In this document: one piece after another, positions 1-64,000 of the stretch | How the letters are laid out: each line of letters opens with the position of its first letter | Numbering within the stretch: position 1 is the first letter of the stretch | Assembly: GCF_001704275.1 (NCBI RefSeq) | Contig: NZ_CP011533.1 | Coordinates: 5,022,001-5,086,000, forward strand | DNA from: Streptomyces noursei ATCC 11455 | GTDB taxonomy: Bacteria; Actinomycetota; Actinomycetes; Streptomycetales; Streptomycetaceae | Reading direction: 5' to 3' | Length of the DNA stretch: 64,000 nt | Program-made: the position numbers and the translations under genes | Notes under the pieces: generated by a model | What the model was told of the DNA's origin: nothing | The model's input: the letters and a program-made list of their open reading frames with translations, nothing else | The model's database searches: none

Positions 1-1
1 C

Positions 2-673
2 TTCGCCGCCTTCGCGGCCGAACTCACCGACCGTCGCCGCCCCGGCGGCCCGTTCGCGGCGCTGTGCATCAACGGCCGCCGCTGGTTCCGCTATCAGTCC
101 GTCTACTACGACACCCCCGACCTGCGCTCTTTCCACGACCACCGGCGGAACAACCTGCTCCGCTTCAAGATCCGCGAGCGGCTCTACGCGGACACCGGTG
201 AGCGGCAGTTCGAGGTCAAGCTCAAGGGGGAGCACGGCCGGACGGTCAAGCACCGCCGTCCGCTGATGCCCGGCGACCCGGCCCTCGGCCCGGCCCCACG
301 CGACTTCCTCGCCGCCGTGCTCGACCGCTCCTACGGCATCGAGGCACCCACCGAACTGGGCCGCTCCATCGAGACCGACTACCAACGGGCCACCTTCGTC
401 GCCGACGGCCAGCGCGTCACCTGCGACGCCGCGCTGGTCTGCCGCGACCTGGAGACCGGCCGCACCGTGCGGGCCGACGGCGGCCTGGTCGTCGTCGAGA
501 CCAAGACCTCCGGCCGGCTCACCGAGGCCGACCGGCTGCTGACCGGATACGGCGTCCAGGCCGCGGACTTCACCAAGTACTGCGGCGGGCTGTCGGCGCT
601 CCGCCCCCACCTGTACGCCAACCACTGGCGCGGCCCGGTCCGGACCGCCTTCCCCGCCGCCACGGCGGCCTGA
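2..673 (+). CDS. VTC domain-containing protein (5' end outside window)
   Basis: This is the C-terminal part of a VTC-domain protein, the fold found in polyphosphate polymerase catalytic subunits and in bacterial proteins of unknown substrate. Reading from base 2 there is an open frame with YQSVYYDTPDLRSF, LLRFKIRERLY and QFEVKLKGEHGRTVKHRR, the basic and acidic tunnel-lining strands typical of the family, and later VVVETKTSGRLTEADRLL and FTKYCGGL near the end. The start lies upstream of the window; an internal ATG at 266 is not the true start because the family-defining residues precede it. In Streptomyces such proteins are often encoded beside CotH-like or membrane proteins, but that neighbour is not visible here. 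The specific activity (polyphosphate synthesis or other) cannot be decided. Confidence 0.8.
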   Translation, partial: FAAFAAELTDRRRPGGPFAALCINGRRWFRYQSVYYDTPDLRSFHDHRRNNLLRFKIRERLYADTGERQFEVKLKGEHGRTVKHRRPLMPGDPALGPAPRDFLAAVLDRSYGIEAPTELGRSIETDYQRATFVADGQRVTCDAALVCRDLETGRTVRADGGLVVVETKTSGRLTEADRLLTGYGVQAADFTKYCGGLSALRPHLYANHWRGPVRTAFPAATAA

Positions 674-847
674 GGCCGTGCGCGGGGCGGCGGCACGCAC
701 GGGGCGCCGCGGATCCTGACGATGCCCGGGGGCAGTCACCCCACCCCCGGGCATCCCTGGAGTTTCCTACAGGACCGTAGACATTCTGTCCGCGCGCGTG
801 GTGAGCGCCATACACAGTGTCGGTACCGGCCGACGGACCGTGATCCC

Positions 848-853
848 TAGGCT
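848..853 (+). promoter_or_regulatory. Possible -10 element (TAGGCT) before the aminotransferase gene
   Basis: TAGGCT fits the actinobacterial TANNNT -10 pattern and would give a leader of about 55 nt to the GTG at 914. I see no good -35 hexamer. The 674-847 stretch holds nothing else I can name. Confidence 0.3.
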
Positions 854-913
854 GGGGGCCGTTCGCCGCTCTGTCCGGCGGCGGAACCGAGCGACCGATC
901 CGAGGTACTGACC

Positions 914-2323
914 GTGACCACGACGCACCCCGACCCCGCAGCAAACGACAACAGCGGCGCGAAGCCCTTCCCGGGAAAGGCGGTGGCGGGCGACGGGCGG
1001 GCAGTGAAGGCCGCCGACCGCGCGCACGTCTTCCACTCCTGGTCCGCCCAGGGCCTGATCGACCCGCTGCCGATCGCCGGTGCCGAGGGTTCGTACTTCT
1101 GGGACTACGACGGCAACCGCTACCTCGACTTCTCCTCCCAGCTGGTCAACACCAACATCGGCCACCAGCACCCCAAGGTCGTCGCGGCCATCCAGGAGCA
1201 GGCCGGCAAGCTGTGCACGCTCGCCCCGGGCTTCGCCGTGGACGTCCGCTCCGAGGCCGCCCGGCTGATCGCCGAGCGCACCCCCGGCGACCTCGACAAG
1301 ATCTTCTTCACCAACGGCGGCGCCGAGGCGGTGGAGAACGCGGTCCGGATGGCCCGGCTGCACACCGGCCGCCCCAAGGTGCTGTCCACCTACCGCTCGT
1401 ACCACGGCGCCACCGCCGCCGCGATCAACCTCACCGGTGACCCGCGTCGCTGGCCCTCCGACAACGCCTCGGCCGGCGTCGTCCACTTCTGGGGCCCGTT
1501 CCTCTACCGCTCGCCGTTCCACGCCGAGAACGAGGCCCAGGAGTGCGAGCGCGCCCTGGCCCACCTGGAACAGACCATCGCTTTCGAGGGTCCCCAGTCG
1601 ATCGCGGCGATCATCCTGGAGACCATCCCCGGCACCGCCGGCATCATGACCCCGCCGCCCGGCTACCTCGCCGGCGTCCGCGAGATCTGCGACCGCCACG
1701 GCATCGTCTTCATCCTCGACGAGGTGATGGCCGGCTTCGGCCGTACGGGCCACTGGTTCGCCGCCGACCACTTCGGCGTCACCCCCGACCTGCTGACCTT
1801 CGCCAAGGGCGTCAACTCCGGCTACGTCCCGCTCGGCGGCGTCGCCATCAGCGCCGAGATCGCCGCCACCTTCGACCAGCGCCCCTACCCCGGCGGCCTC
1901 ACCTACTCCGGCCACCCGCTGGCCTGCGCCTCCGCCGTCGCCACGATCAACGCGATGGCCGAGGAGCGGATCGTGGAGAACGCCGCGGAGATCGGCGAGA
2001 AGGTCATCGGCCCCGCGCTGCGCGAGATCGCCGACCGCCACCCCTCGGTCGGCGAGGTCCGCGGCCTGGGCGTCTTCTGGGCCCTGGACCTGGTCCGCAG
2101 CAAGGAGACCCGCGAGCCGCTGGTGCCCTACAACGCGGCCGGCGCCGACAACGCCCCGATGGCCGAGTTCGCCGCGGCCTGCAAGCGCGGTGGCCTGTGG
2201 CCGTTCGTGAACATGAATCGCACCCACGTCGTCCCGGCCTGCACCATCACCGAGGCCGAGGCCAAGGAGGGCCTGGCCGCCCTCGACGCGGCCCTGACCG
2301 TCGCCGACGCGCACACCGTCTGA
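914..2323 (+). CDS. Class III (aspartate family) PLP-dependent aminotransferase
   Basis: The 469-residue protein has the full class III (ornithine/omega-amino acid) aminotransferase fold. Visible are the phosphate-binding FFTNGGAEAVENAVRMAR (about 131-148), SYHGATAAA (162-170), the cofactor-binding LDEVMAGFGRTG (Asp269) and the Schiff-base lysine in TFAKGVNSGYVPLGG (Lys298). Length is normal for the family. The start is the GTG at 914, preceded by a GAGGT-like site. It transfers amino groups from an amine or omega-amino acid to a keto acid in the cytoplasm; the substrate cannot be read from sequence. A GC-rich hairpin follows at 2348-2382, and a GntR regulator lies downstream on the same strand, which may control it. 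It could belong to amine, beta-alanine or GABA catabolism; this is inference. Confidence 0.88.
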   Translation: MTTTHPDPAANDNSGAKPFPGKAVAGDGRAVKAADRAHVFHSWSAQGLIDPLPIAGAEGSYFWDYDGNRYLDFSSQLVNTNIGHQHPKVVAAIQEQAGKLCTLAPGFAVDVRSEAARLIAERTPGDLDKIFFTNGGAEAVENAVRMARLHTGRPKVLSTYRSYHGATAAAINLTGDPRRWPSDNASAGVVHFWGPFLYRSPFHAENEAQECERALAHLEQTIAFEGPQSIAAIILETIPGTAGIMTPPPGYLAGVREICDRHGIVFILDEVMAGFGRTGHWFAADHFGVTPDLLTFAKGVNSGYVPLGGVAISAEIAATFDQRPYPGGLTYSGHPLACASAVATINAMAEERIVENAAEIGEKVIGPALREIADRHPSVGEVRGLGVFWALDLVRSKETREPLVPYNAAGADNAPMAEFAAACKRGGLWPFVNMNRTHVVPACTITEAEAKEGLAALDAALTVADAHTV

Positions 2324-2347
2324 GTCCGCCCGCCGGGCGACAGCTCC

Positions 2348-2382
2348 GCGCGGCCCCCACCCCTCGTGGGCGGGGGCCGCGC
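2348..2382 (+). terminator. Hairpin terminator after the aminotransferase gene
   Basis: GCGCGGCCCCC pairs perfectly with GGGGGCCGCGC around a short loop that can pair further. It starts 25 bases after the stop codon and ends immediately before the parS doublet. There is no U-tract, as is common in high-GC actinobacteria. Confidence 0.6.
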
Positions 2383-2383
2383 G

Positions 2384-2411
2384 GTTTCACGTGAAACGCT
2401 TCACGTGAAAC
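2384..2411. promoter_or_regulatory. parS: Two abutting parS (ParB-binding) sites
   Basis: GTTTCACGTGAAAC at 2384-2397 is the exact 14-bp palindrome known as Streptomyces parS. It is followed without any gap by GCTTCACGTGAAAC at 2398-2411, which differs at one outer position. ParB binds such sites near oriC, spreads, and drives chromosome segregation with ParA during sporulation. The doublet lies in the intergenic region upstream of the GntR gene, between a terminator hairpin and a candidate -10 (TATGGT, 2430-2435), so the second copy overlaps where the -35 would fall. Confidence 0.9.
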
Positions 2412-2429
2412 CACGACAATCGCCTCGCC

Positions 2430-2435
2430 TATGGT
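2430..2435 (+). promoter_or_regulatory. Candidate -10 element of the GntR gene
   Basis: TATGGT matches TANNNT and lies about 50 nt before the ATG at 2486. The matching -35 position (about 2407-2412) overlaps the second parS copy, so ParB could hinder RNA polymerase here. This is inference from spacing only. Confidence 0.4.
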
Positions 2436-2485
2436 GGGGAGGGCCGCTGCCACCGCGGTCGTGGACGTCGAAGGAGACGCACCGA

Positions 2486-3163
2486 ATGGCCCCGGGCCCG
2501 GACAGCTCAGTGATACGGCGCAGCACCCTGCGCGAGCAGATCGCCGACGCGCTGCGCGACGAGATCCTGGCCGGCCGGCTGCCGTCCGGCCACCCCTTCA
2601 CCGTCAAGGAGATCGCCGACCAGTACGGCGTCTCCGCGACGCCGGTGCGCGAGGCGCTGCTCGACCTGTGCGCCCAGGGCCTGCTCGACGTCGAACAGCA
2701 CCGCGGCTTCAAGGTGCACGCCTACACCGCCGACGACTTCCGCGCCATGGTCGAGGCCCGCACCCTGATCATCGAGGGCATCTTCCGCAGCAACGCCGAA
2801 CGGGCCCTGCTGGTCACCCCCGCCGAGGTGCTGATCTCCATCCGCCGTCGCGCCGAGGAGGCCGAACGCGCCGCCCGGGCCGGCGACCTGGACGTCCTCA
2901 TCGGCTACGACCTGCGGTTCTGGCGCGAGCTGAGCGGCATCGTCCAGAACCCCTACATCAGCGACTTCCTGGACCGGATCCGCGTCCAGACCTGGATGTT
3001 CGCGGTGCCGCTGCTGCGTCGCGATCCGCGCCTGCGGGGCGGTCTGTGGCACGGCCACAGCGAATTGGCCGACGCCCTGCTGCGGCACGACCTGCCGGAC
3101 GCCCAGCGGCTGATCGCGGAGTACAACGAGCACTCCCTTGCTCTCGTGGGAACGGCCGGCTAG
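2486..3163 (+). CDS. GntR family (FadR/FCD subfamily) transcriptional regulator
   Basis: The 225-residue protein starts at the ATG at 2486, chosen because AAGGAG lies 10 nt upstream; an upstream in-frame extension would run through the parS sites. It has an N-terminal winged helix (LREQIADALRDEILAGRLPSG, then FTVKEIADQYGVSATPVREA, about residues 12-55) and a C-terminal all-helical FCD-type ligand domain. FCD metal-site residues are only partly conserved (YDLRFWREL, HSELADALLRHD). It most likely represses genes for uptake or catabolism of a small organic acid; the aminotransferase immediately upstream is a candidate target. Its promoter is entangled with the parS doublet. Confidence 0.85.
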   Translation: MAPGPDSSVIRRSTLREQIADALRDEILAGRLPSGHPFTVKEIADQYGVSATPVREALLDLCAQGLLDVEQHRGFKVHAYTADDFRAMVEARTLIIEGIFRSNAERALLVTPAEVLISIRRRAEEAERAARAGDLDVLIGYDLRFWRELSGIVQNPYISDFLDRIRVQTWMFAVPLLRRDPRLRGGLWHGHSELADALLRHDLPDAQRLIAEYNEHSLALVGTAG

Positions 3164-3259
3164 CACTACGCTGTCCCGACCATCGGCCGTAATGGGCCGT
3201 ACCCATGGCTGTACGTGCGCCGGTGCCCCATGCCCCCGACCGGAAGCGAGCCCTCACCC

Positions 3260-3910
3260 GTGGCATGTGATCTGTGGCTGGTACCCCTCGTCGACGTGCT
3301 GTGCCACAGCCCCGACAACCCGTTCTCCGAAGAGATCGCCGCCTACAACGACGCCCTGGTGGGCGCCGGCCTGCCGGAGATCCCGGTCTTCAGCTACATG
3401 CCGGGCCTGTCCGGCGACGTGGCGCCGGTCGCCGGCTTCGACTACGACGCGCTGCACTTCCTGCGCCGCGCCTACCTGCTGCGGCTGTGCGGTCTGGAGG
3501 TGACCCCGGTCGACGAACTCGGCGGCGACTACGAGCAGTTGCTGGAGATGTTCGAGACCACCGCGCAGCAGTCCCACCTGGTCTGGCACTACGACCACGC
3601 GGGCGCGTACGTCCCGGTCGACTTCCCGCACCCGCTCGCCACCGAGGAACTGCTGGCCGGCGGCGGCCCGCTGGGCTCCTCCCACGGACTGCTGCGGGAC
3701 CTCGAACTGGTCGCCCCGGCGCTGGGCATCGACCCGGCCAACCCGCCGGCCGCCCCCGCGCCGCCGGCCGGCCCCACCTCCCTGGAGGAACGGGCCACCG
3801 CGGTTCCCCCGGACGACGGCCCGTTCGCCCGGGAACGGCACGTCTGGCTCGGACTGCACGCCGCCGCCACCCGGAGCCTGGGCCAGGGCTCCATGATCGT
3901 CTTCAGCTGA
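3260..3910 (+). CDS. Conserved hypothetical protein
   Basis: I do not recognise a named domain. Starting at GTG 3260 (a GGAAGCGAG site lies about 10 nt upstream; ATG 3230 is an alternative start), the protein has 216 residues. It opens with CDLWLVPLVDVL and is rich in aromatic and acidic residues, with no membrane segment or signal peptide. A Pro/Ala-rich linker near residues 155-172 separates a C-terminal piece ending in LGQGSMIVFS. Codon use and third-position GC are typical of real genes. A possible promoter -10 (TACGCT, 3167-3172) lies just after the GntR gene. It is convergent with the SLATT-type gene. Function unknown; probably cytoplasmic. Confidence 0.7.
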   Translation: MACDLWLVPLVDVLCHSPDNPFSEEIAAYNDALVGAGLPEIPVFSYMPGLSGDVAPVAGFDYDALHFLRRAYLLRLCGLEVTPVDELGGDYEQLLEMFETTAQQSHLVWHYDHAGAYVPVDFPHPLATEELLAGGGPLGSSHGLLRDLELVAPALGIDPANPPAAPAPPAGPTSLEERATAVPPDDGPFARERHVWLGLHAAATRSLGQGSMIVFS

Positions 3911-3917
3911 GCGCACC

Positions 3918-3967
3918 GGACCGGCGGGGCGCCCCGCCCCGGCCCCGCCGGGCACCCGGCCGGTCCG
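3918..3967. terminator. Likely bidirectional terminator between convergent genes
   Basis: GGACCGGC and GCCGGTCC pair across a GC-rich centre that itself contains GCGGGGCGCCCCGC. It fills the 60-base gap between the converging genes. Confidence 0.4.
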
Positions 3968-3970
3968 CGC

Positions 3971-4783
3971 TCAGCGCGGAGCCTCCGGCGGCCGCTGCCG
4001 CGGCATGTTCGGCCGTGTGCCGGGCGGTCGCAGGAACCGCCCCGAGTGCCCCGGGCCCTCCGGCCGCGCCCCTGCCCACGGCAGCACCGCATGCGTGGCC
4101 TGCGGCAGCGGGGCGGACCGGAACTCCACCATCCAGTCCGCCGTCTCCGTGCGGACCAACTCCCCGATGTCCTCGTTGAACCGCCGCAGCACGCCCAGGC
4201 AGCGCTCCGCCGCCTCGCTCGCGGTGCCCTCCGTCGGCCCCAGCACCTCCCGCACGCTCTCCGTCGCCCAGTCGAACTGCAGCGCCTCCAGCCGCCGGTG
4301 GATCGCCTGTGCGGTGGCCAGGTCCCGCATCCAGCCCGCGGTCACCCCGAAGTACCGGTCGCAGCCCACGCACACGGCCGCCAGCAGCAGCGTCAGCGCG
4401 CCCCAGGGCGCCCCGTGCTCCCAGACGCCGGCGAGGTCGAGCAACGGCAGCGCGCCGCCCGCGGTCACCCCGGCGGCGGCCCCCAGCCGCAGCGCCCGCG
4501 CCCCGCGGCGCTTGGTCAGCCGGTCGCGCAGGTACCAGTCGGCGGTGCGCAGCGCACCCTCCTCGCTCCACAGGTACAGCGCGTCCAGCCGGTTGCCCGG
4601 TTCCCCCCAGTCGCCGTGCGGGAACGCCCGCCCCACGAGGTCGCCGCGACCCCGGAGCGGGCCGGCGGGGCGCCGCCCCGGCCGGCCCTGGTTCCGGTGG
4701 CGGTCCGGGGACCGCCCGCGACCCCGGTCGGGCCCGCCCTCGCCCCAAGGGGGCCCCTCGGGCTGCATCTCCGGCTGACTCAC
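3971..4783 (-). CDS. SLATT-type two-transmembrane protein (DUF4231-like)
   Basis: The start is a GTG at 4783 with AGGGAG about 7 nt upstream; longer readings to 5041 run into non-coding sequence. The 270-residue protein has a charged N-terminus, [20 protein letters not shown], a basic stretch ([14 protein letters not shown]), then two hydrophobic helices ([19 protein letters not shown] and [14 protein letters not shown]), followed by [18 protein letters not shown] and a soluble helical tail. This layout is that of SLATT/DUF4231 proteins, membrane effectors that elsewhere pair with nucleotide-sensing enzymes in conflict systems. Here no SMODS, SLOG or caspase partner is adjacent; it stands alone between a hypothetical gene and purD. 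Role uncertain. Confidence 0.65.
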
Positions 4784-5072
4784 CCGTGCGCTCCCTCGTA
4801 CGCGGATCCGTGGGGTGCGCGCATGGCCTACCCAAGATCCGCGCACCGCTCCTTTCCTACCGCCGAACGGCTGGCCTCTGTCCCAAGATCGCCCGGTTTC
4901 CGCCCGGAAGTGGTGCGGGATCCGGTATAGGACGTTCGCGGATCTCACCCGAAAGAGTTGCCGCGGTGCCGGTGTACGCCGGGGGACGCCGCCGGCACCG
5001 GCGGTTTCCGGCCCGGGACCGCCCTTGTGCGATCGGGGCACGCCCGGCGGTCGGCCGGTTGGTGCGTTCGTC

Positions 5073-5078
5073 TAGGCT
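5073..5078 (+). promoter_or_regulatory. -10 element for leaderless purD transcript
   Basis: TAGGCT is followed after exactly 7 nt by the purD GTG, which places the expected transcription start at or within a base of the start codon. No Shine-Dalgarno sequence is present. Confidence 0.55.
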
Positions 5079-5085
5079 GCACTCC

Positions 5086-6342
5086 GTGAAGGTCCTCGTC
5101 ATCGGCGGCGGCGCCCGCGAACACGCCCTGTGCCGCTCTCTGTCCCTCGACCCCGACGTCACCGCGCTGCACTGCGCCCCCGGCAACGCCGGCATCGGCG
5201 AGGTGGCCGAACTGCACGGGGTCGACGCCCTCGACGGCCGGGCGGTGGCCGACCTCGCCGTCGAGCTGGCGGCCGACCTCGTCGTCGTCGGCCCCGAGGC
5301 CCCGCTGGTGGCGGGCGTCGCGGACGCGGTGCGCGAGCGCGGCATCCCGGTCTTCGGCCCCTCGGCGCGGGCCGCCGAGCTGGAGGGCTCCAAGGCGTTC
5401 GCCAAGGACGTGATGGCCGCCGCGGGCGTGCCGACCGCCCGCAGCTACGTCTGCACCACCCCGGAGGAGATCGACTACGCCCTGGACGCCTTCGGTGCCC
5501 CGTACGTCGTCAAGGACGACGGCCTGGCGGCCGGCAAGGGCGTCGTCGTCACCGAGGACGTCGCGGCCGCCCGCGCCCATGCGCTCAGCTGCGACCGCGT
5601 CGTGATCGAGGAGTTCCTCGACGGGCCGGAGGTCTCGCTCTTCGCCGTCACCGACGGCGAGACCGTCGTCCCGCTCCAGCCCGCCCAGGACTTCAAACGC
5701 GCCCACGACGGCGACGCCGGCCCCAACACCGGTGGCATGGGTGCCTACAGCCCGTTGCCCTGGGCCGACCCCAAGCTGGTCGACGAGGTGCTGCAGACCG
5801 TCCTGCAGCCCACCGTCGACGAGCTGCGGCGCCGCGGCACCCCCTTCTCGGGGCTGCTCTACGCGGGCCTGGCGATCACCTCCCGCGGGATCCGCGTGAT
5901 CGAGTTCAACGCGCGCTTCGGCGACCCGGAGACCCAGGTCGTGCTGGCCCGTCTGAAGACCCCGCTGTCCGGCCTGCTGCACGCCGCCGCCACCGGCACC
6001 CTCGCCGCCGTCCCGCCGCTGCGCTGGCGCGACGGCGCCGCGGTCACCGTCGTCATCGCCTCCCACAACTACCCGGGCACCCCGCGCACCGGCGACCCGA
6101 TCGAGGGCCTGGCGGAGGTCGCGGAGCAGGACGCCCCCGACGCCTACGTGCTGCACGCCGGGACCCGGCGCGACGCGTCCGGCGCGGTGCTCAGCGCGGG
6201 CGGCCGGGTGCTGTCCGTCACGGCCACCGGCGCCGACCTGGCCACCGCCCGGGAGCGCGCCTACCGCGCGGTCGGCCGGATCTCCCTGGACGGTTCGCAC
6301 CACCGCACCGACATCGCCGCGAAGGCGGCGGCGGGGGAGTAG
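5086..6342 (+). CDS. purD: Phosphoribosylamine-glycine ligase
   Basis: PurD makes glycinamide ribonucleotide from phosphoribosylamine, glycine and ATP, step 2 of purine synthesis. The 418-residue length matches the family. Visible are the N-terminal [47 protein letters not shown], the ATP-grasp strand [16 protein letters not shown], the glycine-rich [10 protein letters not shown] and [13 protein letters not shown]. The GTG at 5086 is set by the conserved N-terminus and by a -10 element 7 nt upstream, suggesting a leaderless mRNA. It is not in an operon with the other pur genes: a 453-base region with a strong inverted repeat follows, and purC comes 6.5 kb later. Confidence 0.97.
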
Positions 6343-6795
6343 CGCGGGGCGGTGCCCGACCGCTCCCTGCCGCTCGCCGGCCGCTGCCGCGACAACCACG
6401 ACATCTGAGGCATATGTCATTTCCCCGGCATATGCCTCAGGTGCGTCATGGGCCTTTCCGTCCGCCGGAAGCGGCCCAGACCCGCCCGCCGTCGGTTCAC
6501 GGCTTTACCCAAAGCCATTCCATCGAGTGACCATGCGGGTATCCAGCTGACGAACCCCGCACCCCCAACTATGGTGCCGCGCAAGCGTCCTGCGGTCGCG
6601 GTGCCGGAATCCGGGGTCCGCCACCCCGGCCGCGTCCGGCAACTGGCCCACCGACATTGCGATGTCAGTGGCCGGTGCCACAGTGGTGGGGAGCGGGCAC
6701 GCTCTCCCGCCCGCACACCGCACGACCGTCGTTCGTCCGTCCGTCCCGCGTTCTTCCGTCCCGTTCCGTCAGGACCGCAGGGGGTGTACAGGCTC
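6343..6795. other. Intergenic region after purD with a 12-bp perfect inverted repeat
   Basis: No convincing gene. The main structure is the palindrome at 6405-6440. A weaker GACAT/ATGTC pair lies at about 6652-6665, and the stretch close to 6796 probably carries the promoter and leader of the next gene. Confidence 0.5.
6405..6440. repeat. Perfect 12-bp inverted repeat with CATATG cores
   Basis: CTGAGGCATATG (6405-6416) and CATATGCCTCAG (6429-6440) are exact reverse complements separated by 12 nt. Each arm also contains the self-complementary CATATG. It could be a dimer operator or a purD terminator hairpin; the AT-rich arm ends and lack of U-tract favour an operator. Confidence 0.7.
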
Positions 6796-8742
6796 GTGGC
6801 AAGTCCGGAAACAGGCGTCCTGGTGGCGCGTGCCCGCGCCCTCGCGGTGCTCCGCGTCCGCGGTGCGGCGCTGGCGGTGGCCCTGCTGCCGGCCGCGGCC
6901 GCCGTGGTGCTCCTCGTGGGCGGCGCCACCGGCCGGCTCGGCACCGAGGGCGGCTGGGCGGTCGCCCGCTGGGCGGTCGGCGGGCTCACCGTGCTCAGCC
7001 TCGTGCTGGCCGCCCTGGTCTCCGTCGTCGTCGCCCGCGCCCGCCCCGCGCTCAGCCCCTCCGTGCCGATCGCCGAGGACGCCGCCCCGGACCTCTACCG
7101 CCTGGTCCGCGATCTGGCCGACCGCCTCGACGTCCCGGCCCCCTCGGCGATAGCGCTCACCCCGGACTGCGACAGCTGGCTGGAGGACCGCACGCACCGC
7201 GCCCACGGCCCGCCGCGGGCCGGCCGCCGGTCGCCCGAGGCCCCGGTCCTGGTCATCGGTTCGCCGTTCCTGTGGTGGATGCGGGTCGCCGAGCTGCGCG
7301 CCCTGCTCGCCCCCGTCGTCGCCGGCACCGGCCCGTCCGCGCACCCGGACATAGCGGCCGCCCGCCGCTTCATCCGCGGGCTGGACGCGGCCGCCGGGGT
7401 CGCCGCCCGCGCCCGGGGCCCGCTGCGCACCCTCCCCCTCCGCTTCGTCGGCCGGGTCGCCCGGCTGCTGTTGCGCGCCGCCCGCGAGCACGCCACGCTC
7501 ATGGAGCGCGGGGTCGCCGCCGCCGCCTCCGAGCGCGCCCAGGGCGTCGACTACGGCCTGCGGATCGTCGCCCAGGAGCAGGTCGGCCTGGCATACGCGG
7601 GCTGGGACCGCCTGCTGACCAGGGTCGCGCTGCCCGCCTGGCGGCTGGGCCGCTGGCCCTCCCGGCTGGACGCCGGCGTGGTCTCCGCGCTCACCGAGCT
7701 CTCCCGCCGGGACCGCCTCGCCGAGGGGTTCGCCTCCCGCCTCGGCGAGCGGCCCGCCTGCGACCTCCTTGAGGAGCCCGGCACCATCGACCGCGCCGCC
7801 TCCCTGCTGGCCGCCCGGCTCTTCCACGGCGGCCCGGCCGAGCCCGGCCCGGACTGGTCGCCGGTCGGCTGGCAGCAGTACCCACAGGAGATCGTGGACC
7901 GGAAGTGGCGCCTGGAGGCCGCCCGGCTGCACCGCGTCCTCGACGCCCTCCCGCCGACCGGCGCCGCCGACCTCGCCCCGGAGGCCCCGGACGCGTCCCG
8001 TGCGCCGGACCGCCCCGCCGCCCCCGCCGATGCCCCGAGCGCCGCCCCGGCCCCCGCCCCCGCGCCGCCCCTCACCTACGCCGGCGCCCGTGCCCGTACG
8101 CCGGCCGCCCACCACCCCGCGGGCCTTCCCCGGGCGCTCGACGCCGCCCCCGGGCTCTCCGCCGCCCCGGGCGCTCCGCTCCGTTCGCACGCCGACGACC
8201 CCGAGGCGCAGGCCGGCTCCCCGCTCGCCGACGAGCCACCCGTCTCCCCCGTCCCGCCCGTCGCCCCGACCCTGGCCCGGGTCATCGACCGGCTGGCCCG
8301 CGACACCGACGCCGGCGATCTGCTCGCCGCCCGGCTCGGCGCCGAGGTCGCCCGCGAGGAGCGCGAGGAGGCCGCCCGCCAGGCCGCCCGGGACAGCGCG
8401 ACGAGGACCGCCGGCAGCGGCACCGGCGGCACCGACATCGCCTGGGGCGACGGCCTGGCCGACGGCGGCCTCCCGCTCTTCCCCCTGCAACCGCCCCGCA
8501 CGGCCCGCGAACTCCTCGCCGACCACGTCACGGCGATGGTCTGCTGCGCCGCGGTGGACACCGCCGGTGCCGCCCCCGGCCTGGACTGGCTCGACGGCCC
8601 GGCCCTCCTCGTGGACGGCGCCCGCCGCGCGGACCTGGGCCGCCCCGTCCTCAGCCTGGTCGACGACGGCGACGCCGAACCGCTCCGCGGCTGGCTGCAC
8701 CGCGTCGGTGTCCGCCCGGAGAAGCCGGTCCGGCTGGCCTGA
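6796..8742 (+). CDS. Membrane protein resembling a catalytically dead M48 peptidase
   Basis: The chosen GTG at 6796 follows an AGGGGG site by about 11 nt (GTG 6784 is an alternative). The 648-residue protein has two N-terminal membrane helices (about 15-45 and 55-80), then DLYRLVRDLADRLDVPAPSA and VLVIGSPFLWWMRVAELRAL, the arrangement of M48 (HtpX-like) peptidases. The following stretch, where HExxH should be, reads APVVAG, so the zinc site is missing. A helical region (ERAQGVDYGLRIVAQEQ) follows, then a long Pro/Ala-rich low-complexity tail (about 400-560). I infer a pseudo-protease or scaffold at the membrane; no substrate or partner is visible. It may simply be an actinobacterial family of its own. 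Confidence 0.6.
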   Translation: MASPETGVLVARARALAVLRVRGAALAVALLPAAAAVVLLVGGATGRLGTEGGWAVARWAVGGLTVLSLVLAALVSVVVARARPALSPSVPIAEDAAPDLYRLVRDLADRLDVPAPSAIALTPDCDSWLEDRTHRAHGPPRAGRRSPEAPVLVIGSPFLWWMRVAELRALLAPVVAGTGPSAHPDIAAARRFIRGLDAAAGVAARARGPLRTLPLRFVGRVARLLLRAAREHATLMERGVAAAASERAQGVDYGLRIVAQEQVGLAYAGWDRLLTRVALPAWRLGRWPSRLDAGVVSALTELSRRDRLAEGFASRLGERPACDLLEEPGTIDRAASLLAARLFHGGPAEPGPDWSPVGWQQYPQEIVDRKWRLEAARLHRVLDALPPTGAADLAPEAPDASRAPDRPAAPADAPSAAPAPAPAPPLTYAGARARTPAAHHPAGLPRALDAAPGLSAAPGAPLRSHADDPEAQAGSPLADEPPVSPVPPVAPTLARVIDRLARDTDAGDLLAARLGAEVAREEREEAARQAARDSATRTAGSGTGGTDIAWGDGLADGGLPLFPLQPPRTARELLADHVTAMVCCAAVDTAGAAPGLDWLDGPALLVDGARRADLGRPVLSLVDDGDAEPLRGWLHRVGVRPEKPVRLA

Positions 8743-8920
8743 GCCCGGGGACCGGCGACCGCCGACGCCGGCTGAATGTTCCCTTCCAGTTCGCGCTTCG
8801 GGGCAAGGGCACCTAAATTCACGACGAAGGGTGACGAAGTGAGTGCGTAATGTGATGTGCTGGGGGATGGGTAAGGCCCGGTCGGCCGCGGCCATGGGGG
8901 ACGCGGGAGGGGAGTGGAAG

Positions 8921-10402
8921 GTGGCGACGGAACAGATCAGGCGCTGGGAATCGGGCGCCCTCGCCCACGCGGTCACGGACCCGTTCGGGCAGGGCCCGCT
9001 GCCCTGGCTGCGCGGCAGCGAGACCTACTTCGACTCCGGCCGGATCATCCCCTGGTACGTCGATCCCGCGATCGCCCACGGCGACCTGCGGCTGCCCGCG
9101 CCCCGCAAGCACAACGGCCCGCGCACCGCCGACGACGTCCACCGCCAGATCAAGGGCTTCGCCGTCCCCGGCGCGGTGGCCCCCGGCGAGGCCATCGACT
9201 TCCGGGTCTCGGTCGACCCGCCGCAGCCCTTCAGCATCGACGTCTACCGCATCGGCCACTACGCCGGCGCCGGCGCCGCCAAGATCACCACCAGCCCCCG
9301 CCTCGCCGGCATCGTCCAGCCCGCCCCGCTGCTCGTCGGCCGCACCGTCTCCTGCCACCACTGGTGGCTGTCCTGGCGCCTCCAGGTCCCCACGTACTGG
9401 CAACTCGGCGCCTACGTGGCCGTCCTGACCACCGCCGACGGCCGGTACCGCTCCCACATCCCCTTCACGGTCCGCGACGGCCAGCCCGCCGACCTCCTGC
9501 TGCTGCTCCCCGACATCACCTGGCAGGCGTACAACCTCTACCCCGAGGACGGCCGTACCGGCGCCAGCCTCTACCACGCCTGGGACGAGAAGGGCGCCCT
9601 CCTCGGCGAGCGGGACGCCGCCACCACCGTCTCCTTCGACCGCCCCTACGCCGGCGCCGGCCTCCCCCTCCACGTCGGCCACGCCTACGACTTCATCCGC
9701 TGGGCCGAGCGCTACGGCTACGACCTCGCCTACGCCGACGCCCGCGACCTGCACGCCGGCCGGGTGGACGCCACCCGCTACCGCGGCCTGGTCTTCCCCG
9801 GCCACGACGAGTACTGGTCGGTGCCCATGCGCCGCACGGTCGAGGCCGCCCGGGACAGCGGCACCTCCCTGGTCTTCCTCTCCGCCAACACCCTGTACTG
9901 GCAGGTGGAGCTCTCCCCGTCGCCGGCCGGCCCCGACTCCCTGCTCACCTGTCGCAAACGCCAGGGACCCGGCCGTCCGGCCCTCTGGCGCGAACTCGGC
10001 AGCCCCGAGCAGCGGCTGATGGGCATCCAGTACGCCGGCCGGGTCCCCGAGCCCGCCCCCCTGGTCGTGCGCAACGCCGACCACTGGCTCTGGGAGGCCA
10101 CCGGCGCCCACGAGGGCGACGAGCTCCCCGGCCTGGTCGCCGGCGAGGCCGACCGCTACTTCCCGCGCACCAGCCTCCCCGCGCACACCCGCCGCATCCT
10201 GCTCTCCCACTCCCCGTACCGCGACGGCGAGGGCGCCCGCCGCCACCAGGAGACCTCCCTGTACCGCGCGCCCAGCGGCGCCCTGGTCTTCTCCTCCGGC
10301 ACCTTCGCCTGGTCGCCCGCCCTGGACCGCCCCGGCCACATCGACCAACGCGTCCAGCGCGCCACGGCCAACCTCCTCGACCGGATCTGCAAACGCGACT
10401 GA
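8921..10402 (+). CDS. N,N-dimethylformamidase beta-subunit-like protein
   Basis: The GTG at 8921 is preceded by AGGGGAG at 7 nt; earlier in-frame starts lack such a site. The 493-residue protein resembles the large-subunit C-terminal domain of N,N-dimethylformamidase, seen in many actinobacterial proteins of unknown substrate: IDVYRIGHYAGAGA, WQAYNLYPEDG, SFDRPY, DLAYADARDLHAG, YRGLVFPGHDEYW and SGTSLVFLSANTLYWQV. HDEYW and the following Asn/Tyr residues would lie in the family's pocket. There is no signal peptide with this start. It stands alone, with a terminator hairpin against the convergent LysR gene. Formamide hydrolysis is not proven. Confidence 0.8.
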   Translation: MATEQIRRWESGALAHAVTDPFGQGPLPWLRGSETYFDSGRIIPWYVDPAIAHGDLRLPAPRKHNGPRTADDVHRQIKGFAVPGAVAPGEAIDFRVSVDPPQPFSIDVYRIGHYAGAGAAKITTSPRLAGIVQPAPLLVGRTVSCHHWWLSWRLQVPTYWQLGAYVAVLTTADGRYRSHIPFTVRDGQPADLLLLLPDITWQAYNLYPEDGRTGASLYHAWDEKGALLGERDAATTVSFDRPYAGAGLPLHVGHAYDFIRWAERYGYDLAYADARDLHAGRVDATRYRGLVFPGHDEYWSVPMRRTVEAARDSGTSLVFLSANTLYWQVELSPSPAGPDSLLTCRKRQGPGRPALWRELGSPEQRLMGIQYAGRVPEPAPLVVRNADHWLWEATGAHEGDELPGLVAGEADRYFPRTSLPAHTRRILLSHSPYRDGEGARRHQETSLYRAPSGALVFSSGTFAWSPALDRPGHIDQRVQRATANLLDRICKRD

Positions 10403-10412
10403 GCCCCGGCCG

Positions 10413-10448
10413 GCAAGCCCGCGTGCCGCGCTCCCGCCCGGGGCTTGC
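10413..10448. terminator. Bidirectional terminator hairpin
   Basis: GCAAGCCC and GGGCTTGC pair across the gap between converging genes; the inner bases also pair partly. Confidence 0.5.
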
Positions 10449-10449
10449 G

Positions 10450-11358
10450 CTACCGCGCCGCGTACTCCCCCAACTCCCGTGCCAGCGCCACCGTCAGCGC
10501 CCGGAAGATCCGCACCTCCGGATGGGGGTCCCCGGCCCGCGTCGCCAGCACGCTCTGCGCGCGCGGCGCGTCCAGCACCGGCACGAACACCGTCCCCGGC
10601 CAGAGGTAGTACCGGGCGAAGGACTTCAACCCGGAGCCCGCCCCGCGCCCCGCCGCCACGCTCGTCAGCACGTCGTGCGGGTTCAGCGCGTAGTCCGGCG
10701 CCCGCCGCTCCCCCTCCCGGAAGTAGAGGTAGTCGACGAACGGCCGCGGGGTGCGTGCCGGCAGTCGCAGGAACGGCAGGTCGATGATGTCCGCGGTCCG
10801 CACCCCCTCCCGCGCCGCGTCCGCCAGCGGCGACTGCGTGGAGACCGCCACGATCCGCTGCTCGGTCGTCAGGACGTCCACCTCGATGCCCTCGGCCCGC
10901 ACCAGGGGCCGGACGAACGCCACGTCCACCCGGTCCTCGCGCAGCGCGCTGCAGTGCTCGGTGAAGTTCAGCTGCACCAGCGACACCGGCACGTCCGGCC
11001 GGGCCCGGCGGAAGGCGTTCACCGCGGCCGGGGTCACCTCCGCCGACCCGTGGCCCATCACCCCGACCCGCAGCCCGTGCCCCGGCGACGGCCGGCCCCG
11101 GACGGCCTCGGCCACGTCCGCCGCCGCGGCGTTCGCGGCGGCCAGCAGCGTCCGGGCGTGCGACACCAGGCGCTGTCCGGCGACGGTCGGCACCACCGGG
11201 CCCCGGCCGCGGTCCAGCAGCCGCGTCCCGAACTCCCGCTCCAGTTGCTGCACATGCTGGGTGACGGCGGCCGGCGACAGGAACAATCGGGCCGCGGCCC
11301 GCCCGAAGTGCTGCTCCTCGACCACCGCCAGGAAGGAAGACAGCCGGCGCAGATCCAT
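10450..11358 (-). CDS. LysR family transcriptional regulator
   Basis: The 302-residue protein begins at the ATG at 11358 with the canonical LysR start MDLRRLSSFLAVVEEQHFG. The winged HTH spans about residues 1-60 (AAARLFLSPAAVTQHVQQLE), followed by a two-lobed effector-binding domain (GLRVGVMGHGS, RVDVAFVRPL, GRGAGSGL). It is divergent from an MFS transporter gene 101 bases away, the classic arrangement in which the regulator acts from the shared region on both genes. Its ligand is unknown and is probably related to the substrate of that exporter. Confidence 0.9.
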   Translation of the reverse strand: MDLRRLSSFLAVVEEQHFGRAAARLFLSPAAVTQHVQQLEREFGTRLLDRGRGPVVPTVAGQRLVSHARTLLAAANAAAADVAEAVRGRPSPGHGLRVGVMGHGSAEVTPAAVNAFRRARPDVPVSLVQLNFTEHCSALREDRVDVAFVRPLVRAEGIEVDVLTTEQRIVAVSTQSPLADAAREGVRTADIIDLPFLRLPARTPRPFVDYLYFREGERRAPDYALNPHDVLTSVAAGRGAGSGLKSFARYYLWPGTVFVPVLDAPRAQSVLATRAGDPHPEVRIFRALTVALARELGEYAAR

Positions 11359-11459
11359 ACCGGCCACGATAGGCCGGGTTCGAAGCTCCGTTCTCGGGTC
11401 GTTCACATTTCCTGAACGCGGGCGGCGAGCCCGCCCGCCCGCGCCGTACAACGTCCTCC

Positions 11460-12698
11460 ATGTCCGTGTCACACACCTCGACGGCCCGGGTCGGCGAACC
11501 GGTCGCCACCGCGGCCCCCGCCCCCCGCCACTGGCTGCGCGCCGGCTGGCTGATGACCGCCTCCGGGTGGAGCGCCAACCAGTACTCCTCCCTGCTCGGC
11601 GCCTACCGCGCCCACCTCGGTCTGACCGCCGCCACCACCACCGCCCTCTTCGCCGTCTACGTCCTCGGCCTGATCCCCGCCCTCCTGGTGGGCGGCCCGC
11701 TCGCCGACCGCCACGGCCGCCGGCGGGTCGCCCGCACCGCCCTGGGCCTCTCGGCCCTGGCGACCTGCCTGCTGATGGCCGGCCCGGCCGTCCCCGCGCT
11801 GCTGTGGCCCGGCCGCTTCCTCACCGGCGTCGGCGCGGGCACCCTGCTCACCGCCGGCAGCGTCTGGATCAAGGAACTCTCCACCCCGCCGCACGGCACG
11901 GCCCCCAGCCCCGGCGCCGCGGCCCGCCGCTCCGGCCTCTTCCTCTCCGCGGGCTTCGCCACGGGCGGCCTGGCCGCCTCCCTGATCGCCCAGTGGGCCC
12001 CGCTCCCGATGGTCCTGGCCTACGTCCCGCACCTGGTGCTGTCCGCCGCCGCGGCACTGAGCGCCGCCCGCACCCCCGAGACCGCCCCGCCCCGGGGCCC
12101 GCACACCGCGGTCGCCGAGCCCGCCGCCCCCGCCCACCGCGCCGCCTTCCGCCGCCTGGTCGTCCCGGTGGCCCCCTGGGTCTTCGCCGGCCCCTCCATA
12201 GCCTTCGCCGTCCTCCCCGCCCTCGTCGACGGCCGCCTGCACGGCTGGGGGACCGTCTACGCCGGGATCGTCACCGCCGTCACCCCCGGCGCCGGCCTCC
12301 TCGTCGCCCCGCTCGCCCGCCGGCTGAGCGCCCGGCACCGGCTCGCCACCGCCGCCACCGGCCTGCTCGTCACCGCCGTCGGCCTGCTGGTCGGCGCCCT
12401 GGCGGTGGCCCACGCGCAGCCGGTGGTGGCCCTGTTCGCCGCCGCCCTGCTCGGCGCCGGCTACGGCCTGTGCGTGGCCTACGGCCTGACCGAGGTCGCC
12501 GCCCTGGCGTCCCCGCACCACCTGGCCCGCCTCACCGCGCGCTTCTGGGCCCTGTGCTACCTGGGCTTCCTCGCCCCGTACGGGGTGACCCTGCTCACCG
12601 GCGCGTTCGCCCCCTCGACGATCCTCACCGGCGTCGCCGCCCTGGCCCTGCTCGCCCTCGCCGTGCTCCTCCGCCCCGGAGCCCGGTCCTCCGCTTGA
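11460..12698 (+). CDS. MFS transporter (12-TM type)
   Basis: A 412-residue membrane protein with about 12 hydrophobic helices. The major facilitator motif A is clear between helices 2 and 3 (GGPLADRHGRRRVAR), and a central cytoplasmic loop (about 205-235) is rich in Pro, Ala and His. WLMTASGWSANQYSSLLGAY near the N-terminus is characteristic of actinobacterial drug-efflux-like members. The ATG at 11460 starts 101 bases from the divergent LysR start. I infer proton-driven export of a small molecule under LysR control; the substrate cannot be read. Confidence 0.88.
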   Translation: MSVSHTSTARVGEPVATAAPAPRHWLRAGWLMTASGWSANQYSSLLGAYRAHLGLTAATTTALFAVYVLGLIPALLVGGPLADRHGRRRVARTALGLSALATCLLMAGPAVPALLWPGRFLTGVGAGTLLTAGSVWIKELSTPPHGTAPSPGAAARRSGLFLSAGFATGGLAASLIAQWAPLPMVLAYVPHLVLSAAAALSAARTPETAPPRGPHTAVAEPAAPAHRAAFRRLVVPVAPWVFAGPSIAFAVLPALVDGRLHGWGTVYAGIVTAVTPGAGLLVAPLARRLSARHRLATAATGLLVTAVGLLVGALAVAHAQPVVALFAAALLGAGYGLCVAYGLTEVAALASPHHLARLTARFWALCYLGFLAPYGVTLLTGAFAPSTILTGVAALALLALAVLLRPGARSSA

Positions 12699-12807
12699 CC
12701 CTCCCGGGGCGTGCGCACGGCCCCCCGACAGCGACCCTGCGGCAGAGCCGCCCCGGTGCATACGGGAGAATCACCAGGACTCCTGGATCAACCTACGCGG
12801 AGGCAGC

Positions 12808-13707
12808 GTGTCCGGATTCGTAGAAAAGCCCGAGCCCGTGCAGGTCCCGGGGCTCACCCACCTGCACACCGGCAAGGTGCGCGACCTCTACCAGAACGCC
12901 GCCGGCGACCTGGTCATGGTCGCCAGCGACCGCATGTCCGCCTACGACTGGGTGCTCCCCACCGAGATCCCCGACAAGGGCCGGGTGCTGACCCAGCTGT
13001 CCCTGTGGTGGTTCGACCAGCTCTCCGACCTGGTCCCGCACCACGTCCTGTCCACCGAGGTCCCCGAGGGCGCCCCCGCCGACTGGGCCGGCCGCACCCT
13101 CGTCTGCCACTCCCTGGCCATGGTCCCGGTGGAGTGCGTCGCCCGCGGCTACCTCACCGGCTCCGGCCTCGCCGAGTACCGGGAGTCCCGCACGGTCTGC
13201 GGACTGGCGCTCCCCGAGGGCCTGACCGACGGCTCCGAACTCCCCGCCCCGATCTTCACCCCGGCCACCAAGGCCGCGGTCGGCGACCACGACGAGAACG
13301 TCTCCTACGAGGAGGCCGCCCGCCAGGTCGGCGCCGACACCGCCGCCCAGCTCCGCCGGCTGACCCTCGCGGTCTACGGCCGGGCCCGCGACATCGCCCG
13401 CGAGCGCGGCCTGATCCTCGCCGACACCAAGTTCGAGTTCGGCTTCCACGGGGAGCGGCTCACCCTGGCCGACGAGGTCCTCACCCCCGACTCCTCGCGC
13501 TTCTGGCCCGCCGACCAGTGGCAGCCGGGCCGCCCCCAGCCCTCCTTCGACAAGCAGTTCGTCCGCGACTGGCTGACCTCGCCCGCCGCCGACTGGGACC
13601 GCACCGGCGAGCTTCCCCCGCCGCCCCTCCCGCAGGAGATCGTCGACCGCACCCGCGCCAAGTACCTGGAGGCGTACGAACGCCTCACCGGCCGATCCTG
13701 GGTCTAG
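12808..13707 (+). CDS. purC: Phosphoribosylaminoimidazole-succinocarboxamide synthase
   Basis: PurC (SAICAR synthetase) joins CAIR and aspartate using ATP. The 299 residues match the family length. Diagnostic segments are THLHTGKVRDLYQ near the N-terminus, MVASDRMSAYDWVLPTEIPDKG, VPVECVARGYLTGSGL, PIFTPATKA, LADTKFEFGF and SFDKQFVRDWL. The GTG at 12808 follows GGAGG by 7 nt. The 109-base upstream gap contains the small palindrome CCAGGACTCCTGG (12774-12786). It is a single-gene unit ended by the hairpin at 13761-13789, which also serves the opposing tRNA. Confidence 0.97.
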   Translation: MSGFVEKPEPVQVPGLTHLHTGKVRDLYQNAAGDLVMVASDRMSAYDWVLPTEIPDKGRVLTQLSLWWFDQLSDLVPHHVLSTEVPEGAPADWAGRTLVCHSLAMVPVECVARGYLTGSGLAEYRESRTVCGLALPEGLTDGSELPAPIFTPATKAAVGDHDENVSYEEAARQVGADTAAQLRRLTLAVYGRARDIARERGLILADTKFEFGFHGERLTLADEVLTPDSSRFWPADQWQPGRPQPSFDKQFVRDWLTSPAADWDRTGELPPPPLPQEIVDRTRAKYLEAYERLTGRSWV

Positions 13708-13760
13708 GGCCCGTCCGACACCCCGGTGCCGGCGCCGCCCGCCGGCACCGGCCCATAAAG

Positions 13761-13789
13761 AAGGCCCCGGTCACGAGGACCGGGGCCTT
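13761..13789. terminator. Bidirectional terminator (purC / tRNA-Gly)
   Basis: A perfect 12-bp stem, AAGGCCCCGGTC with GACCGGGGCCTT, loop ACGAG, followed by TTTTC on the plus strand and by CTTTAT on the minus strand. Confidence 0.8.
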
Positions 13790-13796
13790 TTCTCTG

Positions 13797-13869
13797 AGCG
13801 GACGACGAGGCTCGAACTCGCGACCTCAACCTTGGCAAGGTTGCGCTCTACCAACTGAGCTACGTCCGC
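13797..13869 (-). tRNA. tRNA-Gly (anticodon GCC), copy 1
   Basis: Read on the minus strand this folds as a 73-nt cloverleaf: acceptor GCGGACG/CGTCCGC, D-arm GCTCAGTTGGTAGAGC, anticodon loop TTGCCAA, T-loop TTCGAGC. No CCA is encoded. A TATAGT -10 lies at 13921-13926 (minus strand). The gene plus part of its terminator is duplicated at 14344. Confidence 0.95.
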
Positions 13870-14307
13870 ATGCGCCGTGCCTGGCTTCCGTTCCGGTCGC
13901 CGCCGCGCGGTGCGAGCCCTACTATAGCCAACTTCCGGCCCGCCGTTGCGCGCCTTCGCGTTCCGGCCCCCGCCGTCGCTCCCGGGGCCCGTACCCGCCC
14001 GGCGCTCCGCCCCCGCCGCACCCCGCGCCCCGGTCCCGCCGGACGTCGCGCAACTCCCGGTCGGCACGGCACCGTTCGACCGGCGCGTCGCGCCCCCGCC
14101 CGGCCTTCCGTCCCCGGGGCCCGCGCCCGCGCCCGGCCCCGGCGCCCACCCGGCAATGTGTCGACCGCCACATGCCGTGCCATCGCCCGTCCGACCGTGC
14201 GCGCCGCCACTCCGCGATTTCCCGGGGAAAGTTCAGGGGGGGCGATCGCCGGCCGGTGCCGATCGTGATCCCCGGAGTCGTCCGGCTTTTCGGCCGGGAA
14301 AACGACA
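13870..14307. other. Spacer between the two identical tRNA-Gly genes
   Basis: Very GC-rich and without a convincing gene; apparent reading frames here have no ribosome-binding site or family match. It holds the copy 1 promoter (TATAGT, minus strand, 13921-13926). Confidence 0.5.
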
Positions 14308-14336
14308 AAGGCCCCGATCTCAAGGACCGGGGCCTT
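14308..14336 (-). terminator. Terminator of tRNA-Gly copy 2
   Basis: AAGGCCCCG/CGGGGCCTT stem, a close relative of the hairpin after copy 1; the minus strand continues with TTTGTCG. Confidence 0.7.
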
Positions 14337-14343
14337 TTCTCTG

Positions 14344-14416
14344 AGCGGACGACGAGGCTCGAACTCGCGACCTCAACCTTGGCAAGGTTGCGCTCTACCA
14401 ACTGAGCTACGTCCGC
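14344..14416 (-). tRNA. tRNA-Gly (anticodon GCC), copy 2
   Basis: Identical in sequence to copy 1 including the first 20 or so bases of 3' flank. A TAGAGT -10 lies at 14455-14460 on the minus strand, so this copy has its own promoter. No CCA is encoded. Confidence 0.95.
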
Positions 14417-14490
14417 AGGCATCCACTCGGCTTTCACCCAGTGGCGCGACAGCTACTCTACCTGATCCTTTGGACCGGCTGAACTGTCAG

Positions 14491-14562
14491 AGCGGGTGAC
14501 AGGGATTGCACACTGCGCCTCCCCCTTGGAAAGGGGGCGCTCTACTACTGAGCTACACCCGC
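14491..14562 (-). tRNA. tRNA-Gly (anticodon TCC)
   Basis: Minus-strand cloverleaf with acceptor GCGGGTG/CACCCGC and anticodon loop TTTCCAA, so it reads GGA/GGG. No CCA is encoded. It lies between lsrL and the two GCC tRNAs, making a three-gene glycine tRNA group on one strand. Confidence 0.92.
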
Positions 14563-14681
14563 GTGACTCCTCGGGGCCCGGCCTCTCGGCCTCGCCCCTC
14601 GGCGTGCTCCAGACTCTAGCTGATCAGTAGGGGTGCTGTGCAAGTCGGCGGTGTGCGGACCCGCGGACGGTGCGAAGTCGG

Positions 14682-15002
14682 TTAGTGGTTGGCCGCGTTG
14701 AAGGCTTCGTAGACCTTCTTGGGGATGCGACCGCGCGGCGGGACGTCCATCTGGTGGGAGCGGGCCCAGGCGCGCACCGCTGCCGGGTCGGGGGTCACCG
14801 CGGTCCGATGGAAGGTCTTGCCGGACTTCGCCCGCTTGCGGCCGGCCTCCACGTACGGAGCGAGGGCGCCGCGCAGTTTCTTCGCATTGGCGGGATTGAG
14901 GTCGATCTCGTACGACTTCCCGTCCAAACCGAAGATGACCGTCTCTGCGGCTTCTCCTCCGTCGATGTCATCGGAGAGCGTTACTACTACGCGCTGCGCC
15001 AC
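14682..15002 (-). CDS. lsrL: Lsr2 family nucleoid-associated protein (LsrL)
   Basis: The 106-residue protein starts at a GTG at 15002 with AAAGGA upstream and the family-typical AQRVVVTLSDDIDGGEA. The N-terminal half (to about residue 60) is the oligomerisation domain, with FGLDGKSYEIDL and NAKKLRGALAPYV; the C-terminal half carries the AT-hook-like RGR in VPPRGRIPKKVYEAF that inserts in the minor groove of AT-rich DNA. Lsr2 proteins silence horizontally acquired and specialised-metabolism genes. Its place next to purS is that of the second Streptomyces paralogue, LsrL (recalled as SCO4076), rather than the main Lsr2. The adjoining upstream sequence is unusually AT-rich, so self-regulation is plausible. 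Confidence 0.9.
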   Translation of the reverse strand: MAQRVVVTLSDDIDGGEAAETVIFGLDGKSYEIDLNPANAKKLRGALAPYVEAGRKRAKSGKTFHRTAVTPDPAAVRAWARSHQMDVPPRGRIPKKVYEAFNAANH

Positions 15003-15302
15003 GGATATCGGTCCTTTCGTGGAGCAACCCCTTGTTGACATGGGGTGATGCTCCGGATCCGGCTGATTGGGATCAATGCTTTTTCATTTGTACAGCGATG
15101 GGCATTGCATTGTGAAGCCCATTTAATTTTGTCAGCGTGTCCTGTCGCAATCCGGCCCCCCGTTCTTTTCGGAGATTTTTCCTTGCGGGCACTCCTGGCG
15201 ATACCGGCTCGTGATCGGGTGCACCGTATATCTATGCGCGTAGATTTTCGAACACGGTACTGTGAGGTCACCGCCTTACGCACCACACCACCGGGAGTGC
15301 CA
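15003..15302. promoter_or_regulatory. AT-rich divergent region between lsrL and purS, with inverted repeat
   Basis: The 300 bases contain runs such as TTTTTCATTTGTA and CATTTAATTTTG, far less GC-rich than the flanks. An imperfect inverted repeat (GGAGCA-a-CCCC ... GGGG-tga-TGCTCC, 15021-15054) overlaps the lsrL leader side. A TTGACA lies at 15035-15040 on the plus strand, without a good -10 at the right distance. No gene is convincing here. Confidence 0.55.
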
Positions 15303-15566
15303 GTGGCACGCGTCGTAGTCGACGTCATGCTCAAGCCGGAGATCCTCGACCCGCAGGGGCAGGCGGTGCAGCGCGCACTGCCACGCCTGGGCTTCGAGGG
15401 GATCGCCGACGTCCGTCAGGGCAAGCGTTTCGAACTTGAGGTGGAGGGTCCGGTCGACGACGCCGCCCTCGCCCGTATCCATGAAATGGCCGAGACCTTC
15501 CTCGCCAACACCGTCATCGAGGACTTCACCGTCCGGGTCGACGAAGCCGTGCGGGCCGAGTCATGA
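15303..15566 (+). CDS. purS: Phosphoribosylformylglycinamidine synthase subunit PurS
   Basis: The 87-residue protein matches PurS, the small subunit that bridges PurQ and PurL in the three-part FGAM synthase. Visible: [38 protein letters not shown] and the C-terminal [14 protein letters not shown]. The start is GTG 15303 with GGGAG upstream; longer readings extend into the AT-rich divergent region and lack family similarity. Its TGA overlaps the ATG of purQ (ATGA), so translation is coupled. Confidence 0.96.
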
Positions 15567-16263
15567 CAGCTCGGGTCGGAGTCATCACCTTCCCCGGCAC
15601 GCTCGACGACCGCGACACCCAGCGCGCGGTCCGGGCGGCCGGGGCCGAGGCGGTGCCGCTGTGGCACCGCGACAAGGACCTCCACCAGGTCGACGCCGTG
15701 GTCCTGCCCGGCGGGTTCTCGTACGGTGACTACCTGCGGGCCGGCGCGATCTCCCGGTTCTCGCCGGTGATGGGGACCGTGATCGAACAGGCCCGGGCGG
15801 GGATGCCGGTCCTGGGCATCTGCAACGGCTTCCAGGTCCTCACCGAGACCCACCTGCTGCCCGGCGCGATGCTGCGCAACAACCACCTGCATTTCATCTG
15901 CCGCGACCAGAAGCTGCGGGTGGAGAACGCCGCGACCGCCTGGACCAGCGACTACGCGCAGGGCCAGGAGATCAGCATTCCGCTGAAGAACATCGACGGC
16001 CGTTATGTCGCCGACGAGCGGACGCTGGACATGCTGGAGGCCGAGGGCCGGGTGGCCTTCCGCTACGTCACCGACGGCCCGACCGCCGACGGGTACGGAA
16101 ACCCCAACGGTTCGCTCCGCGACATCGCCGGCATCACCAACGAGGCGGGCAATGTCGTCGGCCTGATGCCGCACCCCGAGCACGCCGTCGAGCCGCTCAT
16201 CGGCACCGGCCGCACCGACGGCCTCGGGTTCTTCACCTCGATCCTGAAGAAGCTGGTCAACGC

Positions 16264-16267
<4 letters not shown>
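15563..16267 (+). CDS. purQ: Phosphoribosylformylglycinamidine synthase subunit PurQ
   Basis: PurQ is the class I glutamine amidotransferase subunit that supplies ammonia to PurL. In 234 residues the nucleophile is Cys87 in [10 protein letters not shown] and the His/Glu pair is His204 and Glu206 in [22 protein letters not shown] at the N-terminus and [15 protein letters not shown] are family signatures. It overlaps purS and purL by 4 bases on each side (ATGA at both junctions), giving a translationally coupled set. Confidence 0.97.
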
Positions 16268-18537
<2,270 letters not shown>

Positions 18538-18582
18538 CGCCGTGCCAACGGGGCCGGATGCGCGCCCCGTTGTGTCCGCGCC

Positions 18583-18618
18583 GGAGCGGCCCGCCAGGAG
18601 TGTCTGGCGGGCCGCTCC
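18583..18618 (+). terminator. Terminator of the purSQL operon
   Basis: GGAGCGGCCCGCCAG pairs perfectly with CTGGCGGGCCGCTCC around GAGTGT, followed by CGTTTCC. Confidence 0.8.
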
Positions 18619-18689
18619 GCCGTTTCCGCCGACGCCCGGCCGCCCGCGCCGGCGCGCGGAATTCCGGGCGGGCTGTCGGTGGTGCCGCC

Positions 18690-18695
18690 TACGCT
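18690..18695 (+). promoter_or_regulatory. -10 element for a leaderless start at 18702
   Basis: TACGCT lies 6 nt before the ATG at 18702, with no Shine-Dalgarno between them. Confidence 0.45.
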
Positions 18696-18701
18696 GGGTG
18701 T

Positions 18702-19499
18702 ATGTCTCCCGCTGCCCGCGCACCGCGTGCCCGCCGGTACGACCCGGCCAGGACCCGCGCCGCCGTCACCGCCCAGTGCGCCCACATCCTCCGGGTCGTC
18801 GGGGCCCTGACGCCCGAGCAGTTGGCGCTGCCGACCCGGCTCGGCGACTGGACGGTGCGGGAGCTGGTCGCGCATCTGTCCATAGCGGTCGGCAGCGCGG
18901 CCCGCGCCCTGCGGCTGCCGGCCCCGGCCGCGGCGGAGCTCACCCTCCAGGACTGGCCGTCCATGACCGCGCGGTTCGCCGCCGGCGCCGCCGAGTCCGT
19001 CCGCGAACTCGCGGCCGGGAGCGACCCGGTGGAGCTGCTGGAGCGCGCCGCCGAGGAGTACGCCGCGACGGTGCCGTCCGAGCGGGACGACCGGGTCATC
19101 GCCTGCCGGCCCGCCGCGATGCTGCTCGGCGACCATCTCGTCACCCGCTGCCTCGAACTCGTCGTGCACACCGACGACCTGGCCGACGCCCTCGGCCAGG
19201 AGATCCCCTTCGACCGGCACGCCCTGGCCACCACCACCCGGCTGCTGGCCGACGCGCTGGCCGCCCAGGCGCCCGGCGGATCGGTCGAGGTCAGGGTGCC
19301 GCCGTTCGCCGTGGTGCAGTGCGTCGAGGGCCCCCGGCACACCCGCGGCACCCCGCCCAACGTCGTCGAGACCGACCCGCTGACCTGGATACGGCTGGCC
19401 ACCGGCCGGCTGGCCTGGGCCGCCGCGGTGGACGCGGCGACGGTCAGCGCCAGCGGCGAACGGGCCGATCTGGGCGACCTGCTGCCCGTCATGAGCTGA
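18702..19499 (+). CDS. Maleylpyruvate isomerase family (mycothiol-dependent type) protein
   Basis: The 265-residue protein has the DinB-like four-helix N-terminal fold of mycothiol-dependent enzymes. The metal-site His is in LGDWTVRELVAHLS (about residue 59), and further candidate ligands lie in LLGDHLVTRCLELVVHTDDLADAL. The C-terminal third (VEVRVPPFAVVQCVEG, LTWIRLATGRLAW) is a sterol-carrier-like domain. The N-terminal ARTRAAVTAQCAHILRVV is typical. The ATG at 18702 follows a -10 by 6 nt, so the mRNA is probably leaderless. The substrate is unknown; detoxification or thiol transfer in the cytoplasm is a family-based guess. It stands alone between two pur operons. Confidence 0.85.
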   Translation: MSPAARAPRARRYDPARTRAAVTAQCAHILRVVGALTPEQLALPTRLGDWTVRELVAHLSIAVGSAARALRLPAPAAAELTLQDWPSMTARFAAGAAESVRELAAGSDPVELLERAAEEYAATVPSERDDRVIACRPAAMLLGDHLVTRCLELVVHTDDLADALGQEIPFDRHALATTTRLLADALAAQAPGGSVEVRVPPFAVVQCVEGPRHTRGTPPNVVETDPLTWIRLATGRLAWAAAVDAATVSASGERADLGDLLPVMS

Positions 19500-19655
19500 T
19501 CCGGGCGCGGAGCGGGCGCCGAGCGGGCAGGGTCGACGGAAGGCATCGGTGCGGCTCTCCGGGCAGGTCGTTTTGACCGTGATGCCGGGCATCGGCGCCC
19601 GGCGACGGCGGGAGAACGGGCGGGCGGCGGAACGTCGCGCATCTCACACCGACAG

Positions 19656-19677
19656 GACATCCGACATTACGGATGTC
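19656..19677. repeat. 8-bp inverted repeat GACATCCG-N6-CGGATGTC
   Basis: Perfect arms at 19656-19663 and 19670-19677 with ACATTA between. The 22-bp size suits a dimeric regulator site, 361 bases before the purF start. Confidence 0.6.
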
Positions 19678-20024
19678 AAGCGGCAAAGCGCCCGGCGAGG
19701 CCCTGGCGGAAGACCGGGCGGAAACACGAAAGCGCAGCTCAGAGGCGGCGGCGCGGCATCAGGCGCGGCCCGCGGCCATCACGCTCACCCGCGAAGACGG
19801 ATCGCGCCGGCCATGCGGCCGAGGTCGGCGTGGCGGCGCCGCACGGGGCGCGGCGCGAGGCGGGACACCCGGTGACACGCCAGGCGCGCCAAGGGCTGCG
19901 GGGTCTGCACGGGCGGAAAACCTGGCCGGACGGCCGTGGGCACGTCAAGCGGGATTAACGCCCCATTCATGCACTCCTCCAGCTCGACGGCCATCCCCGG
20001 TTCGGATGAATCGGCGACCTGCCC

Positions 20025-20030
20025 TAGACT
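20025..20030 (+). promoter_or_regulatory. -10 element for leaderless purF transcript
   Basis: TAGACT ends 7 nt before the GTG at 20038. A weak TTCGGA at 20001-20006 could be a -35 (18-nt spacing). Confidence 0.55.
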
Positions 20031-20037
20031 CTGGTGC

Positions 20038-21597
20038 GTGCCACGTGGTGACGGACGACTCAACCACGACCTGCTCCCCGGTGAGAAGGGCCCCCAGGAT
20101 GCCTGCGGCGTCTTCGGTGTCTGGGCCCCGGGAGAAGAGGTCGCCAAACTCACCTACTTCGGGCTGTACGCGCTGCAGCACCGTGGACAGGAGTCCGCGG
20201 GCATCGCGGTGAGCAACGGCTCCCAGATCCTCGTCTTCAAGGACATGGGCCTGGTCTCCCAGGTCTTCGACGAGACTTCCCTCGGTTCCCTCCAAGGCCA
20301 TATCGCCGTGGGCCACGCCCGCTACTCCACCACCGGTGCCTCGGTGTGGGAGAACGCCCAGCCGACGTTCCGCGCCACCGCGCACGGATCGATCGCGCTC
20401 GGCCACAACGGCAACCTGGTCAACACCGCCGAGCTGGCCGAGATGGTCGCCGCGCTGCCCCGCGAGGGCGGCCGGGCCACCCAGGTCGCGGCGACCAACG
20501 ACACCGACCTGGTCACGGCCCTGCTGGCCGGACAGGTCGACGAGGACGGCAAACCGCTGACCGTCGAGGAGGCCGCGCCGCGCGTCCTGCCGAAGGTCAG
20601 GGGCGCCTTCTCGCTGTGCTTCATGGACGAGCACACCCTCTACGCCGCCCGCGACCCGCAGGGCATCCGCCCGCTGGTCCTCGGCCGCCTGGAGCGTGGC
20701 TGGGTGGTGGCCTCCGAGACCGCCGCCCTGGACATCTGCGGTGCCAGCTTCATCCGGGAGATCGAGCCCGGCGAGATGATCGCCGTCGACGAGAACGGCC
20801 TGCGCAGCTCGCGCTTCGCCGAGGCCCGCCCCAAGGGCTGCGTCTTCGAGTACGTCTACCTCGCCCGCCCGGACACCGACATCGCCGGCCGCAACGTCTA
20901 CCTCTCCCGGGTCGAGATGGGCCGCAAGCTGGCCGCCGAGGCGCCCGCCGACGCGGACCTGGTGATAGCGACCCCGGAGTCCGGCACCCCGGCCGCCGTC
21001 GGGTACGCCGAGGCCAGCGGCATCCCCTACGGCTCCGGCCTGGTCAAGAACTCCTACGTCGGCCGGACCTTCATCCAGCCCTCGCAGACCATCCGCCAGC
21101 TGGGCATCCGCCTCAAGCTCAACCCGCTCAAGGAAGTCATCCGCGGCAAGCGCCTGGTGGTCGTCGACGACTCGATCGTCCGCGGCAACACCCAACGCGC
21201 CCTGGTCCGGATGCTGCGCGAGGCCGGCGCCGCCGAGGTCCACATCCGGATCTCGTCCCCGCCGATCAAGTGGCCGTGCTTCTTCGGCATCGACTTCGCC
21301 ACCCGCGCGGAGCTGATCGCCAACGGGCTGAGCGTCGAGGAGATCGGCAAGTCGCTGGGCGCCGATTCGCTGGCGTACATCTCCATCGACGGCATGATCG
21401 AGGCGACCACGATCGACAAGCCGAAGCTGTGCCGCGCCTGCTTCGACGGCGAGTACCCGATGGAGCTGCCGGACCCGGAGCTGCTGGGGAAGCACCTTCT
21501 GGAGTCCGAGACCAAGGCCCCGGCCGCGTCCGACGTGGACGGCGTCCGGACGCTCACCGCGGGGGTCGGCGGCGCTGACGCACTGCGTCGCCCGTAG
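20038..21597 (+). CDS. purF: Amidophosphoribosyltransferase
   Basis: PurF commits PRPP to purine synthesis by making phosphoribosylamine from glutamine. The 519-residue protein has a short propeptide ending before Cys23 (PQDACGVFGVWAPG), the N-terminal nucleophile after processing. Further signs are GLYALQHRGQESAGIA, ARYSTTGA, the PRPP-binding VVVDDSIVRGNTQRALV and Cys residues near the C-terminus (LCRACFDGEYP) typical of the Fe-S type enzyme. The start is GTG 20038, decided by the propeptide length and the -10 7 nt upstream. It forms an operon with purM, 33 bases downstream. Confidence 0.97.
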   Translation: MPRGDGRLNHDLLPGEKGPQDACGVFGVWAPGEEVAKLTYFGLYALQHRGQESAGIAVSNGSQILVFKDMGLVSQVFDETSLGSLQGHIAVGHARYSTTGASVWENAQPTFRATAHGSIALGHNGNLVNTAELAEMVAALPREGGRATQVAATNDTDLVTALLAGQVDEDGKPLTVEEAAPRVLPKVRGAFSLCFMDEHTLYAARDPQGIRPLVLGRLERGWVVASETAALDICGASFIREIEPGEMIAVDENGLRSSRFAEARPKGCVFEYVYLARPDTDIAGRNVYLSRVEMGRKLAAEAPADADLVIATPESGTPAAVGYAEASGIPYGSGLVKNSYVGRTFIQPSQTIRQLGIRLKLNPLKEVIRGKRLVVVDDSIVRGNTQRALVRMLREAGAAEVHIRISSPPIKWPCFFGIDFATRAELIANGLSVEEIGKSLGADSLAYISIDGMIEATTIDKPKLCRACFDGEYPMELPDPELLGKHLLESETKAPAASDVDGVRTLTAGVGGADALRRP

Positions 21598-21630
21598 AGC
21601 TCGTACCCACCCAAACGAAAGTTCTCAGCC

Positions 21631-22701
21631 ATGTCCGCTGAATCAACCGGTGCCAGCTACGCGAGCGCGGGTGTCGACATCGAAGCCGGCGACCGCGCCG
21701 TGGACCTCATGAAGAAGTGGGTGGCCAAGGCCACCCGTCCCGAGGTCGTCGGCGGTCTCGGCGGCTTCGCCGGTCTCTTCGACGCCTCCGCGCTCAAGCG
21801 CTACGAGCGTCCGCTGCTGGCCTCGGCCACCGACGGCGTCGGCACCAAGGTCGACATCGCCCGCAAGATGGGCGTCTACGACACCATCGGCCACGACCTG
21901 GTCGCCATGGTCGTCGACGACCTGGTCGTCTGCGGCGCCGAGCCGCTGTTCATGACCGACTACATCTGCGTGGGCAAGGTCTACCCGGAGCGGGTCGCGG
22001 CGATCGTCAAGGGCATCGCGGAGGGCTGTGTGCTGGCCGGCTGCGCGCTGGTCGGCGGCGAGACCGCCGAGCACCCGGGCCTGCTGGGCGAGGACGAGTT
22101 CGACGTCGCCGGCGCCGGCACCGGTGTGGTCGAGGCCGACCGGGTGCTGGGCGCGGATCGTATCCGTAAGGGCGACGTGGTGATCTCGATGGCGTCCTCC
22201 GGACTTCACTCGAACGGGTACTCCCTCGTCCGCCACGTCCTCTTCGACCGGGCCGGGCTGTCCCTGGACCAGGAGGTCCCCGAGCTCGGCCGCACCCTCG
22301 GCGAGGAGCTGCTGGAGCCCACCAAGATCTACTCGCTGGACTGTCTGGCCCTCACCCGCACCAGCGAGGTGCACGCCTTCTCGCACATCACCGGCGGCGG
22401 CCTGGCCAACAACCTGGCCCGGGTGATCCCGGACGGCCTGCACGCCACCGTCGACCGCGCCACGTGGGCGCCGGGCGCCATCTTCGACCTGGTCGGCACC
22501 GCCGGCTCGGTGGAGCGCCTGGAGCTGGAGAAGACCCTGAACATGGGCGTCGGCATGATGGCCGTCGTCCCGCCGGAGTCGGTGGACGTGGCCCTGACCA
22601 CCCTCACCGACCGCGGTGTGGACGCCTGGGTCAGCGGCGAGATCGTCGAGCGGGGCGATCACGCGGAGGCAGCAACCCTCACCGGTGACTACGCGAGCTG
22701 A
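21631..22701 (+). CDS. purM: Phosphoribosylformylglycinamidine cyclo-ligase
   Basis: PurM closes the imidazole ring (FGAM to AIR, ATP-dependent). In 356 residues the family segments are YASAGVDIEAGDRAVDLMK, GGFAGLFDAS, LASATDGVGTKVDIA, IGHDLVAMVVDDLVVCGAEP, ALVGGETAEHPG and SSGLHSNGYSLVR. It lies 33 bases after purF in the same operon. A perfect 13-bp hairpin at 22749-22786 follows, shared with the converging DUF3073 gene. Confidence 0.97.
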   Translation: MSAESTGASYASAGVDIEAGDRAVDLMKKWVAKATRPEVVGGLGGFAGLFDASALKRYERPLLASATDGVGTKVDIARKMGVYDTIGHDLVAMVVDDLVVCGAEPLFMTDYICVGKVYPERVAAIVKGIAEGCVLAGCALVGGETAEHPGLLGEDEFDVAGAGTGVVEADRVLGADRIRKGDVVISMASSGLHSNGYSLVRHVLFDRAGLSLDQEVPELGRTLGEELLEPTKIYSLDCLALTRTSEVHAFSHITGGGLANNLARVIPDGLHATVDRATWAPGAIFDLVGTAGSVERLELEKTLNMGVGMMAVVPPESVDVALTTLTDRGVDAWVSGEIVERGDHAEAATLTGDYAS

Positions 22702-22748
22702 CACCGCCGCCGCGCGGGGGCACCGGCCCGGTGGCCCCGCGCGCAGCA

Positions 22749-22786
22749 GAGAACCCGGTCCGGGGAATTCCCTGGACCGGGTTCTC
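22749..22786. terminator. Bidirectional terminator (purFM / DUF3073)
   Basis: GAGAACCCGGTCC pairs perfectly with GGACCGGGTTCTC, 12-nt loop, between converging genes. Confidence 0.75.
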
Positions 22787-22820
22787 GATGGTGCTATCAG
22801 CCCCGCGAGCGCGCAGAGTG

Positions 22821-23066
22821 TCAGGCGCGACGACGCTGGTGGGAGGAGTGGCCCTCGTCCTCGTCGTCCTCGCTGTTGTAGCGATCTGCGTACTGCGCGT
22901 ACGGGTCGTCGTCCTCGTCATCCTCGAACGGCTCTCGGTTCGGAGGTTGCTGGTTCGACTGCGATGCAAGCTCGTCGGCCAGTCGCGAGAGATCCGTCCC
23001 ACCGCTGCTGTACTTCAGCTGGCGGGCGACCTTTGTCTGCTTGGCCTTGGCCCGGCCGCGCCCCAT
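22821..23066 (-). CDS. DUF3073 family small protein
   Basis: This 81-residue protein has the DUF3073 hallmark start MGRGRAKAKQTKVARQLKY, then a mid-region with SGGTDLSRLADEL, and an acidic tail (EDDEDDDPYAQY, SEDDEDEG) ending in HQRRRA. The family is nearly universal in Streptomyces just after purM, and its function is unknown. The basic head and acidic tail suggest a nucleic-acid or ribosome-associated role, which is inference. GAGGGGG lies 8 nt before the ATG. No membrane segment. Confidence 0.92.
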   Translation of the reverse strand: MGRGRAKAKQTKVARQLKYSSGGTDLSRLADELASQSNQQPPNREPFEDDEDDDPYAQYADRYNSEDDEDEGHSSHQRRRA

Positions 23067-23376
23067 GGGTCGACCCCCTCAGTGACGGGGCTCGTCGGCC
23101 CCAGAGTCTTGACACGCGTTCATGATTCAGAGCGGGCTCTCAAAAGAGAGACCGGCCCCTAGGGCTTTAACGGTACCTGCTTCCGCGGCCATACGGTACG
23201 TCGCCCGCATCACCCACCGCTCGGCATGACCGGCGCGGCGCCCCGTCCACGCTGGTCAACTGCGATTTTAACCTGTCCTGTACGGCGACCCGCCGACGGG
23301 TGGTGAGGGATGTCTCGCCAACCACCCGCCAGGGGCCGCACAAGGGTGTGTTTCCGGCCACGTGGACCGGGTTCGG
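23067..23376. other. Intergenic region between the DUF3073 gene and vdh, with hairpin
   Basis: CGGGTGGT (23297-23304) and ACCACCCG (23321-23328) form a hairpin that probably ends vdh on the minus strand. A CTCTCAAAAGAGAG palindrome lies at about 23138-23151. The rest should contain the DUF3073 promoter; I cannot pinpoint it. Confidence 0.5.
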
Positions 23377-24495
23377 TCAGGGGTGACGCGCCTCCGCCAT
23401 CCGGGCCTCGGCGATCCGGTCGGCGGCGGCGGCCGGCGGAATGCCGTCCGCCTTCGCACGAGCGAATATCGACAGCGTGGTGTCGAAGATCTTCGCGGCC
23501 TTGGCCTTGCACCGGTCGAAGTCGAAGCCGTGCAGTTCGTCGGCCACCTGGATCACGCCGCCGGCGTTCACGACGTAGTCCGGGGCGTAGAGGATGCCGC
23601 GGTCGGAGAGGTCCTTCTCCACCCCCGGGTGCGCGAGCTGGTTGTTGGCCGCGCCGCAGACCACCCTCGCGGTCAGCACCGGCACCGAGACGTCGTTCAG
23701 CGCGCCGCCCAGGGCGCACGGCGCGTAGACGTCCAGGCCCTCGGTGCGGATCAGCGCGTCGGTGTCGGCGACGGCGGTCACCCGGGGGTGCCGGGCGAGG
23801 ATCCGCTCCACCGACTCGGCCCGGACGTCGGTGACCACGACCTCGGCGCCGTCCTTGAGGAGGTGCTCGACCAGGTGGTGGCCCACCTTGCCGACGCCCG
23901 CGATGCCGACCTTCCGGCCGCGCAGCGTGGGGTCGCCCCACAGGTGCTGGGCCGAGGCCCGCATGCCCTGGAAGACGCCGTAGGCGGTCAGCACGGAGGA
24001 GTCGCCGGCGCCGCCGTTCTCCGGCGAGCGCCCGGTGGTCCACCTGTTCGTCCGGGCGATCACGTCCATGTCGGCGACGTAGGTGCCGACGTCGCACGCG
24101 GTGACGTAGCGGCCCCCGAGGGACGCCACGAACCGGCCGTAGGCGAGCAGGAGTTCCTCGGTCTTGATCAGCTCGGGGTCACCGATGATCACCGCTTTGC
24201 CGCCGCCGTGGTCCAACCCGGCCAGGGCGTTCTTGTACGACATGCCGCGCGAGAGGTTCAGCGCGTCCAACACGGCCTCGTCCTCGGAGGCGTAGGGATG
24301 GAAGCGCGTGCCACCGAGGGCGGGGCCCAGGGCGGTGTTGTGGAGGGCGATCACGGCCTTGAGGCCGGTGGCCCGGTCCTGGCAGAGAACGACTTGCTCG
24401 TGGCCGCCCTGCTCCGTGCGGAACAGGGTCTGCAGCACGCCGCCGGCGGCATCTGCAGGGGCAGGACGTACGTCGGTCACGGTGGTGACTCCCAT
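23377..24495 (-). CDS. vdh: Leu/Phe/Val dehydrogenase, probably valine dehydrogenase
   Basis: The 372-residue protein is an amino-acid dehydrogenase of the Glu/Leu/Phe/Val family. It has the N-terminal [16 protein letters not shown] and [22 protein letters not shown], with catalytic lysines in SYKNA and GGGKA, the Rossmann motif [13 protein letters not shown], and CGAANNQLA. Its size and its position next to purM/DUF3073 and bldC match the Streptomyces valine dehydrogenase gene. It oxidatively deaminates branched-chain amino acids with NAD, feeding acyl-CoA precursors. The ATG at 24495 is set by the family N-terminus; an AGGAGG lies rather far (15 nt) upstream. Confidence 0.9.
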
Positions 24496-24685
24496 AGTCG
24501 CGAAGGACGCCCTCCTGAGGGTGGGGAGGGCCGGTTGGGACGAGCGTAGATCCTGGAGGGCGGGTTGATCGGTCAGGTCGGGAGGATCACCCTCTCCCGG
24601 GGGACGGGCGTGGGACGATCTGCCGTATCCGGGCCGGGCGGGGGAAGGCAACTCCGCGCGGTGGACTTTCCCTTGGAGGGCGGGC

Positions 24686-25522
24686 GTGGCCTTGGCGTCG
24701 TCGGTACGGGTCCCGTATGTGGCGTATCTGCGGGTCTACGAGCCGCTGGCGGCGTTCCCCGAGCCGGAGCGTTCCCACTGGGCGCGCTACGCCCGGCGCG
24801 ACGACACCCCCACCGCCGTCGAGGAGCAGCGCCGGGCCCTCGCCGACCTGCTGCCGACGCCGCCGGTGCCGGTGCCGGTCCACGAGAGCGGCGACGCCTT
24901 CGTCGCCGTCGTGGACGGCGTGACCTGCGTCTGCCCCTGGCGCACCCGGCTGCGCGGCTGGCAGGCGCTCCAGGGCCTGGAGGAGCTGCTGCCGGCCTCG
25001 GTGCTGGACGCCGCGCTGCCCCCGGTGGTGCGCCGGCAGGCGGCCACCGACTACGAGCGGTGGCGCGAGCGCAACCCGGACGCCCGGCCGTGGATCCGCG
25101 CCGCCACCTGGCACGTCCCGGTGCGCTGGTTCGTCCTCTTCGACGACGCCGAGCGGGAGTATGCGAAGGGTGACCCCGCGGCTCTGTTGCGTTACCGCAC
25201 GCCGATGGCGCAGGCGCGCCGACGGGTCGCGCGCGGACTGCGTACGCTTCGGGATGCCCTGGAAGAGGGGCCGCTGATCGACGGCCTGGTAGATGTGGGG
25301 CGCTGGCTCGAAGAGTTCCATCCGCGTTCGCTCGTGGAGCTGGACTACGGAGGGCTGGTGCACGCGGTGCCCGAGGGGCAGCTCGCCGAGGACCGTTCCG
25401 TCGCGGAGGTGGCGGAGGGGTTGGCGGCGCTGCGCGAGGGGGACGGCGAGCGGGCCGACGCCGCGTACGAGAAGCTCTCGCAGCGGTGGCGCGTGCTGCG
25501 CGAACGCCAGTTCTCCAGCTGA
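24686..25522 (+). CDS. Conserved hypothetical protein upstream of bldC
   Basis: The 278-residue protein starts at GTG 24686 with GGAGGGC upstream. It opens with [23 protein letters not shown] and contains [37 protein letters not shown] and [19 protein letters not shown] know no domain name; it is a soluble, charged protein with no membrane helix. Conservation of this gene beside bldC in Streptomyces is recalled. An intrinsic terminator (25678-25700) separates it from bldC, so the two are probably not co-transcribed as a rule. Function unknown. Confidence 0.85.
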
Positions 25523-25677
25523 ACGCCGGGGGTCCGGGACGGAGTTGCCGGCCGCGGAGATCCCGCAGGCCGGGCGTACGGGACGTAGGTCCCGATCCGG
25601 GCTATTCCCCCAAGCGTGACCTAAAGCACTGACTTCGGGTCTTGCTCCCAAGGCGCACCCTCGTGCCAAAATAGGAC

Positions 25678-25700
25678 AAGGAGCCTGACTTGGGCTCCTT
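25678..25700 (+). terminator. Terminator after the hypothetical gene
   Basis: AAGGAGCC/GGCTCCTT hairpin with a 7-nt loop, 155 bases after the stop codon. Confidence 0.6.
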
Positions 25701-26024
25701 CCGTCCAACTAAGGGCGGATAGATCGGTATTGCGCTCCTTGAGGGGTCTCGTGGCGGCTGGACACGTTGTGACTGATCGTCACGGGGGTGTGACTGTCCG
25801 CTATGGCATGGTCCATCGGCATCCGCCGAGGTTGAACACCTGAGAGGGCAATTCCATCGGTTTGGCCGACGTGGCTGGACAGATGGTGTAGTTGTAGTGC
25901 CGAGGACAAGCCGTTCGTCCTATAACCGACTCGGCCCGCGTCCGCCATTTCGGGCAACGTGGGTCAAGGTGCAGAATTTAGAGGAAAGAACCGTGATGGT
26001 TCGGTTCTCCCGAGGAGGCCGCTC
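25701..26024 (+). promoter_or_regulatory. bldC promoter and leader region
   Basis: A 324-base gene-free stretch, less GC-rich than average. A 6-bp hairpin GAACCG-N8-CGGTTC (25988-26007) sits directly before the AGGAGG ribosome-binding site of bldC. I cannot assign a single -10. An 82-codon minus-strand frame across it lacks a ribosome-binding site and family resemblance. Confidence 0.5.
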
Positions 26025-26231
26025 ATGACCGCTCGCACCCCTGACGCCGAGCCGCTGCTTACCCCCGCCGAGGTTGCCACGATGTTCCGCGTGGACCCGA
26101 AGACGGTGACCCGCTGGGCCAAGGCAGGCAAGCTCACGTCCATCCGCACGCTCGGAGGACACCGGCGTTACCGCGAGGCTGAGGTCCGCGCACTGCTCGC
26201 GGGCATTCCGCAGCAGCGCAGCGAGTCCTGA
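26025..26231 (+). CDS. bldC: Developmental regulator BldC (MerR-like)
   Basis: The 68-residue protein is a minimal MerR-type DNA-binding domain: LLTPAEVATMFRVDPKTVTRWA (HTH, about 11-32), then AKAGKLTSIRTLGGHRRYREAEVRALL (wing and last helix). The length and sequence are those of Streptomyces BldC, which binds AT-rich direct repeats cooperatively, delays entry into development and controls many morphogenesis and antibiotic genes. There is no effector domain. The ATG at 26025 has a strong CGAGGAGG site, and a small hairpin immediately precedes it. It is monocistronic, with a U-tailed terminator. Confidence 0.97.
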   Translation: MTARTPDAEPLLTPAEVATMFRVDPKTVTRWAKAGKLTSIRTLGGHRRYREAEVRALLAGIPQQRSES

Positions 26232-26250
26232 ATAACCGCATAACCAGGCT

Positions 26251-26286
26251 GTTTTCGGGCCCCCCAACCCGGAAACGCCCGTTTTT
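26251..26286 (+). terminator. bldC terminator
   Basis: GTTTTCGGG can pair with CCCGGAAAC, or CGGGC with GCCCG, followed by TTTTTG; it starts 20 bases after the stop codon. Confidence 0.75.
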
Positions 26287-26386
26287 GCGTCACAGCTCCA
26301 CCTGCTTCACCACGCTCCAACAGAGCTCATACGACGCGGTGCCTGCCCCAACAGGCCCCACACCCACTTCATGCGGGTACGTCATC

Positions 26387-26429
26387 GATCGCGCTGGACT
26401 CCGCCGGGTCCGGCGCGATCTCTTTTTGT
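26387..26429 (+). terminator. Strong intrinsic terminator of an unassigned transcript
   Basis: GATCGCGC/GCGCGATC with further inner pairing (GGAC/GTCC), followed by TCTTTTTGTG. A U-tract this clear is rare in the window. Confidence 0.7.
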
Positions 26430-26574
26430 GTGCGGCCGCTCCCGGGCCGCTCGCGACGCTCGGGTCACCCTGGCGCCGACCGACCTCGGTAGGGGCGTCA
26501 GGGCGCCCTCAGGGGCTTTGAGAGGGCCCGTCAGGCCGGACCTGGCGACCTTGTTCCGGAATGCCATGCGGGTA

Positions 26575-26586
26575 GTGCAATTGCAC
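26575..26586. repeat. Perfect 12-bp palindrome GTGCAATTGCAC in an AT-rich patch
   Basis: It is followed by ATATTAAATTGACGG. Could be a regulator site, including for BldC, which prefers AT-rich DNA; untested. Confidence 0.45.
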
Positions 26587-26764
26587 ATATTAAATTGACG
26601 GGTGACAGGGGGGCGGCGAGTTCCCCATCTCGCGAAACTTGTTCGGTGACTCCCGTCACATCGCGGGGTGCTTGAAGGGTGAACGGTGCTGGGGTATAGC
26701 GCCTTCCCGCCGCTCTTCTCTCAACAGCCTTCCACCCCGGGCCCGGTGGCGCAGGCGTCCTTGG

Positions 26765-27001
26765 TCACCCGCCGGCGGGACTTTCGTCCTCCGCCGGCGG
26801 CTCGGAGGCGGCCCGGGAGGGGGCCGGGGCGGCCGGGGGCGCCGCGGGCCCGGAGCGGGCGCCGTGCGGCTCCATGGCGAGCCGCAGCAGCTGATGGCAG
26901 ACGGGGCAGTGGTGGGTCCGATGGCGGTAGCCGTAGCGCAGGGCCGCCGACAGATGGGCGCGTAGCAGCGCCCTGGTCTCGTGCCGTACCGCGGTCGTCA
27001 T
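26765..27001 (-). CDS. DUF6274 family small protein
   Basis: The 78-residue protein starts at ATG 27001 with GGGAGG 8 nt upstream. It has TRALLRAHLSAALRYGYRHRTHHCPVCHQLLRLAME, with a CxxC pair (about Cys33 and Cys36) and neighbouring His residues that could bind a metal, then an Ala/Pro-rich tail. I recall this as DUF6274, a Streptomyces family found near bldC; the function is unknown. It is the only gene between bldC and tRNA-Asp and runs opposite to bldC. Confidence 0.8.
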   Translation of the reverse strand: MTTAVRHETRALLRAHLSAALRYGYRHRTHHCPVCHQLLRLAMEPHGARSGPAAPPAAPAPSRAASEPPAEDESPAGG

Positions 27002-27150
27002 CGCACGCCACCTCCCGGCCCCACGCCTTCTGCTGAGTGAGTACCGGCGGCAGGTGCCGCCGTCAAGACGGCCGTCCGCCCCGGCCCGCACCTTCGGGCC
27101 ATCCCCGTACCGGGCCCGCCGGCGCCGGGCCCGCGCATCCGGATAACGCA

Positions 27151-27181
27151 ACGGCCCGCACCGGAGAACGGTGCGGGCCGT
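27151..27181 (-). terminator. Terminator of tRNA-Asp (upstream copy)
   Basis: A perfect 13-bp stem, ACGGCCCGCACCG with CGGTGCGGGCCGT, begins 7 bases beyond the tRNA 3' end on the minus strand. Confidence 0.75.
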
Positions 27182-27187
27182 GAAATG

Positions 27188-27262
27188 CGGTCCTGACGGG
27201 ATTTGAACCCGCGGCCTCCACCTTGACAGGGTGGCGAGCACTCCAAACTGCTCCACAGGACC
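27188..27262 (-). tRNA. tRNA-Asp (anticodon GTC), copy 1
   Basis: Minus-strand 75-nt cloverleaf, acceptor GGTCCTG/CAGGACC, anticodon loop CTGTCAA, T-loop TTCAAAT, discriminator G, no encoded CCA. A TAGAGT -10 lies at 27303-27308 (minus strand). The gene is identical to the copy at 32969. Confidence 0.95.
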
Positions 27263-27370
27263 TTGCTTTGTGCCTCCCGCTTGCGGCGGGCTGCGAAGCA
27301 AGACTCTACAGCAGGTCAGGGGGTGCGGTCGAACTCGGTCCCGGCGGCCGCCCCGGTGACCGGGTCGGCG

Positions 27371-30300
27371 CTACGGCGCCGCGGCGTCCACCGCCTTCAT
27401 GATCCGCTTGTCGGAGACCGGGTAGGCCGTCCCCAGGGCGTGCGCGAAGTAGCTCACCCGGAGTTCCTCGATCATCCAGCGGATCTCCCGGGCCGCGGCC
27501 GGCACCGGACGCCCCTGGGGGAACTGCTCCAGCAGCCAGGCGTATTCGTCCTGCATCTCCTTCACCTTCGCCATCCGGCTGCGGTCCCGTTCGGCGTTGG
27601 TGGGCAGCTGCGTCAGGCGGCGGTCGACGGCGACCAGGTAGCGCATCAGGTCCGGCAGCCGCTTGGCGCCGTGCGCGGTCACGAAGCCCGGCTTGATCAG
27701 CGCGGCCAGCTGCTCCTTGACGTCCGCCAGCGACGGCAGCAGCGAGGGGAAGGCGGTCGCCTTCAGCCGGCGCTCGCACGCCTGCCAGGCGGCCAGCACC
27801 TCCTGCACCTGCTGGATGGTCTTCAGCGTCGCCTCCACCAGGTCGGCCCGCACCGCCTCGAACAGCTTGCGGAACGACTCCTCGTCCCACACCGGGCCGC
27901 CCCGGGCCGCGATCAGCCGGTCCGCGGCGGCGGTCACGCAGTCCTCGAAGAGCGCCGCGATGGAGCCGTGGGGGTTGCGGGAGAGCGCCAGCTTCTGTTG
28001 GTTGCTGAGCTTGTCCTGGGCGAACTTGGCAGGGTTGGTGGGGATGTTGAGCAGGATGAGGCGGCGGGTGCCGGCCCACATGGCCGACAGCTGCTCGGCC
28101 TCGGTGTCGAAGAGCCGCACCGCGACGCTGCTGCCCTCGTCTACCAGCGCCGGGTACGCCTTCACCGGCTGGCCGGTGCGGCGGGTCTCGAAGGTGCGCG
28201 GCAGCGTGCCGACCGTCCAGGACGTCAGGCCGGTGCGCTGCTCCGGACCGGCCAGCGGGGTCTCCCGCCGGCCGCCCCTGCGGTCCTTGCCGGGCCGCTC
28301 GGCGGCCTGCTCGAAGGCCCGGGAGATGGCGGCCTGGGTCTTCGGCTTCAGCTGGAGCCGCAGCGCCTCCAGGTCCTTGGCCTCGGCGAGCTTGCGGCGG
28401 CCCGCGGCGGAGCCGCTGTTGGAGGCGGCGTCGTACACCCGGAAGGTGATCTTCAGGTGGTCCGGGACCTTGGTGAGGTCGAAGTCCGCGGCCTCCACCG
28501 GTACCCCCACCATCCGCTGCAGGCCGGCGGCCAGCGACGTCGTCAGGGCGCCCTGGAGGGGGACGGTGGTGTCCAGGAAACGGGCGGCGAAGTTCGGCGC
28601 CGGGACGTAGTTGCGGCGGATCGGCTTGGGCAGGGAACGGATCAGCTCGGTCACCAACTGCTCGCGCAGGCCCGGGATCTGCCAGTCGAAGCCCTCGGAG
28701 GCGACCTGGTTGAGGACCTGGAGCGGGATGTGGACGGTCACGCCGTCCGCGTCCGCGCCCGGCTCGAACTGGTAGGTGACCTTGAACTTCAGCTTCCCCT
28801 GCCGCCAGGAGTCCGGGTAGTCGTCCTTGGTGACGGCCTCGGCGGACTCGTTGATGAGCATCGAGTGCTCGAAGTTCAGCAGGTCCGGGTCTTCCCGGTG
28901 CTGCTTCTTCCACCAGGAGTCGAAGTGCGCTCCGGAGACCACGTCCGCCGGGATCCGCTGGTCGTAGAAGTCGAAGAGCGTCTCGTCGTCGACGAGGATG
29001 TCGCGGCGCCGGGCGCGGTGCTCCAACTCCTCGACCTCGCCGAGGAGTTTGCGGTTGTCATGGAAGAACTGGTGGTGGGTGCGCCAGTCGCCCTCGACCA
29101 GGGCGTTCCGGATGAACAGGTCACGGGAGACCTCGGGGTCGATCCGCCCGTAGTTGACCTTGCGCTGGGCCACGATCGGGACGCCGTAGAGCGTCACCCG
29201 CTCGTACGCCATCACCGCGGCCATCTTCTGCTCCCAGTGCGGCTCGCTGTAGTTCCGCTTCACCAGATGCTGGGCCAGCGGCTCGATCCACTCCGGTTCG
29301 ATCCGGGCGTTCACCCGCGCCCACAGCCGGGAGGTCTCGACCAGCTCCGCGGACATCACCCAGCGCGGCGGCTTCTTGAAGAGCGCGGAGCCGGGGAACA
29401 CCGCGAACTTCGCGCTGCGGGCGCCCAGGTACTCGTTCTTGGCGTCCGTGTCCTTGAGTCCGATGTGCGAAAGCAAACCGGAGAGCAATGACGTGTGGAT
29501 GTGCTCCGGCGCCGCGTCCGTCTCGTTCAGGTGGACGCCCATGCTCTTGGCGACCGTCCGCAGCTGCGAATAGATGTCCTGCCATTCGCGTATCCGCAGG
29601 TAGTTCAGGAACTCCGATCGGCACATCCGGCGGAAGGCGGACGAGGACAGCGCCTTCTGCTGCTCGCGGACGTAGCCCCAGAGGTTGAGGAACGCCAGGA
29701 AGTCCGACGCCTCGTCCTTGAAGCGGGCGTGCTGCTGGTCGGCCTGCTGCTGCTTGTCCGACGGCCGCTCCCGCGGGTCCTGGATGGACAGCGCCGCCGC
29801 GATCACCATGACCTCGCGGACACAGCCGTTGCGCTCCGCCTCCAGCACCATCCGGGCCAGCCGCGGGTCCACCGGCAGCTGGGAGAGCTTGCGGCCCAGC
29901 GGGGTCAGCCGCTTGCGGGTGTCCTGCTGCGCGGTGTCCAGCGCGCCCAGCTCGCGCAGCAGATCGACGCCGTCCTTGATGTTGCGGCGGTCCGGCGCGT
30001 CGATGAACGGGAACTTCTCGATGTCGCCGAGGCCGGCCGCGGTCATCTGGAGGATGACGGAGGCGAGGTTGGTCCGGAGGATCTCCGCGTCGGTGAACTC
30101 CGGGCGGGTGAGGAAGTCGTCCTCCGAGTACAGCCGGATGCAGATGCCGTCGCTGGTCCGGCCGCAGCGGCCCTTGCGCTGGTTGGCACTGGCCTGCGAC
30201 ACCGGCTCGATGGGCAGCCGCTGCACCTTGGTGCGGAAGCTGTACCGGGAGATCCGGGCCATGCCCGGGTCGATCACGTACTTGATGCCGGGGACGGTCA

Positions 30301-31390
30301 GCGAGGTTTCGGCCACGTTCGTGGCCAGCACGATCCGCCGGCCCGTATGGCGCTGGAAGACCCGGTGCTGCTCGGCGTGCGACAGCCGGGCGTACAGCGG
30401 CAGCACCTCCGTGGCGGGGAGGTTCTTCTTGTTCAGTGCGTCCGCGGTGTCGCGGATCTCCCGTTCACCGGAGAGGAAGACCAGGACGTCGCCGGGGCCC
30501 TCGGCCTGGAGCTCGTCCACCGCGTCGCAGATCGCGGTGATCTGGTCGCGATCGGGGTCCTGGCCGCCCTCCTCCAGCAGCGGCCGGTAGCGCACCTCGA
30601 CCGGGTACGTCCGCCCGGAGACCTCGACGATCGGCGCGTCCCCGAAGTGCCGGGAGAACCGCTCGGGGTCGATCGTCGCGGAGGTGATGACGACCTTCAG
30701 ATCCGGGCGCCTGGGCAGCAGCTGCGCCAGGTAGCCCAGGATGAAGTCGATGTTGAGGCTGCGCTCGTGCGCCTCGTCGATGATGATCGTGTCGTACTGG
30801 CGCAGCTCCCGGTCCGTCTGGATCTCGGCGAGCAGGATGCCGTCCGTCATCAGCTTGACGAGGGTGTCGTCGCCGACCTGGTCGGTGAAGCGGACCTTCC
30901 AGCCGACCGCCTCGCCCAGCGGCGTCTTCAGCTCCTCGGCCACCCGCTCGGCGACCGTACGGGCCGCGATCCGACGCGGCTGGGTGTGCCCGATCAGCCC
31001 CTGGACGCCGCGCCCCAGCTCCAGACAGATCTTGGGGATCTGGGTGGTCTTGCCGGAGCCGGTCTCGCCCGCGACGATCACCACCTGGTGGTCGCGGACG
31101 GCCGCCAGGATCTCGTCCTTCTTCTGGCTGACCGGGAGTTCCTCCGGATAGCTCACCGCCGGCATCGCGGCGCGCCGCTGCGCCACGCGCAGCTCCGCCT
31201 CGTCGAGGCCCGCGGCGATCTCGGCGAGCACCGCCGCCCGGGCTTCGGGCTTGCGGATCCGGCGCGCGCCGTCGATCCGGCGCCCCAGCCGCTGCTGGTC
31301 GCGCAGCATCAGCTCGGGAAGTCGCTTCAGCAGGGAGGGCAGCGTGGGGGCGGCACCGTCGGACAGGGCGGAGGCAGGCTGACTGGACAT
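27371..31390 (-). CDS. hrpA: ATP-dependent RNA helicase HrpA
   Basis: The 1339-residue protein matches HrpA, a DEAH/RHA helicase, in full length. Walker A is GETGSGKTTQ (108-117), the DEAH box is IIIDEAHERSLN (about 205-208), motif III is VITSATID, and motif VI is QRKGRCGRTSDG. The winged-helix and ratchet domains follow, then a large C-terminal region. HrpA-type enzymes act in mRNA processing and, in E. coli, rescue stalled or collided ribosomes; which role applies in actinobacteria is unsettled. The ATG at 31390 starts a gene transcribed away from the membrane-protein gene at 31618. Monocistronic. Confidence 0.96.
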   Translation of the reverse strand: MSSQPASALSDGAAPTLPSLLKRLPELMLRDQQRLGRRIDGARRIRKPEARAAVLAEIAAGLDEAELRVAQRRAAMPAVSYPEELPVSQKKDEILAAVRDHQVVIVAGETGSGKTTQIPKICLELGRGVQGLIGHTQPRRIAARTVAERVAEELKTPLGEAVGWKVRFTDQVGDDTLVKLMTDGILLAEIQTDRELRQYDTIIIDEAHERSLNIDFILGYLAQLLPRRPDLKVVITSATIDPERFSRHFGDAPIVEVSGRTYPVEVRYRPLLEEGGQDPDRDQITAICDAVDELQAEGPGDVLVFLSGEREIRDTADALNKKNLPATEVLPLYARLSHAEQHRVFQRHTGRRIVLATNVAETSLTVPGIKYVIDPGMARISRYSFRTKVQRLPIEPVSQASANQRKGRCGRTSDGICIRLYSEDDFLTRPEFTDAEILRTNLASVILQMTAAGLGDIEKFPFIDAPDRRNIKDGVDLLRELGALDTAQQDTRKRLTPLGRKLSQLPVDPRLARMVLEAERNGCVREVMVIAAALSIQDPRERPSDKQQQADQQHARFKDEASDFLAFLNLWGYVREQQKALSSSAFRRMCRSEFLNYLRIREWQDIYSQLRTVAKSMGVHLNETDAAPEHIHTSLLSGLLSHIGLKDTDAKNEYLGARSAKFAVFPGSALFKKPPRWVMSAELVETSRLWARVNARIEPEWIEPLAQHLVKRNYSEPHWEQKMAAVMAYERVTLYGVPIVAQRKVNYGRIDPEVSRDLFIRNALVEGDWRTHHQFFHDNRKLLGEVEELEHRARRRDILVDDETLFDFYDQRIPADVVSGAHFDSWWKKQHREDPDLLNFEHSMLINESAEAVTKDDYPDSWRQGKLKFKVTYQFEPGADADGVTVHIPLQVLNQVASEGFDWQIPGLREQLVTELIRSLPKPIRRNYVPAPNFAARFLDTTVPLQGALTTSLAAGLQRMVGVPVEAADFDLTKVPDHLKITFRVYDAASNSGSAAGRRKLAEAKDLEALRLQLKPKTQAAISRAFEQAAERPGKDRRGGRRETPLAGPEQRTGLTSWTVGTLPRTFETRRTGQPVKAYPALVDEGSSVAVRLFDTEAEQLSAMWAGTRRLILLNIPTNPAKFAQDKLSNQQKLALSRNPHGSIAALFEDCVTAAADRLIAARGGPVWDEESFRKLFEAVRADLVEATLKTIQQVQEVLAAWQACERRLKATAFPSLLPSLADVKEQLAALIKPGFVTAHGAKRLPDLMRYLVAVDRRLTQLPTNAERDRSRMAKVKEMQDEYAWLLEQFPQGRPVPAAAREIRWMIEELRVSYFAHALGTAYPVSDKRIMKAVDAAAP

Positions 31391-31604
31391 ACGTCCCCCA
31401 GGATCTCACCTCGCGGAAAAGACTGGCGAACCATTTCTCGGCGGCGGCCGGACCGGCTCCCCACCTGGGAGGATCCCCGCCGGCCGGGTCGGCGGCGGTC
31501 CGGGCGCCGCGGTCCGGGCCCGCCGGGAGGGGCCTCGGGCCGGTCGGGAGGGCCCCGACGACCAGGAGGCGAGACCTCGGGCGGTATGTCCGACATCGGT
31601 GGCT

Positions 31605-31610
31605 TAGCGT
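31605..31610 (+). promoter_or_regulatory. -10 element for a leaderless start at 31618
   Basis: TAGCGT ends 7 nt before the ATG at 31618. Confidence 0.5.
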
Positions 31611-31617
31611 GTTTCCC

Positions 31618-32694
31618 ATGCGTGATCACGAAGGTGACACCGTCCCGCACGGCGCGCACGGCCGGCCCCGGACCTGGTCGGAGCACTGGGCCGGCTTCAA
31701 GAGATCGCCGTTCCTCCCCGCGGTCGTCCTGATGTTCATCCTCGCCGCGGCGGCCGGCCTCTTCGCCGGCTCCTACACCTACGCGATGGCCAACCCGACC
31801 CCCCGGCGCATCCCCACCGCCGTGGTCGCCCCCGCAGCCCCGCAGCAGCGGACCTTCGTCGCCGGCATGGAACGGGCCCTGGCCGCTCCCCTCCAGCTCA
31901 CCGGGTACGCCACCTACGCCGACGCCCGGAACGCCGTCGACGACCAGCGCGAGTTCGCGGTGCTGCGGGCCCGCGGCACCGGCGTGGAACTGGACGTGTC
32001 CGGCGCCTCGGGCGCGTCGGTCGCCCAACTGCTGGCCGACGCCGCCGCCAAGGTCGGCCCGGCCACCGGCGTGCACGTCACGGTCCGGGACATCAATCCC
32101 TTGCAGCGGGGCGATCCGCGCGGCCTGGCGCTCTTCTACATCTCCCTGGCGGCCGTGATCATCGGCTTCGTCGGCGCCATCCAGCTCAGCGTGCACGCCC
32201 GCGCTCTCGACCCGGCCGAGCGGATCGCCTTCACCGTCGCCTACGCCCTGCTCGGCGGCTTCGCCGTCGTCGCGGTGGTCGACTGGTGGCTGGGTGCGCT
32301 GCGGCTGCCGCTGGTCGGGTCCTGGATGATCCTCGCGCTGACCATGTTCACCTCCGGCATGGTCTTCACGATGTTCAACACCCTGATGGGCCGCTGGGCG
32401 ATGATCCCCACCTGGGGCCTGATGGTCCTCCTGGGCAACCCCTCGTCCGGCGGCGCGGTCTCCTGGCCGCTGCTCCCGTCCGTCCTCGGCCACATCGGCC
32501 GCTGGCTGCCGCCCGGCGCCTCGGTCAACGCCCAGCACACCGCGGTCTACTTCGGCGGCCACCAGCACGCCTTCCCGTTCCTGGTGCTGGCCGGCTGGTC
32601 GGCGGTCTCCTGCACGGTCTTCTGGATCGGGCGGCACCGCCACCCGGGCGGTCGCGAACCGGCCCCCGCCCCCGCACACGCCGCCGGCGCCTGA
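31618..32694 (+). CDS. Membrane protein, ABC-2 permease-like (DUF3533-type layout)
   Basis: The 358-residue protein has one N-terminal membrane helix (PAVVLMFILAAAAGLFAGSY, about 37-56), an outside domain of roughly 120 residues (LTGYATYADARNAVDDQREF, VSGASGASVAQLLADAA), then about five C-terminal helices including NTLMGRWAMIPTWGLMVLLGNPSSGG. This one-plus-five pattern is that of ABC-2-type or YhgE/Pip-like and DUF3533 proteins. There is no neighbouring ATPase gene. The ATG at 31618 lies 7 nt after a -10, so the transcript is probably leaderless; it is divergent from hrpA. An export or envelope role is inferred. Confidence 0.8.
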   Translation: MRDHEGDTVPHGAHGRPRTWSEHWAGFKRSPFLPAVVLMFILAAAAGLFAGSYTYAMANPTPRRIPTAVVAPAAPQQRTFVAGMERALAAPLQLTGYATYADARNAVDDQREFAVLRARGTGVELDVSGASGASVAQLLADAAAKVGPATGVHVTVRDINPLQRGDPRGLALFYISLAAVIIGFVGAIQLSVHARALDPAERIAFTVAYALLGGFAVVAVVDWWLGALRLPLVGSWMILALTMFTSGMVFTMFNTLMGRWAMIPTWGLMVLLGNPSSGGAVSWPLLPSVLGHIGRWLPPGASVNAQHTAVYFGGHQHAFPFLVLAGWSAVSCTVFWIGRHRHPGGREPAPAPAHAAGA

Positions 32695-32736
32695 GGCGGC
32701 CGGCCCCGCCCGGCACGCAGACAGGAGTGACTTCCC

Positions 32737-32772
32737 GAAGAGATCCCCGAAGAGATCCCCGAAGAGACCCCT
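32737..32772 (+). repeat. Three tandem 12-bp repeats
   Basis: GAAGAGATCCCC at 32737-32748 and 32749-32760, then GAAGAGACCCCT at 32761-32772. They lie in the 3' flank of the membrane-protein gene, before the tRNA terminator. Confidence 0.85.
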
Positions 32773-32845
32773 GAAAGAAAAAACCCGCGCGGAATTTTTC
32801 TCCGGGAGATTCCCGGGCGGCGGGAGACGAAGACGGGAAAAGAAG

Positions 32846-32877
32846 AAGGTCCCGGTTCGTGAACGAACCGGGACCTT
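32846..32877 (-). terminator. Terminator of the Glu-Asp-Phe tRNA operon
   Basis: A perfect 14-bp stem (AAGGTCCCGGTTCG with CGAACCGGGACCTT), followed on the minus strand by CTTCTTTTCCC. It may also stop plus-strand transcripts. Confidence 0.85.
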
Positions 32878-32890
32878 CTCCCAATGGGTG

Positions 32891-32964
32891 TGGCTGGGGC
32901 CGGGGTCGAACCGGCGACCTTCCGCTTTTCAGGCGGACGCTCGTACCAACTGAGCTACCCAGCC
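32891..32964 (-). tRNA. tRNA-Phe (anticodon GAA)
   Basis: Minus-strand cloverleaf, acceptor GGCTGGG/CCCAGCC, anticodon loop CTGAAAA, T-loop TTCGACC, discriminator A, no encoded CCA. It lies 4 nt after tRNA-Asp in the same operon. Confidence 0.95.
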
Positions 32965-32968
32965 GCAG

Positions 32969-33043
32969 CGGTCCTGACGGGATTTGAACCCGCGGCCTCC
33001 ACCTTGACAGGGTGGCGAGCACTCCAAACTGCTCCACAGGACC
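32969..33043 (-). tRNA. tRNA-Asp (anticodon GTC), copy 2
   Basis: Sequence identical to the copy at 27188-27262. Middle gene of the Glu-Asp-Phe operon. Confidence 0.95.
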
Positions 33044-33089
33044 TTGCATTGTGCGAGTGGCGTGAACCAGTCTCGCACACGGTGGTGCG

Positions 33090-33162
33090 TGCCCCCAACG
33101 GGATTCGAACCCGTGCTACCGCCTTGAAAGGGCGGCGTCCTGGGCCACTAGACGATGAGGGC
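33090..33162 (-). tRNA. tRNA-Glu (anticodon TTC)
   Basis: Minus-strand cloverleaf, acceptor GCCCTCA with TGGGGGC (one G-T pair), anticodon loop CTTTCAA, T-loop TTCGAAT, discriminator A, no encoded CCA. First gene of the operon; the Glu-Asp-Phe order is common in actinobacteria. Confidence 0.95.
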
Positions 33163-33209
33163 TGATGGCCCGCCTTGGTGCCGTTGCCGGCCCCCTCGGG
33201 GACGTGAGA

Positions 33210-33239
33210 AGCATATGGGATGGGAGGACCGTTCGCCAA
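33210..33239 (-). promoter_or_regulatory. Promoter of the Glu-Asp-Phe tRNA operon
   Basis: On the minus strand, TTGGCG (33234-33239), an 18-nt spacer and TATGCT (33210-33215) give a start about 40 nt before tRNA-Glu. Confidence 0.5.
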
Positions 33240-33245
33240 AACGGT

Positions 33246-34889
33246 TTACCCGGGCCGGTCGGAGGGTGTCGCCGACCGGCCCGGGGACGGGGTGCCGTCC
33301 GGTGCCCCGGGCTGGTTCTCGCGGGGCAGGTGTCGACTGACCTCGGCGCGCGTCAGCCCCAGCCCGCCCAGCGTGATCTCGTCCCACGCCTGGAGCCGTC
33401 GGGTGGTGCGGTCCAGGTAGAGCACCGACGCCTGGACGGGCGCGGGCTGCTTGTCCTGGACGGCGCGCAGCCCGCCGCCGCCCGTGGAGCCCTCGACCAT
33501 CAGCCGGGTGCCCTGGGGGAGCGTGCTGATCACGCGCTGATGGAGGTGGCCCGCCAGGGCCAGCGGGACCAGGCCGTCCGCCTCCGCCGCCGCGGTCGGG
33601 TTGTGGGCCAGCGCGATGTCGACCGGGGTGCCGGCCAGCCGCTGGGTGCGCAGCGCGTCGGCGAGTCGGCCGCCGGCGGTGCGCTCGGCCGCGTCGCCGG
33701 CCGCGACCGCCGAGCGGTCCGGGGTGAACTGCGGGTCGCCGACGCCCGCGATGCGCACCCCGGCCACCTGGGTGATCCGGCCGTCGTCGAGGACGGTGAC
33801 GTGCCGGCGGCCGGCCAGGTAGCGCTGGGTGGTGCGCGAGTCGTGGTTGCCGCGGACCCACACGTACGGGGCGCCGAGGGTGGCGACCGGGTCCAGGAAA
33901 TGGTTTTCGGCGGCCGAACCGTGGTCCATGGTGTCGCCGGTGTCGATGATCACGTCGATCCGGTACTGCTTCACCAGGGAGGCGATGATGTGCCAGCTGG
34001 CCGGGTTCAGGTGGATGTCGGAGACGTGCAGGACGCGGAGGGTGGTCGGGTCCGGCCGGTAGGCGGGCAGCGTCGAGGCGGCGTCGTAGAGCTTGCTGAC
34101 GTTGGTGACCAGGCGCGCCAACTCCTTTTGGTAGACGTCGAATTCGCTGACGATGCTGCGCGCCGTGCCGACCACGGACGGGGCCGAGGAGAGCAGTCCG
34201 GAGAACCGCGGTTCCAGTACGGACTTGGGGTTCCAGGTGGCGTACGCGGCGGCCCCGGAGGCGGTGAGCAGGGTCAGCGCGAGGCCGCCGGCGGCCAGGG
34301 CGCGCCGCGGGCGGCGGTAGACGACCAGGCCCAGCGCGGTGGCGCCGCCGGCGACCGCGGCGCAGGAGGTCACCACCAGGCCGGCGGCGCCGCGCAGCAC
34401 GTCTCGGGTGACCTGCTGCTGGAGTCCGGCGAAGCGCTCCGGGTGGTCCACCAGCGCGGCGGAGCGGACCGGGTCCAGCCGGTCGACGGCGACGTCGAGA
34501 CGGACGGGGGCGCGGTGGCTGTCCAGTTCGAGGGCGCCCAGGGGCGGGACGGTGATCCGGGTGCCGCCGGTCAGCGCGGGGCGCAGCGCCATGGTGGTGT
34601 CCATCGGGCCGACCGGCGCCCGGACGTCGCCGAGGAGCAACAGCCCCAGCCAGGCGCCGAACAGGCTGACGGATAGCAGGCCGAGGGCCCGGGTGTACGA
34701 GCGTGTGGGCGGCGCGAGCGTGCTGTCCGGGGCCGGACGGCGGACGCGGCGGCGGAGGGCGCTGGGCGGCCGTCCCGCGGCGCCGGACCGGTCGCGTACG
34801 GCGGGGCGGCGGCGGGGGCCGGGCAGACGGAGGCGGGGGCGGCCTGGCGGGTCGGGGGGCGATGTCCGGGAGCGCGCGGCGCGGGCCAT
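33246..34889 (-). CDS. Membrane-anchored metallophosphoesterase
   Basis: From the ATG at 34889 the protein has 547 residues: a Pro/Arg-rich cytoplasmic head, a membrane helix (LGLLSVSLFGAWLGLLLLGD), an outside stretch, two more helices (about 160-220), then a calcineurin-like phosphoesterase domain. Metal-binding motifs are complete: VSDIHLN (DxH), IIDTGDTMDH (GD), VRGNHDS (GNHD), LAHNP and AGHLHQR (GHxH). It probably hydrolyses a phosphoester at the outer face of the membrane; the substrate is unknown. A short Pro/Gly tail ends the protein. It diverges from the small metallopeptidase gene. Confidence 0.87.
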   Translation of the reverse strand: MARAARSRTSPPDPPGRPRLRLPGPRRRPAVRDRSGAAGRPPSALRRRVRRPAPDSTLAPPTRSYTRALGLLSVSLFGAWLGLLLLGDVRAPVGPMDTTMALRPALTGGTRITVPPLGALELDSHRAPVRLDVAVDRLDPVRSAALVDHPERFAGLQQQVTRDVLRGAAGLVVTSCAAVAGGATALGLVVYRRPRRALAAGGLALTLLTASGAAAYATWNPKSVLEPRFSGLLSSAPSVVGTARSIVSEFDVYQKELARLVTNVSKLYDAASTLPAYRPDPTTLRVLHVSDIHLNPASWHIIASLVKQYRIDVIIDTGDTMDHGSAAENHFLDPVATLGAPYVWVRGNHDSRTTQRYLAGRRHVTVLDDGRITQVAGVRIAGVGDPQFTPDRSAVAAGDAAERTAGGRLADALRTQRLAGTPVDIALAHNPTAAAEADGLVPLALAGHLHQRVISTLPQGTRLMVEGSTGGGGLRAVQDKQPAPVQASVLYLDRTTRRLQAWDEITLGGLGLTRAEVSRHLPRENQPGAPDGTPSPGRSATPSDRPG

Positions 34890-34983
34890 TGGTCCCCTAT
34901 GCCCGCTGTGCCGTCCGTTATGCGGGAGGGGGTGGCTCCGCTCGCGCGCCCGGCGACGGGGAGCGGTGGCGGACAATGGTGGC

Positions 34984-35334
34984 GTGCTGGAAATGACGCG
35001 CGAGGAGTTCGAGGAACTGGTCGCCGAGGCGCTGGACCGGATCCCGCCGGAGCTGACCCGGCTCATGGACAACGTGGCGGTCTTCGTCGAGGACGAGCCC
35101 CCGGCCGACGACCCCGACCTGCTCGGGCTCTACGAGGGGACCCCGCTCACCGACCGCGGCGAGTGGTACGCGGGTGTCCTGCCGGACCGGATCACCGTCT
35201 ACCGGGGGCCGACGCTGCGGATGTGCGACACGAAGGAAGACGTGGTCGCGGAGACGGAGGTGACGGTCGTTCACGAGATCGCCCATCACTTCGGCATCGA
35301 CGACGCGCGGCTGCACGCGCTCGGCTACGGCTGA
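34984..35334 (+). CDS. Small zincin-like metallopeptidase family protein
   Basis: The 116-residue protein begins MTREEFEELVAEALDRIPPEL (from GTG 34984, or ATG 34993) and carries the zinc motif TVVHEIAHHFGIDDARL near residues 93-108: HExxH with a downstream Asp. This is the compact Zincin_1 (PF06262-type) family, common and little studied in actinobacteria. ELTRLMDNVAVFVEDEP and LYEGTPLTDRGEWYAG are conserved segments. A GACAAT lies 6 nt before the GTG and may act as a -10 for a leaderless mRNA. The substrate is unknown. Confidence 0.88.
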   Translation: MLEMTREEFEELVAEALDRIPPELTRLMDNVAVFVEDEPPADDPDLLGLYEGTPLTDRGEWYAGVLPDRITVYRGPTLRMCDTKEDVVAETEVTVVHEIAHHFGIDDARLHALGYG

Positions 35335-35483
35335 GGGACGCCGGGGCCGGCCCGGGCGCACCACGCGGGGCCGGCGGGCGGTCGGGGCGGGGGTGTCCGC
35401 CGCCGCGTGTCCTCAAGCGGGGGGCGGGAGTTGGGCAGGGCGTCCGACGCCGTCCCTGCGCTCCGGATCCGGAGGTCCCGCCC

Positions 35484-36224
35484 GTGCACCCGATGCCCCC
35501 TCGCCCGTCGTCCACCGCCGACCCCACCACCGCCAGGGCGCCGGCGCCCCCGCCGCCCGTGCGCGCGAGGGCGCGGTTCGCGGTCGCGGCGGTGACCGTC
35601 TCCGCGCTGGCCGCCTCGCTGGCCGGCTGCATGAGTGTCAGCGACCCCGGGCACCCCGCGCCGTCGGGCAGCGTCGCCCGCCCCGGCGACGGGAAGGGGA
35701 AGGCCGCCCGCCCCGGTGGGTCGGCCGCCGACGGGCGGGGCAACGGCTCGCGGCGGACCGGCCACGGCGGGCCCGCGAGGCCGGCGGGCGGGGACGCCGG
35801 GACGGGCCGCGAGGGTGATGCCGGGGCGTCGCCGAGCGCGGTGCCGTCCGCGTCGGCCTCGGCGTCGAAGGCGCCCCCGCCGGCCCGGCCGTCCGGCCCG
35901 CAGCCGGGGCCGGCCCATGGCGGGACCCCCGGCACGGACGGCCCGTCGGGGCCCGCGCAGCCCTCGCCGTCCCGGCCCGGCCACCCGTCGTCCCCGCCCG
36001 GCGCGCCGGGCTCCGGCTCGCCGAGCGTGCCGCCGAGCGGGCCGTCCGGCGGTTCCGCGTCGCCGGGCGGCGGCGTCCACGCGTCCGGTCCGTCGCCGCT
36101 TGTGCCGCAGGCCCCGTCGAAGTTCTCGCAGAAGTCCTCGGGCGCCGCGCACGCGTCCGAGTCGGGGGCCGGGGTCTCCTCGCTGTCCTCGCCGGTGTCG
36201 CCGCAGGTGGAGTGGGACGCCTGA
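35484..36224 (+). CDS. Low-complexity lipoprotein (Ser/Pro/Gly-rich)
   Basis: GTG 35484 has GGAGG 8 nt upstream; ATG 35493 is also possible. The 246-residue protein has a basic head, a hydrophobic stretch (FAVAAVTVSALAASLAGC) and a lipobox LAGC, so the mature protein should be lipid-anchored at the Cys. All the rest is disordered Ser/Pro/Gly/Ala-rich sequence, without any folded domain, ending SPQVEWDA. It may be a wall-spanning tether or simply poorly conserved. Third-position GC bias and the lipobox support a real gene; repetitive composition makes similarity searches unreliable. Confidence 0.65.
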   Translation: MHPMPPRPSSTADPTTARAPAPPPPVRARARFAVAAVTVSALAASLAGCMSVSDPGHPAPSGSVARPGDGKGKAARPGGSAADGRGNGSRRTGHGGPARPAGGDAGTGREGDAGASPSAVPSASASASKAPPPARPSGPQPGPAHGGTPGTDGPSGPAQPSPSRPGHPSSPPGAPGSGSPSVPPSGPSGGSASPGGGVHASGPSPLVPQAPSKFSQKSSGAAHASESGAGVSSLSSPVSPQVEWDA

Positions 36225-36454
36225 GGGGCGGGCGGGCCGGGCGGGGAGGGGCGGTCGGGGGGAGCATTTGCTTTGCGGGGGGTGAGGTGCGTATGGTGGT
36301 AGATCGTTTGATCCCATTTGCCCGGCGCCCTGACCACAGCGCGCCGCGTGGCGCGTTCTCTCCCTTGCCGTGGCTGACCGCATTGAGGCGGTCTTTGTGA
36401 AATCACACGGAGTTGTGGGCGCGTGCCGAGACTCCGGAAGGTTTCGCATTTCGC
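36225..36454 (+). promoter_or_regulatory. Leader region of the DEAD-box helicase gene, with hairpin
   Basis: GACCGC-ATTGAG-GCGGTC (36376-36393) followed by TTTGTG lies 62 nt before the helicase ATG and could work as an attenuator. Upstream is a less GC-rich stretch (GCATTTGCTTTGCGGG) likely to hold the promoter. Confidence 0.4.
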
Positions 36455-38740
36455 ATGTCCGTTTCCCCTGATCAGTCCGTCCTGCCCGCACACGACGAGC
36501 AGCCCGCGCAGCCGGTCTCCGAGGCCGTCGAGACCGTCGAGCCCGTCGAGGCAACCGCTGCGGCGGACGTCGTCTCCGAGGCCGACGTCGACACCGACCG
36601 CGCCGAGGACGCCGACGCCGACACCGTGACCTTCGCGGACCTCGGGCTGCCCGAGGGCGTCGTCCGCAAGCTCGCCCAGAACGGCGTCACCACCCCGTTC
36701 CCGATCCAGGCCGCGACCATCCCGGACGCGCTGGCCGGCAAGGACATCCTGGGCCGCGGCCGCACCGGCTCCGGCAAGACGCTCTCCTTCGGTCTGCCGA
36801 CCCTGGCCCGCCTGGCCGACGGCCGCACCGAGAAGAAGAAGCCGCGCGCGGTCATCCTCACCCCGACCCGCGAGCTCGCGATGCAGGTCGCGGACGCCCT
36901 CCAGCCCTACGGCGACGTGCTCGGCCTGAAGATGAAGGTCGTCTGCGGCGGTACGTCCATGGGCAACCAGATCTACGCCCTGGAACGCGGCGTCGACATC
37001 CTCGTCGCCACTCCGGGCCGGCTGCGCGACATCATCAACCGTGGCGCCTGCTCCCTGGAGGACGTCCAGGTCGCCGTCCTCGACGAGGCCGACCAGATGT
37101 CCGACCTGGGCTTCCTGCCCGAGGTCACCGAGCTGCTGGACCAGGTGCCCGACGGCGGCCAGCGGATGCTGTTCTCGGCCACGATGGAGAACGAGATCTC
37201 CACGCTGGTCAAGCGCTACCTGACCAACCCGGTCAGCCACGAGGTCGACAGCGCCCAGGGCAACGTCACGACCATGACCCACCACGTCCTCGTCGTGAAG
37301 CCGAAGGACAAGGCGCCGGTCACCGCCGCGATCGCCGCCCGCAAGGGCCGCACCATCATCTTCGTCCGCACCCAGCTGGGCGCCGAGCGGGTCGCCGAGC
37401 AGCTGATCGAGGCCGGCGTCACGGCCGACGCGCTGCACGGCGGCATGACGCAGGGCGCCCGCACCCGGGTGCTCGCGGACTTCAAGGACGGCTACCTCAA
37501 CGCTCTGGTCGCCACCGACGTCGCCGCCCGCGGCATCCACGTCGACGGCATCGACCTGGTCCTGAACGTCGACCCGGCCGGTGACCACAAGGACTACCTG
37601 CACCGCTCGGGCCGCACCGCGCGCGCCGGCCAGTCCGGCACCGTCGTCTCGCTGTCGCTGCCGCACCAGCGCCGGCAGATCTTCCGCCTGATGGAGGACG
37701 CGGGCGTGGACGCCTCGCGCCACATCGTCGGCGGCGCCGGTGCCTTCGACGAGGAGCTGGCGCGGATCACCGGTGCGCGCTCGCTCACCGAGGTCCAGGC
37801 CGATTCGGCGAACAACACCGCCAAGCAGGCGGAGCGCGAGGTCGGCGTCCTGGCCAAGGAGCTGGAGCGGCTCCAGCGCCGCGCCACCGAGCTGCGCGAG
37901 GAGGCCGACCGGCTGACCGCGCGGGCCGCCCGCGAGCGCGGCGAGGACCCGGCGGAGGCGCTGGCGGTGACCGCCGAGGCGGCCGCCGAGGCGGTGGCCG
38001 AGGCGGCGGCGGAGGCCGCGGTGCCGGCGCAGGCCGGTTCGGGCGACCGCCGGCCGTACGAGCGCCGGGACGACCGTCGTGACGAGCGGCGCGGCGAGCG
38101 CCGGGACGAGCGCGGGAACTTCGAGCGTCGGGACCGTCGGGACGACCGCGGTGGCCGTTCCTTCGAGCGTCGTGACGAGCGCGGTGGCGACCGTGGCGGG
38201 TTCGGTCGGGACCGTCGGGACGACCGTGGCGGCCGTTCCTTCGAGCGTCGTGACGAGCGCGGTGGCGACCGCGGTGGGTTCGGTCGGGACCGTGACCGGG
38301 ACCGTCGGGACGACCGTGGCGGCCGTTCCTTCGAGCGTCGTGACGAGCGCGGTGGCGACCGCGGTGGGTTCGGTCGGGACCGTGACCGGGACCGTCGGGA
38401 CGACCGTGGCGGCCGTTCCTTCGACCGCCGCGACGACCGTCGTGACGACCGCGGCGGCGACCGTGGCGGCGAGCGCGGCGGCTTCCACCGGGACCGCGGC
38501 GACCGTCCGAGCCGTCCGTTCGGCCGTGACGACCGCGGCGGGCGCCCCACCGGCGGCTACCGTTCCGGCGGCGGCGACCGTCCGTTCAACCGCGACGACC
38601 GCACCGGCGGCCGGCCGGTCTCCGGCTACCGTTCCGGCGGCGAGCGCCCGTACGGCCGGCGGGACGACCACCGCGGCTCCGGCAGCGCGTCCGGCTTCGG
38701 CCGCCGCGAGGACAAGCCGCGCTGGAAGCGCAACAGCTGA
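36455..38740 (+). CDS. DEAD-box RNA helicase with long RGG-type tail
   Basis: The 761-residue protein has an acidic N-terminal tail, then a complete DEAD-box core: Q motif (TPFPIQAATIP, 80-90), Walker A GRTGSGKT (102-109), PTRELAMQ, VLDEADQM (DEAD), FSATM, HRSGRTARAGQSG. A coiled, Glu/Arg/Ala-rich segment (about 450-535) leads to a tail of some 200 residues built of imperfect RRDDRGG, SFERRDERGGDRGG and FGRDRDRD repeats. Such tails bind RNA and drive condensation, and the enzyme is probably a cold-shock or RNA-turnover helicase like other actinobacterial DeaD/RhlE proteins. The ATG at 36455 has a GGAAGG rather far upstream (14 nt). Confidence 0.93.
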   Translation: MSVSPDQSVLPAHDEQPAQPVSEAVETVEPVEATAAADVVSEADVDTDRAEDADADTVTFADLGLPEGVVRKLAQNGVTTPFPIQAATIPDALAGKDILGRGRTGSGKTLSFGLPTLARLADGRTEKKKPRAVILTPTRELAMQVADALQPYGDVLGLKMKVVCGGTSMGNQIYALERGVDILVATPGRLRDIINRGACSLEDVQVAVLDEADQMSDLGFLPEVTELLDQVPDGGQRMLFSATMENEISTLVKRYLTNPVSHEVDSAQGNVTTMTHHVLVVKPKDKAPVTAAIAARKGRTIIFVRTQLGAERVAEQLIEAGVTADALHGGMTQGARTRVLADFKDGYLNALVATDVAARGIHVDGIDLVLNVDPAGDHKDYLHRSGRTARAGQSGTVVSLSLPHQRRQIFRLMEDAGVDASRHIVGGAGAFDEELARITGARSLTEVQADSANNTAKQAEREVGVLAKELERLQRRATELREEADRLTARAARERGEDPAEALAVTAEAAAEAVAEAAAEAAVPAQAGSGDRRPYERRDDRRDERRGERRDERGNFERRDRRDDRGGRSFERRDERGGDRGGFGRDRRDDRGGRSFERRDERGGDRGGFGRDRDRDRRDDRGGRSFERRDERGGDRGGFGRDRDRDRRDDRGGRSFDRRDDRRDDRGGDRGGERGGFHRDRGDRPSRPFGRDDRGGRPTGGYRSGGGDRPFNRDDRTGGRPVSGYRSGGERPYGRRDDHRGSGSASGFGRREDKPRWKRNS
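38130..38440 (+). repeat. In-gene tandem repeats encoding the RGG tail
   Basis: About four units of 77-90 bp start near 38135, 38212, 38301 and 38391, each with CGTCGGGACGACCG followed by GGCCGTTCCTTCGA. The third and fourth are almost identical over 80 bp, so copy number may vary between strains. Confidence 0.85.
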
Positions 38741-39057
38741 TCCGGCGGTGGCTGGCCTCCTGACGGAGCGCCGCCCCTAGCCTGATGGCCTTCTCAGGGC
38801 CCGTACCGCACGGAAGTGCCGTACGGGCCCTGTGCGTTGGGGCGTCGGGCGCGAGGGCCGCCGGCGCGCGTGTTGGCGCGTTGCGGGGCGCGTGCCGTAC
38901 CGGGTGCGCGGTGATCGCGGGCGCCTCGTAGGGCCGCGGGGCACGGGCGTGGCTGCGGAATCGGGGCCGGCGGGGGACGGCCACGGCACGCCGTGGATCG
39001 GCCAGATCCCCAATGCCTTCGGGCTGCGGCGCGTCCTCGGGCTATGCTGCTCGGTGC
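38741..39057. other. Intergenic region between helicase and tRNA-Lys
   Basis: Holds the helicase terminator at 38795-38832 and the tRNA-Lys promoter -10 TATGCT at 39043-39048. No gene seen. Confidence 0.5.
38795..38832 (+). terminator. Terminator of the DEAD-box helicase gene
   Basis: CAGGGCCCGTAC pairs with GTACGGGCCCTG, extended by GCAC/GTGC around GGAA. Confidence 0.75.
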
Positions 39058-39133
39058 GGGCCATTAGCTCAATTGGCAGAGCAGTGGACTTTTAATCCAT
39101 TGGTTCAGGGTTCGAGCCCCTGATGGCCCACCA
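39058..39133 (+). tRNA. tRNA-Lys (anticodon TTT)
   Basis: Cloverleaf on the plus strand, acceptor GGGCCAT/ATGGCCC, anticodon loop CTTTTAA, T-loop TTCGAGC, discriminator A. CCA is encoded (39131-39133), unlike every other tRNA in this window. A TATGCT -10 ends 10 nt before the 5' end. Confidence 0.95.
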
Positions 39134-39166
39134 GATGGAGCACGCGTGGTGCTCCTGCCATACGAG

Positions 39167-39207
39167 GAGCGGCGCCCCGACCGGGTACAGCGGTCGGGGC
39201 GCCGCTC
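39167..39207 (+). terminator. Terminator of tRNA-Lys
   Basis: A perfect 17-bp stem, GAGCGGCGCCCCGACCG with CGGTCGGGGCGCCGCTC, loop of 7, then GTTGTG. Confidence 0.8.
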
Positions 39208-39406
39208 GTTGTGCGTGCAGGGAGCGGAGCGGGAGCGGCGCGCGGCGTGGGGTGGTGCCGCGGGACGGGGCGTCCCGCCGATTCATTCGGCGGGCGTATG
39301 AGTCGGGCGCGGCGGCTATTTGTCCGGGCGGGTCGCCGAATTTAGCGTCGCCGGTGACGGACGGGGGAAATGGCACGGGCGTCGCCCGTCGGCCCGAGGG
39401 GGAACC

Positions 39407-41044
39407 TTGACGATCGAGTGCGTGAATTCCGCCGAGCGCGCGGGCGGCGGGGGAGAAGCGGGAGAAGGGGGCGGGCGGAGCGCGCGGCCCGCCGGCAGAG
39501 GGGACGGGGCGGCCCGCCGATGGCGGGCGTTCACCGGGCTGAGCATCATCAGTTTCCTGGGATGTATCGACCTCACCATCGTCAATACCGCGGCGCCGGC
39601 CGTTCAGCGGGACATGGGGGCCACGGTCACCGAGCTCCAGCTGATCGTCAATGTCTTCATCGTCGCGCTGTCGATGTTCATGGTGACCATGGGGCGGCTC
39701 GCGGACCGGTACGGGCGGCGGCGGGTGCTCTACACCGGGACCGTGGTCTTTGGCGTCGCCTCGTTGGCGGCCGGGTTCGCCGGGGACGTACGGACGCTGA
39801 TCCTGTGCCGCTTCGTCCAGGGGGCCGCCTGCGCCGTGCTCTACACCAGTACCGGCGCCCTGGTCTCGGACACCTTCCCGCCGCAGCAGCGCGGCAGGGC
39901 CGTCGGGGCGCTCTACGGCGTCAACGGACTCGGCCTGGCGATCGGGCCGATGCTGGGCGGTCTCCTCGTCGGCTGGCTGGACTGGCGCTGGGTGTTCTGG
40001 CTGAACGTGCCGCTGACCGCCGTCGGGTTGGCGGTGTGCCTTTCCGCGGTACGGGAATCGCGGGAGCATTCCGCGGCGGCCGGAAAGCCGGACTGGCCGG
40101 GGCTGACGCTGATCAGCCTGGCGCTGCCCGCACTCGTCCTCGCGCTGACGCTGGGCGACGCCTGGGGCTGGACCTCCGCGCGCATTCTGGGTCTGCTGGC
40201 CCTGGGAATCGCCGGTGTCGTCGCGTTCTGTGTCGTGGAACGGAAAGTGACGGCGCCGATCGTCGACTTCCGGCTGTTCGGGAACCGCACTTTCCTCGGT
40301 GCGCTCACCGCCGATTTCTCCCTCGCGTTCTTCTACTGCCTGGCGTTCTTCCTGATGCCGCTGTACCTGGTGTCGGTGCGGCACTACGGGAGCACCGCGA
40401 GCGGACTGATGCTGCTGCCGTGCACGGCGGTGATGGCGCTGCTGTCGCCGGTGGTGGGGCGGCTGGTGGACCGGTTCCCGCCGCGGCTGCTGCTCTGCGC
40501 GGGGTTCGTGGCGTTCGCCCTGTCGGCGGCGTTGCAGGCGCAGTTCACCCGGGACAGCCACATCGCCTACGTGGCGGCGGCGTTCGCGTTGATGGGCATC
40601 GGTTGGGCGTTCGTCCTCGGGCCGGCCACCGTGGCCGCGCTCTCGGCCGTACCGGAGCGGCTGGCGGGGACGGCGGTCGGCTCGTCGTGGACCTTCCACA
40701 ACCTGGGCGGGGCGATCGGGCTGACGGTGGGCATGGCGGTCTACCGCTGGTCGGCGCGGGACGCCCTGGACGCCGCGCTCGCCGCGCGCCACGTGCCGGG
40801 CGGCGAGTGGGCGGCGCGGGCCGTGGCCGATCCCGGGGCGGGGGCCGGGCTGTTGCGCGCGCACACCGGGTGGGACGGGCGCGACGTCGAGGCGCTCGCC
40901 GGCGACCTGTTCCTGCGGGGCAACCAGGCGGCGATGTGGCTGCTGTGCGGGGTGGCCGGGGCCGCGTTCCTGGCGATCGGGGCGGGGATGCGGGCGCGGC
41001 GCGGGACGCCGGGCGCGAAGAGCGCCGACGCGGCGGCCGGTTGA
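39407..41044 (+). CDS. MFS transporter, DHA2 (14-TM) drug-efflux type
   Basis: I choose the TTG at 39407 because GAGGGGG lies just upstream; GTG 39422 is an alternative. The 545-residue protein has about 14 membrane helices. SIISFLGCIDLTIVNTAAPAV is the helix-1 signature of DHA2 exporters, GRLADRYGRRR is motif A, and GLAIGPMLGGLLVGWLDWRW is motif C (antiporter motif). It is likely a proton-driven multidrug exporter. The LysR gene begins 113 bases downstream on the same strand and could regulate it. Confidence 0.9.
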   Translation: MTIECVNSAERAGGGGEAGEGGGRSARPAGRGDGAARRWRAFTGLSIISFLGCIDLTIVNTAAPAVQRDMGATVTELQLIVNVFIVALSMFMVTMGRLADRYGRRRVLYTGTVVFGVASLAAGFAGDVRTLILCRFVQGAACAVLYTSTGALVSDTFPPQQRGRAVGALYGVNGLGLAIGPMLGGLLVGWLDWRWVFWLNVPLTAVGLAVCLSAVRESREHSAAAGKPDWPGLTLISLALPALVLALTLGDAWGWTSARILGLLALGIAGVVAFCVVERKVTAPIVDFRLFGNRTFLGALTADFSLAFFYCLAFFLMPLYLVSVRHYGSTASGLMLLPCTAVMALLSPVVGRLVDRFPPRLLLCAGFVAFALSAALQAQFTRDSHIAYVAAAFALMGIGWAFVLGPATVAALSAVPERLAGTAVGSSWTFHNLGGAIGLTVGMAVYRWSARDALDAALAARHVPGGEWAARAVADPGAGAGLLRAHTGWDGRDVEALAGDLFLRGNQAAMWLLCGVAGAAFLAIGAGMRARRGTPGAKSADAAAG

Positions 41045-41143
41045 GGCGCCGGGACGGGCCGGGACGGGGGCGTGGGGCCCGTCGGGACGCGGCAGGGTCG
41101 GCCGGGAGCCGCCGGCCCCCGCCGGGCCGTCAGGGAGCCGACC

Positions 41144-41149
41144 TAGGAT
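41144..41149 (+). promoter_or_regulatory. -10 element deciding the LysR start at 41157
   Basis: TAGGAT overlaps an upstream ATG (41148) and ends 7 nt before the ATG at 41157, so the transcript should begin at 41157 and the earlier ATG would not be included. Confidence 0.55.
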
Positions 41150-41156
41150 GCCGATC

Positions 41157-42035
41157 ATGGCGATACCGGGCATCGAGCTGCACCACCTCCGCTGCTACCT
41201 GGCCCTCGCCGAGGAACGCCACTTCACCCGGGCGGCCGACCGCCTCGGTCTGTCGCAGCCCACGGTGAGCCGCACCATCCGCCGCCTGGAGGAGCTGCTC
41301 GGCTACCGCCTCCTGGAGCGCACCACCCGCCAGGTCGCGCTCACCGCGGCCGGCGAGCGGCTCTACGACGAACTCCGCGGCCTGCTGCCCCGTTTGGAGG
41401 CGGCCCTGCTGCCGGCACCGGAGGCGCCCGTCTTCCGCATCGGGTTCGCCTGGGGGTTCCCGGCCACCTGGCCGCAGGCCGCCATCGAGCGGTTCGAGGC
41501 GGAGACCGGTGTCGGGGCGCGGGTCCACCGGCGGGACGCGGCGCTGGCGGGGGTGGACAGCGGCGAGGTCGACGTGGCGATCCTGCGGGGGGATGTCGCC
41601 GTGCCGGGCCTGACGGCGGTGACGCTGCTGCACGAGCGGCGGATCGCGGCGGTCTCGGTGCGGTCCCCGCTCGCGGCGCGGGACGAGGTCGGCTGGCGCG
41701 AGCTGGCCCGTATGCCGCTGGTGCTGAACGAGACCGGCGGGCCGACGGACGGGGCGGACTGGCCGGCGGGGGAACGGCCGGAGATCGCCGTCCGGTGCGG
41801 GAACTTCGACGAGTGGCTGGAGGCGGTGGCCGGGAACCGGGGCGTCGGTGTCGTACCGGAGTCCATCGGCCGGCAACGGGTGCACCCGTTCCTCTCCTTC
41901 GTGCCGATCCCCGACGCGCCCCTGATGCCGCTGCAACTGGTCTTCCCCCGGCACAACGGGCATCCGCTGACCCGGCGCTTCCTCGCCCATGCGCGCGCCA
42001 CGGTCCGGCAGTGCGAGGGCGGGGGCGGGGCGTAA
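41157..42035 (+). CDS. LysR family transcriptional regulator
   Basis: From the ATG at 41157 the protein has 292 residues. The HTH is ELHHLRCYLALAEERHFTRA and DRLGLSQPTVSRTIRRLEELLGYRLLERT (about 6-55), followed by a periplasmic-binding-protein-like effector domain (FRIGFAWGF, GEVDVAILRGDV, GNRGVGVVPES). The earlier ATG at 41148 lies inside the -10 element, which argues for leaderless translation from 41157. It follows the DHA2 exporter gene in the same direction, so it may control that gene, although LysR targets are usually divergent. Ligand unknown. Confidence 0.88.
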   Translation: MAIPGIELHHLRCYLALAEERHFTRAADRLGLSQPTVSRTIRRLEELLGYRLLERTTRQVALTAAGERLYDELRGLLPRLEAALLPAPEAPVFRIGFAWGFPATWPQAAIERFEAETGVGARVHRRDAALAGVDSGEVDVAILRGDVAVPGLTAVTLLHERRIAAVSVRSPLAARDEVGWRELARMPLVLNETGGPTDGADWPAGERPEIAVRCGNFDEWLEAVAGNRGVGVVPESIGRQRVHPFLSFVPIPDAPLMPLQLVFPRHNGHPLTRRFLAHARATVRQCEGGGGA

Positions 42036-42227
42036 GGGGCGGGGCCAGGGGCCCGTAGGTGGGGCCCGTAGGGGGTGGGGTGGCCCCAGCCCGGTCCTAC
42101 CCCGTTCGGCTCAGGAGGACTCGCCGACCGGCGTCGCCCCGGCAAGCCTTGAAGCGGCGAGGCCCCGGGCCCCGTCGTCGCCCTCCCGCCGTCCGCCCGG
42201 CAGGCGAGGGGTGCGACGACCGGGCCC

Positions 42228-42257
42228 GGGGCCCGGCACGCGGCGGTGCCGGGCCCC
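42228..42257 (+). terminator. Strong hairpin between LysR and phosphatase genes
   Basis: GGGGCCCGGCAC pairs perfectly with GTGCCGGGCCCC, 6-nt loop. It ends 45 nt before the next start codon, so it may be a terminator of the LysR transcript or a leader structure. Just after the LysR stop, GGCCCGTAGG occurs twice. Confidence 0.5.
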
Positions 42258-42302
42258 GTTCCGGGCGCCACCGGGCGGCGGAGTGGGAAGAGGCCGGTGC
42301 GG

Positions 42303-43442
42303 ATGGTACGAGGCGGCGAGAACCGCACGGGCGAGGGGGAACGACGGGGGCGCCGCTCCCGGATGTCCTCGCGCGGCCGCCGGCTGGCGCGCTGGCTCCC
42401 CGTCGCCATGATCGCCGTCGGCGTGCTCTTCGACCTGGTCACGCCGCCCGAGTACACCGCGGCCCCGTTCCTCGTCGCCGCCCCTCTGATCGCGGCCCCG
42501 CTGTTCTCCCCGTGGGCCACCGCCGGCATGGCCCTGGCCGCCATCGTCACCGAGGTCCTGCTCACCACGTACCACGGCTCCGCCGACTACCAGCAGTCGG
42601 TGACCGAGTCGAGCACGGTCGTCGTGGTAGCGCTGCTCGCGCTCGCCACCAACCGGGTCGTGCGGGTGAGCGACGCCCGGCTGGCCTCCGTACGGGACGT
42701 CTCGGAGGCCGCGCAACAGGCCCTCCTGCCGGCGCCGCCCGCCCGGCTGGCCGGATTCGGGATCGCCGCGCGCTACGTGGGCGCCCGGGCCGGCGCCCGT
42801 ATCGGCGGCGATCTGTACGCCGTCCAGGACACCCCGCACGGCGTACGGATGATCGTCGGCGATGTGCGGGGCAAGGGCCTGGAGGCGGTGGAGTCCGCGG
42901 TGGTCGTCATCGGCGCCTTCCGGGAGGCGGCCGAGCAGGAGGCCACCCTGGAGGCGGTCGCGGAGCGGCTGGAACGGGCGCTCAAACGGGAGGGCGGGCG
43001 CCGCGCCGGCCTCGATGAACAGGAGGGCTTCACCACGGCCGTCCTGGCGGAGATCCCCGCCGAGGACCCGTCCGTGCTCCGGGTCCTCAACCACGGCCAC
43101 CCGCCCCCTCTGCTGCTCACCCCGGACGGCGGCCTCCGGGAGCTGGCCCCGTCCGTCGCCGCGCTGCCGCTGGGCCTGGGCGACCTGGGGGCCCGGCCGG
43201 GCCGTTCGGACCGGACGTTCTTCCCGGCCGGGGCGCTGCTGCTGCTGTTCACCGACGGGGTGACCGAGGCCCGCGACCGGGACGGGCGGTTCTACGACCC
43301 GTGCGCCCGGTTGCGCGGCAGCCTGTTCAGCGGGCCCGACGACCTGTTGGACGTGGTGGTCGAGGACGTCGCCCGGCACACGGGCGGCGGGCCCGCGGAC
43401 GACATGGCGCTGCTGGCGGTCCAGCGGCCCCTGGACGGGTAG
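42303..43442 (+). CDS. Membrane SpoIIE-type PP2C phosphatase
   Basis: ATG 42303 is preceded by GAAGAGG at 7 nt; GTG 42246 and ATG 42363 are alternatives. The 379-residue protein has four membrane helices in the first 150 residues (WLPVAMIAVGVLFDLV, AAPFLVAAPLIAAPLFS, TAGMALAAIVTEVLL, SSTVVVVALLALAT). A SpoIIE/RsbU phosphatase domain follows: ARIGGDLYAVQ and IVGDVRGKGLEAV with metal-binding Asp, LFTDGVTEARDRDG, and PADDMALLAVQ. It probably dephosphorylates an anti-anti-sigma factor of an RsbV/BldG type, linking a membrane signal to sigma-factor release. No anti-sigma gene is adjacent. Confidence 0.9.
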   Translation: MVRGGENRTGEGERRGRRSRMSSRGRRLARWLPVAMIAVGVLFDLVTPPEYTAAPFLVAAPLIAAPLFSPWATAGMALAAIVTEVLLTTYHGSADYQQSVTESSTVVVVALLALATNRVVRVSDARLASVRDVSEAAQQALLPAPPARLAGFGIAARYVGARAGARIGGDLYAVQDTPHGVRMIVGDVRGKGLEAVESAVVVIGAFREAAEQEATLEAVAERLERALKREGGRRAGLDEQEGFTTAVLAEIPAEDPSVLRVLNHGHPPPLLLTPDGGLRELAPSVAALPLGLGDLGARPGRSDRTFFPAGALLLLFTDGVTEARDRDGRFYDPCARLRGSLFSGPDDLLDVVVEDVARHTGGGPADDMALLAVQRPLDG

Positions 43443-43492
43443 GCCGTCGCCGCGGGCCGGCCGCCGGTGCGCCGCGCGACCGGGCGGGCGCG

Positions 43493-44611
43493 CTACGACA
43501 GCGCGGAAGGGAGCCAGTGCACGCTGCGGCCGTGCGGGTCGGTCAGCGCGACCGGGCGCTCGTCCAGGGCGAGGGTCAGCAGCGGCGTGTCCGCCGCCCC
43601 CGGGGAGCGGTGCTCCGGCGCCGTGATCCACGGCAGCACGCTGTGGTGCTCCTGGGAGATCCAGTGGCCCCCGCCGTCCCGTTCGGCGAGCAGCGACCGG
43701 ACGAGGTGGGCGAACTCCTCGCGCCGGGCGGGCGGAAGGTGGTTCAGCGCCGCGCTGTGGAACACCACCAGCGTCGCCCCGGGCGGCACTCGGGCGGCCA
43801 GCGCCGGCAGCTCGTCGATCAGGTCGCCGCGCACCACGGTGGGTCGGGGCGCGGTCCGCGCCGCCTCCACGGCCGCCGAGAGCCGCGCCGTACGGGCCTC
43901 GTCACCGGGCCAGACGAGGGCGCGCAGCCACCGCAGGTCGTCCGCCTCCCCGAGGGGGTCCAGCGGCGCCGGGTCGATGCCGCCGCGCCAGACGACCTCG
44001 GGCAGGGCGCCGGGCAGTGCCGCCGCGCCGCCCTCGCCACCGGGCGCGAACCCGCTCGCGCGGCAGGTGAACGTGACCGGGCTGTCCGCGGCACCCGGGA
44101 CGTCCACCGCGCGGCCGTCCTCCTGGACGTACTGGTAGCGGTACCGGTCCGGGTAGAGGCACAGCCCCGCCGACGTCCCGACTTCCAGGAGGGCCAGCGG
44201 CTGCGGCATACGGGCCAGCAGCGGCAGCAGGGTGGCGCACCGGGCCGGCTCGTCGGACCGGGCGGAGCGGCGCATGATCACCGCGCGGACCTCGTCCCAG
44301 TGCCGGATCGTCCACTCGCGCCAGCGCCCGTATGCCGCCGCGCCGCGCGGCCCCCATTCCGCGTGCGGACCGTCGAGTTGGCGCACCGCGGCGAGCAGGA
44401 GGTCCGGCTGCTGCTTGTGGCCGGCCGGCAGCGAAGCCGCGAGCAGTTCGCAGAGCTCGTCGTCGTGGCTGATCCGGGCGGACAGCTCCTCGTGGGCGTC
44501 GGACCGTCCCCGGGCCTGTTGCCGGGAGAACTCCCCGTACCGGAGCGCCATTTCCTGCGGGGTGCTGACCGTGTTCCCGGCGTTTCCGGTGTTCGCGACG
44601 TTGACGACCAT
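43493..44611 (-). CDS. DUF2332 domain-containing protein
   Basis: The 372-residue protein matches the DUF2332 family of actinobacteria and some proteobacteria. Features are LRYGEFSRQQARGRSDAHEEL near the N-terminus, LLEVGTSAGLCLYPDRYRY, reminiscent of an S-adenosylmethionine-binding loop, WRGGIDPAPLDP, and VVFHSAALNHLP. A methyltransferase-like fold has been suggested by the GTSAG segment, but the activity is unknown; that reading is mine. No signal peptide. The ATG at 44611 is the family start. It converges with the phosphatase gene and diverges from the riboswitch/M23 unit. Confidence 0.85.
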   Translation of the reverse strand: MVVNVANTGNAGNTVSTPQEMALRYGEFSRQQARGRSDAHEELSARISHDDELCELLAASLPAGHKQQPDLLLAAVRQLDGPHAEWGPRGAAAYGRWREWTIRHWDEVRAVIMRRSARSDEPARCATLLPLLARMPQPLALLEVGTSAGLCLYPDRYRYQYVQEDGRAVDVPGAADSPVTFTCRASGFAPGGEGGAAALPGALPEVVWRGGIDPAPLDPLGEADDLRWLRALVWPGDEARTARLSAAVEAARTAPRPTVVRGDLIDELPALAARVPPGATLVVFHSAALNHLPPARREEFAHLVRSLLAERDGGGHWISQEHHSVLPWITAPEHRSPGAADTPLLTLALDERPVALTDPHGRSVHWLPSALS

Positions 44612-45033
44612 GAGGCGACGTTACCGTCCTCACTCTCTGTGATCGAGGTGCGTCCCTCCGCGTAACAAGTGGCGCACAATCGTCGCGAGATCGTTTGGCG
44701 GGGTGGTGTCAACTCGCCCAGGTTGCATCCGAATTGAGGGTGAAAGTCCCTGCTATGGGCCCCTGCGAGGAGCTTGCGGAACCCCCGTGGATTCAAGGGA
44801 ACGCTTGGATTTCCCTCGTCGTCTCTATTACTGTCCGATAACGGAGCGCGGTCGTCCCAGCCGTCGCCAATGGCGGCACCGTGCGCCGACGCCGAATCCC
44901 GCACGCGCTGTTCCCGCATGCCCAGAACGTCTCCGAGTCACCCGCCCGAGCCGGCTGTTCGCACGACCCGACCCGTGTCCTCGACCCGCGTCGAGTCGCC
45001 CGGATCAACCGGTTTCGCGGGACCCGCCGGATC
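44612..45033. other. Gene-free region between DUF2332 and the riboswitch
   Basis: It should hold the promoters of DUF2332 and of the riboswitch transcript. A stretch at about 44735-44755 (AGGGTGAAAGTCCCT then GCTATGGGCCCC) forms a hairpin with a TGAAAG loop, resembling parts of group II introns or a leader RNA. Short frames here lack ribosome-binding sites. Confidence 0.4.
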
Positions 45034-45165
45034 CGCCTGGAATTGCCGTGAATTGAGTCGAGGGAACCGGGGAACCACCCTCTTGGGGTGAATCGGGCGC
45101 CTCTCGCCAAGCGGTGCCCGTAGGAGACCTTCCTGCTCCGAACCCGTCAGCTAACCCGGTAGGCG
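45034..45165 (+). promoter_or_regulatory. c-di-AMP (ydaO-yuaA type) riboswitch
   Basis: The conserved blocks of the ydaO aptamer occur in order: CGGGGAACCA (45067-45077), TTGGGGTGAATCGGGCG, GTGCCCGTAGGAGACCTTCC, CCGAACCCGTCAGCTAACC and GGTAGGCG. Stem P1 can form between CGCCT (45034-45038) and AGGCG (45161-45165). It ends 27 nt before the GTG of the M23 endopeptidase gene. In Streptomyces this class turns off cell-wall hydrolase genes such as rpfA when c-di-AMP is high, usually by early termination. The ribosome-binding site (45176-45182) follows directly. Confidence 0.92.
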
Positions 45166-45191
45166 AGAAGGAAGGAAAGGAGTGCGCCCCC

Positions 45192-46574
45192 GTGGCGTCC
45201 AACAGGCCCACCCCACACGGCCCGTCCACCTATGGCCTCGGTGGCCCCGCCGACTTCAGTGGCGCGGTCGGCTTCGGTGCCCCCGTCGGTCCGGCCGGTC
45301 CCTCCGGGGCCGGTGCTCCCGTCCAGCCGTCCCAAGTCCCGCCGATCGCCGGTGGGTTGAGGGAAGGGCAGCCGCCCCAGGAGCCGTTCTCCCGCGACCT
45401 CTCCCACGGCCAGGCGTCCCCGGCGCCCCAGACCTCGCCGCCGCGCCATCGGTCGGCACAGGGCGTGCTGCCCGGTGACGCGCCGTCCCCCGGCCTCGAA
45501 GGCGAGGGCGAGGTCCGCGGCGAAGGCGACGGGACCGGCGACGCGTGGCTCCCGGCCGACGAGTCGAGCGACGACGACGGGCCGCTCCGCGCGCTCCGCG
45601 GCAAGCACCGGGTGGCTAGGGCGCGCAGCGGCGGTCTCGCGCGCGGCGGCACGGCACTGGGCGTCGGTGTGATCGCGGCGGTCGGCGCGAGCGGGGTGGC
45701 CGCGGCCCAGGGTCGGCCGCCGGTGCCGATATCGATGCCCGACCCCGGCGGGGCGGCCGACGGCGACGGCACGGGCCAGGAGACCGGCACGGCGCTCGCC
45801 GCCTCCGCCGGCCCCTCCGTCGCCCCCTCCCGGACCGGCACCGCCCCCGACGAGGCCGCCCAGGACGCCCGGCCCGCGGGCGCGGCCGAGGCGCTGCGCA
45901 ACCGCATCCTCCAGCAGGCCGACGTCCGGCAGGACGACGCCCCGCAGGCCGACGCCCCCCAGGACGCCGCGGAGCCGGAGGCCGGTACGGGCGCCGAGCA
46001 CGCCGCCGCCCCGCAGGCGGACCAGGGCGCCCCCGGGCAGCAGGGGGCGGCGGAACAGGCCGGCACCGCCGAGGAGCGCACGGAGGCCGCGCCTCCGGCG
46101 GCGCAGGGGACCGCACCCCGGGCGACGGCGGCCGACGCCCCGGCCACACCGGCGGCCGACCACCGCGCCCACCCGACGCGGACCTTCGTCGCGCCGGTCT
46201 CCTCGTACACCCTCGCCGCCGGCTTCGGGCAGGCCGACGACCGCTGGGCCGCGGACCACACCGGACAGGACTTCACGGCCCCAACGGGCACGCTGGTCAA
46301 GGCGGTTCACGACGGGACCATCACCCAGGCGGGCTGGGCCGGCGGGTACGGCTACCGCATCGTCCTCACCCTCGACGACGGCACGCAGCTCTGGTTCTGC
46401 CACCTGTCCTCCATGGTCAAGACGACGGGCAGGGTCCACACGGGCGACGTGATCGGCCGGGTCGGCGCCACCGGGAACGCCACCGGTCCGCATCTCCACC
46501 TGGAGGTCCGCCCGGACGCCGGCGCACCGACGGACCCGGTGTCCTGGCTGCGCGACCGCGGGACCACCGTCTGA
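45192..46574 (+). CDS. M23 family (LytM) peptidoglycan endopeptidase, membrane-anchored
   Basis: The GTG at 45192 is chosen because AAAGGAG lies 9 nt upstream; a longer reading from 45114 would run through the riboswitch. The 460-residue protein has an unusually long disordered N-terminal tail (1-148, Pro/Gly/Ser-rich, with an acidic patch), one membrane helix (about 152-172), an Ala/Gln/Pro-rich linker, then a C-terminal M23 domain with complete zinc and catalytic residues: His356 and Asp360 in HTGQDF, His404 in WFCHLS and HLH at 434-436 in TGPHLHLEV. It should cut peptide cross-links of the wall from outside the membrane, under c-di-AMP control. Confidence 0.93.
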   Translation: MASNRPTPHGPSTYGLGGPADFSGAVGFGAPVGPAGPSGAGAPVQPSQVPPIAGGLREGQPPQEPFSRDLSHGQASPAPQTSPPRHRSAQGVLPGDAPSPGLEGEGEVRGEGDGTGDAWLPADESSDDDGPLRALRGKHRVARARSGGLARGGTALGVGVIAAVGASGVAAAQGRPPVPISMPDPGGAADGDGTGQETGTALAASAGPSVAPSRTGTAPDEAAQDARPAGAAEALRNRILQQADVRQDDAPQADAPQDAAEPEAGTGAEHAAAPQADQGAPGQQGAAEQAGTAEERTEAAPPAAQGTAPRATAADAPATPAADHRAHPTRTFVAPVSSYTLAAGFGQADDRWAADHTGQDFTAPTGTLVKAVHDGTITQAGWAGGYGYRIVLTLDDGTQLWFCHLSSMVKTTGRVHTGDVIGRVGATGNATGPHLHLEVRPDAGAPTDPVSWLRDRGTTV

Positions 46575-46583
46575 CGGACCGGC

Positions 46584-46610
46584 CGGCCGCCCACACCCCG
46601 TGGGCGGCCG
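46584..46610 (+). terminator. Terminator of the M23 gene
   Basis: CGGCCGCCCAC/GTGGGCGGCCG with loop ACCCC, 10 bases after the stop codon. Confidence 0.75.
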
Positions 46611-46695
46611 ACGGGACCGATCGGGACGCGGGCCCCGGACCCCGGACGGCTGCGGAACGAGGAACAACTCCCCACGTCCTGACGTTGCAACGGGC

Positions 46696-47661
46696 ATGAC
46701 CGTGACACACGCCCAAGGCTCCGCCCCCACTCCGAAGTCGCTCGGTTCGTTGTCCGTCTCCACCCTCTGCCTCGGCGGCAACGTCTTCGGCTGGACCGCT
46801 GACGAGGCCGAGTCCTTTGCCGTTCTCGACGCCTACGTGGCCGGCGGCGGCAACTTCATCGACACCGCCGACGTCTACTCGGCATGGGTGCCGGGCAACA
46901 AGGGCGGCGAGTCCGAAACCGTCCTCGGCAACTGGCTCGCGGCCCGCGGCAACCGCGACGACGTCGTGATCGCCACCAAGGTCGGCGCCCACCCCGACCA
47001 CAAGGGCCTGTCCGCCAGCACCATCAAGACCGCCGTCGACCTCTCGCTGTCCCGGCTGCGCACGGACCACATCGACCTCTACTACACCCACTACGACGAC
47101 GAGTCCGTCGAGGTGGGCGAGTTCCTGACCGCCCTCGACGACCTCGTCGAGGCGGGCAAGATCCGCGAGATCGCCGCGTCCAACATCTCAGCCCGGCGCC
47201 TCCAGGAGGCGCTGGACTTCTCCGACCGCGAGGGCGTGGCCCGCTACGTGGCCCTCCAGCCGCACTACAACCTCGTCTCCCGCGACACCTACGAGGGCGA
47301 ACTCGCCGACGTGGCCGCCCGCAACGGCATCGCCGCCGTCCCGTACTACGCGCTCGCCTCCGGCTTCCTGACCGGCAAGTACCGCCCGGGCGCCAGCGTC
47401 GACAGCGCCCGCTCGGCGAAGGCCGCCGGCTACCTCGCGACCGACCGCGGCCGCCGCGTCCTGGAGGCCCTCGACACCGTCGCCGCGGCCCACGGCGCCG
47501 AGCCGACCACCATCGCCCTCGCCTGGCTCGCCGCCCGGCCCACCGTCGCGGCCCCCATCGCCAGCGCGCGCACGGTGTCCCAGCTCACGGCCCTGCTGGC
47601 GGTCAACGAACTCGTCCTCACCGACGCCGAGATGTCCCTCCTCACGGAGGCATCGGCCTGA
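46696..47661 (+). CDS. Aldo/keto reductase
   Basis: The 321-residue protein is a (beta/alpha)8 NADPH-dependent oxidoreductase of the aldo/keto reductase superfamily. The tetrad can be seen: Asp and Tyr in GGNFIDTADVYSAW, Lys in VVIATKVGAHPD and His in IDLYYTHYDDE. Later family segments include KIREIAASNISARRL, YVALQPHYNLVSR and PYYALASGFLTGKYR, and the cofactor-binding PIASARTVSQL. The ATG at 46696 has only a weak site upstream. The substrate is not defined; members reduce sugar aldehydes and ketones. It is a single gene. Confidence 0.93.
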   Translation: MTVTHAQGSAPTPKSLGSLSVSTLCLGGNVFGWTADEAESFAVLDAYVAGGGNFIDTADVYSAWVPGNKGGESETVLGNWLAARGNRDDVVIATKVGAHPDHKGLSASTIKTAVDLSLSRLRTDHIDLYYTHYDDESVEVGEFLTALDDLVEAGKIREIAASNISARRLQEALDFSDREGVARYVALQPHYNLVSRDTYEGELADVAARNGIAAVPYYALASGFLTGKYRPGASVDSARSAKAAGYLATDRGRRVLEALDTVAAAHGAEPTTIALAWLAARPTVAAPIASARTVSQLTALLAVNELVLTDAEMSLLTEASA

Positions 47662-47675
47662 CGCGGCACGGCGGT

Positions 47676-47699
47676 GCGGGGGCCCGCACAGGCCCCCGC
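47676..47699. terminator. Bidirectional terminator
   Basis: GCGGGGGCC/GGCCCCCGC with a 6-nt loop, between the aldo/keto reductase and the converging small gene. Confidence 0.65.
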
Positions 47700-47741
47700 G
47701 CCGCCGGCCGCCGTCGGTCGCGCGGACCCGGCCCGGCCGTC

Positions 47742-48044
47742 TCAGCCGCGGCGGTCCGCCACCGCCCACGAGGCCAGGGCGACGCCGCCGGCCACCGCGA
47801 ACACCGAAGGCCACGCCCCGATCTTCTTGGCCAGCGGGTGCGACCCCGCGAACGCCGCCACATAGGCACCGCTCAGCGCGGCAGCCGCCTTCGTACCGGC
47901 CTTCTGCTGCCAGCCCCTGGCCGCCACCGCCCCGGCGGCGGCCAGCGCGACGCCGCCCAACGGCCGCTTCTTGGTCCACCGGGCCACGCCGTAACCGCCC
48001 ACCAGGCCCGTGGCCGCCACCACGCTCGTCGGTATCCCAGCCAT
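47742..48044 (-). CDS. Small membrane protein, unknown function
   Basis: The 100-residue protein starts at ATG 48044 with GGGAGG 7 nt upstream. It has two to four weakly hydrophobic, Ala/Gly-rich segments (VVAATGLVGGYGVAR, LGGVALAAAGAVAA, AAALSGAYVAAFAGS and WPSVFAVAGGVALASWAVA) separated by basic turns (WTKKRPLG, PLAKKIG), so it is probably an integral membrane protein. I recognise no named family. It lies upstream of, and opposite to, nothing obviously related; the PrsW gene is on the same strand 83 bases before it. Confidence 0.75.
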   Translation of the reverse strand: MAGIPTSVVAATGLVGGYGVARWTKKRPLGGVALAAAGAVAARGWQQKAGTKAAAALSGAYVAAFAGSHPLAKKIGAWPSVFAVAGGVALASWAVADRRG

Positions 48045-48127
48045 CGCAGATCCTCCCTTTCACGGACAACTCCCACGAGCCTACGCGCGCCCGCATCCCG
48101 CGCGCGGAGCACGGCCTGGGGGACGGT

Positions 48128-49462
48128 TCAGCGCGCGGCGCCGGGCGGCGGCGCGGCTTCGTGCGGCGGGGCCGGGGCCGGGTGGCGCGCCGCCGAGGCC
48201 GGGCCGGTTCCCGCCGCCCCGCCCGCCCACGCCTGGAGCAGCGCCGGGCCCGCCCACGGCCGGTAGTGCCACAGGCGCTCCAGGAGTTCGCGTTCCCGGG
48301 CGGCGAAGTCCGGCGGCGGGCCCGTCAGATGGGCCCGGCGGCGGTGGAAGGACAGGGCGGTGGCCAGCGCCGCGTAGGCGGTGACGGCGCGAGCGGCGGC
48401 CGGGCCGTGGGTGCGGCGGGCGATGTCGCGGGCCAGCGCGCGGGTCCGCAGCGAGGCGAGGGCGGTGGGCTCCGGTGGAGCGAGCCAGCCGGTGGCGGTG
48501 TACGGGGCGAGGTAGTCGCGCACCGAGCGCAGCTCCTGCCGCCGGGCCCACAGCGCCAGCCAGGTCAGGACCAGCAGCACCGGGACCATGAACACGCCGT
48601 AGACGGTGAGGAAGCCGGCGTCGCCGAGGTTGGAGGCGGCGTTCCAGATGCCGTGCAGCAGGACCGCGGTGGCCAGGCCGAAGAGGATGAGCGCGGCACG
48701 GGCGCCGCGGCGCCGCGGATAGCGGGTCGCGGCGATCCCGAACGCCAGCCCGGTGAGGATCGTGAAGAGCGGATGCGCGAACGGGGAGACCACGATCCGC
48801 ACGAAGAAGGTGCCGGCGGTGAGGGAGCTCAGACCGGTGTGCCCCAAGGACTGGTCCTCGCCGAAGGCGCTGCCCAGATAGAGGATGTTCTCGGTGAAGG
48901 CGAAGCCGGTCGCGGTGATCCCGGCGATCACGATGCCGTCCGTGATGCCGTCGAAGTCACGGCGGCGGAAGCGGTAGAGCAGCACGACGGCGGCGGCCTT
49001 CATCACCTCCTCGACGATCGGGGCGATGACCGTCGAGCCCCATGCCTGGGCCTCGGTCGGCGACGCGGAGGCGATGTTGTTGGCGAGCCAGTCGGTGGCG
49101 AAGCCGTTGGCCAGGACCGCGACCAAGGTGGCCGCGCACGCCCCCCAGGCGAACGCGAACGCCAGATTCCGCCAGGGCTCGGGCTCGATCCGGTCCAGCC
49201 AGCAGAAGGCCGCGATCAGCAGGGGCACCGGGAAGACGGCTAGTCCGACGCCGACCAGGAGGCCCTCGGTGCCGGTCTGCCGCCGGACGATGCCGAGGAT
49301 GAGCACGCCGGAGAGCGCCAGCAGCGCGGCCAGCGCGATGGCCCGGACGGTCTTGCTGTGCCAGGGCGCGGACCAGCGCCGGGGCCCGCGGTGGGCCTCG
49401 GCGGGTGTGTACGGCGGCGGGCCGGCTGGGTGCTCGGGGAGCGGCGGCAAGGACGGGTACAC
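48128..49462 (-). CDS. PrsW family intramembrane metalloprotease
   Basis: The 444-residue protein has an N-terminal soluble part, about eight membrane helices and a C-terminal soluble helical tail. The family signature EEVMK (in APIVEEVMKAAAVVLL) and the conserved FAFTENILYLG and FAHPLFTILTGLAFG are present; the glutamates and histidines bind the active-site metal. PrsW cuts membrane-spanning anti-sigma factors in Bacillus. Here a membrane-fused ECF sigma gene lies 7 kb away (56719-58677), a tempting but untested pairing. The GTG at 49462 is the first good start after a short gap to trmB. Confidence 0.92.
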   Translation of the reverse strand: MYPSLPPLPEHPAGPPPYTPAEAHRGPRRWSAPWHSKTVRAIALAALLALSGVLILGIVRRQTGTEGLLVGVGLAVFPVPLLIAAFCWLDRIEPEPWRNLAFAFAWGACAATLVAVLANGFATDWLANNIASASPTEAQAWGSTVIAPIVEEVMKAAAVVLLYRFRRRDFDGITDGIVIAGITATGFAFTENILYLGSAFGEDQSLGHTGLSSLTAGTFFVRIVVSPFAHPLFTILTGLAFGIAATRYPRRRGARAALILFGLATAVLLHGIWNAASNLGDAGFLTVYGVFMVPVLLVLTWLALWARRQELRSVRDYLAPYTATGWLAPPEPTALASLRTRALARDIARRTHGPAAARAVTAYAALATALSFHRRRAHLTGPPPDFAARERELLERLWHYRPWAGPALLQAWAGGAAGTGPASAARHPAPAPPHEAAPPPGAAR

Positions 49463-49533
49463 CCATCGACCCTAACGAGGGTGGGACAGTGCGGGCATGC
49501 GGGTTTGTCGGGCCGGACCGGCGCGGGCGGGTG

Positions 49534-49557
49534 CCTCCGGGGCCGGGGCCCCGGAGG
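49534..49557 (-). terminator. Terminator after trmB
   Basis: CCTCCGGGGCC/GGCCCCGGAGG separated by two G, 11 bases beyond the trmB stop codon on the minus strand. Confidence 0.7.
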
Positions 49558-49567
49558 GCGGCGGCCC

Positions 49568-50404
49568 TCAGCCCCGGCGGCGGAAGAGCAGGTCGTGCAC
49601 GACGTGCCCCTTGTCCAGTCCCTGGCCCTCGAACCTGGTGAAGGGCCGGAAGTCGGGCCGGGGCGCGTAGCCGTCGTGCAGGTTCGCAAGCGTCGGCTCG
49701 GCGGAGAGGACCTCCAGCATCTGCTCGGCGTAGGGCTCCCAGTCGGTCGCGCAGTGCACCAGGGCGCCCGGTGCGAGCCGGGTGGTCGCCAGCGCCACGA
49801 ACTCCGGCTGGATCAGCCGGCGCTTGTGGTGGCGCTTCTTGGGCCAGGGGTCCGGGAAGTAGACGCGCAGGCCGGCGAGGGAGGCCGGGGCGAGCATCTC
49901 GCGCAGCAGGATGATCGCGTCCCCGTTGGCCACCCGGATGTTGGACAGGCCGTTCCGCTCCGCGAGACCGAGCAGACTTCCCTGGCCGGGAGTGTGCACA
50001 TCGCAGCCGAGGATGCCGGTGCCCGGATCGGCGGCGGCCATCTGCGCGGTGGCCTCGCCCATCCCGAAGCCGATCTCCAGCACGACCGGCAGCCCGCCGA
50101 AGAACGCGTCGAGGTCGAGGCGGGAGAGCCCGTCGACGTCCACGCCCCAGGTGGGCCACAGGCGGCGCAGCGCCTCGCCCTGGGAGGCGGTGACGCGGCT
50201 GCGACGGGGCTGGAAGGAGCGGATCCGCCGCTCGTGGTGCGAGCCCGCGGGGTCGGCCGCCGGTCCCGTCCCGTCGGGGAACATCGGCTTGCCGCGCCGG
50301 GGCACGGCGGCCGAGACGGCGGTGGCACCGAGGGGGCGCGGTTCGTCCACCGGGGCGGCGGTCGCGGCGGCGGTGGTTTCGGGGGTGGCGGGGTTCTCGG
50401 ACAC
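49568..50404 (-). CDS. trmB: tRNA (guanine-N7)-methyltransferase
   Basis: TrmB methylates G46 in the variable loop of tRNAs with S-adenosylmethionine. The 278-residue protein has a disordered 50-residue N-terminus, RRIRSFQPRRSRVT, the SAM-binding VVLEIGFGMGEATAQMA, VRVANGDAI-like segments and the family signature VYFPDPWPKKRHHKRRL. The C-terminal DFRPFTRFEGQGLDKGH is also typical. The start is a GTG at 50404. It is transcribed alone, between PrsW and a dehydrogenase-like gene on the same strand. Confidence 0.95.
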   Translation of the reverse strand: MSENPATPETTAAATAAPVDEPRPLGATAVSAAVPRRGKPMFPDGTGPAADPAGSHHERRIRSFQPRRSRVTASQGEALRRLWPTWGVDVDGLSRLDLDAFFGGLPVVLEIGFGMGEATAQMAAADPGTGILGCDVHTPGQGSLLGLAERNGLSNIRVANGDAIILLREMLAPASLAGLRVYFPDPWPKKRHHKRRLIQPEFVALATTRLAPGALVHCATDWEPYAEQMLEVLSAEPTLANLHDGYAPRPDFRPFTRFEGQGLDKGHVVHDLLFRRRG

Positions 50405-50565
50405 AGTGGGTCGATTCTACGGACGCCACCGCGGCGGACGGGAACGCCGCCGGCGGCCATGCGCCGGGCAGCCCCCACCGTCACTCGAATCCGCAGGTCA
50501 GCGCGGCGCCGACCGGAATCCGGGCGGTCCCCACGGGCCCACGGCCGGACGGGCCCCGGCGCCCC

Positions 50566-51813
50566 TCACCCCGCGAGGCCCCCGTCCTGCGCCGCGCACT
50601 CCGGGAGCCCCAGCAGCCGGGTCACCCGCCGGGCCACCTCCCGCCCGATCGGGAGGGAGGCCGTGGCGGCCGGGGACGGGGCGTTGAGGACGTGGATCAT
50701 GCCGGGGGACTCGGCGAACAGGAAGTCGTCGACGAGGGTGCCGTCGGGCAGCACGGCCTGGGCCCGGACCCCGGCCGGCGACGGCAGCAGATCCTCCTCC
50801 CGGGCGGCCGGCAGCAGGCGGCGGACCGCGTCCGTGAAGGCACGGCGGGACAGCGAGCGGTGGAGCTCGCCCGCGCCGTAGCGCCAGTGGCGGCGGGCTA
50901 TCCGCCAGGAACCGGGGTAGCCGAGCGTGCCGGCGAGCTCGGTGGGACGGACGGTGCGCCAGTCGTAGCCCTCGCGGGCCAGCGCGGGGACGGCGTTCGG
51001 CCCGATGTGGACGGAGCCGTCGATGCCGCGGGTGAGATGGACGCCCAGGAACGGGAAGGCGGGGTCGGGGACCGGGTACACCAGCCCGCGGACCAGGGCG
51101 GCGCGCTCCGGTGCGAGGGTGTAGTACTCGCCCCGGAACGGCACGATCCGCATGCCCGGGGCGTCGCCCGCCAGCCGCGCCACCCGGTCGCAGTGCAGCC
51201 CGGCGCAGTTGACCAGGGCGCGGGCGCGGTAGACCGTGCCGCCGGCGGTGCGGACCGCGACCCGGCCGGGGCGGCGGGCGATGGTGGTGACCTCCTCGCC
51301 GAGGACGACCCGGGCCCCGTCCTCCTGCGCGAGGCGGGCCAGCTGCCGGGCCACCGCCCCGAAGTCGCAGATGCCGGTCGTGCCCACGTGGATCGCGGCC
51401 AGGCCGCGCACCTCGGGCTCGTACTCGGCGATCTGGGCCGGGCCCAGCTCCCGCACCGGCAGGCCGTGCTCGCGGCCGCGCTGGATGAGGCCGTGCAGCC
51501 GGGGCAGCTCGGCGCGGTCGGTGGCGACGATCAGCTTGCCGGTGACCTCGTGCGGGATGTCGTGCGCGGTGCAGAACTCGACCATCTCCGCCGCCCCCTG
51601 GAGGGCGAAGCGGGCCTTCAGCGAACCCGGTGGGTAGTAGATGCCGCTGTGGATCACGCCGCTGTTCCGCCCGGTCTGGTGGCGGGCCGCGGCGGGCTCC
51701 TTCTCCAGCACCACGACGCGTATACCGGGTGCCGCGCGCGTGAGGGCATGGGCCGTGGAAAGCCCCACGATCCCGGCACCGATCACCAGCACGTCGCAGT
51801 CGTACGCCGCCAC
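50566..51813 (-). CDS. lhgO: L-2-hydroxyglutarate oxidase-like FAD enzyme
   Basis: The 415-residue protein is a FAD-dependent oxidoreductase of the DAO family that best fits LhgO. The dinucleotide-binding VLVIGAGIVGLSTAHAL is at the N-terminus, then HQTGRNSGVIHSGIYYPPGSLKA, a hallmark of L-2-hydroxyglutarate oxidase/dehydrogenases, CDFGAVARQLARL, and a C-terminal HVLNAPSPAATASLPIG. It oxidises L-2-hydroxyglutarate to 2-oxoglutarate, passing electrons to quinone or oxygen. A GTG at 51813 has GGGGAGGTG upstream. The C-terminal end is slightly extended compared with the core family. Related DAO enzymes cannot be excluded. Confidence 0.88.
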   Translation of the reverse strand: MAAYDCDVLVIGAGIVGLSTAHALTRAAPGIRVVVLEKEPAAARHQTGRNSGVIHSGIYYPPGSLKARFALQGAAEMVEFCTAHDIPHEVTGKLIVATDRAELPRLHGLIQRGREHGLPVRELGPAQIAEYEPEVRGLAAIHVGTTGICDFGAVARQLARLAQEDGARVVLGEEVTTIARRPGRVAVRTAGGTVYRARALVNCAGLHCDRVARLAGDAPGMRIVPFRGEYYTLAPERAALVRGLVYPVPDPAFPFLGVHLTRGIDGSVHIGPNAVPALAREGYDWRTVRPTELAGTLGYPGSWRIARRHWRYGAGELHRSLSRRAFTDAVRRLLPAAREEDLLPSPAGVRAQAVLPDGTLVDDFLFAESPGMIHVLNAPSPAATASLPIGREVARRVTRLLGLPECAAQDGGLAG

Positions 51814-52013
51814 TGCACCTCCCCAACCGCATGACCGCCGACCCGCCCGTCGCCGCGGGCCCGCGCGTCATCGCCGACGACGTAGTCCATCATGACGGGC
51901 GGCACCGACAATCCGCAGTGACCAGTCTGACCTGCGGCGACAGGCCCGCCGCGACGCCCCTTCGACGGCCGGCCCACAGACCCGCTCCCCGGCCCGTCCC
52001 GCCCGTGCCGCCG

Positions 52014-53462
52014 CTAGGCCGGCGCGGCCAGCAACGGCCGGGCCCGCTCGCGGAGTTCGACCACGCGGGGCTCGTCCCCGTACGGCTCCAGGCGGTGCAG
52101 CAGATCGCGCACGTACTCCGTGGTGCGGGCCGAGGAGATCCGGCCGGCGACCTCGACGGCGCGGGTGCCGGCGGCGCAGGCCGCGTCCAGATTGCCGGAC
52201 TCCAGTTCGGCGACGGCGGACACCACGAGGCGCAGCCCGTGCGAGCGGACGAACTCCTCCGTCGGCCGGGACAGCGCCTGCTCGGTGAAGCGCCGCACCT
52301 GACGGGGCAGCCGCAGGTCCCGGTAGCACTCGGCGGCGTCGGCGGCGAAGCGCTCGTAGGAGTAGAAGTCCAGCCAGGACGGATCCGGATCGCCGCTGCG
52401 GGAGCGCTCCAGCCAGCCCTCGGACGCCTTCAGCGCCACCTCGCAGGCGCGCGCCTCCCCGGCCTTGGCCTGCGCCCGCGCCTCCACCAGCCGGAAGAAG
52501 CTCATGGTGCGGGCGGTGGCCAGGCCGCGGTTGCGCTCCAGGGCGGCCTGGGCCAGATCGACGCCCTCGTCGGCGAACCCGCGGTAGGTCGCCTGGAGGG
52601 ACATCGACGCCAGCACATACCCGCCCAGGGGGACGTCGGCGGCGGCCCGCGCCAGCCGCAGCGCCTGGATGTAGTACCGCTGGGCGGCCTCCTGTTGGCC
52701 GGTGTCGAAGGCCATCCAGCCCGCCAGGCGGGTGAGTTCGGACGTCGCCCCGAAGAGCGCGCGGCCCACCTCGTCGCTGTACGAGGCGAGCAGCAGCGGC
52801 GCAGCGTCCACCCGGAGGCACTCCGGCACCATGGACGAACGCCAGTCCCCGCCGCCGTACTTGGAGTCCCAGCGCCGGGCGTCCTCGGCCGCCTCGCGCA
52901 GTTTGGTGACATCGCTGTGGCCGACGTGCTGCGGGGCTCCCGCGTCACCGGCGGCCGCGGCGTCCTTGTCCCGCGCCTCGGCCGTCTCCCGTGCCACCGA
53001 ACTGTCGGTCGGCGATATCAGCCAGCGGGAGGTGGGGGTGGCGTAGGCGCTGACGGCGAAGGATCCGGCCAGGCTCTGCCAGATGCCGCCGCCGCTGCCC
53101 CGCCGTCCGGCGAGATCGAGGCGGTACAACTCGGTCGCCGAGCGCACCGCGGCACCCACGTCGCGAGGGAAGGCCAGCCCCACTTCGGGCGCCGGATCGG
53201 CATCGGCCAGCCCGATCTCGTGCAGCGGCACCGGGCGCCCGAGCTTGCTGCCGATCGCCGACGCGATCAGATGGGGCGCGGCGCCCTGGGGCACCATGCC
53301 CTTGGAGACCCATCGGGCCACCGACGTCTTGTCGTAGCGAAGCGTCAGGCCGCGTTGCGCACCGAGGTCGTTGACCCGGCGCGCCAGTCCGGCATTGCTG
53401 ATTCCCGCGAGGGCGAGAACGGTGCCGAGCTTTTCGTTCGGCCCGCGTGTATCCCTGGACAT
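52014..53462 (-). CDS. Sporulation-associated regulator-like protein (HTH plus TPR-like repeats)
   Basis: From ATG 53462 (GAGGGG 6 nt upstream) the protein has 482 residues. The N-terminal part ([21 protein letters not shown], then [16 protein letters not shown], about 10-60) looks like a degenerate Cro-type helix-turn-helix. The rest is helical repeat sequence: [38 protein letters not shown] and [11 protein letters not shown], like TPR regulators. I recall this as the family annotated 'sporulation associated protein' in Streptomyces (the S. coelicolor SCO4114 region); binding partner and role are not established. The 702-base gap upstream has a palindrome that could be its operator. Confidence 0.8.
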
Positions 53463-54164
53463 GCGCACCCCTCGACACAGCGACAGCCGCCCCGTACCCC
53501 GGGGCATGCGTCCACCCAGAGTAGTTCGCCGGATCCCTACCGTTAAGGGTCGGTGTCTTGGATGGCGAGATTCGTGTTCAAACGGGGGTGCGGGAATTGG
53601 CATGTGCTCCGGGTACGTGTGCCCATGCGCCCGTGCGTGCGCGCTGGCCCCTCAACGACCCCCACGCTTCGATGAGTTCTGCGTGGGTCGGCCCGCTGCA
53701 CTGGATCCAGTGGGCTGGGGGACACCGCCACCTCATTCCCCGCGGGTGGCGGTCCGGTCCGGGAGGCGCAGCCCGCTTCCCGGACCGTCGCGGGGGCCGG
53801 GCGCAGGTCCGGCCCACCGCGCCGCACGGCGCCGTATACGGGACGGTGTCCGGGCGTCAACTCGGCTGCGCGGCAAGGACTTTGGCCGAAAATCGACGGG
53901 TGATGCTTTCACGCCGTCCAGCGCCCCGGGGGCCACACGGGGGGCCACCCGGGGCCGCCGCCGGGCGCAGCCGCCGTCCCGACGGCGCCACACCGCCCCC
54001 GTGCGCCCCTCGCCGCGCCCGCCGCCCCGCCCGCGTCCGGGCCTCCTCCGCCACCTCCCGCAGGCCACCGCCATGGCAGCATGGTCCGCACGACAGCTGG
54101 GATATCCGCTGTACGGGGCGGTCGCCGGCCACCCCTGCGGACGGGGAATCGGGTGGAGGCGGCG
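53463..54164. other. Long divergent intergenic region with a perfect 14-bp palindrome
   Basis: CACTGGATCCAGTG (53699-53712) is perfectly symmetric, and an imperfect GCGTGGGTCG/CGACCCCCACGC repeat lies just upstream (about 53655-53690). Very GC-rich thereafter. No convincing gene; long plus-strand frames here are compositional. Confidence 0.5.
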
Positions 54165-56237
54165 ATGCGCTGGCTGGTGGGGTGGAGCAGTGCCGCGACC
54201 GCCCACAGGGAGTGCCGGACGCTGCTGCCCGTGGGCGCCCAACTCCTGTGGGGCGACCCCGATCCCCTCTGGGCGGTGGGCGACTGGCGGCCCCACGAGG
54301 TGCGCGTCGTCCAGGCCGACCCGGAGACCCGACTCGCCGTCTTCGGGGTCTGCGGCGCCACCGACGACCAGTTGAAGGTGGGCCTGTTCGCCGCCCGTGG
54401 GGGCGCGCTGCGCCACCTGACCGCCTGGCCTGGCAGCTACACCGCCGTCGCCCAAGTGGGCCGCCGGATCACCGTCACCGGAGACCTGGCCGGCGCCCGG
54501 CCCGTCTTCCACACCCGGTGGGCCGGCGGGACCGCCTACGCCACCGCCGCCCTGCCGCTCGCCGACCTCGTCGAGGCCGGCCTCGACGTCGGCCATCTGG
54601 CCGCCCTGCTGGCCTGCCCGGACGCCCCCGAGGCGGTGGGCGCCGGCACCCCGTACGACGGGGTCCGCCGGATCCCGCCCGGCCACGCCCTGGTGCTGCG
54701 CACCGGCAGCAGCGAGATCGCCTCCTACGAACCGCCCGCGTCCCTGGCCGTCGCCGCCCCCCAACTCGCCCCGGAGCAGGCGGTGGACGGCGTCCGGGAG
54801 GCCCTCGTGGAGGCCGTGCGTGCCCGGCTGGCGGCCCCCCGCTTCGCGCCCGACCCGGACGGCCTCGACCGGCTCGACCCAGGCCCGGTGCCCGGCATGG
54901 GCCCCGCGGAGCGGCGCGCGGCGCGCGGCGGACCGGCCCCCGGCATCGGCGCCGACCTCTCCGGGGGCAGCGCCTCCGGAACCCTCGCCCTCCTGGCCGC
55001 CGGCCTCCCCGGGCAGCCCGGCCGGATCAACGGCCACGGCGAGCGCCTGCTGGCGGTCACCTTCAACGACCGCGCCACCCATGGCGACCGGGCCCAGCAC
55101 GAGGCGGAACTGGAGCGTGCCCGCGGCATCGCCGAGGACCCCCGGCTGCACCACGTCGTCGTCGCCGCCGGCGAGGAGGCCCTCCCGTACACCGGCCTGG
55201 ACGCCCTCCCGCTCACCGACGAGTCCGGCCCCTCGCTGACCCTGGCCGGCCGGCACCGCAGGCGGCTGCTGTCCGGCGGCGCCGACCACTTCGTCGGGAA
55301 CGGCGCCCGCCAGGTCCTCGACGCCCACCCCGCCCGCCTCGCCGACCTCCTCATGGACCGCCGCCGGCGCCATCTGCTGCGCCCGGTCACCGCGCTGGCC
55401 AAGGCCGACGGCCCCTCCGCGCACTCGGTGCTGGTCCCGTTCACCGTCTACCGGGCCGCCCGGAAGCTCGCCCGCACCCCCTACGCCACCGGGATGGCCG
55501 AGGCCGCGCGCCACCTGATGGAGCGCCGGTTCGCCGACGAGCCGGTGGCCGGCGGCGCGGTGGACGCCTCCCTGGCCGCGCTCGCCTGGTGCCGCCCCGG
55601 GCCCGCGGCCCGCTGGCTCACGGGGGAGGCGCTGGCCGAAGTATCGGTTCGCCTCGGGGACGCGGCGCACCGTTCGCCCGCCGCGGGCCGCCCCGGCGAA
55701 CGACGGGCCCGCGCCGCCCTCGCCCGCCAGGCCGCCGACCACCGGATCTTCGAGCAGGCCGTCGAGGTCCGCAGCCAGCGGCTGCACGCCCCCTTCCTGG
55801 ACAACCAGGTGGTGCTGGCCTGCCGCGCCCTGCCGGACACCCTGCGGGTGCAGCCGGGCGCCCGGGCCGCCGTCCTGCGCGCCGTCCTGGCCGGCGCCGG
55901 CGTGCGGTACCTGCCGTCCGGCTGGGGCGCCGCCGCGCACCACACCCACACCGCCGCGGTCCGCGCCGGACTGCGCGCCGCGGTCGGCCCGTTGCTCCAG
56001 CTCTTCGACGCGCCACTGCTGGCGGACGCCGGCCTCGTCGAGGCGCGGGTGGTCCGCCGCGCGCTCCGCGCGGCGGCCGAGGGCGCCCCGGTGCCCCTGG
56101 ACGGTCTGGCCGAACTGGTCGCCGCCGAAGTGTGGTTGCGCCGGCTGCTGGCCCGCCGCGGCTCGTGCTGGACGGGCGCGCAGGCGCCCCGGCAACGGGC
56201 GCTCGCCGGGGGCGTGGTGCGCGCGCGGCTCTCCTGA
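54165..56237 (+). CDS. Asparagine-synthase-like protein with altered PP-loop
   Basis: ATG 54165 has GGAGG 6 nt upstream. The 690-residue protein has an asparagine-synthetase architecture: an N-terminal Ntn-like domain (VTGDLAGARPVFH, YDGVRRIPPGHAL) and a C-terminal synthetase-like domain with LSGGADHFVGN and the helical HIFEQAVEVRSQRLHAPFLDNQVV typical of late helices. But the N-terminal nucleophile Cys is absent (MRW), and the PP-loop reads SGGSAS (266-271) instead of SGGxDS, so the Asp that helps bind Mg-ATP is Ala. Lasso-peptide cyclases and beta-lactam synthetases share this fold but keep the Asp. No precursor peptide gene is evident. I infer a non-standard or pseudo-enzyme. Confidence 0.7.
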   Translation: MRWLVGWSSAATAHRECRTLLPVGAQLLWGDPDPLWAVGDWRPHEVRVVQADPETRLAVFGVCGATDDQLKVGLFAARGGALRHLTAWPGSYTAVAQVGRRITVTGDLAGARPVFHTRWAGGTAYATAALPLADLVEAGLDVGHLAALLACPDAPEAVGAGTPYDGVRRIPPGHALVLRTGSSEIASYEPPASLAVAAPQLAPEQAVDGVREALVEAVRARLAAPRFAPDPDGLDRLDPGPVPGMGPAERRAARGGPAPGIGADLSGGSASGTLALLAAGLPGQPGRINGHGERLLAVTFNDRATHGDRAQHEAELERARGIAEDPRLHHVVVAAGEEALPYTGLDALPLTDESGPSLTLAGRHRRRLLSGGADHFVGNGARQVLDAHPARLADLLMDRRRRHLLRPVTALAKADGPSAHSVLVPFTVYRAARKLARTPYATGMAEAARHLMERRFADEPVAGGAVDASLAALAWCRPGPAARWLTGEALAEVSVRLGDAAHRSPAAGRPGERRARAALARQAADHRIFEQAVEVRSQRLHAPFLDNQVVLACRALPDTLRVQPGARAAVLRAVLAGAGVRYLPSGWGAAAHHTHTAAVRAGLRAAVGPLLQLFDAPLLADAGLVEARVVRRALRAAAEGAPVPLDGLAELVAAEVWLRRLLARRGSCWTGAQAPRQRALAGGVVRARLS

Positions 56238-56242
56238 CGCGC

Positions 56243-56284
56243 CCGGCGGGCCGCCTCACCGCCCGGGGCGAGGCGGCCCGCCGG
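56243..56284 (+). terminator. Terminator of the asparagine-synthase-like gene
   Basis: CCGGCGGGCCGCCTC pairs perfectly with GAGGCGGCCCGCCGG (15 bp, 12-nt loop), 5 bases after the stop. Confidence 0.8.
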
Positions 56285-56718
56285 AACCCCCGGGCGCCCG
56301 CTCTCCACGGGGCGGACGCCCGGCGCACGACCGCGTCCCGGTGCGCCCAGCAGAACGGCGCGACCCACGGCGCACCCGAGGCCCCGCACGCCGGGGAAGC
56401 GGCGCGTACGCGGGCGATCACACCGCCGACCACGCTGCCGTCCCTGCGCCCCGTACGACCCCGGCACCCCACACGTCCTGACCGCCCGCCGAGCCCTGAC
56501 CGCCCGCCGAGCCCTGACGGAATCCCCGGCCCTGACGGATCCCTCGACCGTGACGGGCCCCTCGCCCCTGCCGGGATCCGTCCCCGGGTCGAGGGACGCG
56601 TCGGTCCGTCCCCGGGCCGACGAACGGGCCAGTCCGTCACCGCGCCGACGAACGGGGCACACCGTCCCGCCCTCCGGCGCGATCCCGCCCCACCCGCGGC
56701 GACCAGCTCACCGACAGC
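56285..56718. other. Convergent intergenic region containing degenerate 18-bp repeats
   Basis: No gene I can support. It contains the tandem repeats at 56481-56570 and, at its end, an 11-bp direct repeat (CAGCTCACCGA at 56704 and 56715) that reaches the stop codon of the sigma gene. Confidence 0.5.
56481..56570 (+). repeat. Tandem 18-bp repeats (about five units)
   Basis: ACCGCCCGCCGAGCCCTG occurs exactly twice (56481-56498, 56499-56516). Three decayed 18-bp units follow, each beginning ACGG and ending with TG (to 56570). On the plus strand they spell hexapeptides such as PDRPPS, but no start or ribosome-binding site supports translation. Confidence 0.75.
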
Positions 56719-58677
56719 TCACCGACAACTGATCTGCGACCGCGCCCAGTCGCCCAGCGCCACCAGATCGCCCGCGCTCTCCGGCTCGACCACCAGGCGC
56801 AGCGTCTTGCGCCCGGCCAACGGGACGTGCACCGGCACCGCCGACTCCCCGCCGCGCAGGACCGGCGACCGCCACAGCCGCACCCCGTCCCCGTACACCG
56901 AGAAGCGCAGCGCGCCCAGGCCCAGGCTGAGGTCGTCCACGCCGGCCACCGCGTCGTACGCCGTGCACTGCCGGTTGAGATCGATGACCACCGAGGACGA
57001 GGCGTGCACGCTCACCCCGTGGGGATAGGCGGTCCCGCCGATGCTCGGGCGGTACCGCTTCCACAGCCAGCCGCTGTCGAGGGCCCGTACTTCCGGCTTG
57101 CTGCCGTCCCCCATGAAGTCGTACGCCAACGCACTGACCTGATACGCCGTCGTCGGCGGCGTGGGGGTGGGCGTGGGCGTGGGCGTCGGTGTCGGGGTCG
57201 GCGTGGGCGTCGGGGTGGGCGTCGGTGTTGGAGTCGGCGTGGGCGTCGGCGGTGCCGGGGTGGGCGTCGGCGTCGGTGTCGGGGCGGGCTCGGACGGCGT
57301 CGGGGTGGGCATCGGCGTGCGGGACGGCGTCGGCTCGGTGACCGGCGCGCCCACCGGCGGCCGGGGGGTGTGCGACGGCGGCGGGGCCGGCACGGGCGGC
57401 GCGACCGGCGCCGGCGGGTGCGGTTGTGCCCGCGGGGCCGGTTGCGGCGACCCGGCCAGCGCGAACGCCAGCGCCGCCCCCGCCGCGACCACCAGCCCGG
57501 CACCGATACCGATCTTCACCGGCGCGGCCAGCCCCTCGCCCACGGCCGCCCCGCCGCCGGCGCCGCCCGCCGTACCGGAACCGGACCCCGCGGCGGCCGC
57601 GGCCACCCCGGCACCCGCCGCGGCCCCGGCGCCGGCGATCCCGGCCACCGCGGCGGCACCCTTGACGACGTACCCGGCCGCGAACCAGCCGATGACCGCC
57701 ACCGGCAGCACCGCCCCGATCCGCTGGTTGAGGTCGACGACCTCCAGCGCCGCCCCGCGGCACCGGGCGCACTCCTCCAGATGCTTGCGCAGCCCCCGCT
57801 CGGCCCGCATCCGCAATCCGCCCCGGGCGTACGCGCCGAGCCGGTCGGCATAGCGCGCGCAGTCGCCGCCCGCGGTCAGCGACTGGCTCACATGCGCCTG
57901 CAGATACGCCTGCTTGAGCCCTTCCCGGGCGCGGTGGGCCAGCACGGCGGTGGCGTTGGCGGTCAGCCCGAGCAGCGGTGCGACCTCGCTCGGCGACTCG
58001 TCCTCGATGGTGGTGTGCCACAGCACCGTCTGATAGCGCTCCGGCAGGCTGCGGAACGCCTGCACCGCCATGGTCTGCTCGGCCTCGTGCATCGCCCGGA
58101 CGTCCGCGCCCGGATCCAGCGTGCTGTCGTCCAGGGACGACCCGGCCGCCGACACCGCGAACACCGCGAAGTCCTCGACCAACTGCTCCCGTCGGGTGGT
58201 CCTCGCCCAGGCCGCGGCGACCCGCCGCACGGTCGTCAGCAGATACGCGCGCACCGCGGAGTCCGGCCCCGCCCCGCCGCGCACCGCCTGCAGGGTGCGC
58301 GCGAAGACCTCGCCGGTCAGATCCTCGGCGGTGTGGGCGTCCCGGCAGCAGCCGCGCGCATACCGGCGCACCGCCTCGGCGTGCCGGCGGTACAGCTCCT
58401 CGTAGGCGCTGTCGTCACCGGCCCGCATCGCGGCGACCAACTCGGCGTCGGACGGCGGCAGATCCGCGTCCGTGCGCTCGCCGGGCACCCCCACCGGCTC
58501 GTCCGACGGCATCCCGCCGTGCCGGGAGCGCCTGCGCTGCGCCGGCACGCTGGGCCCGGCGTCCTCCAGGCCACCGCGCGGGGGCGTCGCCCCCGGCGGC
58601 CCGGTCCGGCCCGGCACCTGATCCGAGCGGCGTCCCGTGGTCTCGCCACGCCGCTCGTCCCGCCCGTCAACACCCAT
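56719..58677 (-). CDS. ECF-type sigma factor fused to zinc-finger, membrane helix, TP linker and NPCBM domain
   Basis: From ATG 58677 (GGGAG 8 nt upstream; GTG 58701 is possible) the protein has 652 residues. Order: disordered head; sigma region 2 (about 80-155, AYEELYRRHAEAVRRYARG); sigma region 4 (about 205-262, LPERYQTVLWHTTIEDESPS, VAPLLGLTANATAVLAHRAR); a zinc-finger-like anti-sigma segment with HxxxCxxC (His299, Cys303, Cys306); Ala/Gly-rich stretch; one membrane helix (388-408); a linker with some 25 Thr-Pro repeats (450-508); and a NPCBM/NEW2 carbohydrate-binding module (512-652: YDFMGDGSKPEV, AYPHGVSVHASS, FSVYGDGVRLW). I infer a membrane-tethered sigma factor that senses sugar or wall polymers outside. 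ECF families with such extensions are described in actinobacteria. Confidence 0.88.
   Translation of the reverse strand: MGVDGRDERRGETTGRRSDQVPGRTGPPGATPPRGGLEDAGPSVPAQRRRSRHGGMPSDEPVGVPGERTDADLPPSDAELVAAMRAGDDSAYEELYRRHAEAVRRYARGCCRDAHTAEDLTGEVFARTLQAVRGGAGPDSAVRAYLLTTVRRVAAAWARTTRREQLVEDFAVFAVSAAGSSLDDSTLDPGADVRAMHEAEQTMAVQAFRSLPERYQTVLWHTTIEDESPSEVAPLLGLTANATAVLAHRAREGLKQAYLQAHVSQSLTAGGDCARYADRLGAYARGGLRMRAERGLRKHLEECARCRGAALEVVDLNQRIGAVLPVAVIGWFAAGYVVKGAAAVAGIAGAGAAAGAGVAAAAAGSGSGTAGGAGGGAAVGEGLAAPVKIGIGAGLVVAAGAALAFALAGSPQPAPRAQPHPPAPVAPPVPAPPPSHTPRPPVGAPVTEPTPSRTPMPTPTPSEPAPTPTPTPTPAPPTPTPTPTPTPTPTPTPTPTPTPTPTPTPTPPTTAYQVSALAYDFMGDGSKPEVRALDSGWLWKRYRPSIGGTAYPHGVSVHASSSVVIDLNRQCTAYDAVAGVDDLSLGLGALRFSVYGDGVRLWRSPVLRGGESAVPVHVPLAGRKTLRLVVEPESAGDLVALGDWARSQISCR
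57161..57310. repeat. Thr-Pro-coding minisatellite in the sigma-factor fusion gene
   Basis: On the plus strand, tandem GTGGGCGTGGGC and GGTGTCGGGGTC-type 6-mers; on the minus (coding) strand, Thr-Pro codons. Length is likely to vary between strains. Confidence 0.85.
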
Positions 58678-58952
58678 CGCCGAGGCTCCCGAACCCGTCA
58701 CACCGCAACACCGCGCAAGCGTGCCACACCCCTGGCCCGGGCTTCAGGGCCCCGGTGGGCAACCACTCATCCGGGGCGCCCGCACTGGCGTTCACCCGCA
58801 CGGGGCGCCCCGCACCGGTCGGGACCACCGCATCGCAGGGATGCCGGCGCCCCACCGGGACGCCCCGCACTCGGGGCCTCCCGGTGCCGCCACCGGCTCC
58901 ACGCGGGCGGTTCGTGCCCCGCCCGCCGTCATGGAGCCGGCCGCCGCGCCTG

Positions 58953-59747
58953 TCACGTCGCGGGACGCGACCGCAGCCCTTCCAGCAGGATCTCCAGCAA
59001 CCGGGCGGAGGCCGCCTGCTGCTGCCCGGGATCGGGCAGCGCGGGCGCACCCGTGGCGATGACCAGCAGCACGTCGGAGACCGTGACATCGGTCCGCAGC
59101 GCACCCGCCGCCCGGGCCCGCTCGACCAGCCGTCCGACGACGTCCAGCAGCGCCTGCCCGCCCGGCGTCTCCTCGGCCTCGGGGCCGCTCCGCGGCCCGT
59201 CCGCCTCGCCGGGCGCCATCCGCTGCAGCGGCACCCGGGCCTCGGTGCCGCCCTCCGGCACCCGCGGCTCGGCCGCGCCGTCCGCCCGCTCCTCGCTCGC
59301 GCCGACCCGCAGGATGCCCGGCGGCAGCAGCCGCCCGGCGCCCGAGGCGACCGACGTGCGCAGGAACCGCGCCAGCGCCGACCACGGATCGTCCTCCTGA
59401 CCCAGTGCGGCCCGTGCCTGCTCGGTCAGCCGGGAGGTCTCCTCCTCGGCTATCCGCCGGACCAGGACGTCCTTGCTCGGGAAGCGGCGGTAGACCGTCC
59501 CGACCCCGACCCGGGCGCGACGCGCCACGTCCTCCATCGGCGCGCCGTACCCCAGTTCGCCGAAGACCTCTCGGGCCGCCCGCAGCACATGCTCCAGATT
59601 GCGCTGGGCATCGACCCGCAGGGGTGTGCTCCGGCCGTTGAGGCCGGTCGCCGCGCCCGTTCCGTTGCCGCCGGCGCCGTTGACACCGTCGGAAGCGGCA
59701 GCGGTCATCGTGGCCGCCGCCGACCATTGAGAGCCCTGAATGTGCAT
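58953..59747 (-). CDS. atrA: TetR family regulator AtrA
   Basis: The 264-residue protein starts at ATG 59747 (MHIQGSQWSAAATM; GGGGGATC upstream) after a disordered 40-residue head. The TetR HTH is VLRAAREVFGELGYG and PMEDVARRARVGVGTVYRRFPSKDVLVRRI (about 57-102). The C-terminal ligand domain is long and loop-rich. The position next to a type II NADH dehydrogenase gene, and the sequence layout, match AtrA (recalled as SCO4118 in S. coelicolor), which activates actII-ORF4 and amino-sugar uptake genes and links antibiotic production to metabolism. I cannot verify identity by alignment. A promoter with TTGACG lies at 59833-59862. Confidence 0.82.
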   Translation of the reverse strand: MHIQGSQWSAAATMTAAASDGVNGAGGNGTGAATGLNGRSTPLRVDAQRNLEHVLRAAREVFGELGYGAPMEDVARRARVGVGTVYRRFPSKDVLVRRIAEEETSRLTEQARAALGQEDDPWSALARFLRTSVASGAGRLLPPGILRVGASEERADGAAEPRVPEGGTEARVPLQRMAPGEADGPRSGPEAEETPGGQALLDVVGRLVERARAAGALRTDVTVSDVLLVIATGAPALPDPGQQQAASARLLEILLEGLRSRPAT

Positions 59748-60184
59748 AAGTGATCCCCCGGTAATGACGTCTCCCCCCGGAGACTCCCCGCCCTGACGGT
59801 CGGGGCGACCCGACAAGAGGGTGCACCCCGACGACATACGAACATAGTTGAGCCCGCGTCAAGATTGAAGGGGGCGCTCCGTACGCCGTGCCCCCCGTTC
59901 GGCCCAATGGACCCGATCCGTCCTGCTCGTCCTTCCGCTCACCTCGCGCCGAACTCCGCCTGACCAGCGTACTTCGCCCCGCTCGGCCGGAATGTCCCGC
60001 TCCGCACCGCGCCTCGTACCGGACATACTTTTCGACCGGCCTGTGGACAAAGCCGTCCCGGCGGTGCGTCATGGAACAGTGCTGTGCTGTCCGGGGGCAC
60101 AGCGCCCGAAGGTGGCCGCGCGCGCCGGCCCGGCCACCCGCTCGGTGGCGCCCCGGCCTGGTCGACACCGCGAGGAGAACCTCT
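59748..60184. promoter_or_regulatory. Divergent atrA-ndh regulatory region
   Basis: It should hold both promoters. The atrA promoter is visible (see 59833-59862). On the ndh side, CATACT at about 60022-60027 is a possible -10. No gene found; AtrA may bind here, but I see only a half-site-like GGAATG (59990-59995). Confidence 0.45.
59833..59862 (-). promoter_or_regulatory. atrA promoter
   Basis: On the minus strand TTGACG (59857-59862), 18-nt spacer, TATGTC (59833-59838). It would give a leader of about 80 nt. Confidence 0.5.
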
Positions 60185-61582
60185 GTGAAGACTGTGTCTT
60201 CGGAGCATTCGGACGCCGTGGCGCGCATTCTCGTGGTGGGCGGTGGCTACGTGGGGATGTACACCGCCCTGCGGCTGCAGCGGACGCTGAAACAGGAGTT
60301 GCGGCAGGGCACGGTCGAGATCGTCGTCGTCGATCCCGAGCCCTACATGACCTACCAGCCGTTCCTGCCCGAGGCCGCCGCCGGCTCCATCTCCCCGCGC
60401 CATGTCGTCGTCCCGCTGCGCCGCGTCCTGCCGCACTGCACGGTCGTCATCGGCGAGGTCACCGAGATCGACCACGACGAGCGCAAGGCGACCATCGCCA
60501 CCCTGGCCGCGGAGCATGCCGGCGCCGGCGCCGTCACCGTGGCCTACGACGAACTGGTCCTCGCGCCGGGATCGGTCTCGCGCGCCCTCCCCGTCCCCGG
60601 ACTGGCCGACGTCGGCATCGGATTCAAGACGGTCGAGGAGGCCATCGGACTGCGCAACCACGTCCTCGAACAGCTCGACATCGCTTCCTCCACCCGCGAC
60701 CCCGCGATCCGCGACGCGGCGCTGACCTTCGTCTTCGTCGGCGGCGGCTACGCGGGCGTGGAAGCGCTGGCCGAACTGGAGGACATGGCCCGCTACGCCG
60801 TCCGCTACTACCACAACGTCGGGCCCGAGGACATGAAGTGGGTCCTGGTCGAGGCGACCGACCGGATCCTGCCCGAGGTCGGCCCCGACATGGGCGGCTA
60901 CACCGTCCGCGAGCTGCGCGCCCGCAACATCGACGTCCGCCTGGAGACCCGCCTGGAGTCCTGCGAGAAGCGCATCGTCCGGCTCAGCGACGGCTCCCGC
61001 TTCCCCGCCAGGACGCTCGTGTGGACCGCCGGCGTCAAACCGCACCCCATCGTGGCCGCGAGCAAACTGCCGCTGACCGACCACGGCCGCCTCAAGTGCA
61101 CCGCCGCGCTCCAGGTGGACGGCGTGGAACACGCCTGGGCAGCCGGGGACGCGGCGGCCGTCCCGGACCTGACGGCCCCGCCGCCCGCCACCCCCGACGC
61201 GCCGCGCGCCGTCTGCGCCCCCAACGCCCAGCACGCCGTCCGCCAGACCAAGGTGCTGGCCGAGAACCTCACCGCGGCCCTGCGCGGCGGCGAGATCCAC
61301 AACTACGCGCACAAGTACGTCGGTTCGGTGGCCTCGCTCGGCCTGCACAAGGGCGTCGCCCAGGTCTACGGCCGCAAGCTCAAGGGCTACCCGGCGTGGT
61401 TCATGCACCGTGCCTACCACCTCAGCCGGGTGCCCACCTTCAACCGCAAGGCCCGGATCCTCGCCGAATGGATCCTCGCGGGTCTGTTCAAACGCGAGAT
61501 CGTCTCGCTCGGCTCGCTGGAGAACCCGCGCGCCGAATTCGAACTCGCCGCGGGCACCGGCCGGCACAACGAAACCAGCTGA
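60185..61582 (+). CDS. ndh: Type II NADH dehydrogenase (NAD(P)/FAD-dependent oxidoreductase)
   Basis: The 465-residue protein is a two-dinucleotide-binding-domain flavoenzyme. The FAD loop is RILVVGGGYVGMYTALRL and the NAD loop is FVFVGGGYAGVEALAEL; TYQPFLPEAAAGSISPRHVV, LVWTAGVKPHP and the C-terminal membrane-associating HRAYHLSRVPTFNRKARILAEWIL match NDH-2. It passes electrons from NADH to menaquinone without pumping protons. The start is GTG 60185 with AGGAG 7 nt upstream. It is divergent from atrA across 437 bases. A 20-bp palindrome follows. Confidence 0.93.
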   Translation: MKTVSSEHSDAVARILVVGGGYVGMYTALRLQRTLKQELRQGTVEIVVVDPEPYMTYQPFLPEAAAGSISPRHVVVPLRRVLPHCTVVIGEVTEIDHDERKATIATLAAEHAGAGAVTVAYDELVLAPGSVSRALPVPGLADVGIGFKTVEEAIGLRNHVLEQLDIASSTRDPAIRDAALTFVFVGGGYAGVEALAELEDMARYAVRYYHNVGPEDMKWVLVEATDRILPEVGPDMGGYTVRELRARNIDVRLETRLESCEKRIVRLSDGSRFPARTLVWTAGVKPHPIVAASKLPLTDHGRLKCTAALQVDGVEHAWAAGDAAAVPDLTAPPPATPDAPRAVCAPNAQHAVRQTKVLAENLTAALRGGEIHNYAHKYVGSVASLGLHKGVAQVYGRKLKGYPAWFMHRAYHLSRVPTFNRKARILAEWILAGLFKREIVSLGSLENPRAEFELAAGTGRHNETS

Positions 61583-61616
61583 CCGGCCGCTCCACCAGGG
61601 ACGTTGACTGGCCACC

Positions 61617-61636
61617 CGGTCGGCCCGGGCCGACCG
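61617..61636 (+). terminator. Hairpin after ndh
   Basis: CGGTCGGCCC/GGGCCGACCG is a perfect 20-bp palindrome, 34 bases after the ndh stop codon. Between it and 61878 a short frame (GTG 61709 or ATG 61715 to TAA 61864, about 50 codons) could be a leader peptide, but support is weak. Confidence 0.5.
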
Positions 61637-61877
61637 CCCCCGGGCCGGGAACTACGCCTCGACGTCCGGCGTCTGACGGATGACCGTCCGGTCGGCCACA
61701 CTGGACGTGTGACCATGGGTGGGCTCGTATCTGCGAAGAGTGACAATCACGAGGATTCAGGACGTTTGCTGCATTCCGCCAGAGGGTGCCGATCGTGCCC
61801 CCCGCCGCACCACGGGGCCTGCCCCCACGCCGATGGCCCGACCCCGCGTGACGACGCGAAGTAAGAGGTATCCCTCC

Positions 61878-63632
61878 GTGATCTTCACGCGCTGGAGCGC
61901 CAAATTCCCCGGCACGCAGCGGCGCACCGCCGCCCGGTCCGACCGCGCCGCCACGCCGTCCGCCCCGTCGGGGCCCACGGCGCACTCCGCCGCGCCCACC
62001 GACGACCCCTCCGGCACCGTCCCCGCCGCCCGCGCCGAGGGACCCGGCGAGGACGCCCCGCCGCCCACCGCGCCCCCCACCGTCGACGCGCTCTCCGTCC
62101 ACGACATCCTCGGCACCATCCCCGCCCTGGTCGCCGTCGTCTACGGCCCCGAGCACCGCATCGCCTACGTCAACAGCGCCTACGCCGGCGTCTTCGGCCC
62201 CCGCCCGGCCGGCCACACCGCCCGCGAGGCCCTCCCCGAACTCGGCGAGCTGGGCCTGCTGCCCCTGATGGACCAGGTCCTGCGCAGCGGCAAACCCCGC
62301 ACCGTCAAGTCCCGCAAGGTCCCGGCCGGCGCCGGCGGCGACCGCACCCGCGACGGCTACTACACCTTCACCTGCACCCCCATCGAGGTCGCCGCCAGCG
62401 GCCCGGCCCCCGACCCCGAGGTCGCCTGCGTCGCCCCGCACAAGGGCGTCCTGGTCTTCGGGGCCGAGGTCACCGACCAGATCGAGTCCGCCGAACGGCT
62501 CCGCGCCAGCGAGGCCCGCCAGCGCGCCGCCGCGGTCACCCTCCAGCGTTCGCTGCTGCCCCAGGAACTGGAGCAGCCCGACGACCTGCGGGTCGCCGCC
62601 ACCTACCAGCCCGGCGGCACGGACGCCGCGGTCGGCGGCGACTGGTACGACGTCATCACCCTCGGCGCCGGCCGGACGGCCCTGGTCATCGGCGACGTCA
62701 TGGGCCGCGGGGTGCGCGCCGCCGCCGTCATGGGCCAGCTCCGCACCGCGGTCCGCGCCTACGCCCGCCTGGACCTCCCGCCCCACGAGGTCCTCCAACT
62801 CCTCGACGGCCTGGCCGCCGAGATCGACGCCAGCCAGATCGCCACCTGCGTCTACGCCGTCCACGACCCCAACGAGGGCCGCCTGGTCTACGCCTCGGCC
62901 GGTCATCTGCCGATGCTCGTCCGGGACGCCGACGGCACCGTCCGCCGCGCCGCCGAACCGACCGGCCCGCCACTGGGCACCGGCGGCTGGCTGCACACCT
63001 CCGGCTCCGTCCCGCTGGGCGCCGGCAGCAGCGCCGTCCTCTATACCGACGGTCTCGTCGAACGCCGGGACAAGGACATCGACGAGGGCGTCGCCGCCCT
63101 GGAGCGCGCCTTCGCCGGCTCCACCGGCACCCCCGACATCGTCTGCGACCGGCTGCTGCGCTCCCTGGGCATCACCGCCGCGCACGACGACGACGTCGCC
63201 ATCCTCGTCATCCAGAACCCGGTCCGTACGGGCCACGACGCCGAGCTGTTCCACAACGCCGCCCTCGAACTCCACGGCGGCACCGAGGCGGCACCGCGCG
63301 CCCGCGCCTTCGCCTCCGGCGTCCTCGCCTCCTGGCGCTTCTCCCCGGAACTCCACGACCTCGGCGTCCTGGCCGCCAGCGAACTCGTCGCCAACTCCCT
63401 CCAGCACGGCACCCCGCCGATGCGCCTACGGCTGCGCCGCACCGATCGCCGCCTGATCATCGAGGTCACCGACGGCGACGATCACCTGCCCCGCCGCCGG
63501 CGGGCCGAGCCCGTGGACGAGACCGGCCGCGGCATCTCCATCGTCGCCACCATCGCCTCCTCCTGGGGCTCCCGCCGCACCCCGGGCGGCGGCAAGGCCG
63601 TCTGGTGCGAATTCGCCCTGCCCAGGGGCTAG
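61878..63632 (+). CDS. PAS / SpoIIE phosphatase / HATPase signalling protein
   Basis: GTG 61878 is chosen for the AGAGG site about 10 nt upstream. The 584-residue protein has a disordered head, a PAS domain (about 70-200; HDILGTIPALVAVVYGPEH), a SpoIIE-type PP2C phosphatase (about 215-440; AVGGDWYDVITL, VIGDVMGRGVRAAAVMGQL, LYTDGLVERRDKD, DDDVAILV) and a C-terminal histidine-kinase-like ATPase of the RsbW type (LAASELVANSLQHGTPPM, GRGISIVATIASSWG). It thus combines phosphatase and anti-sigma kinase-like parts, a common Streptomyces design for switching partner proteins in response to a PAS-sensed cue. No membrane segment. Partner unknown. Confidence 0.93.
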   Translation: MIFTRWSAKFPGTQRRTAARSDRAATPSAPSGPTAHSAAPTDDPSGTVPAARAEGPGEDAPPPTAPPTVDALSVHDILGTIPALVAVVYGPEHRIAYVNSAYAGVFGPRPAGHTAREALPELGELGLLPLMDQVLRSGKPRTVKSRKVPAGAGGDRTRDGYYTFTCTPIEVAASGPAPDPEVACVAPHKGVLVFGAEVTDQIESAERLRASEARQRAAAVTLQRSLLPQELEQPDDLRVAATYQPGGTDAAVGGDWYDVITLGAGRTALVIGDVMGRGVRAAAVMGQLRTAVRAYARLDLPPHEVLQLLDGLAAEIDASQIATCVYAVHDPNEGRLVYASAGHLPMLVRDADGTVRRAAEPTGPPLGTGGWLHTSGSVPLGAGSSAVLYTDGLVERRDKDIDEGVAALERAFAGSTGTPDIVCDRLLRSLGITAAHDDDVAILVIQNPVRTGHDAELFHNAALELHGGTEAAPRARAFASGVLASWRFSPELHDLGVLAASELVANSLQHGTPPMRLRLRRTDRRLIIEVTDGDDHLPRRRRAEPVDETGRGISIVATIASSWGSRRTPGGGKAVWCEFALPRG

Positions 63633-63644
63633 GTCGTGTGCACC

Positions 63645-63682
63645 CGGGGGCGGCGCCGCGCCAACAGCGGGCGCCGCCCCCG
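63645..63682. terminator. Bidirectional terminator
   Basis: CGGGGGCGGCGC/GCGCCGCCCCCG, 12 bp, 14-nt loop, between converging genes. Confidence 0.7.
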
Positions 63683-63691
63683 GACCGTCTT

Positions 63692-64000
63692 TCACACGCC
63701 CGCGGCCACCGGCTCGGCCTCCACCCGCTGCGCGGGCAGGGTCGCCACCCGGTGCGGCTGGTCCTGGGCCGGGGTCAGCATCCGCCCCAGCCGCAGCGCC
63801 AGCACCGAGATCCCGACCGCGCACGCCACCAGCATCGCGATGTACGCGACATGCATCCCGTGCCCGACCATCAGCGCCCCCACGGCCGGCCCGACCGCCA
63901 GCGCCAACTGCTTGACCAGCGCGAACGCGGAGTTGTACTGGCCGATCAGCGAGGCCGGCGCCAGATCCGCCACCAGCGGCGCCACGGTCGGCGCCAGCAG
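63692..64000 (-). CDS. MFS transporter, C-terminal part (5' end outside window)
   Basis: The visible 102 codons encode the end of a membrane transporter: LAPTVAPLVADLAPASLIGQYNSAF, a segment typical of the region between helices 9 and 10 in MFS exporters, then two helices (LALAVGPAVGALMVG and VAYIAMLVACAVGISVLAL) and a basic cytoplasmic tail. The start is outside the window. The substrate is unknown. Confidence 0.8.
   Translation of the reverse strand: MLAPTVAPLVADLAPASLIGQYNSAFALVKQLALAVGPAVGALMVGHGMHVAYIAMLVACAVGISVLALRLGRMLTPAQDQPHRVATLPAQRVEAEPVAAGV

Follow-up and report, generated by a model that had tools for sequence, protein, structure and literature searches.

A Streptomyces ECF52 sigma factor orthologous to SCO4117, with a fused zinc anti-sigma domain and a predicted outside glycan-binding module

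The window analyzed here is a stretch of 64,000 nucleotides from Streptomyces noursei ATCC 11455. On its minus strand lies a gene (56719..58677) for an ECF52 sigma factor of 652 amino acids, read from an ATG and delimited by its open reading frame, start consensus, homologs, and synteny. A longer reading of the same gene (56719-58701, minus strand) begins at a GTG at 58701 and yields 660 amino acids, 8 residues more. The alignment of 121 homologs gave M9, the ATG at 58677, as the consensus start, in agreement with the coordinates of an initial annotation of this DNA; residue numbers follow the 660-amino-acid reading throughout. The domain order given in that annotation (sigma regions, zinc finger, membrane part, linker, and NPCBM module) was likewise borne out by Pfam and NCBIfam matches and by hydrophobicity. 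Among the matches listed, the closest named relative was S. noursei, at 96% in the best segment. The window's genome (9.8 Mb) contains one NPCBM match and one match to a profile of the zinc finger and the hydrophobic segment H1.

Sigma regions 2 and 4 occupy residues 83-275 (57877..58455, minus strand). Within them, Pfam matched Sigma70_r2 at residues 103-171 (E = 6e-11) and Sigma70_r4_2 at residues 214-260, the latter with 24.8 bits, slightly below the cut-off of 25.7. The NCBIfam model of the ECF superfamily (sigma70-ECF TIGR02937) scored 64.1 bits, exceeding its cut-off of 42.9. A zinc anti-sigma domain of the zf-HC2/ASDI type (57757..57861, minus strand) was matched by Pfam at residues 281-315 with 23.7 bits against a cut-off of 22.2. 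Its zinc ligands C281, H307, C311, and C314 (C-H-C-C) did not vary in any of the 93 aligned rows, which bears out the HxxxCxxC segment that had been read as anti-sigma-like. The domain has the Hx3Cx2C motif and the upstream cysteine of class I anti-sigma domains (ASDI, the zinc type), a motif that includes the spacing from the first cysteine to Hx3Cx2C. A profile of the anti-sigma region gave weak matches to solved anti-sigma domains, namely, RsiW (E = 0.053) and chain 3hug_B (E = 0.011), which we take to be a mycobacterial anti-sigma domain. According to PMC7406223, which uses Hx3Cx2C for class I, these domains have four helices; a flexible linker precedes helix 4, which binds sigma region 2 and in some groups does so by way of a conserved W or Y.

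The C-terminal part of the protein consists of a Thr/Pro-rich linker (residues 418-517; 57151..57450, minus strand) and an NPCBM/CBM51 module (residues 518-660; 56722..57150, minus strand). We counted 25 Thr-Pro dipeptides in the whole protein, as many as had been estimated initially, and 24 of these fall in the linker. They include an unbroken run of 15 that is unique to the window protein; the other 120 homologs reach 5. The linker measures 100 amino acids in the window and 79 to 136 in the homologs (median, 100), with about 45% Pro, while the number of Thr-Pro dipeptides in homolog linkers ranges from 1 to 24 (median, 8). Linker length is roughly conserved and repeat number is not, which does not support the idea that repeat number sets the reach of the module. 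Pfam matched NPCBM at residues 553-657 (E = 3e-28), the fold is the beta-sandwich of CBM51/NPCBM, and C579 and C659 are invariant. Between the sigma part and the NPCBM module, VIA-align gave hardly any coverage.

These features are those of the ECF52 family: an ECF sigma domain with regions 2 and 4 only, a zf-HC2 zinc finger fused behind region 4, a transmembrane helix or helices (as judged from hydrophobicity) followed by a Pro-rich stretch, a C-terminal carbohydrate-binding module (by fold, with binding predicted), and, in Streptomyces, a gene downstream of the atrA position. By architecture, position, and published description rather than by direct alignment, the window protein is orthologous to SCO4117 of S. 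coelicolor. As described in PMC5826349, SCO4117 joins an ECF sigma domain, a zinc finger, a transmembrane region, a Pro-rich stretch, and a carbohydrate-binding module, and it adjoins atrA (SCO4118); set against that description, the window protein stands out by the regularity of the Thr-Pro run in its linker. SCO4117 is the first characterized ECF52 sigma factor, and its make-up, its knockout phenotype, and a model of carbohydrate-triggered proteolysis are already in print. Published work on it includes a knockout, a truncation, and profiling (PMC5826349), which does not fit the initial view of the locus as a poorly described system. In the same source, the knockout delayed sporulation and actinorhodin and lowered CDA, and a strain with the sigma part only was intermediate, later than the wild type and faster to sporulate than the knockout. 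A S. venezuelae sigma factor with r2, r4, and NPCBM is also listed in PMC11256431.

To describe how the fusion is distributed, we compared the best 80 of 237 named loci. The NPCBM module continued the reading frame of the sigma part in 62 of the 66 that could be evaluated, and the fusion is therefore not a chance read-through. The remaining evaluable loci comprised three with a frame or stop difference and one without an NPCBM match, and 14 more ran off the contig. In three loci (L036, L037, and L045), a stop or a change of frame separated the NPCBM part from the sigma part; a comparable split is reported for S. clavuligerus (PMC5826349) and may stem from faulty sequence in the Pro-rich stretch. 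Among 296 genomes sampled from the class, the zinc-finger and H1 profile matched 28 of 28 same-genus genomes. Sigma part and NPCBM shared one frame, with the same length and place, in 24 of these; in the other four, they were apparently split across contigs (G101 and G208) or the protein was without NPCBM (G089 and G199). The module is dispensable in places, since two same-genus orthologs (L161 and L162) had no NPCBM match and carried other tails behind the Pro-rich linker.

The surroundings of the gene are conserved as well. A gene for a TetR-family regulator (58953..59837, minus strand; Pfam and synteny) occupies the position of atrA, and from that position it is presumably atrA itself. Within the best 80 of 237 loci, a TetR gene lay upstream of the sigma gene in 80 of 80 and an NDH-2-like gene in 78 of the 78 with room. 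Downstream of the sigma gene, the plus strand encodes an asparagine-synthase-like protein (54081-56237), which was present in 62 of the 63 loci that had sufficient room (best 80 of 237). Its best NCBIfam match was to the albusnodin/ikarugamycin macrolactam cyclase family, with 228.6 bits, below the cut-off of 300.

Comparison of upstream regions, in which the start was readable in 56 of 81 (window included), revealed a conserved element, TGTGGCACGCTTGCGCGGTGTT (58707..58728, minus strand), that is a candidate promoter or operator of the sigma gene. Its core, TGTGGCACGCT, with two choices allowed at three positions, was found in 45 of the 56 regions, 34 times at exactly -54 and in the window at -51. 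The exact form of TGTGGCACGCT occurred in 22 of the 56 and had only 24 occurrences in all 80 loci (2.69 Mb, both strands counted). The extended element has a single occurrence in its own genome, even with up to 2 mismatches allowed, and it differs from the published SCO4117 promoter motif. That motif, CSGY-N17-SRHA, matched the window 207 times where 193 ± 14 matches were expected, and it therefore cannot serve to identify targets. An ECF-like site, GAAC-N17-GGATGA, was rejected as an upstream candidate, its relaxed form being present in only 4 of the 56 regions.

Behind the zinc finger, all 121 homologs have two clear hydrophobic segments, which we call H1 (residues 326-347; 57661..57726, minus strand) and H2 (residues 395-417; 57451..57519, minus strand). 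In H1, residues P333, A335, G338, W339, and K347 were invariant (93 rows); H2 conserves mainly its hydrophobic nature. Predicted insertion energies (dG) had medians over the 121 homologs of +0.4 kcal/mol for H1, +2.6 kcal/mol for the Ala/Gly stretch in between, and -0.2 kcal/mol for H2. Values below 1 were obtained for H1 in 115 and for H2 in 119 of the homologs, and both segments were below 2 in 121 of 121. The stretch of residues 350-375 was considered as a third span and discarded, its median dG being 2.6 and only 9 of 121 homologs having a value below 2. AlphaFold2 reached a pTM of 0.39 for the full chain and 0.70 for the sigma and anti-sigma piece, and its confidence dropped across H1 in both models (from 69 to 41 and from 73 to 49); the second model has a helix broken near residue 337, within H1. 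H1 sits where helix 4 of a class I domain is expected and is, for that reason, a candidate for this helix. By its position, H1 may serve as anti-sigma helix 4 and not cross the membrane, a role that neither AlphaFold2 model confirms. Of the single membrane helix in the initial annotation, the membrane tether stands, with H2 as probably its sole span, while the homologs have two hydrophobic segments and not one.

Taken as a whole, the protein is probably an ECF52 system that runs from receptor to promoter in one chain, self-inhibited, with a single span, a predicted glycan module outside, and proteolytic release. Architecture, conservation, in-frame fusion, and synteny support this reading directly; we infer the self-inhibition, topology, ligand, and proteolysis of the window protein. 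Inside the cell, the zinc anti-sigma domain would keep sigma regions 2 and 4 of its own chain inactive, and H1 may act on sigma region 2 as helix 4. H2 would cross the membrane once, the Pro-rich linker would extend into the wall, and the CBM51-type module would bind a wall or environmental glycan outside. The glycan signal would lead to cleavage outside or in the membrane, and the anti-sigma part would next be trimmed in the cytoplasm; cleavage in the membrane alone would be expected to leave the anti-sigma domain attached to sigma. The released sigma domain would then switch on development and antibiotic genes. A self-contained one-component sigma/anti-sigma receptor had been proposed from the start and is supported here; the same model is already in print (PMC5826349, PMC8999054).

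Against this reading stand the drop in AlphaFold2 confidence across H1 and the hydrophobicity of that segment, which, with a dG below 1 in 115 of 121 orthologs, is sufficient for insertion and would give two spans. Taken naively, two spans would place the NPCBM module inside: it and the Thr/Pro linker would be cytoplasmic, only a short Gly/Ala/Ser loop would lie outside, and the module would sense an internal sugar or protein. The low energies of both segments in the orthologs are compatible with that topology, as are the variable helix number described for the ECF52 family (PMC5826349) and the NPCBM sensors inside cells proposed in PMC8195603. We nevertheless regard two spans as unlikely in view of more distant relatives. 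In 45 fused sigma-zinc-finger proteins from across the class (of 46 frames, one having been left out with its motif outside the searched stretch), dG was below 1 for H2 in 39 and for H1 in 22, although many of the 45 are akin and the counts are not independent. The 22 insertable H1 segments are in line with two spans, while H1 exceeded 1.5 in 14 of the 45. With the search narrowed to 112 residues, H2 stayed below 1 in 37 of the same relatives, and a control scan found 0 of 43 tails beyond H2 with a dG below 1. Because H2 is insertable in so many more of these relatives than H1, H2 is probably the only span, and the NPCBM module probably lies outside, as the initial annotation had it. Further points against two spans are a group of paralogs found in five genomes of the same genus (L198-L202), in which H1 contains an acidic residue (dG, 1.7 to 3.5) and the long tails are kept, the invariant cysteine pair of the module, and the presence of NPCBM on PASTA-bearing kinases of other families (4 of 10 scanned).

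The route of activation is the other point at which the favored reading can be challenged. Binding outside might be relayed through H2 and loosen the anti-sigma domain, so that sigma acts from the membrane, or NPCBM might be mainly a wall anchor; either way, no proteolysis would be involved. PMC5826349, citing Pinto and Mascher 2016, allows a conformational change as the alternative to a carbohydrate-triggered proteolytic cascade, and its account of the model names no protease. The published sigma-only truncation failed to restore wild-type timing, and its intermediate rather than hyperactive behavior (PMC5826349) weighs against our reading as well as against the earlier idea that freeing the sigma part amounts to simple activation. 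Yet sigma must get to promoters, and IutY, the one fused sigma/anti-sigma protein of this kind that has been characterized by experiment, is cut by Prc and RseP (PMC8999054); activation without proteolysis thus seems improbable. If a protease does act, the initial annotation had named PrsW (48128-49462) as the candidate. Its identity was confirmed by Pfam (E = 1e-53), with 54.4 bits, far under the NCBIfam equivalog cut-off of 225, and it is the only PrsW match in its own genome, which also has three site-2 (M50) loci. In 31 loci, PrsW lies past the end of the sigma match, at a distance of about 6.9 to 9.5 kb. Of the 77 genomes with a match to the fusion profile, 72 also had a PrsW match, as did 94 of the 219 without, a co-occurrence that is confounded by family. 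Its proximity in Streptomyces is mostly core synteny, with a conserved trmB-prsW block in 18 of 20 loci. A PrsW match was absent from 5 of the 77 fusion-profile genomes, namely, G234 (of the same genus), G027, G042 (85% complete), G146 (included by profile match alone), and G249. In G285, PrsW was 487 kb away. Of 45 genomes from other families that had both matches, 2 had a listed PrsW within 50 kb of the fusion match (G115, 6.4 kb; G248, 47 kb). The pair in G115 (C1:215380-221993) is the only close one outside Streptomyces among the PrsW matches listed for these 45 genomes. A role of PrsW as the dedicated site-1 protease of the window protein is therefore the least probable of these alternatives, and a specific partnership is not supported.

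Proteolytic release, which we favor, has parallels in known systems. Activation by proteolysis is expected for a set of sigma factors that includes ECF48, ECF52, and ECF53 (PMC8999054). ECF53 and ECF48 share with the window protein a fused zinc anti-sigma domain, a membrane helix, and a long C-terminal extension, but are groups other than ECF52. IutY of Pseudomonas putida (ECF243) is similar in having sigma fused to a membrane anti-sigma part and in being activated by proteolysis; it differs in serving iron-siderophore signaling, and the account of it in PMC8999054 mentions no carbohydrate-binding module. In Bacillus subtilis, RsiW is likewise a zinc-binding class I anti-sigma factor, and RsiV is itself the ligand receptor ahead of site-1 cleavage (PMC5014341); in contrast to the window protein, both are separate proteins, unfused to sigma. 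Our interpretation is largely anticipated in print. The present comparison adds the two hydrophobic segments with H2 as the probable sole span, the alternative tails and the NPCBM modules of kinases, the core synteny that mostly explains the position of PrsW, and the conservation of linker length but not repeat number.

Long NPCBM frames outside Streptomyces were considered as further sigma fusions and rejected: 0 of 18 NPCBM frames, from 17 of 20 regions, had a sigma domain. All 10 of those scanned with Pfam (L115, L117-L124, and L129; 606-830 amino acids) were Ser/Thr kinases with a C-terminal NPCBM, of which 4 had PASTA domains, and they came from actinobacteria outside the window's genus. 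It is possible, if somewhat speculative, that actinobacteria swap outside lectin modules, placing NPCBM on a self-inhibited sigma factor in Streptomyces and on Ser/Thr kinases, some with PASTA, in other families. The same chassis would take a ricin-type lectin, Ig, or NPCBM, forming one family of glycan receptors for sensing the wall or neighbors, with H1 as a built-in anti-sigma helix. Such a swap with kinases would suggest one type of polymer as the target of the sigma-factor and kinase receptors alike. In S. coelicolor, SCO4117 governs the timing of sporulation and antibiotics (PMC5826349), and a match to the sigma-zinc-finger part of its orthologs was present in all 28 same-genus genomes sampled. 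Should the module recognize a wall or foreign glycan outside the cell, that sugar would offer direct control over development and antibiotic production. In 44 sigma-zinc-finger relatives scanned with Pfam, one of which had NPCBM, we found a ricin-type lectin in 8, Ig in 2, bacterial Ig in 2, and DUF642, fn3, DUF11, CARDB, collagen, and others in 1 each. Tail diversity of this kind has precedent, since carbohydrate-binding or glycoside hydrolase domains had been predicted earlier in some ECF52/53 proteins (PMC10766802). The tails of the fused sigma-anti-sigma proteins L161-L205 extend up to about 945 amino acids past the last hydrophobic peak.
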